Source: Rhodotorula mucilaginosa (taxonomy: Eukaryota; Basidiomycota; Microbotryomycetes; Sporidiobolales; Sporidiobolaceae). Taken from it: a stretch of DNA of 64,000 bases. The stretch is taken from positions 248,001 through 312,000 of the forward strand of contig CP137880.1 of the NCBI GenBank assembly GCA_034406715.1, given 5' to 3'. The position numbers and the translations under genes are program-made. Of the stretch, positions 1 to 64,000 are shown in pieces. Position 1 is the first letter of the stretch; each line of letters starts with the position of its first letter. The notes below the pieces were generated by a model that was given only the letters and a program-made list of their open reading frames with translations, was not told where the DNA came from and ran no database searches.

Positions 1-3000
1 CAAGCCGGCTCCGAACTCGTCAGTCAAGGCCTCCGAACCCTCGAGCTCTGCGTCGACAATCTCACGCAAGAATTCCTCAATCCGCTCTTCGCTCCCGTCA
101 TCGACGAGGTCATGGTCGGCTTGTGGAAACTTCTGCGTCCGCTGCCGTTTAACCACCAGCACGCGCACACGACGATGCGCATCCTCGGCAAGATCGGCGG
201 CAGGAACCGAAAGGGATTCGGGCCGCCGAAACTCGAGTGGAAGCCGGTCGGACCCGAGGCGCTCCTCAACATCAAGTTCGAGGGCAAGGACGCGGCAATT
301 CGAATCGCTCCCATCGTCGAGGTCCCACTCAAGATCATCCGCCGCGGCGACGTCCACTACCGCCGAGTCGCGTACCAGTTCCTCAAGTACTCGGTGGCGG
401 TCTTCCTGCGGGAGGTACGTCTATTACTTCTGCTCAATTTTCGAGGCGAAGACTTCCGGCCGGCTGACCGCTTCCTTGCCGAAACAGGGTCTCGCTGCCG
501 GAGAGCCGGAAGACACCTTCGGTCAGATCCTGAAAGGGCTCTTCGACGCGACGCGCGTCGACGATTTCCAGGCGCAGGCCAACAAGTACATCCTCGACCT
601 CGCCCGACTCACCTTCTCCCTCGAGCTCGGCAAACCCCTCCCGAGAGTCCGACGCACCCGAAGCAGGCGCTTCCGCTCTCCGCCGCCTTCATCGACGGCG
701 TCATCGAAAACATCTGCACGGTCGAATCGCCCGACTTGTCCGCCGCGGCGATCCAGACCAGGAAGATTGTCGAAGCGGTGCTCGAATGGCGGAAGCCGCC
801 GGTCAAGCCCGAAGGTGGTTCAGGTCGCGTGCCCCCCGATGCCGCGACGGCGTTGCTGCACCAGCTCGCGACCCGGATTGCGATGCACTGCTACGACCCC
901 TCGTGGCAGCGCAAGTGTGGCGCCGCGCGCGGCATCCTGATTCTCATCTCGGAGGTCGGCCTCGAGACGCGCTTCTGCATCGATCACGAGATCGAATTCA
1001 CCCGCGCGCTCCTCTTCGCCCTCAAGGACATGCCCGGCGAGGCTCCGTCGAACGCCGACATGGTCACCGACACGCTCCTCACGCTCGTACGCCTGTGCAG
1101 CACCAACATCGGCGAGGACGACAAGAAGGCCCGCCGCGTCACCCTCAACTACCTCGTCGGCCTCTTGCTTGTCGAAGTCAGCTGCCAGGTGGCATCGGTC
1201 CGCGACGCCGTCAAGCGAGCACTCAAGGTCGTCTCCGAGGGCGAGGGAACGCCGATCACCGAACTCCTGCGCCCGGTCAAGGACCGCCTCATCGGGCCGA
1301 TCTTCACCAAGCCTTTGCGCGCTCTCGGATTCACGATGCAGATCGGTCACATCGACGCCGTCACGTACTGCATCACGCTCGACCCTCCCCTCATCGAGGT
1401 CGATGAGCAGCTCGTCCGGCTCTTGCACGAGGCCCTCGGTATCGCCGACGCCGAAGACTCGGCGCTTCTCGGCGGCAAAGTCACCTACAAGACGATGGCG
1501 CCGCTCACGCAGCTCCGCGTCGTCTGTGTCCAGCTCCTCTCGCCTGTGTTGGCCAACTCCCAGCTCAACACGCCGAACTACAACCAGACGCGTATCCGCG
1601 CGCTCTCCGTCTACTTCAAGCTGCTCTACTCCAAGGCGCCCGAGGTCGTCGACGCGGCGTACCAGAGCTTGAAGCAGGTGATGTTGGCGCAGGGCAAGCT
1701 GCCGAAAGATCTCCTGCAGACGGGTCTCAAGCCCGTCCTCATGAACCTGGCCGACCACAAGAAGCTCTCGGTCGCCAGTTTGCACGTGAGTTGTACCGCT
1801 CGACAACGCTCGTACTCGCTTCTCGATACTGACGTCTTTCGATTTCCATAGGGGCTCGCCCGCCTTCTCGAGCTTTTGACGAACTACTTCAAGGTCGAGA
1901 TCGGCCAGAAGCTCGTCGACCACTTCCGGAGTCTCGCCGTACCCGCCGACATCCTCCGCGCCACGGCGAAGCAGTCGTCCGAAGACGGCGAACTCGAGGT
2001 CATGGCGGCGATCATCAACATCTTCCACCTCCTACCCCACCCCGCCGCCGGACAATACCTCGAGGACGTCGTCGAGATGGTCGTCTCCGTCGAACGGCTG
2101 CTCAAGAAGCTCAAGACGAGCATCTTCACGAAGCCGTTGACCGAGTTCCTCGCCCTTCACCCTGAGAAGACGACGTTGTTTTTCTTCAGCCGCCTCGGCG
2201 AAGAACGGTTCGTGCCGACTTTCCGCGCTGTCATCGCCTCCGAGCACGGCAAACCGATTCGCGACTACATCTCGGAACACGCACACGAGCTCTTCGCCCC
2301 GTGCTTCGAGAAGGACGGCGAGCTCGGCTACCACGCCGCTCTCGTCATTCGCGAGCTGATCGGAGTCGACAAGTCGTGGATCGTCCAGTGCGACCAGATC
2401 CTCCCGTTGCTCATCACGCGCTGGGTTTCGGACATCCGCCGGACTCGCCTCAAGATCCAAGGCGTGCCGCACGTCCAGCAGCTCAAGGAAGATGCGGTCG
2501 TCGTCGAAATCTTCATCGCGTACTTGCAGCAGGAGGAGCATGTCGATCTCCTCTTCCATCTCGTCGAGGCATACACGTAAGCGAGAATCGTTTGCGGTTC
2601 ACGTACCCTTTTCATGGCTGACTTGCAAGGTCCGCCTGCAGCTATCCGACTTCGGCAGACCACAACGTCCTCTCGCGCTTCTTGAACAGCCACGTCGCGC
2701 TTAGCGAAGACATCGGGTTGCGGCGCCGGATTCTCGACCGGTTTATCGACATCTACGAGAACCCGGCCGTCACGCAGGCTCACAAGAGCGCGGCCCTTCG
2801 GCTCCTCGTCAACCCGATTCTCCTCGTCGTGTACTCGCGAGGCGAACGCGAGTCGACCGTCGTCGACGCCGAGTGGATCTCCAAGGTGCACGCCAAGGTC
2901 TGGCTCTTGCCGCACAACAACCCGCTCGACCTCGGCGCACTCGACCAGGAGGAGCTCCGAGTCGAGCTCTGCCACATGACGACTCTGCTCATCCGCCACG

Positions 3001-6000
3001 TCCCGTCGCTGCTCGAGTCGGTCAAGAAGGAGGTCATCAAGTTTGGCTGGATCAGCATCCGCTTCGACGACATCGCTGTGACGCAGACGGCCTATATCCT
3101 TTTCGCGAGCTTCCTTGCCGAGTACGAGTCGCCGGCCAAGATCGTGGCTCAGATCTACGTCGCTTTGCTCCGTGCTCATCAGCCGGAAGCGCGAAGTCTC
3201 GTCCGTCAGGCTCTCGACACGCTCGCCCCGGCCTTGCCGAAGCGGATGCCCGGCGGATCGACGGCTGGGCCCGCCCAAGTCCCCGGTTGGGCATTCTTGA
3301 CCCGCCAAACGCTCGTCGAGGAGGGCTCGACGATGCCGCTGCTGGTCAACATCTATCAGCTCATTGTCCGCCACCCGGATCTCGTCTTTCCCGCCCGCGA
3401 CCAGTTCTTCCCGCACATGGTCGCGTCGCTCGCGAAACTCACGCTCAACTCGGCCATCACGGCCGACACGCGCGTCCTGACTCTCGACGTGATCGAGGTC
3501 ATCCTCAAGTGGGAAAAGAAGCGCGTCGAGCTGGCAAAGCAGGACGAGAGCAAGATGGACGTCGACAACGAGACCGCCTAGCGGTCGCCGAAGCGCATGA
3601 AGACCGAGCGCGGAGCGTCGACTGCGCCCTCTGTTGGCAGCAGCGGAGCGGGCATGACCTACGTCCCGCTGCCGTCGCTGCGCGACCAGGTTGTCAACAA
3701 CCTGTTGCGGTTCATCTCGAATTCGCCCGAGCCGGTCCAGCGCAACAACCTCGTCCATCAAGCTCTCGGCCTCCTGCGGGAGCTCATCGGACCGGGCGTC
3801 TGGGGCGAGAGCAGCGTCAAGCTCTCGTTCTTCCAGCGCAGTTTCGCGAGCGAGGTCGGCGACGACTCGCTCAGTCAGCTGTGCAATTCCGCCGAGGTTC
3901 TCAATGTCGTCAGTTCCTACAAGCCCGCCGAGTGGCATGTCCAGAACGTCGGCGTCCTGCACAGCATCATCGAGAAGGGCTTCTCCAGCGGCGAGATGCG
4001 GCTCGTATCGAGCTTGCGGCCGGTCATCGAGCGCTTGTTCGAGTACTTGCCTCGCAACGTCACCGTCGACTCGACCGATGTGCCGGTGCCAGTCAAGGCC
4101 TTCATCGAGTGGGCGCGCACGACTATCGACGAGGGCCTGCGGCAAATGGCCAACCTCCCGGCCATCCTCCTCCTGCTGCAGTCCTGGGCCAAGGTCGAGC
4201 TGGAGCGCATCGACGCGTTCGTCCCGGCACTCATTCGCGTCTTTACGCGATACATCAAGGAGCACACCGCTTCGGCCACCGTCGTGTCTTCGGTCGACCC
4301 GAACCTGCGTTTGCTCGTCTCGACTCTGGACGTCCTTCGACAGCGCGTCTCGCATCTCGGCGAGCAGCGTCGTTGGTTGCTCAGCGGCATCGTGCAGCTC
4401 GTCGAAAAGTCGTCCAACATCGACGTCTGCCGGTTCGTCTTGCAGATGGTCCGCAAGTGGGTCTTGACAAGGACGAGCAGTTCCCGACCCTGAAGGAGAA
4501 GGCCGGGATCCTCTCGAAGATGATCTCGTTCGAGTCGCGGGGCAGCGAGGCGCTCTCGAAGGACTTCCTGAACCTCATCCTCGACATCTACACCGATCCC
4601 GCACTCGCTCGCAGCGAGCTGACCTTCCGCCTCGAGCCGGCGTTCCTCATGGGCTGCAAGGTCCGCGACCCCGTCATCCGCTCCAAGTTCCTCGCCACCT
4701 TCGACAAGAGTCTCGCGACGGGACTCTTCAGCCGCCTCCACTACCTCCTCGGCGTGCAGAGCTGGGAGACGCTCAGCGAGACGTACTGGATCCACCAGGC
4801 GCTCGACTTGCTGCTCGGCGCCGTCGTCGCGAGGGACATGCTCTTCAACCCTGGCACGCCCCTCGCGACGGCCAAGAACCCGCCGACCGAGTTTGTCACC
4901 CAGCTCGAATCGTACACGATGGGCGAGCTCCTCGGCGCCGCGCGCAAGCTCCTCTACGCCGACCCGAACGCGACGCACGCGGTCTGGGTGTCGACCTTCA
5001 AGACGTCGTGGACTTGCCTGTCGCGCGTCGAGCAGCGTCACCTGACCGAGTTCATGGTCGGCCTGCTCGTCAAGGACTACCACCTGCGGAGCGTCGACCG
5101 CCGCCCGAACGTCGTTCAGACGCTCCTCCAGTCCACTGGATCATCACGGCGCAGAAGCTGCAGCAGGTGAGCCTTTTTCCTCGCGCTCATTTCTGTCCCT
5201 TCCTTGAAGCTGACTGTGACGCTTCTTTTTCTGCAGTGGGATGTCTCGTCTGAGTACGCGTCTTCGACCCTTTTCCGTGCCACTCGTCAGCAGCGAAGAA
5301 AACTGACGACCAGTGTGTCCTTCCTGCAGCATGGCCAAGAACGAGGGCAACAAGGAGCTCCTACTCGAATGCGCGTGGCGCCTCGCCGACTGGAACCAAG
5401 AACGCCCCATGATCGAGAGCGCCCTCCCCTCGATGACGCCCGTCGCGACACCCCGCCGTCGCGTCTTCGAGACGTACTTGGCGCTGCTCGCCGTGTACTC
5501 GGCCAAGACGCCCGAATAGGCGGCCGTCGCGAAGAAGACCTTCGCCAAACTCTGCGACGAGGGAGTGCAGCTCTCCCTGCGCAAGTGGTACTACCTGTCC
5601 GAGACCGTCACGCAGGCGCACTACCCGCTGCTGCAGACATTCCAGCAGTTCGTCGAGCTGCAGGAGACGCAGCAGATCTTCGCGCGCATCGCGCAGACCA
5701 ACGCGCAGAACCTCGACACGCGTTCCGCAGAGCTCAAGAGCATCGTCGGCACCTGGCGCGACCGTCTGCCGAACCTCTGGGACGACATCAACGTTTGGTC
5801 CGACCTCGTCGCCTGGCGCCAGCACGTCTTCTCGGCGATCAACAAGGCGTACCTTCCGCTCGTCCCTCCTCCCAACGCGCCGGGTTGCCAGCAGTACGCG
5901 AGCTCCTTCGCCTACCGCGGCTTCCAGGAGACAGCCTGGATCATCAATCGGTTCGCGCACGTCGCCCGCAAGCACAACCTCCACGAGGTCTGCATCACGT

Positions 6001-8902
6001 CGCTCACCAAGATCTACACCTTGCCGAACATCGAGATCCAAGAGGCGTTCCTCAAGCTCCGCGAGCAGGCGAAGGCGCACTACCAGAACCCGTCAGAGCT
6101 CGCGTCGGGACTCGAGGTCATCGACAACACGAACTTGATGTACTTCAACGGGCCGCAGAAGGCCGAGTTCTTCACGCTCAAGGGCATGTTCCTCGCCAAA
6201 CTCAAGCGGCACGACGAGGCGAACCAGACCTTCAACCTCGCCGTCTCGATGGACATGAGCTTCCCGAAAGCGTGGGCGGAATGGGGCGAGTACCACGACC
6301 GCATGTTCAAGGAGAACCCGACGGACCTCAACATCGCCGCGAACGCCGTCGGCTGCTACCTGCAGGCGGCCGGCCTCTACAAGAGCGCCAAGGTCCGCAG
6401 GCTTCTCGTCCGGACCCTCTGGTTGCTCAGCCTCGACGATGCGGCCGGCACCATCGCCAAGGCGTTCGACAACTACAAGGGCGAGATCCCGACGTGGTAC
6501 TGGATCACCTTCGTCCCGCAACTACTCCTTACCTACACCAAGACCGACGCTCGCTACGTCCGCAATATCTTCGTCAAGATCGCCAAGACGTACCCGCAAG
6601 CGCTGTTCTTCCAGCTCCGCACGACGCGCGACGACTTGCAGCAGGCCAAGCAGCGCTGGCTCGCCGGCGAGAAGATGCGACAACAGGCGATTGTGCGTGC
6701 AGCAGACGCCGCGGCTGCGAAGGGCGAGGCGCCTCCGCCCGAACCCGAGTCGAGCTCGCAGCCGCTTGTCACTCCCGGTGGCACGCAGATCCCGGCACCG
6801 ATCCAAGGACAGCGCCAGCCGTGGGACTGGGTCGACGACATTATGGCGATCCTCAAGACGGCGTTCCCGCTCCTGGCGCTCTCGATGGAGATGATCGTCG
6901 ATCAGATGTCGAGTCGCTTCAAGCCGCAACCGGACGAGGACATCTACCGTCTCATCAGCGCCCTCCTCTCGGACGCCCTTCAGGTGCGTGAACCGTGCTT
7001 TGCTTCCCTTCCCTCTTCGGTCGCTCACCTCGTGCCGCGCTCGCAGCAATACGTCGCCCGCGCCGCCTTGCCGAACGACGACGGACTCCTCGCCCCGAGC
7101 ACGAACAGCAACATCGCCCGCTTCGCCGAAAGTCTGCAGCCGCCTCATACGAAGGTGCGTTTCTCCCTACCTGCAGCCTCGCAGCAGAACTCCTCTACGC
7201 GATATTGACGTCTCTCTTCCTGCGCGACAGGCCGAGTTCGAGAAAGACTTCCTCACGTCGAAGCCGAACCTCCGCGAATACGTCAAGCGCCTGCAAGAGT
7301 GGCGCGACCGCTACGAGAAGACGCTCAACAGCAAAGCGAAGCGAGTCAACCTCGAAGCGTCGTCTCACTGGCTCGTCGAGTTCCAGTACCAGAAGTTCGA
7401 CGAGATCGAGGTGCCCGGCCAGTACCTGCAGCACGAGGACAACAGCAACAAGTTTGTCCGGATCTCACATTTCTCTAACCGATACGACGTCCACCGCGGG
7501 CACGGTGTCTTCTTCCGGCGCCTGACGATCCTCGGCCAAGACGGCAGCGTCCACCAGTTCATGATCCAGATCCCGGCCGCTCGCACTTCGCGGCGCGAGG
7601 AGCGGATCATGCAGCTCTTCCGCATGCTCAACTGGTGCGCCTTCTCGCTTCGCGCCATCCGCGATTTGCGAACAGCACTGACGCTCTCGCTCCTCGCAGC
7701 ACGCTCTCGAACCGCAAGGAATCGCGCAAGCGGAATCTCCAATTCGCCGTTCCCCTGGTTGTGCCGCTCTCTCCGAGCGTGCGGATCGTCGAAAGCGACG
7801 CTTCCATCGCGACGCTGCAGGAAGTCTTGGAGGACCACTGCGAGTCGCTCGGTCTCAGCAAAGAGGACCCCATTCTCGCCTACACCGAGCGCATCCGCAC
7901 GATGCACCGCCAAGAGCCGCCGCTGAACGTGAGTCCCGCCTGTTTCTCACCTTCTCGCCTGATCACAAGCTCATCGACCGACATGCTCGCAGCGATCCGA
8001 GATCCTGGCGGCCCGCCAGGAAGTCTTCGAAGAGCTCAGCAACAAGATGGTCCCGGACGACGTGCTCAAGAAGGTCAGTCTGAACCATTCAGCCGAACCG
8101 TCACGTCCACTTCGCAAGCTGACACCGCACAATTCTCGCTCAGTACCTCACCAAGTCAATGGCTTCGCCCAACGATCTCTGGCACCTGCGCAAGCACATG
8201 ACGACGTCCATGTCGTCGTTCATCTTCATGACTTACGTCATGTCGATGGCCGACCGGCGGCCGCAGCGCATTCACATCTCGCGCGCGACTGGCAAGATGC
8301 ATACTTCGGACATGGTTCCTTGTGAGTTCCTCCACGGCTCTCGTCGACTCACCGCGCACAAAGACTGACCTCGGTTCTCTTGCTACGCACAGCCATCGTT
8401 CCTGGCAAGCCGGAACTCGTTCACGGCGAGCCGGTACCCTTCCGCTTCACCCCCAACTTCCAGCGCTTCATCGGCCCGCACGGCATCGAAGGTCTCTTGA
8501 CGAGTTCGCTCGTCGCGACCGCGCGCGCTCTGACCGAATCCGAGGTACGTCTTCCGCCGCTCCGTCGCGACCGCTCCCCTCTTATTGACCCTCGTCCGCC
8601 CGTCACCCGCAGTACGACCTCGAGCACCGACTCTCGATCTTTGTCCGGGAAGAGATCAGCACTTTGTTCACAATGAGCAAGGCCGAGCCGCGAGCCAACC
8701 TTCGCGACTACGTCCTCAACGCGATCGACGCCATCGTTCGCAGGGCTCAGGTCATGAGCTGCAAGTACGGGCGCGAAGAGGTCGGTTCCCCCATGCCCAG
8801 TCAAGCTTGTGCAGGCAACCAACTGATGACTAGCTTGCATCTTAACAGCCCCCTTCCGCTGTCATCCCCTTCGTGCTTCTTGCAAAACTTAGATGAACCT
8901 CA
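1..8902 (+). pseudogene. TRA1: TRA1/TRRAP (SAGA and NuA4 subunit), 3' part, apparently degenerate
   Basis: Encodes the C-terminal part of Tra1/TRRAP, the huge PIKK-family pseudokinase scaffold that recruits SAGA and NuA4 acetyltransferases to activators. It begins before base 1. Helical repeats run to about 4.4 kb, the FAT domain to about 7.2 kb (for example DNTNLMYFNGPQKAEFF near 6.12 kb), then the kinase-like domain (FFRRLTILGQDGS near 7.5 kb, RKESRKRNLQF near 7.73 kb). Introns with clean sites lie at about 415-487, 1786-1851, 2577-2641, 5168-5235, 7638-7701 and several more to 8.85 kb. Lesions seen: a one-base frameshift near 643; in-frame TAG at 3579-3581; a one-base frameshift near 4464; a jump at about 5134 from VVQTLL to HWIITAQKLQQ, where the family has roughly 120 more residues; in-frame TAG at 5517-5519; and after PSAVIPFV (about 8.87 kb) a stop instead of the usual tryptophan-containing tail. 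Identity is certain. A degenerating copy is the simplest reading; sequencing error could explain the single-base lesions but not the deletion. Confidence 0.9.
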
Positions 8903-9053
8903 AAAAGACTCAATGTACAGGGTTCAAAGTGGGAGTGTGACACGTGGGGTGCAGCAAACGAGCGGAGCAACAGTTACACTAGAAGGGCGATGAGATCTAC
9001 GGGGTCTCCCCAGGAGACAGGGGGTTTATCGGACCGTCTGGCGTAGCCTCAAA
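8903..9053. other. Intergenic, TRA1 remnant to F-box gene
   Basis: The similarity to TRA1 stops at about 8.87-8.90 kb and the sequence that follows matches nothing I recognise. No repeat pair or target-site duplication is visible by eye. This is the left edge of the accessory island. Confidence 0.5.
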
Positions 9054-10031
9054 TCAGAGATGAACGCGTCCGAGTGGGGCTGGCAATTGACGAAGTCGGG
9101 ACAGCATTGCGTTGCCAAAGCTGCGATAACGGGCATCCATCGCATTGTACCGTTGTCCATCAAAGATCAGTTTGAGATCGTCAAGGAGGCGTGGACCGTC
9201 TCCACGGGCAATCTGGCCACGGTCCCAAGTCAGACTGGTGCGTGCACAGAGTGGATAATCAGACGGGTGACTCACTGCCTCGTCTAGATCGTCGATGATG
9301 TATGTAGTAATGTCTGCAAGAGCATCGCCTTGATCCCCTAAAACGAGGGTGAGTTTGCGCAGGTATTGCCACTGGATTCCGCCGAAGAAATCGATCGGGT
9401 GGATAAGTGTCAGTTTCTCTGCCCTAACAACAGACATGAAGCTGCGCGGAGCGATGCCGTGGAGGGTGACAGCAATCGGACCCCGGCTGACCGCGGCCAA
9501 GTCCCGTGACAGGCCCAGCCACGGGCCAGGGCATGGCACCTCGATCGACTCGAGCGCAGGCAAGCTGGGCGTAACCTGCCCGAGGCGATAGCCGATGCGA
9601 TTGGTGCGAATGGTCAAGTGGCGCAAATTGGTCATTTTGAGAAATCTGCCCTCCCGCAGGATGTCGAGGTCGAATCGGATGGATCTGATGAGGGACAAGT
9701 CCCACGTGTACGTCCCTTTGAAGAGGCAAGGTAACTGGTCACACCAATCCTTGAAACGCCTCGCAGGAAGGGCCAGGTCGCGCAGGATGGCACGCCCCAC
9801 CAAGCCAGCCAAATGCCGACAGACTAGCTGCAATTTTAGGGCATCCCGGTACCCCGCGTACAGGTATACATCATCTGCTGAGTTATATTCTGCACAGCCA
9901 TCAAGTGCTGACACCTCTTGGTCTGCGGATGCAAAGCACGCATCGACCGTGAGGTAAAAGATCTCCTCGACAAGCTCAACGGGCAACTCTGATCCCGGTC
10001 CCCTGGCCGGTCCAGCTTCGTCAGACGACAT
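9054..10031 (-). CDS. F-box-like protein
   Basis: Single-exon ORF of 325 residues starting at the ATG at 10031. Near the N-terminus it has ELPVELVEEIFYLTV, followed by LQLVCRHLAGLVGRAIL at about residues 65-85: the Leu-Pro...Ile-Phe and later Val-Cys/Leu pattern of basidiomycete F-box-like domains. The rest is leucine-rich (for example LRHLTIRTNRIGYRLG), as in F-box proteins that present substrates to SCF ubiquitin ligases. The insertion of about 25 residues between the two halves of the box is common in mushroom and red-yeast F-box families. It is divergently oriented to the OTU-domain gene with 225 bp between the two starts, so the two may share a promoter region. Function is inferred from motif shape only; the substrate is unknown. 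Confidence 0.65.
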   Translation of the reverse strand: MSSDEAGPARGPGSELPVELVEEIFYLTVDACFASADQEVSALDGCAEYNSADDVYLYAGYRDALKLQLVCRHLAGLVGRAILRDLALPARRFKDWCDQLPCLFKGTYTWDLSLIRSIRFDLDILREGRFLKMTNLRHLTIRTNRIGYRLGQVTPSLPALESIEVPCPGPWLGLSRDLAAVSRGPIAVTLHGIAPRSFMSVVRAEKLTLIHPIDFFGGIQWQYLRKLTLVLGDQGDALADITTYIIDDLDEAVSHPSDYPLCARTSLTWDRGQIARGDGPRLLDDLKLIFDGQRYNAMDARYRSFGNAMLSRLRQLPAPLGRVHL

Positions 10032-10256
10032 CGTCTCTCACAACTGTTTGGAGTGGAGAGGGAGAAAGAGACAGTGAAAAATGATGCCCTCCAGCTCTCC
10101 GGCAAGTCCGCGGCGTGGCGGTGCAGTGGGTGCGAGCGCACAGCTCTCCCGGACCTGGTTCTGCCAAGCTGCTTTCCCTTATCTTAGCCGACCTTGTGCG
10201 CCTCACCAGGAACTTGTCAACACCATCTTGCTTGCGCTATCTCTTGTGGGTCACAC
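10032..10256. promoter_or_regulatory. Shared intergenic region between divergent F-box and OTU genes
   Basis: The 225 bp separate two divergent start codons (10031 on the minus strand, 10257 on the plus strand). It contains a purine-rich stretch at about 10051-10080. It must hold both promoters, but I cannot name a specific binding site. Confidence 0.4.
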
Positions 10257-13200
10257 ATGACCAGTCCAATCCGACCCGAGGTCCGCGCTGTACTCGAGCC
10301 TGTCGAGGGAACACCCCCGAGAACTCCAGATTGCACCGCTCAAACTGTGGACAGTCCCGAGTTTGTCGAATATCGCCGCCTTGCACAGCAACTGCTCGCC
10401 TTCGGAATTGTTATTCACGCGAGCACCTTACAGCGCGAGTCGATTGAATTGGCGCCCGCGAATGTATGACGGTGCTGATGGTTGCGGACCCTCTAGGTCT
10501 GCGCTTGTCGCTTGTGCATGAGACTGTTGCGCAGCTGGCGCTGTCGCTGCCTCTCAGTCGCGCTGAAGCAGAGTACATAGTCGGCCAGTGTCAGTGGACG
10601 GAAGATTGTGGGCCCTTGTCTCTGACGGGTCTCCTCGCGGGCGAGGACGACGTTGTCAACGAGCTTTGCGGTAAGTCGAGTTGGGGCATGACAGATGACT
10701 CTGCTTGTAGGAGATACTGATTCTCTCCGCTCACAGACCGTGTTGTGTACGGGCCGTGGTGGACAGAACTGGTCGAAGCAATGGGGGCTGGTACGTGGTA
10801 CTTGCTGCCAACCATCAAAAGATATGTGGGCTGATATTCTGCCTTGTTCTGCAGGGACTGCCCTCGTACAGCATGTCAAGAGTATCGGACAATCCCACAC
10901 CGCAGAGGCTCTGGCAGAGGCAACACAATCCCTAGACCCAACTTACTCGTTGTGGCCCGCCGGACTCACCTTGTCGGAGGCCTCAGACCTCTCTCCGCCG
11001 ATGTGATCCCCGTGTTGCACCCTGCAGACAGTAGTGACACCTGAGCTGACTTGTATCGGAACAACAGGCCAACACGGGCAACCGAATTGATCGAGCGGGC
11101 AAGAAGCCTGACCGTCCATGTGCAGCGTCCGTTCGTGCATGACAGTCCGAAGTTTGAATTCTTTGCAAATCCCGCGTACGTTTTATGCGGTATATTCATG
11201 AGCCCACGTGAGAGCATGCGCTGACGGTTGCTCTACAGCCCTCATGAACTCCGCGTTGTCGACCCGCTTCTCATTTGCGCCGTCGCTCATCGCCCTAAAC
11301 CCGATGTCCGCTTTTTCCCAGGGCGTGAATGGGCTGATGCTGTACTCAAGTCCATCAAGTGTATGCAAATCCTGTTGTCCTGGGTGAACACGCGACCTGA
11401 CCAGAGCTAGTGCCCGAAAACAGCGCACCCCAACGTCGCTCCTTCAGCTGACGACTCGACGCGCACCTTCATCGACACGCCCTCCGCGCAACTACCGCAG
11501 AAAAGTTTGCTCGTTGACATTTCAGTTGGACTGTGCATCATCCACGTCTGCTGGACACTACCCGACATGCGCCGCGAAAGTATGCGAATCGCTGTCGTGT
11601 TCCGCGAGCAGCAGGCGACGGCGTCGTTTTTCCTGCGCAGTCCTCTGACGCATCGGATTGCGATTGATCACGTCAACAGTACTGAGCGAGTTGCCGTGCT
11701 AAGACCAGCCAATGCAACAACGAAACTGACTCTCAACATGCCCTGCAAAGGCAGAGCCCGGTCGTCGTCTACCCGTACGGCGTTTTCAAGAAGAATTCCG
11801 ATCCGCTTCTGCAGATGGAGACAGAGACAGGCGAACAGTTCTTTGCTGCGGTCGGCCTCCCATCGAACTGCAAGTCGACAATATCCCTCGTCCGATGTTG
11901 GTCAAATACTGATGAGTTTCGAGGCAGTCGAATTGACGCAAGCACCCCCTGCGCCGAAACGACTTCACGCAACGGCTTCCGGCGATTACGTGCATCTGTC
12001 AGCCTACCAACCTGGTGGCTGGATCCGCTGCAGGGGGATCCCGCAGCGGCACCATGCCCCGCCACAGATAGACCTGGTTCCGTCCACTCTCGAACGGCGG
12101 CGGCGCCAGGTCCAAGCAGCAGCAGCCAAGCCCGGAGATCGAGCCCAGCCTTCTGGCCCGGGCCCGGCAGCCAAGCCTCGCGCGGCGAGCCAGTCGCCCG
12201 ACCGAAAGCGGCAGGCTTCGCAGCCTCGATCGGCACACTCGCCGAAAAGAACGCGCGCGAACCTGCCCACGAGTGCCTCGGCAGCTCCAGGAACCACGGC
12301 TGCAGCAGCCCAATCACTTCCCGCAGCTCAAGTTGACCAAGCCATCATAAGGCCGTACATGCAGAGTCTGTTTCCTGTGCTGCAACCGACTGCGAAAGCC
12401 ACCTCAACGGAACAGCCTCAAGGTGAGTCTCCTCCGCCTGGCTGCCCCTTGGCAAAGGCTAATAGCGTTGGTCCATGATGTGACACAGGAGACAAGTCGC
12501 AAGGTAAGTTACCTGCCTTCAAGTGCGTGATCACTGGAGCTGATGTTGGCCTTCTCGACAATAAAGATGCGCCCTCGGATTCGTCAGCATCCATGCAGGA
12601 CATTCCGAGTGGTGATACGGCCACAACTGGCATTGCCATGTTGCAGGGAGGCATCAAGCGGACCTCGACGCTGTCTGGCCCGCTGTACATTGCGGAGGTG
12701 ACGCCGGCCAGCGAGGCAAGCGGCAATGGTGACTGCTTTCCCGACTCGGTTGCCATCCTGGCCATGCAGTCTGGGAAGCAGTCAAGCCTGAGCTTGCGGC
12801 AGAAGCTCTGTGCACTGGTGCGGGAGGCGTACGGGGACTGGCAGCGGTACTACTACGGCGTCCCGAATTCGATCGAGCTCTCACCTGAAGCGAACGCAAC
12901 TCAAGAGGGTGTTATCATGTGGGCCAAGGCGCCGGATGGTTTCAAAGACCAGGTCCAGCTCAAAGGTTGGAACACCCCCGGTGCCAGGTTCGCGGGCTTC
13001 CTTGAGAACCAGAGCAAAGGAGGCCAATGGCTCAACGTCTCGGACGCGTTCTTCTTTGCCACGATCCTGGACCGGGACATCTTTGTCCTCGACACCGGGT
13101 TCCGCAACGGCGGAGCGAACCCGCAAATACACCTCTATCGCTCAGGCCGAGCCCGCCTGAGCCAGCAAGAGGTGGACACCCTCGTACGGGATGACGTCTT

Positions 13201-13492
13201 CATCGGAGCCGACCAGCAGGCTGAGCCAGGCCGGGCAATCCTCTGCTTCTACAATGGGCGCGACCATTTCGAGCCAAGCCTTGATCGTGTCATCCCGATG
13301 GATGCTGTTGCGCCAGACCCATTGACGTTAAAGACGATTCGTCGAGCGATGAAAACGTTGACCGTCAGGTCATTCCTGGGCACATGTCAGCGAGTGAACG
13401 AGGGCGAGGATCCGGATCGACATGCCTTTGAGCTCACACTGTCTGCTGAAAACCTCGAGGTGCTGGAGTCCCTCGGCAATGGTGACTTGTAG
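10257..13492 (+). CDS. Multi-exon protein with C-terminal OTU-type cysteine protease domain
   Basis: The last exon (about 12520-13492) carries an OTU deubiquitinase-like domain: ASGNGDCFPDSVAILA holds the Asp-Cys catalytic motif (GDCF) and ILCFYNGRDHFEPSL holds the catalytic His with an upstream Asn. OTU proteins remove ubiquitin or ubiquitin-like chains. The upstream exons are deduced from phase-matched splice sites: 10257-10463, 10535-10670, 10737-10790, 10855-11002, then about 11088-11180, 11240-11370, 11470-11690, 11755-12420. They encode a region of about 600 residues that I do not recognise, ending in a Pro/Ala/Gln-rich linker (12.1-12.4 kb). Exon joins at about 11.37-11.42 kb and 11.90-11.93 kb are uncertain. 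The start is the first ATG of an uninterrupted exon. It lies between an F-box gene and a PARP gene, so a ubiquitin-related role is plausible but inferred. Confidence 0.7.
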
Positions 13493-15111
13493 CAAGTGGC
13501 GTTTGGCGAGTGGTTTCCTGCAACTGATGTGAACAGGAACCGTCCCGGCTCGTGTGACAAGTAGTGGTAGAGGAGTCCGCAGACTGTTTCTCTTGCATTC
13601 TCGCATAGCAGATGCAGGGTGCCGGGTCGGTAAGGCGACTTGCAGTCTTGCGCTTGCCCCAGGTTTGATCGCGCTCTCCCGTGGTCTCGCTCGCCTTTCT
13701 TTCGTATCCAAAGGGATTTGATCCAGTTGTATTTCAGCTCTCATATGCTGGCTGTCAAGACAACGCCTCCAAATGCGAGGTTTAAACATCCATCTGCGAT
13801 CAAAAATGACACGTACAGAGTCTCGTCGCGGCGAGTTGCGTCAAGGAACGCGCTAGTTGTGGTTCTTGGAAAGGCACGCAGTGTCCTTCCTCGCCCAAAA
13901 GAGTCAGTGGCCCCGCCGCAGTCGCGAACGCGGAGGCGACTCTTCTGTGGTGAGTTGACCCGGGGCGAGAGCGGCGGCTAGCGCGGGGCGCAGACTTCGG
14001 CAGCACGTGTAGAGTGCGACAACAACTCTTGAAGTAGCCAACAGCGTGTTTAGCAGTTGCCTAAGAGCATTGGGCGGACCGAAAGCGCGACTTGGTGAGT
14101 TTGGTGATAGCAGAGGCGGAAAGGCAGGTCGCCGTCCGGAGACTTCTTGATGCGCAGGGTCCGTCGCCTGCGAGCTACCGCGTCCAGACTTGAGCACAAA
14201 AGTGACTTCGGGCGTTTGAAGCTGGGAGAGCAGGTTCTCGAGATGGAGGGACACTGCGAGCAAATGAGGCACGAGGCTGAGGAGACCAAAGCGGCTGTAG
14301 ACCTGGAAATCTCAGCTCCGAATGACCTTCATAAGGCACGCATGGGAGACACTCACCTCGCCCCGTCGGATGCCTTCTTCCTCTAAGTCGCGTCGTCAGC
14401 GCTGCGACTCCGTTTCGGGCGAGTTGATGATGAGAAGCGAGCGAGCGGACGGTCAGGTATGACGACAGTCCAGTTGCTCAACGAAGGCATGCTCGATGAC
14501 CTGGACACCTTGAAATTCTGCTCGCCGAGCATGTCAACCAGTTTATCGAATCGCAGGGGGGAGTACCGTCGAGCAGGTGGTTGTCACGCCGAGTTGAACG
14601 CGATGGCAGCGAGATAGAAGGAGCACAAGCACGAGCGAAAAGTTTCAGTCTGGTTCTCATTCGCACATCCGCGGCCCATGTTCGAGTCTGGTTTGCTTTC
14701 CGCGCCCTTGCTCGTAGGCGGCAGCCCGTGACCTAACATTCCCTCTTTGAGCTTTCTTGTCGTACTGGAGTACTATTTATGTGCGGCGGTCGCGGTCAGT
14801 CTGTCGGTCAGCGGAGAGTCCGCGGGAGTCTCCTGAATATTGGCAGAAGGTCCGCGGAGAGCGCGACCCCGAAACAAGACCTGCGGCGGTGCGGCAGCTG
14901 ATACATTGTTGTAGACATTCCCACTATTGCAGGAAATGGAAGCGGTGGATGCGAGAGGGACAAGACAAAGAATAAGAAAAAGTGAGAGACAAGAGGCAGA
15001 AGAAACCGGAGGAACGGGCCTGAGCGGAGGACGAAGGCTCGCCCGCGCGCGCGCCGCCGCGACGGTTGCTCACACTCAAGTTGCATCCTGATTCTAATCT
15101 GCAGCCCCAAC
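13493..15111. other. Intergenic, no supported gene
   Basis: The 1.6 kb hold only short overlapping ORFs, for example 79 codons at 14147-14386 opposed by 122 codons on the other strand. None has a recognisable motif or a consistent exon chain. A purine-rich tract (AGAGGGACAAGACAAAG and similar) at about 14950-15030 precedes the PARP gene and may belong to its promoter or 5' leader. Confidence 0.5.
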
Positions 15112-16803
15112 ATGCAGTTCGATCCGGCACTGTTCGACGTTGCTGAGGTGTACAGAAACGAGACGCTCAAGAGGACCATCTCAAGCGTCACAGTCAACAC
15201 CAACGACCTAGGGATTCCTCGAGCCCAGCTCCTTGCGTGGGAGCCCATGCTGAAAGAGTACCCAGATGCAAGGTTGACGATGCTGCTCGAGGAAGAGCAG
15301 GCAGGTGTCCACGCGCCACCGCGAGTCCGAGTCGGGCTCTCTCGAACACCAAGCATTCCGGGCGAAGCGGCGCGTGTTGCGTTTCTGTCTGGCATTGAGT
15401 GCTATACCGGTGAGCAGGTCAGTGAGGGAATGGAATCGAATCTGCTGACACAGTCAATGCAACAGCTGGCGCATTTGACTGCATGCGCCTTTCCTCGTTT
15501 CTTGAAGAGTCCATGTCGCGCAAACTTGATGACGGGCGAGAGACGCCCTCGGCAACAGAGGTAAGCTCATTGCATAAGTAAACTAATCCAGATCGGATGA
15601 GCGCTGCTGATATATGGTCTGTTTCAGTTGATGGTGATGCTGTGTCAGGCGTTTGCATCCGCGTCCAACACGTGCCCTGCCTGTTTCGAGACAGAACCAC
15701 GAGGTATCAGTCAAGCATACCCACCGGTGTGTAGCAAGTTGCAGTGTCAGAACGACCTGCCTGGTCTGGACCACCTACCACTCGAGGTGAACGGAACCAC
15801 TCCTGCGACGGTGTTCGGCAGGAAGTAAATTGACGCCCTCAGTTGCAAACAGTATGACATACTCCTTTCCAGTGAAAGCGTCAATCTCATGGTCGATCTG
15901 GCGTACATAGCCTCAAAGTCTCAGAATGTGGGCGGCGGTGAGATCCCTCCGGGCACGACCATCACTGTCAATATCGTCATGCCGGGCTTGTATGGTCCCG
16001 TCGACCAGACTATTGGCGTGACTCGGGAACACAAAGATCCGAGCATGAGATGTCGAGCTATCTACGACCTCCTCGCAACATGCCCAGTCTTCCGGCCAAT
16101 TGCCGTGTTGCCCGGGACGAGGTACCCGCCCAAGCGCAATGCGTGGTCGAACCTATCCCCAGACACAACTCTAGTCCGGGTTCTCCGTCACCTGATGTAC
16201 CGGTCAGGAACAACGGTGCGCGAGGTGACACGGGCAGACGAGCTCGTGACCGGCGTCCCGCAGCGGCTCCAGCAGTTTCGCGTGTTTGCGCATGCTCATT
16301 CTCTGGAGGACAATTATCCAGGTGCTCCCGCAACGAGGGGTCAGCCCTACCCAACACTCTTTGCCTTCCATGGGTCGGCCGTGGAGAATTGGCTATCAGT
16401 CTTGCATCGAGGCTTCACGCTCGAAAAGATTGCCAATGATCGATTCTACGGAGACGGAGTGTACACGAGCTTCGAGGGAGGGGTCTCGTTGTATGGGTAT
16501 TCCAAACTCAATCAAGTGCCTCCTCGCAGCGCAGCAGCAAACGGGATCCGCCGAGTTCTCGGGTTGACCCAAGTCATCACGAAGAACCTGCGACACACGG
16601 AGCCAGATATCCTGTGTAAGGATGTAGGAGAACTCCGGGTTGTGTACCTCCTGGTTGAGTATGAGGACGAAGGATTGGGGACGCCTGGCCCTGGTGACAA
16701 GGACGCGCGGGTCGAGACAGACTCATCCAAGCAGCGCATCTATCCAGGGGCGGTGTTGAACATGGGCTCAACTCGGGTAGAAATTCCACGATGGGATGTC
16801 TGA
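15112..16803 (+). CDS. PARP6/8-type ADP-ribosyltransferase
   Basis: Four exons with exactly matching phases (15112-15409, 15466-15560, 15628-15786, 15853-16803) give 500 residues. A Cys-rich module (CPACFETEP, then CSKLQCQ) sits mid-protein, as in PARP6/PARP8. The catalytic domain follows: FAFHGSAVENWLSVLHRGF has the His-Gly-Ser of the ADP-ribosyltransferase H-Y-x triad, and FYGDGVYTSFEGGVSLYGYS the tyrosine. The third triad position, near LRVVYLLVEY, shows no obvious Glu, which suggests mono- rather than poly-ADP-ribosylation. Some fungal members fuse this domain to a ubiquitin-conjugating-like domain; I cannot identify one here. Its N-terminus (LFDVAEVYRNETLKRT) resembles the start of such proteins, but upstream exons cannot be excluded. 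It is co-oriented with the OTU gene 1.6 kb upstream. Confidence 0.82.
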
Positions 16804-19487
16804 GTCGTGTGGAATAGTTTGTCCGGCACGGATGCCTGCACACACCGAATCGGATTTCTTTCTTCTCATCGGAAAGGCATTGCAAAGTGCTAAAGATTTG
16901 AGAGTTGCTAGTCTTCCTCCCCCACTGTCCACTGTCGTTCACTCCAGGTCCTGGCCCGACTCGCAAACCTTTTCCTCCCATTTGCTTTCTTTCGAAGCTC
17001 GTGAGCACAGCTTGAGTACAGGAAGTACTCGAGGATTATCTCCGGTTTTGCAGGGCGCACCACTCTCAAGCTCGATGCGAGAGGGGGCGTCCTGCTCAGT
17101 TCCGGGTCGTAGCTAGTCGTAGACGGGCGTCGCGAGTCTCAGGCGTGCAAGAGCCAATAAACAGTGACTTGTGTGTAGAGTTTGAGAGAAGATGAGCGAA
17201 GAGGGTGGAGTGCTAAAGAGAAAGGGAGCTACGACCAAAATCCGAGAGAGCAGTTCCACCAGCACCTCCTGACTCGGGCGACGACGTCTTGAGGCGGCGA
17301 CCGGCACTTTGTCACCAGCACGGCATATGTTATTATCTGTAATCGGAAGTAGTGTTAGTGACGTTCGAAAGAAAAGAGAGAGGACGAGACTTAGAATGAA
17401 AAGTCAGTGAAGAGCGATGCGAAGGTTGGGACTCCGACCCAGCAGGGAGCAATAACAAGTCGATCGAAAGAATCCACCAACATGCACGGCATGTGCGCCG
17501 GCTCTTGAGGCGCTGGTGTTGGCGCAAGTGCTGAAGCCTGTAGGGTTCCCGCCGCGGCTAGAGAGAAGTGTAAACGCCGGTTGCTATGCAAAGACAAGCG
17601 AGATCATATCTACCTAGAGAGAAGTGTAAACGTCGGTGAGGAGAAGGGAAGAAAGAGGGAAACATGATGAAACTGAACATGGCCCTCGGACCTCCGGACT
17701 CGCCGGAACAAAACTTCCTCCGAAAAAATCCTCCCGACCACCACTCTCCGTACTTCCCAACACATGTTCAGGCTGCTGAATTGATACATAAACATATAGG
17801 ATCGCAGAGGACGCTCGCTCCTGTCCCTCCGCCAGCCAACAGTACACCGCCCCAACACTGCATCAGGACGTCCGCGCCGGCGCGTCATCCTCGCCTCCGA
17901 CATCTACCGCGGGATACTCCTTCAGCCGGTCTTTCAGGACAACCCCATCCCTGATGGCCTCACCCACGCCAACGTCATGGACCGGTGGAGCGAGGCCGGC
18001 GGCATGTTCGCCGTCTCACTCTTCACCGACATTGCCGTCTTTCGCCTCCTTGGACCTTCCCTAATGTTGTAGACTAGTAGACCTTATTTGTTGTTTGTTG
18101 TTAGTCTTATTCTCCCCCAGACAGACTCGTCAGCTCGTGTTACAGAGACGAGTCAGCAGAAGAGGAGAGCAGGCATTGGGGACCTTTACACACCGCGTGT
18201 AAAAAAAATCCCGCGAAGTCTGCAAACGGGCTTTTCTGTACGGTCGCGGGGCCCATCTCTGCCCTATACTACGTATACACTTATCGCTACAACATACGCG
18301 ACTGCTGCAACTGTGTGCCGTACCCCTCAACTTCACCGGACTTGCCATTCGGCTGTGAAAATTCCTGAGATGCAGAGGGCACTCGTCTCAAGCGGATGCG
18401 AGACGAGGCTACTCTGCTGACAGGGAGATGACCGTAGAGAGACACTCAACAATAACACTGAATCGAGCGTAGATTGCGAGATGTGAGCGGTGAAGAAGAA
18501 AAGAGAGGGGAGCCCGAGGGCGAGCTACGACAAAGTGCGCCCGAGATCCTCCTCCAACCTCCACTTGCCGCCTCATCCGAATAACGTGTCGTCGTCTTGA
18601 TCTTGAGCCCGAGAGTATGGTAGTAGTCTAGGGGGAGAGATCAAGTCAGCGAGGGTTCGAATGAAAAAGCGAGCGAGTGAAAAGGACTTAGATCTGGAAA
18701 AGGCCTTGAAGGAGCGAGAGCGAGACGAGTCTGCAGAACGAGTCCTAGCATGAGACTTAATGGACGTAGCGAGAGCGCCACGCGTTATATGACTCCGCCT
18801 TTAGCAATCGCCCCACTCCCGACGTTCAGACCATTCTAAAGACAGGCACCCTCTGTGTCGCTTGTACTTACGAGGCGCTGTACGGCCGCCGCCACCTTCT
18901 TGTCAATAACTGCAGTCGGCCTTGCGCCTGAGAAGGTCCCGTTCTAACCTCTGCACACGGCCCTACACACTGTATTCGGGTAAGATAAGAGCTGGACCAG
19001 AATCAAGCGGGTTCAATCCGCTATATCTGTCCAATTTTTCCGCAGATTTGCGTTCCGAAAGACACAGAACCTCCGTCTCCTTTGAATCGGCGAGCGGAAT
19101 CGCCTTGTTCCGTCGGAAGCATGTCCCATATGGCCGCTTTCTGCTTCATTCTGCTCTCAAAAGGTAATGCCAAGTGACTGAATGCCGTAGTCAGTGGCAC
19201 GAATCCCTCACGAGTCCTCCGGCAAGTATTCTGTCTCGAAGACGATTTTCGGTGGGTGGCGGAGTGGCGGCACCCACCAAAAGCGCTCGATTGCTTTTAG
19301 CGTGTCAATACGGAGCCCATAGGAGTCGGCGTTGTAGTGGTATGCCGCTACAGCTGGTAGCTCCAGATATCACCCGTTATGCAGCTCCATGTCCCACTCT
19401 ATCGTATATGCGTTGACCGCCTTGATTGCACGCATTTGTGTCTCATTTGCGTATATAGCTCAATTTGCACAGAACACTTGCAATACG
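16804..19487. other. Long gene-free stretch of the island
   Basis: No gene can be supported over 2.7 kb. Base composition is visibly less GC-rich than in the core genes, with scattered TATA-like runs (17330-17345, 18270-18300). A short coding-like remnant at about 17888-18069 is listed separately. No terminal repeats or tandem arrays are obvious by eye. Confidence 0.5.
17888..18069 (+). pseudogene. Short coding-like remnant of unknown origin
   Basis: One frame reads about 60 residues with protein-like composition, including SDIYRGILLQPVFQDNPIP and MDRWSEAGGMFAVSLFTDIA, then stops at TAG. There is no start codon or splice acceptor that would make it an independent gene. I do not recognise the family. 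It looks like the end of a decayed gene or transposon ORF. Confidence 0.3.
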
Positions 19488-19575
19488 TGAGTAACGTAGC
19501 GGTTAAAGTGTTAGCGTTCGGTTCGGTATACACTTTTTGTCAGCCGAGCGTTCGCTTCCCGGTGAGAGCATAGAG
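19488..19575 (+). other. tRNA-like sequence (A-box and B-box), possible relic or SINE head
   Basis: GTAGCGGTTAAAGTG at 19496-19510 resembles a Pol III A-box and GCGTTCGCTTCCC at 19548-19560 a B-box, at tRNA-like spacing. The arms do not fold into a convincing cloverleaf, so this is at most a tRNA relic or the head of a SINE. It lies just upstream of the Gypsy fragment. Confidence 0.25.
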
Positions 19576-19639
19576 ACAACGGTTCTGCGTTCAGACGGCC
19601 ATACTTATCGCACCTCCTCTCAGACGCTACAGGCTGCTC

Positions 19640-20270
19640 AGACACCGTCCAGATGACCCAAGTAAGCCAGGCCGTTCAGACGCTGTCCAGACTGATGAAT
19701 CCCTTTGGCACGGTTGCTGATCGGGCCGCTGGCGCCTTGGAAGGCCGCTCATCCAAGGAGATCTTCATCGAGCACTACCACTCAATGCTAGGACATCAGT
19801 CCGATCGAATCCTGCGACACTACATGCGTCAGCATTACTGGTGGCCAGAAATGGTGAAGGAAATCGAGGCTTACTGCCGAACTTGCGCATCCTGCCAAGC
19901 TAGCAAACCCGAACGAGCCGCACCGAGAGGAAAGCTACACCCTATCCAGCTCCCGTTCACAGCATACGAAGAGATTTCGATTGATTTCACCGGACCGCAC
20001 CCTGTCAGCATTGATGCGGACGGAATCGCGAGATTACATTTTCACCGTGATTGACGCCGCCTCCGGAGAAGTCAAGCTCATTCCGTGCATGAAGGCCGGT
20101 TTGACGAGCGCAAAATGCGCCCAAATCTTCCTCGAGAAAGTGTACCCGCAATGGGGTACTCCGAAGACGATCCTGTCGGACCAAGACGTCCGCTGGGTTT
20201 CCGCGTTCTGGAAAGCGTTCCACAACGCTCTCGGAACGACGCTGCACGTGTCAACCGGAGCGGCCCCTTG
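19640..20270 (+). mobile_element. Ty3/Gypsy LTR retrotransposon fragment (integrase), fossil
   Basis: Family: Ty3/Gypsy, Metaviridae-like pol. Parts seen: the zinc-binding HHCC head of integrase (HYHSMLGHQSDRILRHY ... CRTCASCQA) and the start of the DDE catalytic core (ISIDFTGPHPVS, then LSDQDVRWVSAFW). No gag, protease, reverse transcriptase, RNase H or convincing LTR is visible. The element is broken, with a small number of breaks, and only a piece of pol remains. The high protein similarity that survives suggests moderate rather than great age. It ends in a region with a nested palindrome at 20256-20332. Confidence 0.85.
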
Positions 20271-20332
20271 TCGAGTTGGCCGCCGCTCCGATTGGCCAAC
20301 TCGGCCGCTCCGGCCATCTCGACAGGGGATCC
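20256..20332. repeat. Nested palindrome next to the Gypsy fragment
   Basis: Ten-base arms CGAGTTGGCC (20272-20281) and GGCCAACTCG (20294-20303) are flanked by a second pair, CCGGAGCGGCC (20255-20265) and GGCCGCTCCGG (20303-20313), and by a near-match third pair (CCCCTTGTCGAG and CTCGACAGGGG). The whole could form a cruciform of about 77 bp. Confidence 0.7.
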
Positions 20333-20865
20333 GGAGCTTGTCCCGGCGGCCGCTGCGATGGCTCGATTCCATGCAGCTGATTTGTTCTACCGAGCGCATG
20401 CGAGAGATTTACAGTCGACCACCCTATACTACCGTGATCTTGTGGCGCGCAAGGGGCGCGGTGCTGCGCGCCGAAATCTGTATGGTATTCTCAAACTCAA
20501 ATGATCCGGATCGGCTGGCGCGGCTGCAAGAGGCCTCCACTTGATTGGTTGCCTCGAGAACTTGAAGTAGTCGCTAGATACGGTTGACTTAGCCGTTTAA
20601 ATACAAGCTATAGTCTCGCAAATAGCGATAGGGAGGAGAATAGCTAAGGACAGCTAGTGTCGGTAGAATTCGCCCGAGGGAGAAGAAGGAAGACAAAAGT
20701 CACGACGAGAACTACGCTCAGAGTGCGGAGACCGCGGGTACATGTGGGGGGACCGGGACAGGTACATAGTCACGATGGAGATCACAGAAAGGCCGTGCTT
20801 GTCGATCCAGATTCGAGAGGCGAGAGAGGGCAGGAAGTCGGAGGAGCGAAGGATGATCGCTTCGC
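20271..20865. other. Unassigned stretch, Gypsy fragment to minus-strand ORF
   Basis: Contains the palindrome and a frame reading MARFHAADLFYRAHARDLQ (about 20357-20413) that could be the remains of another gene. From 20550 to 20700 the sequence is AT-richer and could be old element flank. Nothing here can be named. Confidence 0.35.
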
Positions 20866-21675
20866 TCAGAGGTGTGACTTGGCGAGGTGACTCAGAGAGC
20901 GACCCTTTTTAGCGGTCGCGGCGGCGGTGCCTTTGCAGGTACGCTTGCGGCGAACCGAGATCTTCGCGGAGGTCGTTTCGGCCGTATAGCGCGGGAGCGA
21001 GGCGTTCGCGAGACGAGGGGATCGACGGAGCTTTTGGGGCGACGACGCCACGGCGACCACTCCCGGCATGATCGGCTGTTCGGCGCGTGGGGTGTCATGA
21101 CGAGGGGTAACGGGAGCTTGATCGACCTCCGGCGTCGGTCCGGCGAAGTGAGCGGCAGGGGCGAAGAGTTCGGGAGATTGAGCGCGTTCGTCCGCGTCGC
21201 TCGAGCTCGTCATCGACGGCGTGGGGCCATCGAAGAGACCCAATCCCGCAGCGTTGATCACCACCTTGAGGTACGCGTCATCGAGACTCCGAATGGCGGG
21301 TTGTCCGGGTTGAGCGGGAGCGTGAAGGGCCAAGTCGAGATCCGGCACGAAAGGTTGAGGATGGTGTTCCCCGCTCGAGCTCGCGAGCGCGTTCCTTCCG
21401 TAGAGGTCCGCGGTGCCAAAGCCAGGGCTATCGAGGCTGCCTTCGCGAGGAGAGAATTCCGGGCTAGTGACGGGCGAGTGCGTAGGCCGAAAACCAGGCG
21501 AAGGAGGGGACTTGCGTCCCTCGTCGGCCCAGCGGACGAAGTGGCGGGCTGACGTGGCAGGAGGAGGCGGCGCAGCCGACTCTTGCGAGGGCGCGGCTCT
21601 CGCAGCAGCGCTCGATCTCGCTCGCGGCAGCGGCCCTTCGCCTCGTGCTACACATCGACACCGACGACTGTGCAC
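20866..21675 (-). CDS. Hypothetical Ser/Pro-rich basic protein
   Basis: Open frame of 269 codons. The product is low-complexity and rich in Ser, Pro and Ala, with repeated SPGF/SPEFSP-type patterns and a basic C-terminus (VRRKRTCKGTAAATAKKGR) that could be a nuclear localisation signal. I recognise no domain. The frame may extend upstream through one or more introns to about 22.0 kb, where frames such as LPTWDTTPPERAESVPAPPP look coding-like, but I could not build a consistent exon chain. The opposite strand carries an open frame of similar length, so coding status is uncertain. Its place in the island between a retroelement fossil and the Fanzor-like gene suggests accessory cargo, if it is real. 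Confidence 0.35.
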   Translation of the reverse strand: MHSRRCRCVARGEGPLPRARSSAAARAAPSQESAAPPPPATSARHFVRWADEGRKSPPSPGFRPTHSPVTSPEFSPREGSLDSPGFGTADLYGRNALASSSGEHHPQPFVPDLDLALHAPAQPGQPAIRSLDDAYLKVVINAAGLGLFDGPTPSMTSSSDADERAQSPELFAPAAHFAGPTPEVDQAPVTPRHDTPRAEQPIMPGVVAVASSPQKLRRSPRLANASLPRYTAETTSAKISVRRKRTCKGTAAATAKKGRSLSHLAKSHL

Positions 21676-22016
21676 CCCAGGGCACCCGCCCGATCTCTCG
21701 AGTACGCCCGACTCCGCTTTTGAGGACTCGACGGCAGGACCTTTGTCGACAACAATGCAAGTTGGAGGCCCTCTCCGCTCGGTCGCATGGGCAGCGACAC
21801 CCTCTCACTCGAGAGTCCGCGCGCAGCATGCACGCAGGGCAACGACGGCGTTCTTCGACGGCATAGGCATCATCAACCTTTGCCCGAGACGGCCGCAGGC
21901 GCTGCGATCCGTCGACGATGGCATTGGAGGGAGGAGGCGCCGGCACGCTCTCGGCTCGCTCGGGAGGCGTCGTATCCCAGGTGGGCAGATTCCTTTTGAG
22001 AGACGCGTGTGAAGAG

Positions 22017-23438
22017 TAACATGTGCTGATGCAAAGACTACGATGTCGGCAAAAGGCGACCGACCAACTCGGACCTTGAGACTCGAACTGTGGGCCCGCT
22101 GCACTCAGACCTTGGGTGGGTCCGACCCAAGGTCTGAGTGACTGAGGGGCGGCTTTTGGCGGCATGCCTCGGTTGAGATCGAGATCGCAACAAGGGTTGC
22201 TCAGCACAGGCTTGTTCGCGGAGATGAACTGACTCCGAGTTGCACCACAGTGTAGTCGCCGATCGCGTGACGAAATGACGACCCCGACACCGCTGGTGAG
22301 AACGTTGTGCCAAAAAGTATCCGCGGGCTTTCGGTCGCTGTTTCGCCGAAGCAGTACGCCAATCTGACGCGCGTGATACCGCACTCGGTTGTTCCAAGTT
22401 GACGGGACAAGAGGCTCAGAATACAAGGCGGTATGGGTGGCAAGAGTCGCGGGAACGGGTGGGCGTGCGAGCCTCGAAGGCAAACTGCTGCACCAAGTCT
22501 GCACTGACTACGTCGGTACGAAGAGACGTGTCACGTACGGTCAAGAGGATGAGATCGAATTCAGGGGCGGCGGGGTATTGATCGATCACACGAGATCGAA
22601 AGGGAACCGTCTCGCGCTGACCCGGTTATCGTCGTTTCGAGGCTGGCCCAGAGCCGCGAGGCTATCCTGCTGGCGATGAATGGCTCATGCGCAGTCTCAA
22701 GACTGAACAAGGAGCCCGCAGTGCTGATCGACGCTCGACTCCGGCGAGCACAGAAGGGAAGCCGCTCGGACGCGGATGCCGCTCTCGCGTGCAACATCGC
22801 CACGACGCGCATCGTGATCGAACTGCGACCTTGGTCGAAGGGCGACTCCAGTCCTGACGTGCGACGGACAGGCGAACTTGCTCGAGCTCTCCCTCGTCGC
22901 AATGGCCTCCTGACTTAAAACGGCGTGCTGTCCTCGTGACCGACCGTCGATAAGAGGAGCAGATGGCATTGACGGAGCTAACCTCAAGCGCTCATCGCTG
23001 ACTGCGCGAGTGCGCCATTCTTTGCTACGCTTGCTCTGGAGCACGCGATAAGCTCACAAGCTGGCAGCGGGCCGAAATCAGAGCTTGAGCGCCAAAGAAC
23101 CCGCATGCGACGCTGCGAACGGAACACGCGGGTAATGAACTGCGACTTGCTTCATGCGTGACAGTCACCATAGCGACGCTTGGAGTGCCCGCTTGGAGGG
23201 GAAAAAGTCGCCGCGGACACCCCGCGAGTGGGCGGACGGGCGAAAGGACTTCTCCCTTTCTCGCTCTAACATTTGCCTTTACTGCAAACGCTTGAAGGAG
23301 ACCTCGCCTCGCACCAAAGCTTGCTCTAAGCGCTCATATCACCCATTTCCAACCCCGCCGGCTGCCTCCGCTCTCAACCTCCGACTCTCGAGGCGCACGA
23401 ACCCCTTCTCCCGTTGTCCCCTCGACGACAACCGCCGA
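22017..23438. other. Region upstream of the Fanzor-like gene
   Basis: No gene is supported. It contains the perfect hairpin at 22102-22140. The last 285 bp are open in frame with the Fanzor-like gene back to an ATG at 23154, so the true start of that gene could lie here. Confidence 0.45.
22102..22140. repeat. Perfect 16-bp inverted repeat with 7-nt loop
   Basis: CACTCAGACCTTGGGT (22102-22117) is the exact reverse complement of ACCCAAGGTCTGAGTG (22125-22140), separated by GGGTCCG. It is the longest perfect short-loop inverted repeat I noticed in the window and lies 1.3 kb upstream of the Fanzor-like gene. Confidence 0.9.
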
Positions 23439-26400
23439 ATGCTGCTGCCGCGCACGCAGCTCTTGCTTGCGCTCGCGGCTTCCATCGTACTCGCCTCGTT
23501 AACCGCCCGCCTCGCCAACTGGACGGGAACAGGAAAACAGCAGTCCTTCGGAGTCCGCGGAGCCGGCCTCGTGCACGGACCCTTGTGAGTACATTGAGCC
23601 AAGTTTTACCGCGCGGCAAAGGAAACTGATGCCTACAATCCACAACACAGCGACATGGGCCAGAAGACCCTCATGGCGCACTTGCGGGGCATCGCGCGCG
23701 AGCAGCTCCAGACGGCGCACGCGACGACCATGATGGAGACCGGGACCGGCATCAAGGCCACACTCGGGCTGGTCCCGAGGAGCTTTGGCGGAAGTGAGTT
23801 GGACAGCTGCTTACTCATAGCCAGCCTCGACTGACCAGTGGACCATCGGAACAGACGAGTATGTCGTTGTCCGCGACCTGAACCCCGTACGATTCCAGCT
23901 TCGCCAAGGGACGCTCCAGTCGGCGACGTGGGTGAGGGACAAGTCCGCCACGAACGTCGCCAACAACCTCGCAGCTGCCGAGCGAGCCAAGATCGAAGAG
24001 ATGGACCGCGAGATCCGCGAGGTCCTGGGCGCCGAGACCGTCATCATCAACATTGTCGACGGCGACAAGAGGCCGGAGGCAAAGGCAGCTACCCTCTCCG
24101 ACCGTCACCGTCGCTTCTCGCGGAGGCACCACCAGGAATCGAAGCTGCCCTGCGGGAAGAAGCGCGTCGAGCTCGAACAGACCCCGCCCAACGACTCGGA
24201 CTGGATCCACCGCGCTGTGAGTCCTTTGTCTGGTCCAGTCACACACATAACGGAGCGGGAGCTCACGCAAACTTTCAAAACAGGGCGACGAGAAGACGAT
24301 CTACTTTGTTGCGCCCGACGAAGCAGATCGCCTAGTACAGCATCTTGTGACGCAGTCGTTCGACACACCAAAGTACGACCTCCCCGCCAACTCTCCCTTC
24401 GCCAACAGCAACATCGATCGGCTCATCGACATCGTCAAGCGATACCCGCCGTGGCGTCGAATTATCCATACGCGCGACCTCGATGCAGTCATGCACACGA
24501 CGGCGTGCGAGGCATGGTTCGTCCTCCTCACCTCGTGGTCAAAAGTCGAGGAGGGGGCGGTCCTTACCTCGGACGCCACGGTACTCGAAGACATGCTCGA
24601 GCCGTACGTTGCCGAGGGAGCGCAGCGGCTGCATTCCGTCCAGCGCGATGTTTCTGCTGCCGCTCCCTCTGCACCAAGGACTGGCCGTGGCGGCGCCCTA
24701 GGCAAGAAGGCGCCGCTGCCAGCTCGTCCAAACCTCCCCGTGCTCTTGACTCAGCTCGGCGCACAGTCGGCATTCCGCCCAACATCCCTCGACAGATTGC
24801 CAACCGAACGACGCCGGGGCGATACAATCGTCGTCTTTCTCCCCGGCGTCGACGCTCTCCCAGGCTTCGGCAGAGATCAATGTCGCCGTGCGCGCGTGTC
24901 GAGCCTTCTGGGAAACGACTACACCGGCAGCGGCATCAAAGGCATCTCTTGGGCGCTCGTCTCGAGCGGTCTCGGCGAGTCTTTGCTTTCGATGAGGGAA
25001 GAGGACTGGTCCGACCCTCAAAAGCTCGAGTCGCAGGTCTCTTCCCTCGTCTCCCTCCTCGCCTCCACCGCCGCCAGAGCCAAGACGTGGCGGGCTGGAG
25101 GCGACTTTGGCGAGGTCGCCAAGATCTCGAGCAAGAGCACGTCGATCGGGCGCGAGCAGATCCTGGACCTGATCGAGTCGGTGCGCGTTATTCGAGGTGA
25201 GAACGTCAACTACGTCGCCTCGACGTTCTACCACAACGGCGATCCGCGCGGACCCCTGCAGTTCAAGCAAGCTCCGCCGTCGACTCGCCCAAATCGCTAC
25301 GACGTCGACTCCCGCCAGCCAAGCCATCCCTACCTCTCTCGCCCAGGTCCGCAACACGTCGTGCCACAAGGTCTGAACCAGTCGCCGACGCTGCCGACGA
25401 GCATCGTCAACCCACGCCTCTCGAACCCGCTACAACCGTCTCGGACGGTGCCCGCTCCGGGCGAGACCGATCCCTCCCGTCCAAAGATGTCGAAGATTCG
25501 TGTTCGGCCGCTGCAGATGGGAGGAAGCGGGCAGAGCGTGTTCATGGCTGCGCGAACGCATGGTCCCGAGCTCACTCCTCTCGACGACAAGACCATCGCG
25601 CGAATCATACAAGCAGACGCCAGCCTTCCTGTCGAGGTCAACGACGACGACGACGCGGTCGACTCGGAACTGGAGACTGTTCCCGAAGATGACGACGACG
25701 ACGACGACGAAGACGACTTCACAGCAGTGCCAAAGCAAAAAGGAAAGCTCAATCGTGTGGAGTCGTACTTTGCAACGATCACCTCGCCGGGCAAGAACCA
25801 TGCCGCCGCGAGTCGCAAGATCAGCGACATCACAGAGTCGCCCCGACCAGTCTCGACCGCTTCGGCTTCTGCCAACAATGCCGGCCGCAGCGGCGCACAA
25901 CAGACCGCCACGCGTATCACGCGTCTCACATCGGCAAGAGCTCCTCCGCCAGAACCGTCGAGGCGCAAAGATCGCGAACCAGTGCCCGCGCCCCGGCAGA
26001 CCCGACTCGCGGGGAATCCCGCGATCACCGAACAAGAGGCAGCTCTCGCATCGCCAGACCCGATGCTCCTCATCATGTCGCTCGCCGTCAAGCTCGGGAA
26101 TCGCTTTGTCCACAGTGCGTTTGCGTTCTTGCTGGAACTGCTGCTGGAACAGGGGGAGGCAGGGATGATGGCGACGAGGGATCTGCTACTCCAGCGGAAC
26201 CGAGCGGCGCAGTGCCTCGGTCGTCTTGCTGCTGGCGGAGCATACCGTGCGGCGGGGGAGCAGTGGTTCCCGCGGCAAACCCTTGTTATCTCTGAGCTGG
26301 AGAAGGTACGTCCGGTCATACGGTCAGAATCGAGATGGACAAGAGAACTGACTACAGTCTCTGAGCAGGAGGCCGTCAACTCGGCCCTCGCCTCCGGTCT

Positions 26401-29275
26401 CGTGCCTCCTCCTCGACTCTCGGTCAAGGCGTTCACAATAGCCTACGCTCCCTTCCAAACCAACCTGACCGAATGGCCGCGAACGCACACGCGAGACGAA
26501 CTCGTCAACTTGGGCCAGTTCGTCGCGCGCGACCTGTCCAAGAACGCAGCAGAAGCGCTGAGCAAAGTCCTGCGGAAGGCGCACAAGGCGTTCTCGCTCG
26601 ATCCGGCATCGGAGGCTGCCCTGCAGTCGGCAAACATCGAGGCTTCCGCTCGATTCCGCGCGGGCCTCGGGAACTGGTTGGGCGGGGTGCTCGCGACTGC
26701 TCCGTTCAGCCAGGCGTCGGCTCACGCAGGCGCCGCGAACGAAGAGGACAAGGGACTGCCGAGTCGAGAAAAGACCACGTCGTACAACTTGCGAAAGGGC
26801 ACGACCGGCAAGAGCGGCGACACGCTTCAGCAACAGCACGGCCTCGGCCCGAAGATCGACCCGACTGACCCGCGCGAACCCCCCGCTCTCGACCTCGGGA
26901 AAGAGACCGAAAAGTCGCTCGAGCAGATGATCAAAAAGCTCGTCGACTCGGTCCCGCCTGGCAGCATGTTCAATCGATCAGATATGCATGACGCGCTACT
27001 GCAAGACATCACCACGATCGCGCAGCGCCTTCTAGCATGCCGGGACCGGCATCTCGAGATGGCGCTGGTGCTGCTCAGATACAAGAAGATCGAGAACGCG
27101 ACGACCATGGCCTTCGACGACGTCCTTGCAGGGAAAATGCCAGAGATGGGGGCCGGAACGCTTGCCAAGGGGTTGCTAGCTCTGGTGATGAGACTGCGAC
27201 AGATGAGAACGCTATCGGGGATCGAGCTCATACCGGTGAGCTGACTGGCACGGCGGCGTCGAGCATAGTCAAAGGGAGACTGACTGGCTTGTCCTTTTGA
27301 CAGTATTTCGACCCGCAATGGGTCGATGTAGACCTGTACACCCTCCTCCAGTCCGGCCACCGGCACCGCTTCAAGGTGCTCTGCACAGATCTCGAAAGAA
27401 CCTGTACCAAGATCGCATGCGGCCTCCTCCCGTTCGTCGATGAAGACGAAGGGAGAAGAGTCGAGCTCTTTGACCTCTTCAGGCGGGTGTTCGAAGTGTG
27501 GCGGATTGACGAGGACGACCCCGACAACAGAGACAAGGACTCGCCTTGGTCCTGGATCGAGGCCGAGAGGACACGGTCGACGAGCATCCGCCTGGTCGTC
27601 AAGAAGGAGAGCGTGTCCCTCGTCGCCAACCTCGATCGGGTCCTGCGCATTGTGTTTGGCGTGGAGGAGACCTTCTACACCTACATGAGGCGGACCGGAG
27701 CTCAAGTCGAGGTGATGAACCAGCTCTTCGATCATCGAATGTTGCCGAACAAGTTCGTTCCCACCGGGCACATGCGCATGTCCTCAACAAAGGTCCAGTT
27801 CACCGGAGTCGACATTACGAAGATGACCAAACTTGGACGAGAGGCGCTGCCGGAGAAGAGTATGGCTGTCTGATGCCGAAAAGAATTGAGCTGCGCTGAC
27901 TCGCCCTACCCAGATCTCGACGCAGGAACCGCATGGGCGCACGTCTCACAACTACCGCTCACTCAACTGAAGGTCAAGGAGTACTTTGCCAAGATGATGC
28001 CGTCCTTTCAGCGTCGCGTCGTCAACGGCGAGATCGTGTTTGTACCGATCGTCGCCATCGCAAAACCCGACGCAGACGTGATGCTCTCGGAACGGCGCGA
28101 TCCATTGCCGCCCAGATCCGCTCCTCAGGAAGGGCTCTCGCGCAAAGAGCGACGGCGCGAGCGGCAGCGGCAAGACGCCCTGGACCGAGATCGCTCCCCG
28201 GTCGACCTCCGAACGCCGGTACGCGAGAAGGCGCCACCAAGTCGAACGCGAAAGGGGATACCGGTGTCTTGGCCAAACCTGCGATTCGAGGGGGGAAGGA
28301 AGTTGGTCAATGACTTTCTTGGAGACACCCCGCTCGACCACATCCACTCCGCCAGCATCGACACCGGCGTCGTCTGTCCAGTCGCGACCTTCATCTCGAA
28401 TCCGGTTCGGGACGGCTTACCAACGCAGCGTGCCGAGGCGGTGGCGACCTATTCGCGTGAGACTCTGCTCACCCAGCAGCGTCAGACCAGCCGCCAAGCT
28501 TCACACCTCAACTCGTATCTGTCGAACCAGTTCGACTTTACCCGATGGGCGGATCCAGCTTCCACAGATGTTCGAGCGTCGGGTACGTCGCCAATGCCAG
28601 AACCGGATCCGATGCAAGACCCTCTGCTGGTGACCGGTCTGCACTTGCTCAAGAGCATGCACTCGGTCTTCGACGGGCGGTCGATCCAGAGCAAGGTCGA
28701 GCGCAAGGTCGAGGTCAGTTCGGTGGCATCTCAGCACGTCGATCTGATATTGGGTGGCAAGGATCGCTGGACCGAAGAGGACCGCAAGACGCGCAAGGTC
28801 GTTGTCATGGTCGGCTCAGCGGACGATCTCGCGAAATCTTCCGGAATGAAGGGTGCTGTCACCGCCAACGTCCTTGTGCGGGAAATCTCTGCCGAGCTCG
28901 CGCGCCGCAGGGTCAACTTCATGATCTGCGTTGTTCCCGAGAACTACACATCCCAACGGTGCCCGAACCCGGACTGCGTCGATGCGCAGGGTCGCCGATC
29001 TCGGTACGTTTGCTCTCGTGTACTCTGAGGGTGATGCAGCTGACCGACTGGTGATCTTTGGGGACAGAGCGGAGAACCCGCGTCACCAGGGTGGAGGACC
29101 AAACTACCGTCTCCTCCAATGCCAGCGATGTAGGGCGGTCTTCCACCGGGACGGAGTCGGGGCTGCCAACATTGGGAGTATGGGGTGGTGCCTGCTGCGG
29201 AGTGGGTTGCAGCTGTGGGGGGAGAACTGGATGGGACCAGGAGGAAAAAAACTTGCGGAAGCGAAAAATCCCTAA
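23439..29275 (+). CDS. Giant Fanzor/TnpB-like RNA-guided nuclease-family protein
   Basis: Eight exons with matching phases (23439-23584, 23651-23793, 23855-24216, 24284-26305, 26369-27235, 27304-27859, 27914-29003, 29068-29275) give 1,797 residues without a stop. The C-terminal 430 or so residues carry the Fanzor/TnpB signature: RuvC-I Asp1515 in SASIDTGVVCPVATFIS; VVVMVGSADD ... GMKGAVTANVLVREIS; RuvC-II Glu1708 in the rearranged PENYTSQRCPNPDC; a Cys4 zinc ribbon (C1715-x4-C1720 ... C1747-x2-C1750); and RuvC-III Asp1757 in FHRDGVGAANIG. Family members cut DNA guided by an RNA made from the 3' flank. The N-terminal 1,300 or so residues are unrecognised, with an Asp-run near residue 685 and Ser/Pro/Arg-rich linkers; known Fanzors are generally much shorter. 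The ATG used gives a signal-peptide-like N-terminus (LLLALAASIVLASL), odd for a nuclease; an in-frame ATG at 23154 is an alternative. Confidence 0.85.
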
Positions 29276-29366
29276 AAAAGGGGGGATCAATGGGATCTAC
29301 TTGTAGAACCCTCGCTTTCTCCGTGATCAATCTGACTTCTATCTCCTGTGTGCGGTAACCACAAAC

Positions 29367-31393
29367 AGGCGCTTGCGCTTGCGCTTCCACGTCCGCAAAG
29401 AGGCGCTTGGCGCTTCTGCTCCCCTATGGCCCCGGCCTGCTTGAGACTCCGTGTGTGGACTCGCATGGTACAGATCGACGGGTCTGACCGTTGAGAATGC
29501 CGGACAACGCGCCGGCGCGTGCGACAGAGCGCCCGAAGCTTTGGAGCCGGATCGGGATTGCCGGATTTCTCCCCTCTCAACGGTGGAAAGGGCGTCTACA
29601 GATGCACATGTACCCCCTAGTCTGATCAAGCTTGCACCCCGCGGTTCTGCCGTATCCAACGGTCTGCGACGACGCTGGCACAAGGGCCTTTTTCGGCGAA
29701 AGAGGCGCTTCTCGCAACTCGCCGACGGTTCCCGCAGGGATGCTGGGTAACTCTGGGACGGTTGTAACCTTCAAATGGACTGTATCTACCGTTTTCAACA
29801 CCAGAATACGTTCGTGGGAGAGGCGGCGAGGCCGACGACTGCCCTGGCCGAGTCTTGGAGCACCCGCCCCGGCCTCTGCACGGTCGAAAATCCCAAAACT
29901 CTCCCTCATACGACCAAAAATCGTCACCGAGATGCTATGCTTGATGTACGGCCCCGCGCCGAGCTCTCCGGAACAGTCCGGGACCCAATTCCTGACTTTC
30001 TCGCCACTCAGTCTCAGTGTTCCAACTTCTAAGCGCATTGTGGGTCTGGTTACTTCTTTCATCTTGTTGACAGCATCAGAACTGACATGTACCATGTTGA
30101 CGGATTCCGTCGTATCTTCAGACCGAGCTGGCAAACATGATTCTGAGCCAGGAAAAGCCGGTGAGTTCAGTGTGATGAAGCCATGGCTTGTCCTGAACAG
30201 TTCTCTTTGTGAATGCATTCTTCTGAAATTTGCTGCTTACAGAGAAATGACTCGGCCGAGGGCCGGCAAGCGGTGAGCTCGAGACTTCCAAGCCGAAGAA
30301 GCGCCTGAGCCCTCTGCTCAACACTCTGCAGAGCCGAGCAAGGGCAGCGGACCGCATGCGATACCGAGAGCAGCATTGGGAGTTCTGAATGCGAGAGGTT
30401 TGAGAGCCCCTCAAAGGTTGTCTGAGGAGGAGGGAAGAGGAAGAGGGAGAGGTGGCAAAGCCGGCTTGCTCCTTTTTGATACGCGAGCGAGGTGCAGCGA
30501 CCGCGGTGTCTCTTACTCTTGCGACACTGCCCACGGGCCGCTTTTCGAGAAAGGTGTTCCGGCGGCGGCCGGCCTTAACAAAACCAAATCCAGGACGCGC
30601 GAGAACGCTCAAGTCGAGACAAGGAGACGCTCTCATGCGCGAGGGCACTGACCTTGACGGGATCCCAGCCCTTTGAATGCGCTACAAAGAGTGTGTTTCC
30701 CAGTGTCCAGCCAAGCAAACCCGCGGCTGCAGCTGCGAGGTGCGCAAGTTCAGGAGAAGGTGCGCAAGTTCAGGAGATTCCAAGACGTGACCTCCCGTTG
30801 TTCACTCGTTCGCACGCGTCCACCAGGTTATTGTATCTGCAATTTTAGCTCGACGGAGCGAAGCCCTGCTCATGTATTTGACTATGGAGCATTTGACTGT
30901 GCTGCATTGCCCACATTCTTGCAGACACGGGCAAGTCAGAGAAGAAGAAACCGAGCGCGAGTTGCGCCACCCGCAAATACCCTCCGGACTGAACCGCTGA
31001 AGGGCCGACGACCTGTCCCTGACCAGTAGAAGTGTCGGGATCCCTTGACTTACGACCAGCAGGTCTTGCATGTCGCCCAGAATCGTCAAAACTGATTCCT
31101 CCTGGTTGCGCTCAAAAGCCGGATGGTCAGGCCGTGTAGACCCAAATCGCCTGAAACTTCGCACCCTGGGCCCCTATAGGTCAAAGTCCAGCCGGCCACA
31201 AGCTCAGCCCATTTCAACGGCGGTAGAGGTCTGCCGAGCGAGGCGCTTGTGGGAAATTGGACTAGAGCTGTAAGCCTTGTCGTGCAGCATATCGACAATC
31301 TGAACGGTCAAAATAATCGTGAAGGTGTTTGAAGCTGTTCAGGCGAAAAAGATATCCATAGAGCGCATGCTTGCTGAGATCAGGCAAGCGCCT
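29367..31393. repeat. Cluster of AGGCGCTT motifs in both orientations
   Basis: AGGCGCTT occurs at 29367-29374, 29401-29408, 29703-29710 and 31241-31248, and inverted at 30299-30306 and 31386-31393. Two copies share the longer AAAGAGGCGCTT (29397-29408, 29699-29710). Elsewhere in the window I noticed only isolated copies (about 663 and 36077). Confidence 0.5.
30738..30777 (+). repeat. Perfect 20-bp tandem duplication
   Basis: AGGTGCGCAAGTTCAGGAGA at 30738-30757 is repeated exactly at 30758-30777. Confidence 0.95.
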
Positions 31394-31595
31394 CTTAGTT
31401 GTAATTACCGTCGTGCGTGCCAGTTCCGACCCAGCCTGGCTCACCAGCTCGAGATACATGCTGGATCGCTGACCCTTGTGCTCCGCCCCCCTCCAGAATC
31501 TTCTTCTTCGGTATGTCTGCAGCGGAGTCTGAAGTCCTCGACGCGAAGTTGCCAAGTCCCCCAAGATGAAAATTAACGTTCTTTTGTTCGTGCAG

Positions 31596-34303
31596 GATAT
31601 GATCAAGGAATGATGGGCGGCGTCAACGGCGCTCTTGACTACGTGACCACGATGGGACTGGGATACGTCACGCCGGGCGTAGATGGGGCCAAGCCGACCG
31701 CCACCGTCACGCAGTCGACGAAGCAGGTGAGTCGTCGGCAACGCATCTATCTTGTTTTTGTCCCGCCGGCCACGATACCTTTACTGAACTGCTGTTTGCA
31801 TACAGGGAGGAATCGTCTCGGCCTACTGTACGTCCCGATCGTGTCTCCTTCCCGTTTTCAACCTGACACCGGTTTCTCTCCAGACCTCGGAACTCTTTTG
31901 GGATGCTTGCTCGGCGGGTGGCTCGGCGATAGGCTCGGTCGCAAGAAGACCATCTGGATTGGGTGCATTTGGATCACTATCGGAGCTCCCTTGCAGGTGA
32001 GTCGGAGTTCACTCTTGCCACCGTTCCGAAAGCCGCGATTTCACTTTCGCCACCGTTCCGAAATGAACTCCCGCCACCGCTCCGGAAGCTGGCGCTGACC
32101 TCCCTCTCTCTCCGACAGGCAGCTGCACAGAACGTCCCCTGGATGGTCATGGCGCGGATCATCACCGGAGTCGGCACGGGCCACCTCAACGCGATCGTCC
32201 CAGTCTGGTCCGCCGAAACTTCCGGTCATCTCTCTCGCGGGTTCTTCATTGCGCTTGAATTCACGCTCAACATATTCGGCGTGGTCGGTCTATGGTTATT
32301 CATTCGTCTTCTGACCCGCGTCCTCGTGGCTGACGAAGTTGATTCACCGCCGCCCCAGGTTGTCGCATACTGGCTCGGTTCGTTTCTCCCGCGTCTATTG
32401 CCGAAGGAGACGGCGCTGAGTGAACGCGTCATACAGAGTATGGACTGTCCTTCATCGGCGACGGGAACACCCAGATCCGCTGGCGGTTCCCAATCGCGTT
32501 CCAGCTCGTGTAAGTTTCGCTTACCCGACCGTCGCAGCAGATCAGACATACTGATGTACGCCGGCTCTATAGACCTCTTCTCGGCCTCGCAATCTGCACC
32601 TTCTTCATGCCCGGTACGCATTTCGCCTTTTTCCGGAGCGGACTTCCTCGCTGACTCTCCCGACAATTGCAGAATCGCCTCGATGGCTCCTCAAGGCAGG
32701 GTATCGCGACGAGGCGCTGCATGTCCTCACTCGCTTGCGCTCCGAAGACGGTCAGATCAACGCGGAAGCCCAGGCCGAATTTGACGAGATCGACCGAGCG
32801 ATTCAAATCGACGGTGCGGCAGAACCCGGCTACATCGACATGACATTCCGCTCGCACGGCAAGCTGCATCTGTCACGAAGGGTACGTCAGATTGGCAAAC
32901 AGCGATGAAAGCTCCGACTGACCGAATCGCTGTTACCAACAGACTCAGCTCGCGATGTGAGATCAATTTGTCTCCTGCTTTCCGTTCCTCGCGCTGACCT
33001 TTTCTCTCGTTCTCAGCTGGATCCAGATCCTTCAAGAGTGGGGCGGTATCGCCGCTATCACGGGTGAGTTCCTTATCGGGCTGGTCGGACGAGAAAAGCG
33101 CCTGACGATTCTTTTCCCTTCAGTCTACCAACCGGTCATCTTCGGTCTCGCCGGCTTCGACGCTTCGAAGGCAGGCTGGGTATCGGGAGTCAACACGATC
33201 ACCTACATGTTTTCTACGTGAGTATTCACCTTCTCCTTGCCACTTGGCGAGACGTGGTCGCTGCAACTGAGTCGATTTTCTTTTGCAGTCTTATCTGCGT
33301 CTTCACTCTCGACCGTATCGGTCGCCGTGTCACGCTCTTCTGGGGTACGTTCCACTTGGTCTTTTCTTTCTTCGGCTTGCTCTTGAAGCGATCACTGACG
33401 AAACATGACCATGCGCAGGCGGCGCGGTTCAGGCTTTCGCGCTCATCATGGCGGGCGTCTTCGTCCACCTTCTCACCGTTCACCCCGAAAAGACGGCTCA
33501 GTACGGAGGTGCTGCTACCGCTATGGTGTTCCTTGTGCGTCAAGAAATGTTGTCTCACTGTCACAGACTCGGAATTTGCTGACCGGGTCTTTCTTCTCCA
33601 GTACACCGCAACTTTCGGCGCAACTTGTGAGAAGTCTCGCCGCTTCTTCTTTGAGCGAAATGAACCTGACCTTTGTTTCACTACTTCTTACCGAAAGGGC
33701 TCACCGTACCCTGGATCTACCCCGTGAGTGGCGATGCCTTCCGCCAAGCGTAGTCTTCACATTGCTGACGCCACTCGTCTTCAGGCCGAAATCTGGCCCG
33801 TCAACGCACGAGCGAAAGGAAACGCTATGGGAGTCGTCGGATGGTCGATCGGTAACGGATGGTGCACCCTCCTGGTCCCCGTCATGTTCGACAAGATTAA
33901 GGAGGTCAGTCCCGGTTTTTTTGCCGTCCGTCGTCTTCGCTCTGCCTCAGGTATGCTGACTGCCTGCGGTCTACAGAATGCCCTCTACATCTTCGGCATT
34001 GCTAATATTCTCGCTATCGCTGTCGTGTGGGCATTCTACCCCGAGACCGCGAACCGCACTCTCGAAGGTGCGCTCGTCCGTTCCTCTTCCAAACGCTCGC
34101 AACCCCTTCTGACTTTCGAGCCTTGCCGTCTTCACACAGAGATCGACTTCCTTTTCTTCAGCGACAGCTGGTTCGTGTGGCACGCCGAGGCAGAGTACTC
34201 GCGCCTCAAGAAGGAACTCGAGGTCACCGGCGAGGTCCCGGACGATCTCAAGACGTCGACCCACCTCAAGGAGAAGATCAGCCTCGACAGCGCCGCGGCT
34301 TGA
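31596..34303 (+). CDS. MFS sugar transporter (sugar porter family), 5' end unresolved
   Basis: A 12-TM sugar:H+ symporter-type protein split by about a dozen short introns. Hallmarks in order: GYDQGMMGGVNGALDY (TM1 end, about 31.6 kb), GGWLGDRLGRKKTIWIG (about 31.93 kb), MARIITGVGTGHLNAIVPVW (about 32.15 kb), PESPRWLLKAGYRDEALHVL (about 32.68 kb), FTLDRIGRRVTLFWG (about 33.31 kb), PWIYP joined to AEIWPVNARAKGNAMG (about 33.8 kb) and PETANRTLEE near the end. The C-terminal cytoplasmic tail ends at TGA 34301-34303. The first half of TM1 must lie upstream: GKRLLVVITVV at about 31384 and a possible 14-nt micro-exon reading IFFFG near 31500 look right, but no canonical donor joins them in frame. 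So the start is unknown and damage at the island border is possible. The substrate (hexose, pentose or other) cannot be told. Confidence 0.9.
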
Positions 34304-34773
34304 ACACAAGAGCACTTTCCGTCGGTTCTCTAGACTCGTGTATATATAAATTCTTTGCCTCGATCTTCGCAATGTACCTTCTTGATGGGAGTTCGGTCCT
34401 TTCGGTCCTTGATCCTCTTCCACCTTAGACACATTGTTACCATGAGGCGTCTCTCCACGTCGGAAGTACGGCACGCTGCCAACAGTGCGGGCGATGCGAG
34501 ATAATTGAATGGGTCGCAGAGCAACTTATGAAGTCTACGAGATGTCAACATTGACGCGATTGACATTCGGGCGACTCCCCGCTTGGCCTCTTCGCTCTCA
34601 CCCGGCACGCCACCGCCACAGTCCTGGGGCCTGCAAGGGGGTCAACGTCCTTGCGTTGCTTGATTGAGACCGGCTGGACGTGAAACGGACGCGCTCTCAA
34701 GCGGCGCCACCGGCGACAAGAGATCCGTGCTGGACGAGGACCGTGTCGTCAAACCTCGAGCGGTCGTGACAAG
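34304..34773. other. Intergenic, transporter to RNase III-domain gene
   Basis: This 470-bp gap holds a TATATATAAATTC run at about 34340, just after the transporter stop, probably 3' UTR or polyadenylation context. The remainder should contain the promoter of the next gene. No specific site is recognised. Confidence 0.4.
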
Positions 34774-35592
34774 ATGCCTGTGGTCACCAACCCGATCACA
34801 CCCACGCTGAGCGTCTCTGAACTACGAGCGCTCGCGAACCGGCACGCGCTGCCGCCCATCGTGGATTCTCAACTCGCCAAGACGGTGACGCTGCGCACGA
34901 CCCGCCCGCTTCGCGCAGGCAAGACGCGCCAGTACAGTCTACCCGAAATCGACTTTCAACTCTTGGAGGCCTTGGGAGACGGCTTACTCGAGGCGAGCAT
35001 ATGCCGAGTCTTGTACACGAACGTCACGAGTCGGGCTGACCGTTCCGCAGTGCTGTTCTCCGTGAGTTGGGTTTGCGTGGTCTTTACTGCCGTTCAGGGG
35101 GTCGCGTGGCTTGTTAGGGTATGCTCCCCATGCAGGCTTATCGGAGTGTACTCCGCAACAATGGGCTACTCGCCCAGCTCTCGCACGGCTACCGCCTTCA
35201 TCTGACGATGTCGCCGCCTCTCGACCCCGCGGGCACGGCAGCAGGCGCGCCGTTCTCGGTCAGCGTGACCAAGATTCTCGCCGACTCGTTCGAAGCATAC
35301 ATCGGAGGGTTGACGCAGGCATCGGGCGAGCAAGTCGCGAGGTCGTGGCTCGAACCACTCTTGATCGACCTGATGGGTCTGATCTATCCGGCCGTGGAAG
35401 GACCGGATGCGGTTTCCCGCGGTGAGTGTCAAAGATGCGCTGGCGTTCCCGCGCTGCAGAGCTGAAGACCCTTTCCTTTTTACAGGCCAGCGTACGCCCC
35501 GTACCGAACCGAACGCCACGCCTCGCACCGAACCCGTCGCCGCCGAACCCGTCGCCCAGCGACCTCCGAAGCGTCCGCGCGACGACGCATAG
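34774..35592 (+). CDS. RNase III-domain protein
   Basis: Three exons (34774-35061, 35136-35421, 35486-35592; phases match) give about 226 residues. A single RNase III fold is visible: FQLLEALGDGLLEASICRVL corresponds to the family's LEFLGDAVLE helix, and KILADSFEAYIGGLTQ to the ADxFEALIG helix. The metal-binding Asp of the first motif (LGD) and the Asp and Glu of the second (ADSFEA) are present; the first glutamate of the classical motif is replaced by Gln. No double-stranded RNA-binding domain is seen, and the tail (QRPPKRPRDDA) is basic and NLS-like. Candidates are a small nuclear RNase III or a divergent mitochondrial ribosomal RNase III-fold protein; the NLS-like tail favours the former. 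A further 38-nt intron in exon 1 near 35010-35050 is possible. Confidence 0.75.
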
Positions 35593-35987
35593 CAAACATG
35601 GCAGTGTCGCTCTTCTCTTTTGCTTGCTTGACTAGCTTGACTTCGAGCCTGTGTGAATTCGATTCGAACAGCAATTCTGCGGCGAGCTTGCACCAAGTCA
35701 CCAGAGATCCAGAACGAAAGAGAGACTGGCTACGAGAGCTGTCTTCGTTCAGTGGCTTTTGGGGTGCCAAGAGTATAGTAGGGCGTAGAAGAAGCTGAAA
35801 AGAGGGACCGAGAAAGAACACGATGACAACTCTGTCCATTTCGCTACACACGTCTGCAAACCCGTTCTACATGCTCGTGTCCACCCGGCAAAGCTCAGTC
35901 GCGACCAGCGCACACCTCGCCACGGGAAAAGATCCCGAGATTGTCTATATGATATCCTTGAAAACCGGCTCGAAACACTTGTGTCCT
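35593..35987. other. Convergent intergenic region
   Basis: 395 bp between the stop of the RNase III-domain gene (+) and the stop of the secreted-protein gene (-). It must contain both 3' UTRs. No repeat or RNA gene is apparent. Confidence 0.5.
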
Positions 35988-38231
35988 TCAGTGGAAGGGC
36001 ACGTTGCGAATGCGACCGCCCGAGCCAAATTGCCGGTGCGGCAGCGCGACTTCAAGGTCGCGACGAACGCGGCGAGTCAGGCGCTTCGAGTCGGCCTTGG
36101 CGAGCGAGCAACCCTTGACCGGTCCGGGGCAGACGGCGTCGATCGAGCCCGACTTGGTGACGGCGTTGGTGACGCACTGCTGGACCTGCGAGATGCACGA
36201 GACGTACGCGGCGCCGTACGAAGTCTGGTTGTTGAAGAACGACTCGAGCGACGAGTTGAGTTCGGCTTGCGTGAGGTTGTGCGCGTTCGCGGTCGAGTTG
36301 AGCAGAGTGGACGAGTAGTCGACGAGGTCGGCGAAGAAGGACGAGGGGAGGTAGCCGTCGTACTGCTGTGCGATCGAGAGGATCGTCGTCTGCGTGACGA
36401 CGGGAGCGGCGGACTGGGTGATACATTCCTGAGCGGCGGTGGCGTTGCCGGCTGTCGAGAAGGTCGACTTGGGTCAGCTCATTGGATCTCGAAAGAAGGG
36501 CAGAAGGTCATCGAGACGCACTGGATATGAGTTCCGCAGCGCACGACTGCAAGATCTCGGCGGCGGTGACCGTGTTGCCCGAGAGCGACGACGCGACCGA
36601 GTTGATCGCGTTCGAGATCTGGGCGCCGACCTGCGCGCCGAGCTGAGCGCTCGGGGTCGTCGCGTTCTGGATGTTGTACGAGAGGATGTTTTCGACGCTG
36701 GTGGTCAAGGAAGCGGGCAAGACGCCGACAAACTGCTCGAGGACGCCGTTCATGGCCGTCTGGAGCGTCGTGTAGGCTCCGCCGGGCTTGGTGAAGCACG
36801 CGAGCGAGGAGGTGTTGCCGGCCTGCTGGATCGCGTCCGTGTAGCACTGCGAGACCTGCTCGAGAGCCGTGACCGAGTTGCCGGACAGCGAAGCGATGAC
36901 CGACTGGATCGAAGACTGGATCTGAGTGACGAGGGCCTGCTCCGACGCTGGCAAGAGAGTGCCGAGCAAGGGCGTAACGGCGTCAAAGACGGACGAGAGG
37001 ATCGTGTTCGGAAGGATGCCGACGAACTGTGTGCGTTCAAGTCAGTACGAGCGCGGAAAGGCGGACGCGCACGCGATGAAAGCTCACCTGCTCGAGGATC
37101 GTGTTGAGCGTCGCCTGGAGACCAGCCGAGTCGCTGCCGGTCGGAGTCAAGCACGAGTATCCGGAGGGCATGCCGCCCGCCGCGAGAACCTCCGAGAGAC
37201 ACTTTTCGAGCGCGGCCGTCGTGGTGGCGTTCAGGTCGCTCTGGCTCAGATTCGCGGCGGCAAAAGCCTCGTCGAGAGCCTGCTTGATGTTGAGCGAGGC
37301 AGTGACGGCGTCCGAAGTTGTGATCAGAGTCGAAGTCGAGACTTGGAGCTCGGTGATGTTGCGAGTGACGGTGATGTAAACCGGAGCCGGAGTCGGAGCG
37401 AGGAGAGCCGAGATGGTGCCGTTGGCGGCGACCGCTGTACCGTTCACGGATGCGGTGCTGTTGGCGACGGCACTGGCGGTGGCGGTAGCAGTGATGTTGT
37501 TGGCCAAGATGGTCGTTACGGCAGGCTTGGTGTGGGTGACTGGAGGGAGCGATTCGGGATCAGCAATCGCGCGAGAAAGAAGACGCGAAGAAAATCGGGA
37601 CCAACTCACCGGTGATGGTAGTCGCGCTAGGCTTGCCGACTTGCTTCTGGATGACGCTCGAGATGGCTGTATCCCCCGAAACGCGAGTCAGTAAAGGTGG
37701 AAGACAGCAAGGATTTCCGCGAAACTCACCGCCGGAAAGGGCGCCCGCGACTGCCGGCGGGATGTACGAGCTGTTGGCGAACGATCCGACGGCTTCGGCG
37801 GCACCCTTGGCGACAGTCTGCGGCGAAGCGCCCCGGACCTTGGGCGCCGGCTTCGACTTGATCTTGGACGCGTTCTTGGTCCACGACTTGGACGAGCCGG
37901 ACGAGGGAGACTTGGGCTTGGAGGCGGTCTGATCCGACTTGTTGACGACGGGTGCGGCGTTATTAGAGTTGTCTTGCGAGGAGGAGGAGGACGACGAGCC
38001 CGACGACTTGGACGACGACGACGACGACGACGACTTGTGGGAAGCCTGCTTCTTCTTGCTCGACGATGACGACTTTTTCGGCGACGGGTTGACGAGCTTC
38101 TGAACCTCGGGTACGGTGTACTCGCCCGGCTTGTGGATCACGCCCGGGTGATCGGAGCAAGGTTCGGGCGAGGCGGCGACCAAGAGCGCGAGTGACGAGA
38201 GGGCGAGCGAGGTGAGGCTGAAGGAACGCAT
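35988..38231 (-). CDS. Secreted Ser- and Asn-rich protein
   Basis: Starts at 38231 with a clear signal peptide (LTSLALSSLALLVAASPEP). Then comes a low-complexity Ser/Lys segment (runs such as SSSSSSSSKSSGSSSSSSS), a Lys/Pro/Ser linker, and a long Ala/Thr/Val/Asn-rich region with many N-glycosylation sequons (for example NITATATASAVANSTASVNG). The C-terminal two-thirds contain loosely repeated blocks, each with a spaced Cys pair and leucine-rich helices (CLSEVLAAGGMPSGYSCLTP, QVSQCYTDAIQQAGNTSSLAC, ILQSCAAEL, CISQVQQCVTNAV). At least four introns are visible, for example near 37030-37087, 37543-37606 and 37665-37728. It ends in a basic tail at 35988. No known domain is recognised. A cell-wall or extracellular role is inferred from the signal peptide and composition. 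Confidence 0.75.
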
Positions 38232-39081
38232 GACGGAGTCGAGTTGGTCTTGGCCGGTGTGTGTGAGGGGGTGGTAGTACGAGGGAGTGTGCGACGCGTC
38301 GGGTGAAAGGGGACAGGGAAAGAAAGTGTGAAGGTCCGCGGGACGAAGCGAGCGTAAATTTAAAGGAACGAGTGGAAGGTCCGCGGGCGAAGTGCGCGGT
38401 GGGGGTCCGAGAGCCGCTTTGTGACGAGAGTGCAGGAAAGGAGGAGATGGAGAAGGAGAGAAAGCGAGAAAGAGAGAAGGGCGCAAGACGCGAAGAAAGT
38501 CGCGTCGCGTCGTAAAAGCGCGCCGCCGAAAGATTCACGTGCGCGTCGAGATGATCGGATCGGCGGCCGACCCGCATGCATTATGGCCATCGCAACTGTA
38601 TGTATTGCGAGGCTGCAAAGCACACAGAGTTGTACAGAGGCCGAGCGAGCATCCCGTCCAACAAACTCGGGTCGGTTCCAGCAAATCGCTCGGAGCGACT
38701 CGGAAGGCGAGGTACCAGCGTAGCCTCAGCCACAGGGGACAGCGGACTCCGACGAAGCCTATCAGGTCGTACGATGAAGCATAGTCGGCCGGTCGCTGAG
38801 AGTTAGAGCGGCGGTCTATGTGCTGTTCCAGGGATGGCCTTGGATGACGTCGGCGGTTGAGCTGCCTGGTCTGGCGAGGACGGCGGGCCGCGTGCTATGG
38901 CGAGGAGAGGCATGGTACGAATAACTGGCCGATGTGTCCCCGCAGCAGGCAGTCTAGCCGGTTGAGTGATCCGGAGCAAAGTCCAACAAAGTCGAGGAGA
39001 GAAAAAGAGAAGCGTCGCTGCTCCCGACCCGCTTCTCCCAACTTGTCGTTCCGAGTGAGGATAAAAGAGCGCCACGCAAGT
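38232..39081. promoter_or_regulatory. Divergent promoter region, secreted protein and EDC3
   Basis: 850 bp between two divergent starts. The part next to the secreted-protein gene has purine-rich blocks (about 38430-38510), which read as CT-rich tracts on its strand, a common core-promoter feature in fungi. No defined transcription-factor site is claimed. Confidence 0.45.
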
Positions 39082-41282
39082 ATGGCGACGTCCTTTCTCG
39101 GCCTGCCCGTCCTCGTCAAGCTCCGCACCGGCTCGGCAGACTCGGTGCAAGGGATCCTCTCGTCGCTCGACCCTGCCTCTGGAACGCTCACTCTCACAGA
39201 AGGTGCGCTGGCGAGAGAGGCTGTTGGAGGTGTACTGTAAGCTGACCTCCTCCATGTTTCCAGCGCGATCATTCGTTCAGGGCGTGAACCGGCTCGAAGG
39301 GATCCGGGTGCTCAGCAGGTCAGAGGTCGCAGGGCTCGAACTCCTCAGCGTACAGCGCGGCAACGAGGTGCACGCCCAAAATGTACGTAAGACATGATTC
39401 TGCCCCTGAAGCTACTTCTTGCCCTCTGCGCGCCCCAGGACAGCCCATTCCCTTAAATGTTCACTGACTGTTCGCCGTTTTGCAGACCTCGCCTCTCGCC
39501 CCCTCTCCAGCGCATCCGTCGCCGCGACCGAGGTCTCAGCATCCCTCGCCGGTCCCTTCGCCCGCTCACCTCGCTCTGTCCGAACGGACTCCGAGCGGTC
39601 GGAGCCAGAAGCGCAGGCAGCAGCAGAGTCGGACGGCGACGGCGACACCTGCCCGCAGCGGACCGCACACTCCCCAACCACGGGGCCGCATCGACGACGA
39701 TTTTGACTTTTCCGCCGGACTGGCGGCCTTTGACAAGAAGGCAGTCTTTGCCGATATCAAGGTGCGCGCGCCAGAATTCCTACTGCGATCACACACCCGC
39801 ACTGACGCGGTACCCGCAGAGCCAAGATGCGACCGATCCTTCCTCCCGCCTGCACGCCCACAACCGCAACCCTTCCCGAGCTCGTACGCCCCAATCGAAA
39901 CTGCTGCCGTCCGAGTCGGTCTTGTCTCCTCAAGAGCTGTACGACCAACAGCAAGAGGTTCAGATCCTGCGCGACAACAGAAGAACCAAGATCGCCTCGA
40001 TGACGCCGACTGACATGCATGCGGGCGATGTCGAGGAGAGTCTTGGAGCAGGCGGAGGAGGAGGAGGAGGAGGCGGCCCCGACGGAGAGGATGAGCGGCG
40101 GAACGAGAGACGGTGGCAGAGTGTGACGGGCGAGCTTGAAAAGATTGCGCTGGGCGGCGGCGCTTCGACGAATGGCCGAGACAAAGGGGTCTTGATGACG
40201 GCGTCGGGAGGGCGGCCGGTCCCCGTCATCAGCGCAAAGCAGTGGCGAGAAGCGCTCTCGATCGCAGAGGTAAAGCACTTCCAAGGTGTCTGGTCTTTTA
40301 CTGCCATGCTGACAGGGGACCACGCCCGAGGACAGATCGAGTCTTCCTTGACGTCCACTCAACGACTCGAAGCGTCCGCCTCTGCCCTCCTCCACCACAT
40401 CCTGTCCCAACGACTGGTCGCCCTCCCCGCTACCAACGCGAACTCGTCACCCCGCCCAGTCATCTGCATCCTCTCGTCCGATTCGGATCGAGGGTACATC
40501 GCCCTCCGAGCGGCAGCGACCCTCGCGTACCGCGGCTGTAGGATCTTTGTCCTGGCGCAGCAGCAGTCGGTTTCGTCTGCATCGCAGGGGGCGAGCGAAC
40601 GCTTCCGGACCGCGATCAGGGTGGTTAGCTCTGCTGGTGCGCGCATCGTTCGCGAAGTCGAAGGTGAGACCAGCTGGGGTGTTTCGTCTTCTTTCCTTTG
40701 CGCAGGCTCACCATTTCTTCTTTCTTTCCTTTCCTGTCGCAGACCTCCCGCCAACTTGTGCCCTCGTGATCGACGCTCTCGATTCCGTCGCGAGCGACAA
40801 CGCGCGCGAGAGTATCGAGTGGGCCAACTCGCTCCAAAAAGCCTATGTCCTCGCGCTCGATGTCCCGAGTGGTTTGGACCCCGACTCTGGTCAGTCAAAA
40901 AGTAGCCCTTGTCCTCCGCGCCCTCATCCTCCGCGCCCTCGTTCTCTTTTGGCCATTTACAAAGGTCACTGACGCCGCCAAGGAGAGAACAGGAACCGCC
41001 ATCCCATCCACGACCCCCCTCCTCCCCTGCGGCATCCTCGCCTTCGGTCTCCCGCGCCCGTCTCTCCTCAAAACCGAGATGGCATGCCCTCCCGCGTGGC
41101 ACGACCATCAGCAGCAGCAGCAGCAGCAGCAGCGCGCAACCATCACGCTCGCGGATATTGGGTTCCCGCCTACGATTTGGGACCGGGTCGGTGTGGAGGG
41201 TTTCCCTTCCGGCGAGGTGGCTGCTATTTGGGGCGCGGCCGGGTTGTTGGTCGAGGTGGAGCACGGGCATCCGGCGGCGTAG
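39082..41282 (+). CDS. EDC3: Enhancer of mRNA decapping 3
   Basis: Has the full EDC3 architecture. An N-terminal LSm-type fold (FLGLPVLVKLRTGSADSVQG) is followed by a Ser/Pro-rich linker, the FDF motif (DDDFDFSAGLAAFDKKAVF, about 39.69-39.75 kb) that binds the DEAD-box helicase Dhh1, and a C-terminal YjeF_N Rossmann-like domain (VICILSSDSDRGYIALRAAA ... ALDVPSGLDPDSG ... CGILAFGLPRPSLL). EDC3 stimulates Dcp1/Dcp2 decapping and scaffolds P-bodies. Several introns are present; the last (about 40885-40990) joins DPDSG to TAIPSTTPLLPCG. A CAG tract at about 41107-41133 encodes about eight glutamines inserted into the YjeF_N domain, and a glycine run (about 40050-40076) lies in the linker. It is convergent with NKAP, 326 bp between stops. 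Confidence 0.92.
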
Positions 41283-41608
41283 TTGGTCACGTAGAGAGAG
41301 GTCCTGTTCGGCGGGGGACTCATCTCTCGCAAGATGAAGACGCTGGCAGGCGTCTCATCTCTCGCAGGTGAAAGACGCTGGCGGGTAATTGATACGTCAC
41401 AGCGGGGGGGGGGGGGGGGGGGGCCTTTGCTAGGTATGGGCGTACAGACTGTCACGAGAGCTACAAAGAAGAGAAAACTGTTCTCCTCCTTCTCCTCCTC
41501 CGTTGTCGGAAAAGCATCGTGTAGAAGCCGCATCGAAACTCCTTCTCCTCCTTCCGTTGTCGGAAAAGCATCGTGTAGAAGCCGCATCGGAACGAATCGC
41601 CGCCGGCC
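41283..41608. repeat. Repeat-rich 3' intergenic region between EDC3 and NKAP
   Basis: Holds three simple-sequence features. The first is an imperfect duplication around CTCATCTCTCGCA (about 41319-41377). The second is an uninterrupted run of 20 G (41404-41423). The third is a 54-bp-period duplication whose 36-nt core CCGTTGTCGG...GCATCG is identical at 41500-41535 and 41554-41589. Confidence 0.9.
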
Positions 41609-43266
41609 TCAGCGCGAACCGCCCTGGAGTTTCGAATCGACCATCTCGCGGAAAGAGGCGACGATCTGTCAAAGTTCCATCCACGGGAAGTCAGTCTTCG
41701 CAACTAACGTGAAGAACGGGAGAGTAGAGGTGGGGGAGGGGGTGGACAGACCTCGTTCTCGCGCTTGGCTTTTTCGACGGCGGCGAGTTGCAAGATTCCG
41801 CGCTTCTCTTCGGCGGTGATGACCTGTGTGTCCAAACGGCGCCAGAGAAGCATCCGTCAGTATTTGACCTGCAAGAAAAGTCCGACAGAAAGAGAGATTC
41901 TTGAAGGCGAGCCGCAACGCACCTGGTTCTCCTTGCGCATCCGCACCGCGTTCATGCGCTTGTGTCGACTCCCCGACATGACATACCCGGCCTGTTCATA
42001 CCTCTCAATGACTTCTGCATCCATCCCAATCTCACCCCTTCGCGGAATCCGCTGCCCCTCGGCCGCATACGCCGCCATCGCGGCCCCCTCGCCCGGACGG
42101 AGCGCCCCGCCATAGGCGTTGCGGTTGTGAGAACCGGCGGCGCCCGGACCGGAGAGGGGCATGGGACCGACTTCGTCGTCCGAGTTGCGGGCGAGGTCGA
42201 AATCGACCTCGGCGGGCTTTTCGACCCATTCGCTCTCGTCGTCATCGGGGGCGTCTGCTCCTGCGGTGGCGGCGACGGCGTGATCGGTCGGGACGGGGAT
42301 TCGGCGCGCCGCCGCATCGTCGTCGTCGTCATCTTCGCGGCGTTTCTTGGCCGCCGAGGCGGAACGAGAACGCCGGCGCCGTCGGTCGCGGTCACCACCC
42401 TCATCGTCCTCAGAGAGAGGGGAGAGGGACCGTTTCCGACTACCGGACCGGTGCGAACGGTGGTGGTGGTGGTGACGACTCCGATGACGATGCCGCGAGT
42501 CGGAGTCGGAGTCGGAATCGTCGGACGAGTCGGAATCGTGTCGACGTCGGGAGGACTTGTGCCTGCTACTGCTGCTATGGTGACGACGGTGCTTTGACGA
42601 GGAGGACGAGCGGTCCTTGTCCTTGTCGCGCCTTGAAGAGGACGACTTGTGGTGCTTCGACTTGGACGATTTGGAGCCGGAGCCGTCCTCGCTGTTGGCG
42701 GGGTGGGTCATACGGGGTCAGGTTCTCATCTGAGGGGTCCGGCTAATTCTAGAGAGTTTGGGGACTTGCGGTTCTGGAGTTCTCGGCGAGGGTGGCCAGA
42801 TGGTAATGGTCGAGTTGTCGCGTTCTTTACGCCGACTGGAGGGGGAGAGAGTCCGAGTCAGCAGGAGGGGTTTGGAAGTGAGAGAGGGAAAGAGGACTGA
42901 CGCCTCGAAGAACTCGTCCCTGCCTCCTGCGCCCTGGCGTTGTTGCGGTGGCCTCGAGCCTTGTTGTTGCTGGCCATAGCCTCCTCCGTAGCCGTAGCCG
43001 TGGTCGGGTCCGCCGCGAGGAGGAGGGTAGCCTCCCCCTCTTCCCCCGCCGTAGCCTGCGCCGAGTTCCCGTTCGGGGGTGAGCCTGCGCCCGTCCCTCG
43101 GTGGGTACATAGCCCTGTGCTCCTGTCCGTTGCGGTCACTGTAGTGGTCGTAGGACGGCGACGGTCTCCTGTCTCCTCGGTTGCGGCCCTCGTCGTCGCG
43201 CGGGTAGCGAGGGGGTGGACGGTCGTGGTCTGGGACTTGCTGCAGCCTGGACGGATGGACTTGCAT
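41609..43266 (-). CDS. NKAP family spliceosomal / transcription corepressor protein
   Basis: The C-terminal NKAP core is unmistakable: [40 protein letters not shown], then after an intron [20 protein letters not shown], and in the last exon [18 protein letters not shown]. Upstream lies an RS/Asp-rich region with Ser-Lys-His repeats typical of splicing factors. The N-terminal exon (from 43266) encodes a Gly/Tyr/Arg-rich segment and the fungal NKAP box [20 protein letters not shown]. It joins the RS region through a GC-AG intron at 42692-42769 (donor GCAAGT), which restores frame and skips an in-frame TGA; without it the gene would have to start at an ATG at 42711 and lose that box. NKAP proteins act in the spliceosome and in Notch/NF-kB-related repression in animals. 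It is convergent with EDC3. Confidence 0.88.
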
Positions 43267-43452
43267 CTCTGCTCTGCTTCCGAGTGCGTGCGATGGTCAA
43301 GAGCAGGAGTCAGAGAGTCGCTTCTCTCCTTGTCGCCCTTTAGACTCCAGACTCACACTCGCAGTCGGATCAGATCATGTGGGCTAGTGATATCCACTAC
43401 GGGAAAGTCGTCTATGCAGCCACTCTGACCTTGTGACTGTACGCGCGCGCGC

Positions 43453-44756
43453 AGGGCTGCCCTCGGCAACGCGCTCTCTCGCCTCGCCGTCCCCGCCTTT
43501 ATCGGCATCTCTCTCGCACAGGCCGCCATCTACGATGGTAAGCTTGACCCGCATAGCCCTATGGACTCTGACTGACCCCCTCTGCTTGCCCCGCAGTCCC
43601 GGGAGGTCACCGCGCCATCCTCTTTGACCGATTCTCGGGGGTCAAGGAAGAGGCAAGTCCGCACTCTCTCTATAGGGCATGGCATGGCATGGACCAGCCA
43701 CGAGCCATGACACTGACCTGCCTATTCCCTCCCGTGCACCGGCTACGTGCAGGCCATCGTCGAGGGCACCCACTTCCTCGTCCCGTGGCTCCAGCGACCC
43801 ATCCTCATGGAGACTCGCATCAAGCCCAGGGCGAGTCGCAGTCCCTGACTGATATTAGCCCTTTCAACTAACCCTGAGAGAGACCACCACATAGAACATC
43901 TCGACGACCACCGGCTCCAAGGACCTCCAGACCGTCTCGCTCACCCTCCGCGTCATGTTCCGCCCCGACACCCGCCACCTCGCCACCATCTACCGCTCCC
44001 TCGGCACCACCTACGACGAGCGAGTCCTCCCCTCGATCGGCAACGAAGTCCTCAAGGCCACCGTCGCCCAGTTTGACGCAGCCGAGTTGATCACCCAGCG
44101 CGAGGTCGTCTCGGCCAGGATCCGCCAGGACTTGCTCAAGCGCGCAGGAGAGTTCAACATCATCCTCGAGGACGTCTCCCTCGTGCGTGTGCCGACGTGT
44201 TGCCTCTCGCCTCATTTGCGGGTACTGACGAAAGCGTTTTTTGTCTTCGCCCGCGCGCTCTTCAGACCCACATGACCTTTGGCAAGGACTTTACTCAGGC
44301 CGTCGAGCAGAAGCAGATTGCCCAGCAGGGTGCGTACGGGACTGTCCACGAGATGCGAGAACCCAGGTTGCCTCATTGAGCCCGACTGACCGCGTCGCTT
44401 TTCTGCGTGCGGTTTCTCACGCACAGAGGCTGAACGGGCCAAGTTCATCGTCGAGCGGGTAAGCCACACTTCCTCTTTTCCCGATGCTATCCTTCTCCAT
44501 AATTACTGACCACCCCCGCGCCCTTGACCCACAGTCCGAGCAAGAACGGCAAGCCGCCGTCGTCCGCGCCGAAGGTGAAGCCGAAGCCGCCACCATCATC
44601 TCGCGCGCGCTGTCGAAAGCCGGAGACGGGTTGGTCCAGTTCCGAAGGATTGAAGCGAGCAAGGAGATTGCCGGGACGCTCGCGCAGGGACGGACCAATG
44701 TTACGTACTTGCCGGGTGGGGGCAACGTCCTTTTGCAGGTGCCGTCGCAGCAGTAG
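43453..44756 (+). CDS. Prohibitin (PHB1 type), first exon not located
   Basis: Band-7/SPFH protein of the inner mitochondrial membrane, where prohibitins form ring complexes that stabilise new respiratory subunits. Exons read [20 protein letters not shown] (hydrophobic anchor), then [38 protein letters not shown], the long SPFH exon with [20 protein letters not shown] and [40 protein letters not shown], and the C-terminal coiled coil ending [12 protein letters not shown]. The pattern matches PHB1 more than PHB2. The exon starting at 43453 has no ATG; its acceptor needs a phase-2 donor upstream that I could not find, so the few N-terminal residues are missing here. It is convergent with the MFAP1 gene. 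Confidence 0.92.
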
Positions 44757-45110
44757 GCGGTTAGGTCCACGACGTCGTTTTAAAGGAGGCGCTCAGTTAC
44801 CTCGCCTCATCGCACGCGAGTATGTGCGCGTTTGAGATGAACGCCGCGGGACTTGGTCATCTGGTGGCGGTTACAGCAGCAGCAGCAGCTGTCTGTTCGT
44901 CGTGCGCCTCCCTTCTCCCTGTACAGTAACAGCTAGGCAACCCCCTCGCGCCTCTCTTTTTCTCTTCCTCTTCTACTCTGTAACCTTACATAAGAGCAAC
45001 AAGACCCCAATTCTCCCATCAAGCCGCAAGTTCTTTGATAGGGGGGTGCCTGCCCGTCCGCCACCGGAGTTTCTCAGCTGGCGCCTGCATCTCCGCCCGG
45101 AGTTGCCACA

Positions 45111-45181
<71 letters not shown>

Positions 45182-45265
45182 ACAAAAAATATCTGCAGAT
45201 CACATGGAGCGACACGACACGAATGCGCACAGTTGCAAGAGAGCCGAACCTGCTGCAGACGAGAA
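44757..45265. other. Convergent 3' region with CT microsatellite
   Basis: Holds the 3' ends of prohibitin and MFAP1. A pure (CT)n tract of about 64 bp spans roughly 45116-45179; a short CAG run is at about 44875-44890. No gene. Confidence 0.8.
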
Positions 45266-47665
45266 TCAATCGAGCCTGCGACGCTTATCGTCCCTCTCTC
45301 GTTCGGCTGGTCGATCGTCTCGCCTTCTCCGGTCACGGTCACCGTCGCCGCCCCTGCCGCCTCCTCCGCGTCCGGGCTCATCGCGATCGCGGTCGTAGCC
45401 TCTCCGTCTCGCATCAGAAGCAGGAAGAGGAGGAGGACTCCTCGACCTGCTTCTCCGGCGATCGTAAGCAGCTCGAGGCGGCGGTTCCCTCCTCCTCTCG
45501 TCAATTCCGCCACCGTCGTCGTCGTATCTTCGCCGATGACGAGGCGGACTCCGACTCCGACTCCGGTCTCGGTCCCGGTCTCTCGAATCGCGTCGTCCTC
45601 CTCGATCGCGCCAATCTCGAGAGTCGTCGTCGTCATACGGCCGACGGTGGGGGTGGCGGTCGTCAACACCTCCGTCGCGATCACGGTCACGTCCCCCGCG
45701 GTCGAAGCCGATCCCGCCTCGTCGTCCACCGGGCGGTGGCGGTCCTGATCGGTCGTCCTCCCTGGCTGAAGGCGGCGGACGACGTGATCCCCAACCAGAG
45801 TCACCACCCCGGGCGCCGGCGTTGGCTCCCGAAACGGTGGGTCCTCCTGCTCCTCCTCGCGAGGAGGACGAAAGGTCTCCTCCTCCTCCCTCTGCAAGTT
45901 GCGGACAATCGCGTTTGAGCTGTGTACCGAGGTCGTCCCCCAATCCGGAGAAGGATTAGTACGTGGCGGGGAAATTTGAAAGCGAGGTAGAAGGGAATCG
46001 AACGAGACGCACATGAGGACCTCCGCACAGGAAACAACCCGATCCAGATCCAGATCCAGATCCGCCCGTTCCACCGGGCCTGCCCCACCCACCGCTCTGT
46101 CGACTCGTATCCTCCGCCGCCAAGTGAGTATACTTGGTCTGGTGGGCCTTGCCAAAGTTGCGCTTCTGCATGACGGCGGGGAGGGACGACACGTCCGTGA
46201 TGGTCGACTCGGTCGGGGCGGTGTAGTCGTGCTTCTTGAGGATCTCCATGTCCTGCGAACGCGACTCCGTTCGTCAGGGACAAAGTCCACAGAGAAGAAA
46301 AGGGTGGAGAGAGGAGAGGAAGAAGGGAAGACGGACCTGGTGGAAGACTCCCTTGTGGTGATATTTCTGGAGGAAAGCTTGCTGGCCGCGCTGTTTCTCC
46401 TTGCGAGACTTTTCGGCTCGCTCCGTGTCCTCCTTGATGCGCAGTTCTTCCGGCAAGGCACGGCGGGCTTCGACTTCCTCGCGGATCTTTTCGAGCCTGT
46501 GCATCCACCAACGAGCCGCAAAGAAAGATCAGCCACTGAAAAGGAGCGGTCGGACAAGCTTGATCCGACGGAAACAAGGGGACGGCAGGACGCACGCGTA
46601 GCGGGCTTCTCGGTCTCGTTTGAGACGAGTCAATTCGCGCAGTTTCCACGCTTCGAATTCGCCTTCGGGGTCGAGGCCATCCGTGTCGTCCACGTCGGGG
46701 TGAACTTCCTGCGCCTCCTCTGCGGGCGGAAATCATTCTGGGATCAGTTCTTCAGCAACTCCTACCACAAAACTCTGAAGGCGGGAAGGAGAGGCGCACT
46801 CGAGGCGATCTCGCGCACGATACTGTCGGCGACGAGGGCTTTCGCTTCCTCCCTCCGTTTCCGGTCCTCTTCCTCGCGCTTCGCTTCGAGAGCTTCAGGG
46901 TCGAGCTCCTTCTGTCGCTCGGCGATCGTATCGCGGTTCCGTCTGGGAGGCGAGTCTTGGCGATCAGCTCTATGTAGCACGCGCAAGGGATCGCGAAAGA
47001 GACGAGACGGGAGACTGACTTGGAGACAAACACGGGTTTGTAGATTGGTTTGAGGGGCTCTTCTTCCTCGTCGGATTCTTCCTCCGAGTCGGTCTCGTAC
47101 TCGCTAGACTCCTGTTAACAGGCGGGGTCAGTCTGCGTCCGAGGATGCGCGAGCGAGAGACGCGCGAGGGATAATGGGACTCGCCTGTTGCGCCGGAGCG
47201 GCAGCTTTTGGTCGAAAGACGGGCTTGGCGGGCGCCTTGTCCTCCTGCTCTTCCTCGCTGTCCGTTTCTGCGAATGCAAGGATCAGGATCTGTGTATCGA
47301 ACCGGACAGGACCGCGCCCAAGGGGTGAACGGACCGTATTCGCCCTCTGAAGATTCCATCTCTGTCCGGCCGACCTCGTCCCGTCCGCCGACCTTGACTT
47401 TGCCAGTCTGGTCAACCTCGACTTGTTTGAGAGCGACATTGAGAGCTGCGGTGCCCTTTGGCTTGCCTGCTGTTGTTGTCGTCCTGAACTCTGTCACCTG
47501 TTGATCGTCGTCGTCGTCGTCGTCGCCTCCTTCTTGCGCCGCTGTTCCTTGTGCCTCCTGCTCCTCCTGATCGGAATAGTCTGAGTCGTCTGCTACTGGT
47601 ACTGGTGCTTTGCCAGGTCGGTAGCGTGCGGCTGGGCGCAGGGGCTGCGTGAGTTTCGGCGGCAT
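45266..47665 (-). CDS. MFAP1 family spliceosomal protein with zinc knuckle and RS tail
   Basis: MFAP1 is a component of the spliceosomal B complex. In order: the N-terminal RPAARYRPGKAPV and an acidic run; SSEGEYETDSEEE and YKPVFVSK-type segments before the helical region (RDTIAERQKELDPEALEAKR); FLQKYHHKG; EILKKHDYTAPTESTITDVS; and the conserved core MQKRNFGKAHQTKYTHLAAE. After a Gly/Ser linker there is a CCHC-like zinc knuckle, CFLCGGPH joined across an intron to LKRDCPQ, then a long Arg/Asp/Ser-rich tail (RDRDRDRSRSRSPPRHRRR) to the stop at 45266. Animal MFAP1 lacks the knuckle and the RS tail. At least six introns. The start is the ATG at 47665. A 235-bp gap separates it from the divergent acetyltransferase gene. 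Confidence 0.88.
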
Positions 47666-47899
47666 CGAATCGGCGTCACAGCGGAGAAGCGGTTCGGTTC
47701 GGCGAAGTCGACGGTGAAGTTCGACTGGTGCTCTACCCAGCCAGTCGAAGCGCTCTGCGTGACTGCGGACGAGTGGGAAAGCCAGAGTCAGTCTCTCTCT
47801 CGTCGTCGCTCTCCTTGTCCGCGATGTCATCACTCGCACACTCGAATAGACACGGGCGGTAGAAAGGGGACGAGGATATAGAACACGGGGACCCAAGCT

Positions 47900-49092
47900 A
47901 TGCCTCTTGCTAGGACCGCCGCCGCCGTCACGCTGTACGACCACGCGGCCTCGCCGCTCTCCCCACTCGTCGACCTCGTCAAGCCCTTCCTCCCGCTCCC
48001 TTTGCCGCTCTACTCGACGCTGTTGACTCCAGGAGTACCGCTAGCTGTCTATGCTACTTTCAAGCCGGGGCAGGTCGCCGTCGAGGAGGAGCCATGGCTG
48101 ATCATCGCCGATTTGGGGAACCAACTCCGCTTCTTTTGCTCCGTCGAGGGAGAGCGAGAACCATTGCCGGAGCGGCTACAACAGGCGCAGGCATTGGTCG
48201 GGAATGGCTTGAGGCAGTACCTCGTCGAACATAGCCGAGGCCGAGACCGTGCGTGCTTTTCCTTCCTCTCCCTCTTGACGAGTTGACTCTTCATTGCGTC
48301 TTGACTTTTCTTCGTGCGTGCACGCATGCTAGGCATCAGCATCGGCGCGATTCCCGACATTTGGCGAAGCGTCGTGCGGGATACGTTCGGGACGGATCCG
48401 TTCTCGGCGTCCGAGATTCACTACCGGCGATTGCAAGATTTGCCCACCCTGCCCACGAACGGAGCAATCGACGGGGGTTCGACCTCGTCGGGTGATGAGT
48501 TTGTTACCACTGAAGGACGGCTGGAAGATGTAGCCGAGGTGAGCGAGGCGGATACAGGCTCCTCCTCACTTCTTCGGCTGTGTTTGTTGACAAGAGTCCT
48601 TCAACGGCGCAGATCCTCTCGACTTCCGAGGTCCCGCACCCGCCCGCATACCTCGAGACACGCCTACCCTATACGACAGTCCTCCGTTCTTGCCCCTCCA
48701 ACCCCTCCTCTCCTGACGGGGCTACCTCACCGCCTTCATCCGACAAGTCACCCGCACTACCAGCACCCCGCGGCGGCAAAATCCTCGCACACTGTACCAC
48801 CCACCGGGACGGCTCAATCGGTACCTTGCACGTCTCCCCCTCCGCTCGCCGACGCGGGTACGGCTCGCTCGTCTTTCTCGCGCGCGCGACCCGCATGCGC
48901 GATATCGATGTCCACATCGGCGGCGGCGCGGAGGGCTCGGGATACGTGTTTTCGTACGTGCACAGGGAGAACGAGTCGAGTAATGCGTTGATGAGGAGGT
49001 GTGGGATGGACAAGAGCGAGTATGAGGTGTGGTGGGCGAGGGTCAAGTTGCCGTTGTCCTCTTCACTGCCGGCGACGGGGGAAGCTCCGTAG
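47900..49092 (+). CDS. GNAT-family N-acetyltransferase-like protein
   Basis: Three exons give about 350 residues. The C-terminal half has a GNAT fold signature: a beta strand GSIGTLHVSPSARRRGYGSL with the R-x-x-G-x-G/A acetyl-CoA loop (RRRGYGS), followed by YVHRENESSNALMRRCGM, the late-strand asparagine and aromatic pattern seen in glycine-N-acyltransferase-like/FR47 members. The N-terminal half (PGVPLAVYATFKPGQVAVEE, then HYRRLQDLP) resembles the ligand-binding half of such proteins. The substrate is unknown. The start at 47900 is the first ATG of the open frame. It is divergent from MFAP1. Confidence 0.75.
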
Positions 49093-49561
49093 GCGGGGCA
49101 GGCGCGGGCCCTCATCTCGTCCGGCCACTTCCCCAACTTTGACCCGATCGTACGGAATATCGAGACGATCTTCTCAGACACGGGCGGGAGCATGCCTGGC
49201 AGCGGACCGCTCGTGAAGCACGTTCTGCGTCGCGGGTTCTTCTCCGTTGAGAATACGGTCTCCCCCATTCATGCTTCCATTTTCGGAGCCATTCCCGGAT
49301 GTCCAGAATGAAAGCATCTGTGCAAAGTACAAGCCAGAATAGTCATCTGATGAGATTGGAAATACAGACCTTCGGAAGATCCACAACTTGAATGAAGGTC
49401 TCCCTTTCCTCACGTCGAGCCCTTGTCTGCTCTCTCGCTAGCCCTTCGAGGCAGTACACACTCGTACACCGGCACCTCGTGCTCGTAAGGTCTCGCACGC
49501 GCCTTCCCTCTCTGCGCAATCCGCGGCAGAGGCGGCGAACACGCAGGAGGCGCCGGAAGAG
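49093..49561. other. Intergenic, acetyltransferase to RGP1
   Basis: 469 bp with no supportable gene. Short ORFs here have no motif. It holds the 3' UTR of the acetyltransferase gene and the promoter of RGP1. Confidence 0.5.
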
Positions 49562-52500
49562 ATGGCCGGGTTGACGGTGACGGTGAGCCCGAGCGCGAGC
49601 GCCTTCTTTGCAGGCGAAGTCTTTACGGCGACCATCACGTTCCGCAACTCGGCTACGCCCTTGCCCGAGGAGCAGCCGTCGTCGAACGGCGGCGGCCACT
49701 TCGCCCCACATCCACCAACAGTTGCGCGATTGACACCGGGGCAGCGTACGCCGGGCAAGGGAGGACATGCGAGAGCTGCTTCGACTGCTGCTGCGACGAC
49801 GAGTTATTGGGCCGGTCCATCGAACGGGTCGACGTTGCCTCAGACGCCGTCGCGAGGAGGAGGAGCAGGATCAACAACTCATGCGGCTAATTCAGCAGGA
49901 GGAGCTGGGGGGCTACACGGGTTCGCCTCGCCGCCGAATTCATCCTACGGGAGGACCATCTCGAGCGGGCATGCGCCGCATCCGAGCCTGAGCGCCGCGA
50001 GCGCGTCGACTTCCCACCTTCCGACTCTCGCTTCTCCCTCTCGTCAACCCTCCTCCTTCGCCAATGGCGGAAGATCCCTCTCTCGCTCTCCGTCGACTGG
50101 ATCTTTCTCGACCACTACGCTCGGGTCGTACGACCCCGACGCGGCGGCCGACTTGCCTGCGCGAAAAGGCCTGATTGGGAAACCTCCCACGACTTCGGCA
50201 GAACCGCCCCTAGTGGCTTCCACCTCCTCCTCCGCCGCCGGCGGTCTCTACAGCGGAGGACCGCGCCGACCTGGTCTCAACATCCGCGGGCAGAACTCGG
50301 GTCATGCGCGGACGCAGAGCATGGCGGCCCCTCTAAAGGGTCGGACCGAATCGCCTCAAGGGTCGGGGCGGATCTCGGGATTGAGATCGGCTACGGCTCC
50401 GATTCGGCCGGGGGCTCCTCGAAGGAGTAACAGCGTACGAGGACTGGTCGCCGCTTTTGAGCAGATGGATGGCCGGCAACCGTTGCATAGCCCGACGGAT
50501 CCGAGAGGTGAGTCTCTTTGCTACCAGAGACCGGAACAGCCTAGTTGCTAACTTGCCTCTTCTTAGCAGTAACGAACGCCCTTACGTCTGACGAGACGGA
50601 AGACTCTTCGCCCCCCTTGACCGCACAACGGCCCGACTTTCCCGACGACGCCGCTTTCCCCATTTCGCAATCCTCCTCAGCTGCTGCCCCTCCCCAATTC
50701 CCGCGCCGCCCCACGTTCGGCCATCGTCGAATCCCCTCCAATAATTACCCCTACTCCTCCGGGTCGCGAGCGCGCTTGTCGACTTTGTCGCTCGCTTCGG
50801 ATGGGTCTGGATCGGACGTAGATGCGGATGATGAAGACGAGGGAGGAGAGCAGCGAGGCGGGGTCGGGAATGGGTTCTATGGGATGGGCTGGAACGAGAC
50901 GATGGAGTCGGTCGATGAAGCCAAGTATGATTCGCACGCGAGACCACCAGTCGCGAGGCGGTTGTTCTCGACCCCTTCAGCCGCCAATCAGAACGGTCTC
51001 GCGCCGCCTTCGCGGCCACCAGCACACGGGCACGAACGGAACCGCTCCATCTCGTACGGCAACGCTCCGACCTCTTCGTCCCCCGCTCTTACCCACCCGC
51101 CCAACACGATCGTCTTGCTGTGGGCGTTTGCGCACCTCGAAGGCTCATTCGAAGTCGACGAGTCGCTCATCAAACCGGCCGAGTTTCTTGAAGTGAAACG
51201 ACTCCTCGTTGGCGGAACGGGGGGCGTCGGACTTGGCGGCGGGACGCTAGAGGAAAGGAAAACGGGAGGAGGGTGGCGAGATTGGTTTGGCTGGGGTGGT
51301 GGTGGTGGCGGCGGTGGAGGAAGAGGAGGAGGGGGCGGAAGGGCGCCAACCCCGGCTGCGTCGAGTGACGACTTGCGAGGGGGCGCTGCGAGTCTCGAGG
51401 AGCGGAAGAAGAAGGTCATCGAGGAGCGGGCGGTGCCCATCTTGTCGTGTCCGCCGAGCATCCTCGCGGTGGATCTCGTCCTCAAGCCGGGCGAGAGCAA
51501 GACTTGTATGTTCAAGCATTCTCTCGTTGCAACCTCTGTGATCGTTCGCCGCTGACTGACCGCTGTGTCTGATCCACAACAGTCACCTTCAGCCTGCGCG
51601 TCCCGGCGGATTTGCCTCCTTCGTTCCGAGGCAAATCGATCAAGTTCAACTACGAACTCGTCGTCGGCACGAACCGGACGGCCGTCAGTCCTTCGATGCT
51701 GGTCAACCCGGACGAACCGCTGCGAGTTCGACCGCGCGGCGGCAAGTCGTCGAATAGTCGGGTCATGAAAGTCCCGATTCGGTTGTACAACCACGTTGGC
51801 AGTGAGCACTTCCTTCCAAGGTTGCCGTAAGCTCTCCGCCAGCCGCAGAACTGACCAGAAAACCGCTACCCCGCAGTGACTGGCGCTCGTCCTTTTTACG
51901 ACTTGACGAATCCGGTCATCTTCCAGCGAGATGAAGCGATCGTGAAAGACGAAGTGGAAACGAAGGAAAAGGGCGTGGTCAGCGTCGTACGGCGTGCCGG
52001 TGAGTCGTTGTCCTTGGCGAGGAGGAAACTGTGAGGCCATTTCCAGGCAACTGACGAGGAGCCATGGCCAGCAGATACCGAGAAGGAAGACTTTGAGAAC
52101 TACGCCGCCAACCTCCTTTCCTCTGTCGCGATCGACTCTCCCCAAGTCCTGCAGAATGCCAGCCTCTCGCCCACCTTGCAGGCGATTTCTTCTCCGCCCC
52201 TCCTCGAAGCGCCGCCCGAGCTTCGTCCGGAGATGGGTTCGCACCGTGGGACGGGTGCCGTCGAAGGCTTCGGGCTCGAAGTGGACGAGGCGGACGGGTG
52301 CAAGGCGGCGGTCGAGATTGTCTCGCGCAACTCGCAGAAGGGTGAGTCGTTCCGCGGGCTGACTGTTTGAGGAGGTGCTAATGTTGACAGCGATCCTGCG
52401 CAGTCTCGTACGACATCAACAAGGACGGCAACCAGGTGGCGAGCCTCACGTTGGTCAAGTCGGCTTACCGTCTCGGCGAGACCGTCAATGGCTCTGTGCT

Positions 52501-53514
52501 GATCAACAGCGGCGAAGGACGCGTCCTGCGGGTGCGTGACCGCTTCGTGTTCTGCGACTTTTGCCAAATGCTGATTACTCATCGATTCTTGGGTACAGGT
52601 CTCGGCGCGTCTGGAAACGCACGAGCTGGTCGAGACTTCGATCGCGACCATGCCGGCACCCAAGATGCGGCAAATCACGCGACGCCTGCACGCGGAGCAT
52701 CACGAAATGGTCCTCGACTCGGAGCGCATCGGGTTCGCGCTTGCGATCCCGTCGGGCGCGACGCCCGATTTCGGCACGAGCGGGGTCAAGCTGCAGTGGA
52801 CTGTGCGGCTCTCTTTCCTCGTGATCCCGCCTTCTCCGGAAGGTCCTCCCGCTCCGACACCGACCCCTCGCCGAGGCACGCCGCTCGGCGGCGCCCCGAC
52901 GGAGAATCGCTCGTCCTCCTCCTCCTCGAACGGCACGGCGACTCCTCCCCGCACCGTCGGCGGCGGCGGCCATGGACGGTCGCGCTCGTTCGCGTACGGG
53001 TTCGAGCCCGCCGTGGCGCTCACGCTTCCCCCTCCACCTGCGATACCCCCCTCCGGCGCCACGCACCTCATGCCCGTCGCTCCCTCAGCCGAGGAACCCT
53101 ACCCGCCTCACAACCTCTCGTACCGCGCCGTGCCCGACCTCGGCTACGTCCCCGTCTTGTTCTCGTCTGCGGTGCCGGACGCTCCGCCTGCGCCCGGGCC
53201 GTTGCAGAAGACTGCTTCGGGCGCGCATCACCGTCCGAGTCCGAGCATCTCGGCGAGGCCGCAGAGTCCGTTCGGGAACGGGAGCGCCGTCCTCGTTCCG
53301 GCAAAGGTAGAGACTGTCGAATGTTCGATACCCATCAAGGTATACCCCGGGTGAGTCCCCTTTCGAAAAGGAACTATCTCGTCATTCCCAGGAATCTGCC
53401 TTTGCTGACGATGTCAGAATCGCATCCGGTCTCACAGGAATACCCCCTTCCGCCCTACATTTTCCATCTTTGAAGCGTGAGAAACGTATTTACTTGCAAT
53501 TGCATAATCGGTAG
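49562..53514 (+). CDS. RGP1: RGP1 homologue (Ric1-Rgp1 Ypt6/Rab6 GEF subunit)
   Basis: A large Rgp1-family protein that, with Ric1, activates the Golgi GTPase Ypt6/Rab6 in endosome-to-Golgi retrieval. The N-terminus LTVTVSPSASAFFAGEVFTA is the arrestin-like first strand set; a long Ser/Pro/Gly linker follows (49.7-51.1 kb). The conserved core resumes with VLLWAFAHLEGSFEVDESLI, RVPADLPPSFRGKSIKFNYE and SRVMKVPIRLYNHVG, and ends with VETVECSIPIKVYPG. The last exon starts at 53418 and the stop is at 53512-53514. Introns are seen near 50510-50565, 51510-51580, 51800-51875, 52000-52045, 52340-52405, 52530-52600 and 53352-53417. The low-complexity glycine tract at about 51295-51340 is unusual for the family. 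The start codon is the first ATG that gives the arrestin-like strand. Confidence 0.85.
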
Positions 53515-53582
53515 AAACATATGACAGGGGTTCAAAAGGAAAAGAGGGTCTATAAGCCTTGAGCTTTTGGGGGAAGGTTGCC

Positions 53583-54436
53583 TCAGGCGACGACAGCGAA
53601 AGCGGACGCCACAAGCGCGAGCAGCGCAGCTGCTCCGGGGACGACGAGCGAAGAGGCAGCCGAAGTGTTGTCGGCACTCGAAGAAGCTGCGTGCATTAAG
53701 TTACTCGAGTCAGTTTTGTCGTCCACAAACGGGAGAAAAGAAGGATCTGGACCCAAAAACGCACCGCTCGCTGAGGGCGACGACGAACTACTCGCGCCGC
53801 CGCCGGTCACTTGACTGACGAGGGACCCGACGAGGCCAGTGACGGAGCTCGCGACCGAGTTGCCACCAATAGCGCTCCCGATCGCCGAAGTCGCTCCATC
53901 CATGCCTCCCCCGAGGACGCCACGACCGCCACCACTGGAACTGCTGCCGCCGCTCGTCGCCGCTGGCGAGTCGGCGGTCTCGGACTCCCAAGCGCTGGCG
54001 GTGGCGGACTCGACGGCTGCGCTCGTGCCGGCTTCCCAGGCAGAGGTGACCGATTCGACGGCGCCAGTCGCGGCGGCACCTTCAGCAGCAGCGCTTCCCC
54101 CTTCGGCGGCGAGCTGTTTCTCGCCCGCCCACGTTTGTCAGTTTCTAGAGTCTTGAGATTGAAGGACCCACCCCAGCTCGAAGGGAACTGCGGGGGGCTT
54201 TTTTTTGACTTGGTAACTCACCGAAGAAGACGCAGCTGCTCCTGCCCATCCGCCGCGCGTCGCCTCCGGACTCGTCGCGAGCGCGTCAGTTCCTGCTTGA
54301 CTGTGGAAGGGGGTAATGATCAGTTTGTGGGCGGGTTTCCTGGTCGAGACGAACGCGAGTGGAAGAGAGCTGGAACGCACGCGTGAACGAGCGCAGCCGT
54401 GGCCGCGAAGAGGAAGGCAAAGTGCGAGTAGCGCAT
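53583..54436 (-). CDS. Small secreted, probably GPI-anchored Ser/Ala-rich protein
   Basis: Exons joined in phase give about 220 residues. A signal peptide (MRYSHFAFLFAATAALVHA) starts at 54436. A Gly/Ala/Ser-rich middle follows (AAAATGAVESVTSAWEAGTS, then GVLGGGMDGATSAIGSAIGG), and the C-terminus is hydrophobic after a small-residue cluster (SLVVPGAAALLALVASAFAV), as in fungal GPI-anchor signals. One intron follows the signal peptide (about 54300-54382) and another lies near 54110-54220. No enzymatic domain. Likely a cell-surface protein; this is inferred from topology. It is convergent with RGP1, only about 70 bp between stops. Confidence 0.78.
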
Positions 54437-55138
54437 GGTTCTTCAAAAGGATTGCGAAGGTGAGCGTGGTGTGAGAGAAAGGGAGAGAGAGAGAGAGAGA
54501 GCAGAGACCAGATATCCATACGGTCGCGTAGAGCTGCCGGACGTTGGACGAACGCCGACGGTTGCGATACGCTAAATTTCGACGCTGAGCGCGGGTCGCG
54601 GGGAAGCGGACCTCCACGTCACGCGTCGCGGACAACGTGCGATAGCCAAGATATATGGCATCATTGCCAAGTTGGCGTGTGTAGCACAGCTGGAATGCGC
54701 GCGTAAGCATGCAGCGCGACGTGGGCGCGTGCGTAGAGCAGTAAATCGGACTTTGTCCGCGGAGGGTTGCCGGGCGGGGCGACCTCGGGGCATCGAATAT
54801 CGACGGAGCGGGAAGCGAAGTGCTCCGCTCGTCGGGGGTCAGCGGTCAAAGGGACTGGCGGTGCTGTAGCTCTGGCGGCGGACGTCGTCGTGGTCGGCCG
54901 ATTGGAGGCGGGCTGCAGCGAGGTCGAGTGCGTCCGGAGGAGCGCGCGAGCACCCGTTCGGAGCGGGTAAGGGAACGGATGGACCGCGAGCAGTCGACCT
55001 GATAATCAGATAGATGAGAGCCAAGTGCTGTCTGCTTGTGGGGCGAGTGAGCGGTGCAAGGTCAACTTGAAGCCGAGTGACGCGGTGGGTCAGGACGAGC
55101 GGCAATCTCTCTCCTGCTCCGCGATTCAGTCCTGCTGG
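54437..55138. promoter_or_regulatory. Divergent promoter region, GPI-type protein and gelsolin gene
   Basis: 702 bp between divergent starts. A GA-rich tract (54478-54502, about ten GA units) lies just upstream of the minus-strand gene and reads as a CT tract on its strand. No other element is recognised. Confidence 0.45.
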
Positions 55139-58100
55139 ATGGACTTCGATCCTGCGCTATTTGCAGCTGCCAACGCCGACTCGGCAGACCGTCAACAAGA
55201 ACCGCGTGCTCCTGTTGCGTCGCCGCTGCCGGCCATCTCGCTCCCCGCCGCACCGCGTCCGTCCCTCTCGCCCGCAGCCTCACGCGTGTTTGACCGCAAG
55301 CAGGCTACGGACAACCCGCCGAGGATGAACTCGGGTCTCGATCTCAGCCGCCCAGTCAGCCCGAGAGCGACGTCAAACGACTCTCGGTCGCAAAGTGGGG
55401 CAGCCAACACCAACAACGACGACGACGCTCGCGACACGGCCTCGATCAGGCAAAACATACTCAACCTCGTACACAACGGACAGGCTCATCCTAGCGCCGG
55501 AGGAGGAACGACCTCGCTCGCCCAGATGATGGGCGCGAGTGGGCAGAAGCGCACGCACCGCGTCAACACGGGCATGACCGAACAAGAGAGGGAAGAGACC
55601 GAGCGCCTCGAGAGGGAAATGGCGGCCACGAGGGCAAAATGGGCTGCCAAGAACCCGCCTTCGTCCAACGGCGGCGCGCAAGGCCCGCCGACAGGAGGGC
55701 TCAGCCTCGCGAGTTTGCTCACCGGCAAGACGACGACGAACCGCGCAGCGACGGCGCCGGCCGTCATGGAGCCGTCTCACGACAACGACGCTGCGAAGTC
55801 ACCCGCAGAGAGTGCCCCGACTGAACCCGCTCGTCGCTTTGCCGCCTCGCCCGAACCGACTACCGCTACCGCCGCCTCCCAGTCTGAGGAGCCCTCCGCA
55901 GCCTCTTCGCTCCCGCCTCCTCCTCCACCCGACCAGCCGCAGTCAAGCACTCGCAAACCGCACGATACCCTTACTCGCTTGCAGTCTTCCAACATCGTCT
56001 CGGACCGACTCCGCTGGTCCGAACAAATCCAGAACCGCGCCGACGAGCCACAACAAGAAGGCACCCCCACCACCTCCGTCCCGCCGAGTCCGGAGAAGAG
56101 GCGCAGCGTACTTGAGAGATGGGGACGCGATGAACCGAGCGCGGACGCGAACGCAGCGGGTGGCGGGTCGGCCGTTCCTTCGAGTCCGACGGCGGTGCGG
56201 ACGAGGCCCAAATCGATCTTTGACGCTCCTGCGCCGTCCAGCCAACCTTTTTCGGCTTTGAGCGAGAAGCCTTCAGACTCGGACAAGAAGGAGGACGCGA
56301 GTGCGGCTGCACCAAAGCTACAGCATGTACGTTCCGTCCCAGAAGGGTTTCCTTTTCTTTCTTTCCCTTCCCTTCCCTTCGACCGCGTACTGACGTTGTC
56401 GTCGACATTCGCAACAGATCACGAAAGACCGCGCTCGACCCACCAAATCGACTGCCCGTAGCGGTACTGCGCCTGCGAATTTCGACTCCCCGACTCCTGC
56501 GAGTTTGAAGACGGAAACTGCCCCAGTTGACGACGCGCCGGCACCGTCTCGCCTCGAGTCGGGAATGGGAACCACACAGTCGGAACAACAGCAGCAGCAG
56601 GGGACCAAGCCGGCCTGGCAGGGTGCGCCTATCGCAGCGAAGGCGACTTCGAAACCGCCTGCAGAGGTCCAAGTCGACGAGAGCAGCCAGCAGCCCGCGG
56701 CGCGGCACACGCGCGGCGTCGCCCTCCCCGGCATGTCTGCTTCGACCGCCGTTCCGAACGCCCAAGCGACTCGCACTGCACCCTCGCCGTTCGCTCCCGC
56801 TCCGACGACCGAGACGGCCAAATCGGCTCCGACTCAGGCTCAGGCGACTCCGCCTGCTTCGCCGTCCAAGAGCAGTGGTGCGGCGGCGGGCGTTTCGTCC
56901 GTTCGGGCGGCGGCGATGCGATGGGGCCAGCAGGCGGATACGGCTGCTGAAGAAGAGAGGAAAGCGACCCTCGCGGCGCTCAAAGCTTCTTATGGAGTCA
57001 AGGTTGACTCGTCGAACGCGCCGGTCAGGCAGGCGACGATGCCGAACCCGGCGCCGGCCAGGCAGCAGCAGGAGGAGAGTGTCGTCGCCCCGACTCAGCC
57101 GCAGAAGAGCAAATCTGTCGACGTCGCGTCGTCTCGTCCGGCTTCTTCAGCTCCCCTCGAGATGACTCCCTCGGCTAGTGCAAAACCCGAGAGCGACAAG
57201 GCGCCGAACAACGTTCGCCCCGATCTGCGCGTCTCGACTGGTCCTTCGACCCTACCAGCTCCCCGCCCTTCGAACGACATCGTCCAACTGGTCCTCTCTC
57301 AACCCGAGCCGTACCACCTCCCCCCAGGGGAAACCCTCAGCCTCGACGTCTTCCACCTCAACTCGCCCACCGACGACCCGAACCCGATTGATCACAACCA
57401 CGTCTTGCACGCGACCGAGATTCTCGGGATCGTGCACCGTGCCGAAGATGGCGAGACGGGGGGAGTTAGTACGCATGTCTGGGTGTGGAAGGGCGATGAG
57501 GCTAGGGAGACGAAGAGGACGGATGAGAGGATCATTCGACTCGAGGACAAGACGGGAGTGGAGGCTGTCGAGGTCGAGTACAGGCACGAACCGCCTGCGC
57601 TCGCCGAGGCGTTTGCGGGTCAATTGACCATCTGCAGGGTAAGGGGACCGACCGCCCCGACGAGTCGTGGTAGCTTCCTCCGCGCTGACGACCAACGATC
57701 CCGCAGGGTCCGAGGGAATCGTTCGATCACCTCGCGCGGCGCATGTTTTCGGTCCAGTCGCATGACGGTGTAATCTACGTCGAGGAGGTGCCTGTGGTGC
57801 GTCCTCTCCCGCTGATGAGCAGGGCTCGAAAATGCTCGCACGCATGCGAGAACTAATCCTGTTCTTTCTCGTTCTGGGGATCTCACAGGCTTCTCGCTCG
57901 CTCTGCTCGGGATACAGTACCACGTTCTCCGCTCTGGGTGAAGTCTACGCCTGGCTGGGCGAGGGCTCGTTGGAGGCGGAACGGCGAGCTTGCTGCGAGT
58001 TTGCAGAGGCCATCGCCGACGGCCGGACGGTGACGGTCCTGCCCGAGGGAGAAGAGACCGCCATGTTCTGGCACCACCTCCCGGACGACAACGAGTACGC

Positions 58101-58678
58101 ATCAGCTCAGGTGCGTCTTGATCTCCGAGCTCTTCGTGAGCACCTCAAGCCTCGGTACTAATCCACGCAATTCACGACGCAGTACTGGCGTCGTCGGCCT
58201 TCTTGTCCCGAGCGGACCACCGTCATCCGCGTCGACGCAGCAGGCTCTTCACCGTTTGCACTCGTTCCGGAGGGCAGCGTGCCGACAGATGCGGTCAGCA
58301 TCATCGACGGCGGCTCGGCAGAGCACTGGGTCGTCGTGCCCGAATCCGTCAAAGCGCGCAAAGCCGAGATCAAGACCGCGCTCGATGCCGCGCAAAAACT
58401 CTCCGAGGCTTGGAAGCAGCGAGGCTTTGCCAGTCGGACGCCTTACCACGTAAGCTTTCGCGTTCGATTTCGCCCAATCTCGTGGAGAGAGAGAGAGAGA
58501 GAGAGAGATACTAATCCCGTTTGGGTTCCCGAAACAGCTCATCGCGTTCCCCTCGCTGGTTCCGCGAGACCTTGCGTTCCTCTCGCGCTCTTTCGATCTC
58601 GACGCCCTCAACCGTCCAAAACGACCGACAAAGATGCACATCTTCACGGCCGCCGAGGCTAGATCCGAACTTCTCTAG
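55139..58678 (+). CDS. DUF4045/gelsolin-repeat protein
   Basis: About 1,000 residues. The N-terminal half is a low-complexity, Ser/Pro/Ala-rich region with conserved islands: MDFDPALFAAANADS, the TASIRQNILNLVHNG helix, and a coiled segment (EQEREETERLEREMAATRAK). A fungal DUF4045-like segment leads into gelsolin-fold repeats: PEPYHLPPGETLSLDVFHLN, HATEILGIVHRAEDGE, FDHLARRMFSVQSHDGVIYV and YSTTFSALGEVYAWLGEGS. It ends with a C-terminal domain LIAFPSLVPRDLAFLSRSFD before the stop at 58676-58678. Fungal DUF4045/gelsolin proteins are presumed actin binders related to villin; their role is little known. Several short introns; one (58450-58535) contains a GA microsatellite. An in-frame upstream extension to 55025 exists, but the ATG at 55139 fits the conserved N-terminus. 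Confidence 0.82.
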
Positions 58679-58810
58679 ATCAGTAGTCGTTCTGTAAAAG
58701 CGTATCGATTTTCAAACAAAGGACTGATTTTTAGCTAAGTGATACATGGCGACTGCGATGCGGCGGACAACCGAAGGAGGACAAGGGGAAAAGTGTGCGT
58801 ACAACGGAAA

Positions 58811-60616
58811 TCAACGGGAGATACAGGAAGGGTCAAGGGTAGCGGATTCGCCGTCATAACCGATGAGACCTGAGACCTGAAGGGCGTTGTCGTACTGCTG
58901 CGGCATGCCTCGCCAGGCCGACTGCGCGTCCGCGTTCAAGGGACCTGGGCCGTTTCCAAAAAGCGCCGAGTGGGTCAAAGGGTGGTGCTGCATGGGCCAC
59001 GCCAAGTCGGGGAGAGTCGACGGCGGGTAGGATTGCGAAGGCAGAACCGTTTGCGGGAAAGGGAACCCAAACGACTGGCCGTCCCAAGTCGAGTCCGCGT
59101 AGGCGGGAGCACTGAGAGGGATCGGCGCGACGGACGATGCGTACATGTTACGGTCGAACGCAGCATGGGTGAGTACCGGATCGATGCTGGCCTGCGGATT
59201 CGACCGGTGAACTGGCCAGTCCGCGCCCGCCGTACCCGCCGTCGAGGGTTCCTCATCGGAAGTCGCACTGCCGAAGTAAGACATGCTCCCCGTCGGGGAC
59301 AAGGGCCAGAAGGGCGAGAGGGGCAGGCCCGAACTGATCTCCGGTGCCGGCGAACTGAGGACTGACGGCGCCGCGACGGTCGTGGTGGGCGGCGGCGGTG
59401 GCGGCGCAGGAGGTCGGTTGCTCTTGCCTCTCGGAGAGCACGGTTCCTGTTTAAATTTAATGACCTTTCGGCGTCCCGACGACTTTGGGCGGTAAGTGTA
59501 GCCTGGTAGTGCGAGCGAGTGCGTCAGCAATGACGTGCGAGACGGTTGATTTGACTCGAAAGCTGACTTACCGGGATACTTGAGCGCATGTTCCGCTTTC
59601 TCCGCCGCAGCCTGCTTAGCGTACTGTTCTCGAACCTCCGGAGTCTCGTCTTGCCACATCTGGGCAATCATTCGTGCTGAGGGAAAGAAAGAAATGTCGT
59701 CAGCCATGCCTGAGAAGGTCCTCAACTTTTACGAACGACGGCACTCACACAGATCTGCCTGCTGCAGCTTGTCGCCTGCTTGAGATCGCAGCTGACTGAG
59801 GAGCTTGTTCTGCGCCGAGCGGTAGAGCATGAACGAATTCGGAGGTCGCGGGATGTGCCCAGATGCGGCGCGCTCTTCGGCGGTCGGTCGACTCTTGCCA
59901 CGTTTCCGAGAATCGGCTTCCGGACTTGAGGAATCGCACCGCTGGGGCGAGAGGTCGGACGACCCGCGCCCGGCCGCGCGGACCGGTACTGCTGTAGTCT
60001 CGTTGCCAAAAGTAGAAGGGCGCCGAGCCGGAGAGCCGTAGAGCGTCCGTGCATCGAAGGTGGAGGGCGTACTCGGTGCCTCTGAAGCGTACAGACTGTG
60101 TGCGCCGATACCTTGAAGTGGCTGCGGACGCCGGAGACTGCGTCGTCGGACGGCGCGATCCGCCGATTGAGCCTGACCGTTATGCTCGCCCAGGCGGGGC
60201 TTGGAGGAATGCCCCGCCTCGACGATGGCGCAAGGTTCGCATGACCCGGAGAACGACTGCGGTGGGCGAGTGGAATGGAGTGACGGGATCGAGTGAGCGA
60301 GGGACGCCTTGACTGCTTGCGTTGCGTCCGACATCGTCGAAGCTCGTTGCGGGCGGAAGTCGGCTTCAAGCGGTGGCGAGGGGAGTTGTCGCTCAGCGCG
60401 ATACACAGATGCCTGGGTATAGGGATTCTGCAAGCCGCGAGTATGAGGAGACGGCGGCGCACTGTCGCTGGATAGCGAGGGAAAACGCTGGACGTTCTCC
60501 ACACAGTCGTCGCGTGCTGCCATCGCATCCCGACGCTGTGCCGGAGCTTCGCGCGAACGCTGATACTGCTCCGTACTGGCCATAGCGTCTCGGAACGTGC
60601 GAGGCGAAGAGAACAT
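58811..60616 (-). CDS. HMG-box (MATA_HMG type) transcription factor
   Basis: Starts at 60616. The N-terminal 240 or so residues are Ser/Pro-rich. The DNA-binding HMG box follows: HIPRPPNSFMLYRSAQNKLL, then across an intron DLSRMIAQMWQDETPEVREQ, and YAKQAAAEKAEHALKYPG with YTYRPKSSGRRKVIK after a further intron. The RPPNSF/Y...LY start and the YKP/YRP end are those of the MATA-type boxes of fungal mating-type, Ste11 and Prf1-like regulators. The C-terminal region is Pro/Ser-rich and probably activating; it ends in CISR at 58811. Whether it regulates mating is an inference from family; no pheromone or receptor gene is visible nearby. A SPO22/ZIP4 meiosis gene is the next gene, divergent. Confidence 0.88.
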
Positions 60617-62217
60617 GCCGGAGTCGAGCGATCTTCCGCCGCGACCAGTGCGGGCGTACGATCACGGGGATTTGCTCAGGAACCTTCCGGAGGGCGTTCG
60701 CGTGGCCTCGGGTTACCGAGCGGACGCGCTCGAGTGATATACGAAAGTGTGGGCGGGAGGTGCGTGCGGCAGTACGCTGGTTGCGCAGCAAAGCAAGGGT
60801 GAGGACCAGAGTGGCGGGGGTTGCAGTCACCGCTCTGATAATCACTTCAGGCGGTCAGCGAATCCCCTCTCGACGACACTGCCCGCCTGTGCATACTTTA
60901 GCCAGGACCATGGGCGGGTCCGCCGGGTCGGCCGAACACCAGCAACCCTTGGCGAACACAAGTCCGATGGCCCGAGCGGGCAAGCGCGCGCCCGCAGCCA
61001 ATCGACTGCGCCAGCTCTGACACTTAAGAACGCTGACAGTTTCATTTTCATTAGTGCTTCGTATGCATTTAATGCGCGTGCGAGATGGGCGGACGTACGT
61101 CGCGAACGCCGGCCCGAGGATGCGGAAGGACGCTGTGTACGTTTCTGGCACATTGATCGCTCGAGATTGCTCGCGGAGGCGATGACTCACCTGATCAAGC
61201 TGCTGGTTCGACTGCCTGATCTGCACCCCGGCAGGCCGAGATGCATGCATGTGCGCGTCCGCACGCAACACTAGGTCTCGATCCGAGTCAAGCCGTCCGG
61301 TTTGTCGCGCGTGGCGGAGGCGGTTGATCAAAGAAGCGGCCACAATTTCAACACGGTCCAGGGGGGGAGGAGGGGGAAGGACCGGGGTGCTGCAGTATGT
61401 GTACTGTGCCCGTTTGCACACATGAAGTGGGTCCTCGCATGCATGCATTAGCCGTCGACGCCGGAGGTCGGCCAATCGCGAAGAGGCTGTATCGATATCG
61501 GCAACAGCTTGCGTACATCGCGTACGCTCGAGCCCGCGATACATGTCAGCTCCTCCCGCGTCATATGTGAGCATAAGCAGCAGCGTCTAACGGTCCGGTA
61601 GCTTGAGGAATCTCCCGGCCGAGCTAGCCTACCAGCTTTGCGCCGGAAGGACGAGCTTTGTAGCTTGTGTGCTGCCGGACGTACGCGCTCTAGAGTATCA
61701 CGTGCAAGGTGCAGCTCGACGTCGCTCATCGTCGCGATCGGATAAGATCTGAAGGTTAAAGCGCCGAGCTGTTCAAGCCGCGCCGGAAGCTGAGCCGAGA
61801 AGCCGTCGCTCATCCCCGAGAGGCGGTAGGCGCTTCCGGGATTAAAAGACGCCCACCTCCTGCCCCTTTGAATTGCTCGGGATGCCGGGACGCCATATGC
61901 TGGCGCTGCAGCGGCTGTCGGATTAGATTATGCCTAGAGTACTGTAGTTCATCCGTATGTTGATGTAAGCTGTTGGCCAGCATCGATCAGTGCACTTGTC
62001 GTTCCGAGGCGAGGCAGCTGCTGGAGCTCTGGAAGCGTTCGAGCCGGCAGACCCCAAGAAAGTATATGACGTCGACTGTGTGCATATAGCTGCACAGGCG
62101 CATGCAAGCAGCGGCCGGAGAGGATGAGTAACGAGAAGAGATGAACTTCAAAACGCTTTCATCCCGAGTCGTCACCACAACCCGAGTCACAGATCTGACG
62201 AGCCTGAGCTGTGCCGT
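60617..62217. other. Long divergent intergenic region, HMG-box gene and SPO22/ZIP4
   Basis: 1.6 kb with no supportable gene; ORFs on both strands overlap and lack motifs. It contains alternating ATGCATGCAT-type segments (about 61222-61235 and 61437-61448) and a short G run at 61363. The length is unusual for this compact region and may reflect complex upstream regulation of one of the developmental genes. Confidence 0.45.
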
Positions 62218-64000
62218 ATGGAGTCTGGCAGGCGGCCACGCAAGCGCGTCAAGCCGGCTGTCGACGCCGCCGCCGAATCTTTCAGCCGCCTCGTCGCTTC
62301 GTGCACGCGCCTGACGCAGCTTGTTCAGGAGGACCGCGACGCCTCGGACGCCTTGCAGGATGAGCTCGCCGTCACTGCCGACCGCTTGGCTCGCTTCGAG
62401 ACTGCACTGCAATCGGTCGACGCGTCGGCTTCTGTTGACCTCTTGCCGGAGGGTTGGCGAGATCAGCTCGACTCTTTCGGTACGAGCTTGTGGAACCAGT
62501 CTACCGCTCGCAGATATGCTCTCAATCAGCTCGACGAAGAAAAGCGCCCCGCCGCGAGGAACGATGTCGCTGCTTGTAAGTCGTCGACCGTCCTGTTTGC
62601 CCCCGCTCCACATGTCTCTGTCTTGCTCACCGCCCGCGCGATCTTGTAGTGCGCCAAATTGCCTTCGACTTGCTTCGCTTGGGTGACGTTGACAGTCAAA
62701 GTCCCGCCGGTGGGTCTGATCGTGATCGTGCCCTTCCCGCTCTGCCGGCTCGGTTTCCAACGCCCCTCCTTTCTCTCACAGCCTCACTCGCCCAAATTTC
62801 ACTCGCCACCAAGACTGCTTGCGCGTTCCTCGACGCCGGTCAACCAGCTCGTGCCGAGACTTTGATCGCTCGAATCGGCGAGATCGCCTCGGCTGTGGCC
62901 TCGACAGAGCCCGCTGCTTCCGATGACTCTGCTCACAAGCGCACAAAGATCTTGCTCGCCTACTACTGCTGTCGGATCCGCATCGCCGTCGCCCGCAAGA
63001 CTACGCCTGTCGCGAGCTGGCTCAGAGATCGCGCAAAAGCTCTGCTGGGGCGCGCCGCCGAAACGTCCTGGCGAGAAGTCGGTTCTCTCTTCCCACCCCG
63101 GGTAAAGAAGGAAAGGAACTTATTCCGCCTCACAGGTCGAACTACTTGTCCGGACTGCCTACGACACGGGACTTGCACTCTTACGCAGTGACGCGTCTGG
63201 CCGTCTGGATTCGCAGATCGCGTCTGACAACGAGTCGGCGATTGAATGGCTGCGTTTCTCCCTGTCTTTGCTCGAAGGAGGACAGCCAGATTGGACCTCG
63301 CCATTACAGGTAAATCGATACCATTGATGTGCGAGCGTTCGTACATGCTGAGCGCGCGTTAGCAGGTTGCCGTCCTCAAGGCGCTCGCGCACGCGTACCT
63401 GACCGCCAAGCCTGCGCAATCGCGCTGGGAGCAAGCCGAGGAAACGTTGCGGATGGTGTTGGTGCGTGTCGGTTGTCTGGGAAGTGTTTGTGCTGCCGCG
63501 TCTGAAACGATAAGCGGGCCAATTCGTACAGGAGCTCGAGCCAGAAGATGCCGCCTCGACTCGCCGACTCCTCAAACTCGTCATCGCTCGGGGCAACAGC
63601 ATCAACGATGTCGAGGACGGTAAATCTGGAGCTCGAGTCTCTATCTGCCCGCCAAGATTGCTGAACCGTTGACCGACGATCCGATTGTCTTAGTCTTGAT
63701 GAAGGCGCTGATTCAGGTTCAAGACGAGGCGACGGAGATTTACAAGTCAGTCTGCGCGCATTCTCTTCCTATCGCTCCCACTAATACGTGCGCATACAGT
63801 ATCGTCGCTACACTCGAGCTGCTGCCTCCAAACAAGTGCGTCGGCTGGAATTGCTTTCGAGGCAGTCGAAACTGATGCCCTGCCCGCAGGAAAACGGCTC
63901 GTCTCGGGCTCCTCCTGTCTGTATGCCAACGGCTCGTCTCGACTCTCGACATGCTTTCCTCGACAATGCTCTCGCATCTCGTTTCGGCCACGGTCCTGTT
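62218..64000 (+). CDS. SPO22/ZIP4-like meiosis protein, 5' part
   Basis: Starts at ATG 62218 (MESGRRPRKRVKPAVDAAAE) and runs off the window. Exons joined across short introns give helical TPR-like repeats: LRQIAFDLLRLGDVDSQ, QISLATKTACAFLDAGQPAR, the SPO22-type stretch VELLVRTAYDTGLALLRSDA, AIEWLRFSLSLLEGGQPDW, VAVLKALAHAYLTAKPAQSR and ELEPEDAASTRRLLKLVIAR. The pairing of RTAYDTG...AIEWLR with the following TPR array is the SPO22/ZIP4/TEX11 pattern; these scaffold synaptonemal-complex assembly and crossover formation. Introns lie at about 62577-62648, 63103-63136, 63309-63364, 63462-63530 and 63620-63655. The single-gene reading is coherent with no breaks seen. Confidence 0.78.

Follow-up and report, generated by a model that had tools for sequence, protein, structure and literature searches.

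The window analysed here, a stretch of 64,000 nucleotides from Rhodotorula mucilaginosa (contig CP137880.1, positions 248,001 to 312,000), contains an eight-exon gene model for a protein of 1,797 residues with homology to the Fanzors, the eukaryotic relatives of the CRISPR Cas12 enzymes (Table 1). The preliminary description had proposed eight exons joining in phase without a stop, and this was borne out when the model was re-derived to the residue, with one stop at the end and the phase preserved at all exon junctions. The seven introns are short (54-68 nt each), all of them are bordered by GT..AG and six carry a CTRAY branch-point-like motif. In the proposed gene all the exons would be joined in one transcript. 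We consider it probable that this is a single-copy, intron-containing fungal gene coding for a Fanzor1-like protein, with a nuclease C-terminus (RuvC and TNB) and an added N-terminus.

Table 1 Features of the Fanzor-like gene and of its neighbour (positions in the window)
Feature	Position	Strand	Remarks
Exon 1	23439..23584	+	gene model; hydrophobic N-terminus; weak coding score (9 bits)
Exon 2	23651..23793	+	gene model; coding score equal to that of one reverse frame
Exon 3	23855..24216	+	gene model, coding score; without Pfam family
Exon 4	24284..26305	+	residues 218-891; no family above cut-off; single copy
Exon 5	26369..27235	+	residues 892-1180; no family above cut-off; single copy
Exon 6	27304..27859	+	gene model, coding score; no family above cut-off
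Exon 7	27914..29003	+	RuvC segment with D1515, E1708, C1715, C1720; single copy
D1515 codon (SIDTGVV, RuvC-I)	28360..28362	+	invariant among 38 alignment rows
E1708 codon (displaced, putatively catalytic Glu)	28939..28941	+	invariant among 38 alignment rows
C1715-PNPD-C1720 (C-x4-C), first half of zinc ribbon	28960..28977	+	C1715 invariant in both alignments
Exon 8	29068..29275	+	second half of ribbon (C1747-QR-C1750), then HRDGVGAANIG, C-terminus, stop
D1757 codon (RD motif, putative third catalytic acid)	29150..29152	+	invariant among 7 alignment rows
Non-autonomous MULE-like element	29353..31410		neighbour outside the gene; starts 77 bases past the stop codon

D1515, E1708, a Cys4 ribbon and D1757 had been named as the parts of the nuclease, and motif positions and codons agree on all of them. 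Six residues lie between E1708 and the first ribbon cysteine, C1715, the displaced-Glu (Ealt) arrangement by which Fanzors are recognised. In an alignment with 37 TnpB rows D1515, G1517, G1666, E1708 and C1715 were invariant, and C1720 did not line up with the CxxC of TnpB. None of 100,000 shuffles made from residues 1366-1797 contained the full motif (D.G-x-E..[TS][TS]..C4-D). The protein also matches the TnpB/Fanzor superfamily pattern of Bao and Jurka 2013, D-X(125,275)-[TS][TS]xx-C4-X(5,50)-RD (PMC3627910), which is looser and appeared in one of 100,000 shuffles. The spacing expression of PMC10711439, in its D{P}G form, was not matched, there being 190 residues from D.G to E, a C-x4-C and a longer loop. 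Actually, RuvC-I reads DTG (residues 1515-1517), while Fanzors are near exclusively DPG at this site (PMC10711439). The Fanzor-like character put forward in the preliminary description was upheld as kinship, by the residues, the TNB and the match to the Guillardia theta Fanzor1 (GtFz1), but not by the DPG fingerprint, so that the protein may or may not be a Fanzor in the strict sense.

On the model of characterised Fanzors, roughly residues 1,300-1,797 would constitute the nuclease, with a RuvC domain and a Cys4 TNB zinc ribbon; D1515, E1708 and D1757 of the RuvC domain would bind the metal, and DNA would be cut at sites chosen by a bound guide RNA. Two AF2 runs gave pLDDT values of 36 and 56, with no confident fold, so that they neither support nor refute a RuvC core, and fold searches with these low-confidence models had no Fanzor, TnpB or Cas12 among the matches shown. 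The RNA fold of positions 29150-29350 gave no guide RNA signal (z -0.06) and no Rfam family reached its gathering score within the 64-kb window.

In profile searches of the C-terminus Pfam PF07282 (Cas12f1-like TNB) passed its cut-off with 31 bits against 26.3. NCBIfam guided_TnpB gave 24.3 bits, under its cut-off of 100. A profile from the narrow alignment A1 gave 5.1 bits, the highest score among 2,000 shuffles being 1.9. RuvC-I by itself scored -3.2 bits, and a search for REC/WED with a profile of 88 TnpB N-terminal parts gave 0.8 bits, while 2,000 shuffles reached up to 4.7. The match to TnpB/Fanzor rests on the TNB. The whole protein was compared with a collection of 5.8 billion proteins and none of the 7,999 candidates scored reached an E of up to 10; for the C-terminal region the count was 0 of 2,688 candidates. 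One match of a later search cites UniRef and nr as sources, but the fungal share of the collection is uncertain, making this absence weak evidence. Close relatives of exon 7 were not confirmed in viral_contigs nor found in plasmids. Giant-virus Fanzors were sought in viral_contigs with two W-(N/H)-RD patterns, which matched nothing, and with a fragment of L79, for which nothing was confirmed. A first motif pattern found 16 stretches in viral_contigs, four of them with TnpB frames; the other 12 had a recurring unrelated frame of 32 or 35 residues.

With a profile made of this zinc ribbon and one TnpB, GtFz1 came top of the 20 PDB sequences listed (E up to 10) with an E of 3.8e-6, whereas the TnpB and Cas12f entries were at 0.29 or worse; tau (E 0.031) and a ribosomal protein (E 0.21) were taken as chance. 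The single sequence had no Fanzor or TnpB among its PDB matches, and SpuFz1 and PpFz1 were absent among the matches listed (best 60 of 89 and best 60 of 68). By these E values GtFz1 is, among the matches listed, the closest solved relative of the TNB, which makes the gene product Fanzor-like and, judged by the TNB, probably most like Fanzor1. TNB identity to GtFz1 was 48% (25 identical residues), 50% and 40-44% in three comparisons.

A different origin, which we regard as rather unlikely, is that a bacterial displaced-Glu, mostly non-DPG TnpB was captured independently and later fused to host sequence, to work like a Fanzor outside the Fanzor lineage. Mean TNB identity was 45% (33-50%) to 32 displaced-Glu TnpBs, a set that is biased because it was recruited with the help of this sequence, whereas for 13 pro-Fanzor/L79 rows it was 29% and for 16 canonical TnpBs 31%, with a maximum of 43%. 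We use pro-Fanzor as our own label for cyanobacterial TnpBs with DPG and a displaced Glu; near-copies were removed from this set and L124 and L79 were added to reach the 13 rows, at least one of which (L145) has Gln at the displaced-Glu place. The HMM of the 32 TnpBs gave residues 1366-1797 33.7 bits (best of 2,000 shuffles, 5.5), versus 7.9 for the pro-Fanzor/L79 class and 22.2 for the canonical one. This protein has YTSQ-CP and HRDGVGA-NI in common with several of the displaced-Glu TnpBs, and its DTG differs from the Fanzor DPG. Independent capture looked likely after this HMM and was weakened because GtFz1, a proven Fanzor1, gave the same pattern: in a second scoring with the same class order this protein had 44.5, 20.8 and 33.1 bits and GtFz1 29.7, 15.8 and 20.8. 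Furthermore, in the comparison in which the closest TnpB was 46% identical to this TNB, GtFz1 was about as near, at 40-44%. Two of the 32 displaced-Glu rows were themselves labelled DPG. In the trees this row sat on a very long branch and a grouping with the pro-Fanzors was not rejected (p-AU 0.152, 0.098 in a tree where several pro-Fanzor rows were cut at a later D.G, and 0.177 in a tree that used DPG rows, for which 13 of 30 loci had the stretch from DPG to the TNB within a single frame and the other 17 were left out).

The Fanzor1-like reading also takes the long N-terminus as part of the same protein. It had been described as matching nothing known, and no family reached its cut-off for exons 1-6 in Pfam or NCBIfam (residues 1-217 had zero matches in either), for exons 4-6 in PADLOC or for exons 4-5 among PDB sequences. 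Metal_resist (E 0.02; 15.5 bits, where 29.2 is the cut-off) and some NCBIfam matches (E 0.037-0.1, far under cut-off) were at chance level. An acidic, low-complexity stretch is found in exon 4 (~25626-25718). The N-terminal 1,180-1,300 residues would be an added, partly low-complexity region, most likely serving partner binding or localisation, as no catalytic domain is recognisable there.

Five ORFs from the Tra1 region served to train the codon usage, and the resulting coding scores placed the modelled frame top of six in seven of the eight exons. Exons 1 and 2 reached only 9 and 15 bits, so the start codon is uncertain; an alternative Met is found in exon 2 at position 23655. It seems to us quite unlikely that the model joins two adjacent genes, with exons 1-4 or 1-5 forming a gene of the host and exons 5-8 or 6-8 encoding an ordinary-sized Fanzor of about 620-900 residues. 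The second part would be near the size of ordinary Fanzor1s, up to about 800 residues (PMC10711439), and the exon 4 low-complexity stretch separates one part from the other; but the coding signal runs unbroken through exons 3-6, the phase holds at every junction and intron 4 (63 nt) is in frame and stop-free, leaving exons 4 and 5 as one open frame even if it is retained.

Exons 4, 5 and 7 are present in one copy each. The small MULE-like transposon adjoins the gene and does not enclose it, and transposon ends flanking the gene were looked for and none were found. The pocket around the gene includes as well a weak integrase match and pieces of a sugar transporter in separate frames. Exons 7 and 8 have absolute coding scores of -1 and -28 bits, implying host-atypical codons in the last exons. 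A captured or decaying copy, in which the frame persists with the nuclease inactive or unexpressed, would fit this pocket and these low scores, still the best of six frames, but is very improbable, as all seven splice junctions and the 1,797 codons are unbroken and every catalytic residue is retained.

A bolder version of the Fanzor1-like reading, possible but doubtful, would be a domesticated, host-owned, single-copy giant fungal Fanzor without a transposon tie, its N-terminal new domains recruiting partners or adding an activity, on a DTG branch outside the DPG Fanzors. If true, this would be a natural case of host use of a Fanzor and of accessory domains on an RNA-guided nuclease. Both Fanzor types have already been reported from fungi (PMC10432273), so the occurrence of one in a fungus is in itself no novelty. 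In the open-licence PMC literature we found no paper joining Fanzor with Rhodotorula or basidiomycetes, or TnpB with Rhodotorula. The DTG site tests the claim that Fanzors are near exclusively DPG. The product had been described as far longer than most Fanzors, and indeed its 1,797 residues, in an apparently intact intron-rich gene that is single copy where tested, are more than twice the size given for the longest Fanzor1s (about 800 residues, a descriptive figure; PMC10711439).

Compared with the known systems, the displaced-Glu TnpBs (mostly DLG, DIG or DMG; e.g. L036, whose RuvC-I reads DLG, L038 and L075) have D.G, G1666, E, YT and RD in register, as well as three of the four ribbon Cys, and a TNB up to 50% identical. 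They are unlike this protein in being intron-less, bacterial or phage proteins of about 360-470 residues with a shorter ribbon loop and CxxC in place of C-x4-C. The pro-Fanzors and L79 (PDB 9B0L), the latter presumably of mimivirus origin, have the motifs in the same order and, in almost every row, the displaced Glu, but they have DPG, mostly YTSKTC and the lower TNB identity given above. GtFz1 (PDB 9CER, 9CES, 9CET), the sole Fanzor1 compared and alike within the TNB, has the displaced Glu in VPE-YTSQ-CP, a long TNB insert and GA-NI after the third catalytic position. It differs in its construct of 1,100 residues including MBP and in having, according to PMC11423790, Asn at that third position, which is Asp here. 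The other solved Fanzor1 structures, SpuFz1 and PpFz1, would have in common with this protein the triad of D, displaced E and D that PMC11423790 describes for Fanzors, and that would be formed here by D1515, E1708 and D1757.

A Fanzor-like nuclease gene is present in the window, and the giant, intact gene of eight exons proposed in the preliminary description was reproduced exactly by scripted splicing (1,797 residues, with a single, terminal stop). All seven introns measure 54-68 nt and have GT..AG ends, and six of them contain a CTRAY motif. With the codon usage of five ORFs from the Tra1 region as reference, the modelled frame outscored the other five in seven exons and shared first place with one reverse frame in exon 2, exons 7 and 8 scoring -1 and -28 bits despite their modelled frame being the best. 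Exons 1, 2 and 8 are short and score weakly, which makes the start codon uncertain; the translation of exon 1 resembles a hydrophobic leader sequence. Because intron 4 keeps the frame and lacks a stop, exons 4 and 5 lie within one open DNA frame of 997 aa. As far as sequence goes, the gene model is sound.

The catalytic residues, displaced Glu and Cys4 ribbon described at the C-terminus held up well. The protein contains the Bao and Jurka motif (PMC3627910), and the complete motif including the displaced Glu appeared in none of 100,000 shuffles. In alignments with TnpBs, a set recruited with patterns partly derived from this very protein, D1515, G1517, G1666, E1708 and C1715 were invariant (37 TnpB rows), and D, G, G, E, YTS, C1715, C1747, C1750 and RD were retained when exon 8 was included (six TnpBs); C1720 is out of register with them because the spacing here is C-x4-C versus CxxC. 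The HMM search bore out the Fanzor/TnpB assignment in part: residues 1705-1764 match the Pfam Cas12f1-like TNB (ribbon) profile with 31 bits against a cut-off of 26.3, whereas the NCBIfam TnpB model gave 24.3 bits, far under its cut-off. A profile of 32 displaced-Glu TnpBs scored residues 1366-1797 at 33.7 bits, versus 5.5 for the top of 2,000 shuffles; with a similar profile, the significant match sits in the TNB, RuvC-I (the motif of D1515) by itself giving -3.2 bits. A single-sequence PDB search returned no Fanzor and no TnpB. AF2 predicted exon 7 alone with a pLDDT of 36, and with 37 aligned rows reached 56 (pTM 0.27), this second model having a strand-helix-strand ahead of E1708 but showing no ordered strand at D1515; Foldseek and VIA fold searches gave no usable match. 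Family kinship has good support from the TNB and the order of the motifs.

The N-terminus was said to match nothing known, and exons 1-6 indeed gave no family above cut-off in Pfam or NCBIfam, either in residues 1-217 or in exons 3-6. Neither exons 4-5 against PDB sequences nor exons 4-6 against PADLOC found a match, residues 1181-1530 scored no better than shuffles against a profile built from the REC/WED regions of 88 TnpBs, and none of 7,999 candidates scored was a whole-protein relative. Exon 4 is partly low-complexity and acidic. The region is one without an explaining family match, not a demonstrated novelty.

Exons 4, 5 and 7 are each single copy in the 20.35-Mb assembly, and a PF07282 search matched only exon 8 of this gene (17.6 bits, under cut-off). 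The 3' flank recurs on contig C9, where a longer MULE-like relative (C9:737359-744839) contains long open frames; its 9-bp target duplication is perfect. The gene lies outside the MULE-like element, which is thus no evidence for it as transposon cargo. RNA folding of positions 29150-29350 was ordinary (z -0.06).

Features of the window (positions in nt)
Feature	Position	Observation
Tra1 gene, partial	1-1848	PF20206, 470 bits; conserved neighbour
Open frame, presumably OTU-type cysteine protease-like	12479-13489	Likeness by eye; no Pfam match, E up to 0.01
Open frame, PARP catalytic-domain match	15829-16800	Weak, 24.9 bits, cut-off 26.7
Integrase match PF00665 (retroelement), probably a remnant	19858-20541	Weak, 22.4 bits, cut-off 32.6
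Near-perfect hairpin	22102-22140	19-nt arms; surrounding 67-bp stretch found again at C17:244834-244896
Fanzor-like gene	23439-29275	
Non-autonomous MULE-like element	29353-31410	CGGTAA termini; 9-bp target duplication, 7/9 positions matching
Sugar-transporter pieces PF00083, possibly a broken or intron-split gene	31933-34300	Separate frames, 20.7 and 23.7 bits, cut-off 22.3

PMC10711439 describes the Fanzor fingerprint as DPG at RuvC-I together with the displaced Glu, whereas this protein has DTG. Background on Fanzors also came from PMC10432273 and PMC11423790. Since DPG fails and the size exceeds the range stated there, the proposed Fanzor identity stands as kinship (TNB and motif order) and not as strict membership. 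Because of this departure, the protein was compared with 32 displaced-Glu TnpBs (mostly DLG/DIG/DMG), 13 rows of L79 (PDB 9B0L) or of cyanobacterial TnpBs with DPG and displaced Glu, which we label pro-Fanzors, and 16 canonical TnpBs. One such cyanobacterial TnpB, with DPG and displaced Glu, lies in a 577-aa frame, L124, of genome G003 (also the source record of L058), and related places occur in 22 of 292 genomes searched (E up to 1e-20).

Mean TNB identity to the three groups was 45, 29 and 31%, and HMM scores were 33.7, 7.9 and 22.2 bits, both favouring the displaced-Glu TnpBs, so that the gene looked like an independent capture of a displaced-Glu, mostly non-DPG TnpB. However, trees placing the protein with pro-Fanzors were not rejected (p-AU 0.152, 0.098 and 0.177 in three tests), its branch is very long, and GtFz1, the Guillardia theta Fanzor1, has the same preference (29.7, 15.8 and 20.8 bits), so this pattern does not tell Fanzor1 from displaced-Glu TnpBs. 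When this TNB and a single TnpB were combined into a profile, GtFz1 was the top of 20 PDB sequences (E 3.8e-6). The next two, tau at E 0.031 and a ribosomal protein at E 0.21, were regarded as chance, and TnpB and Cas12f entries had E 0.29 or worse. Broader profiles placed GtFz1 under many TnpBs and Cas12 enzymes (among the best 60 of 89 and 60 of 68 PDB matches), and SpuFz1 and PpFz1 were absent among the matches listed, so the Fanzor1 comparison is one with GtFz1 only. The best reading of the sequence is a putative Fanzor1-like protein, for which we infer RNA guidance; its ribbon is 40-50% identical to that of GtFz1, varying with the alignment.
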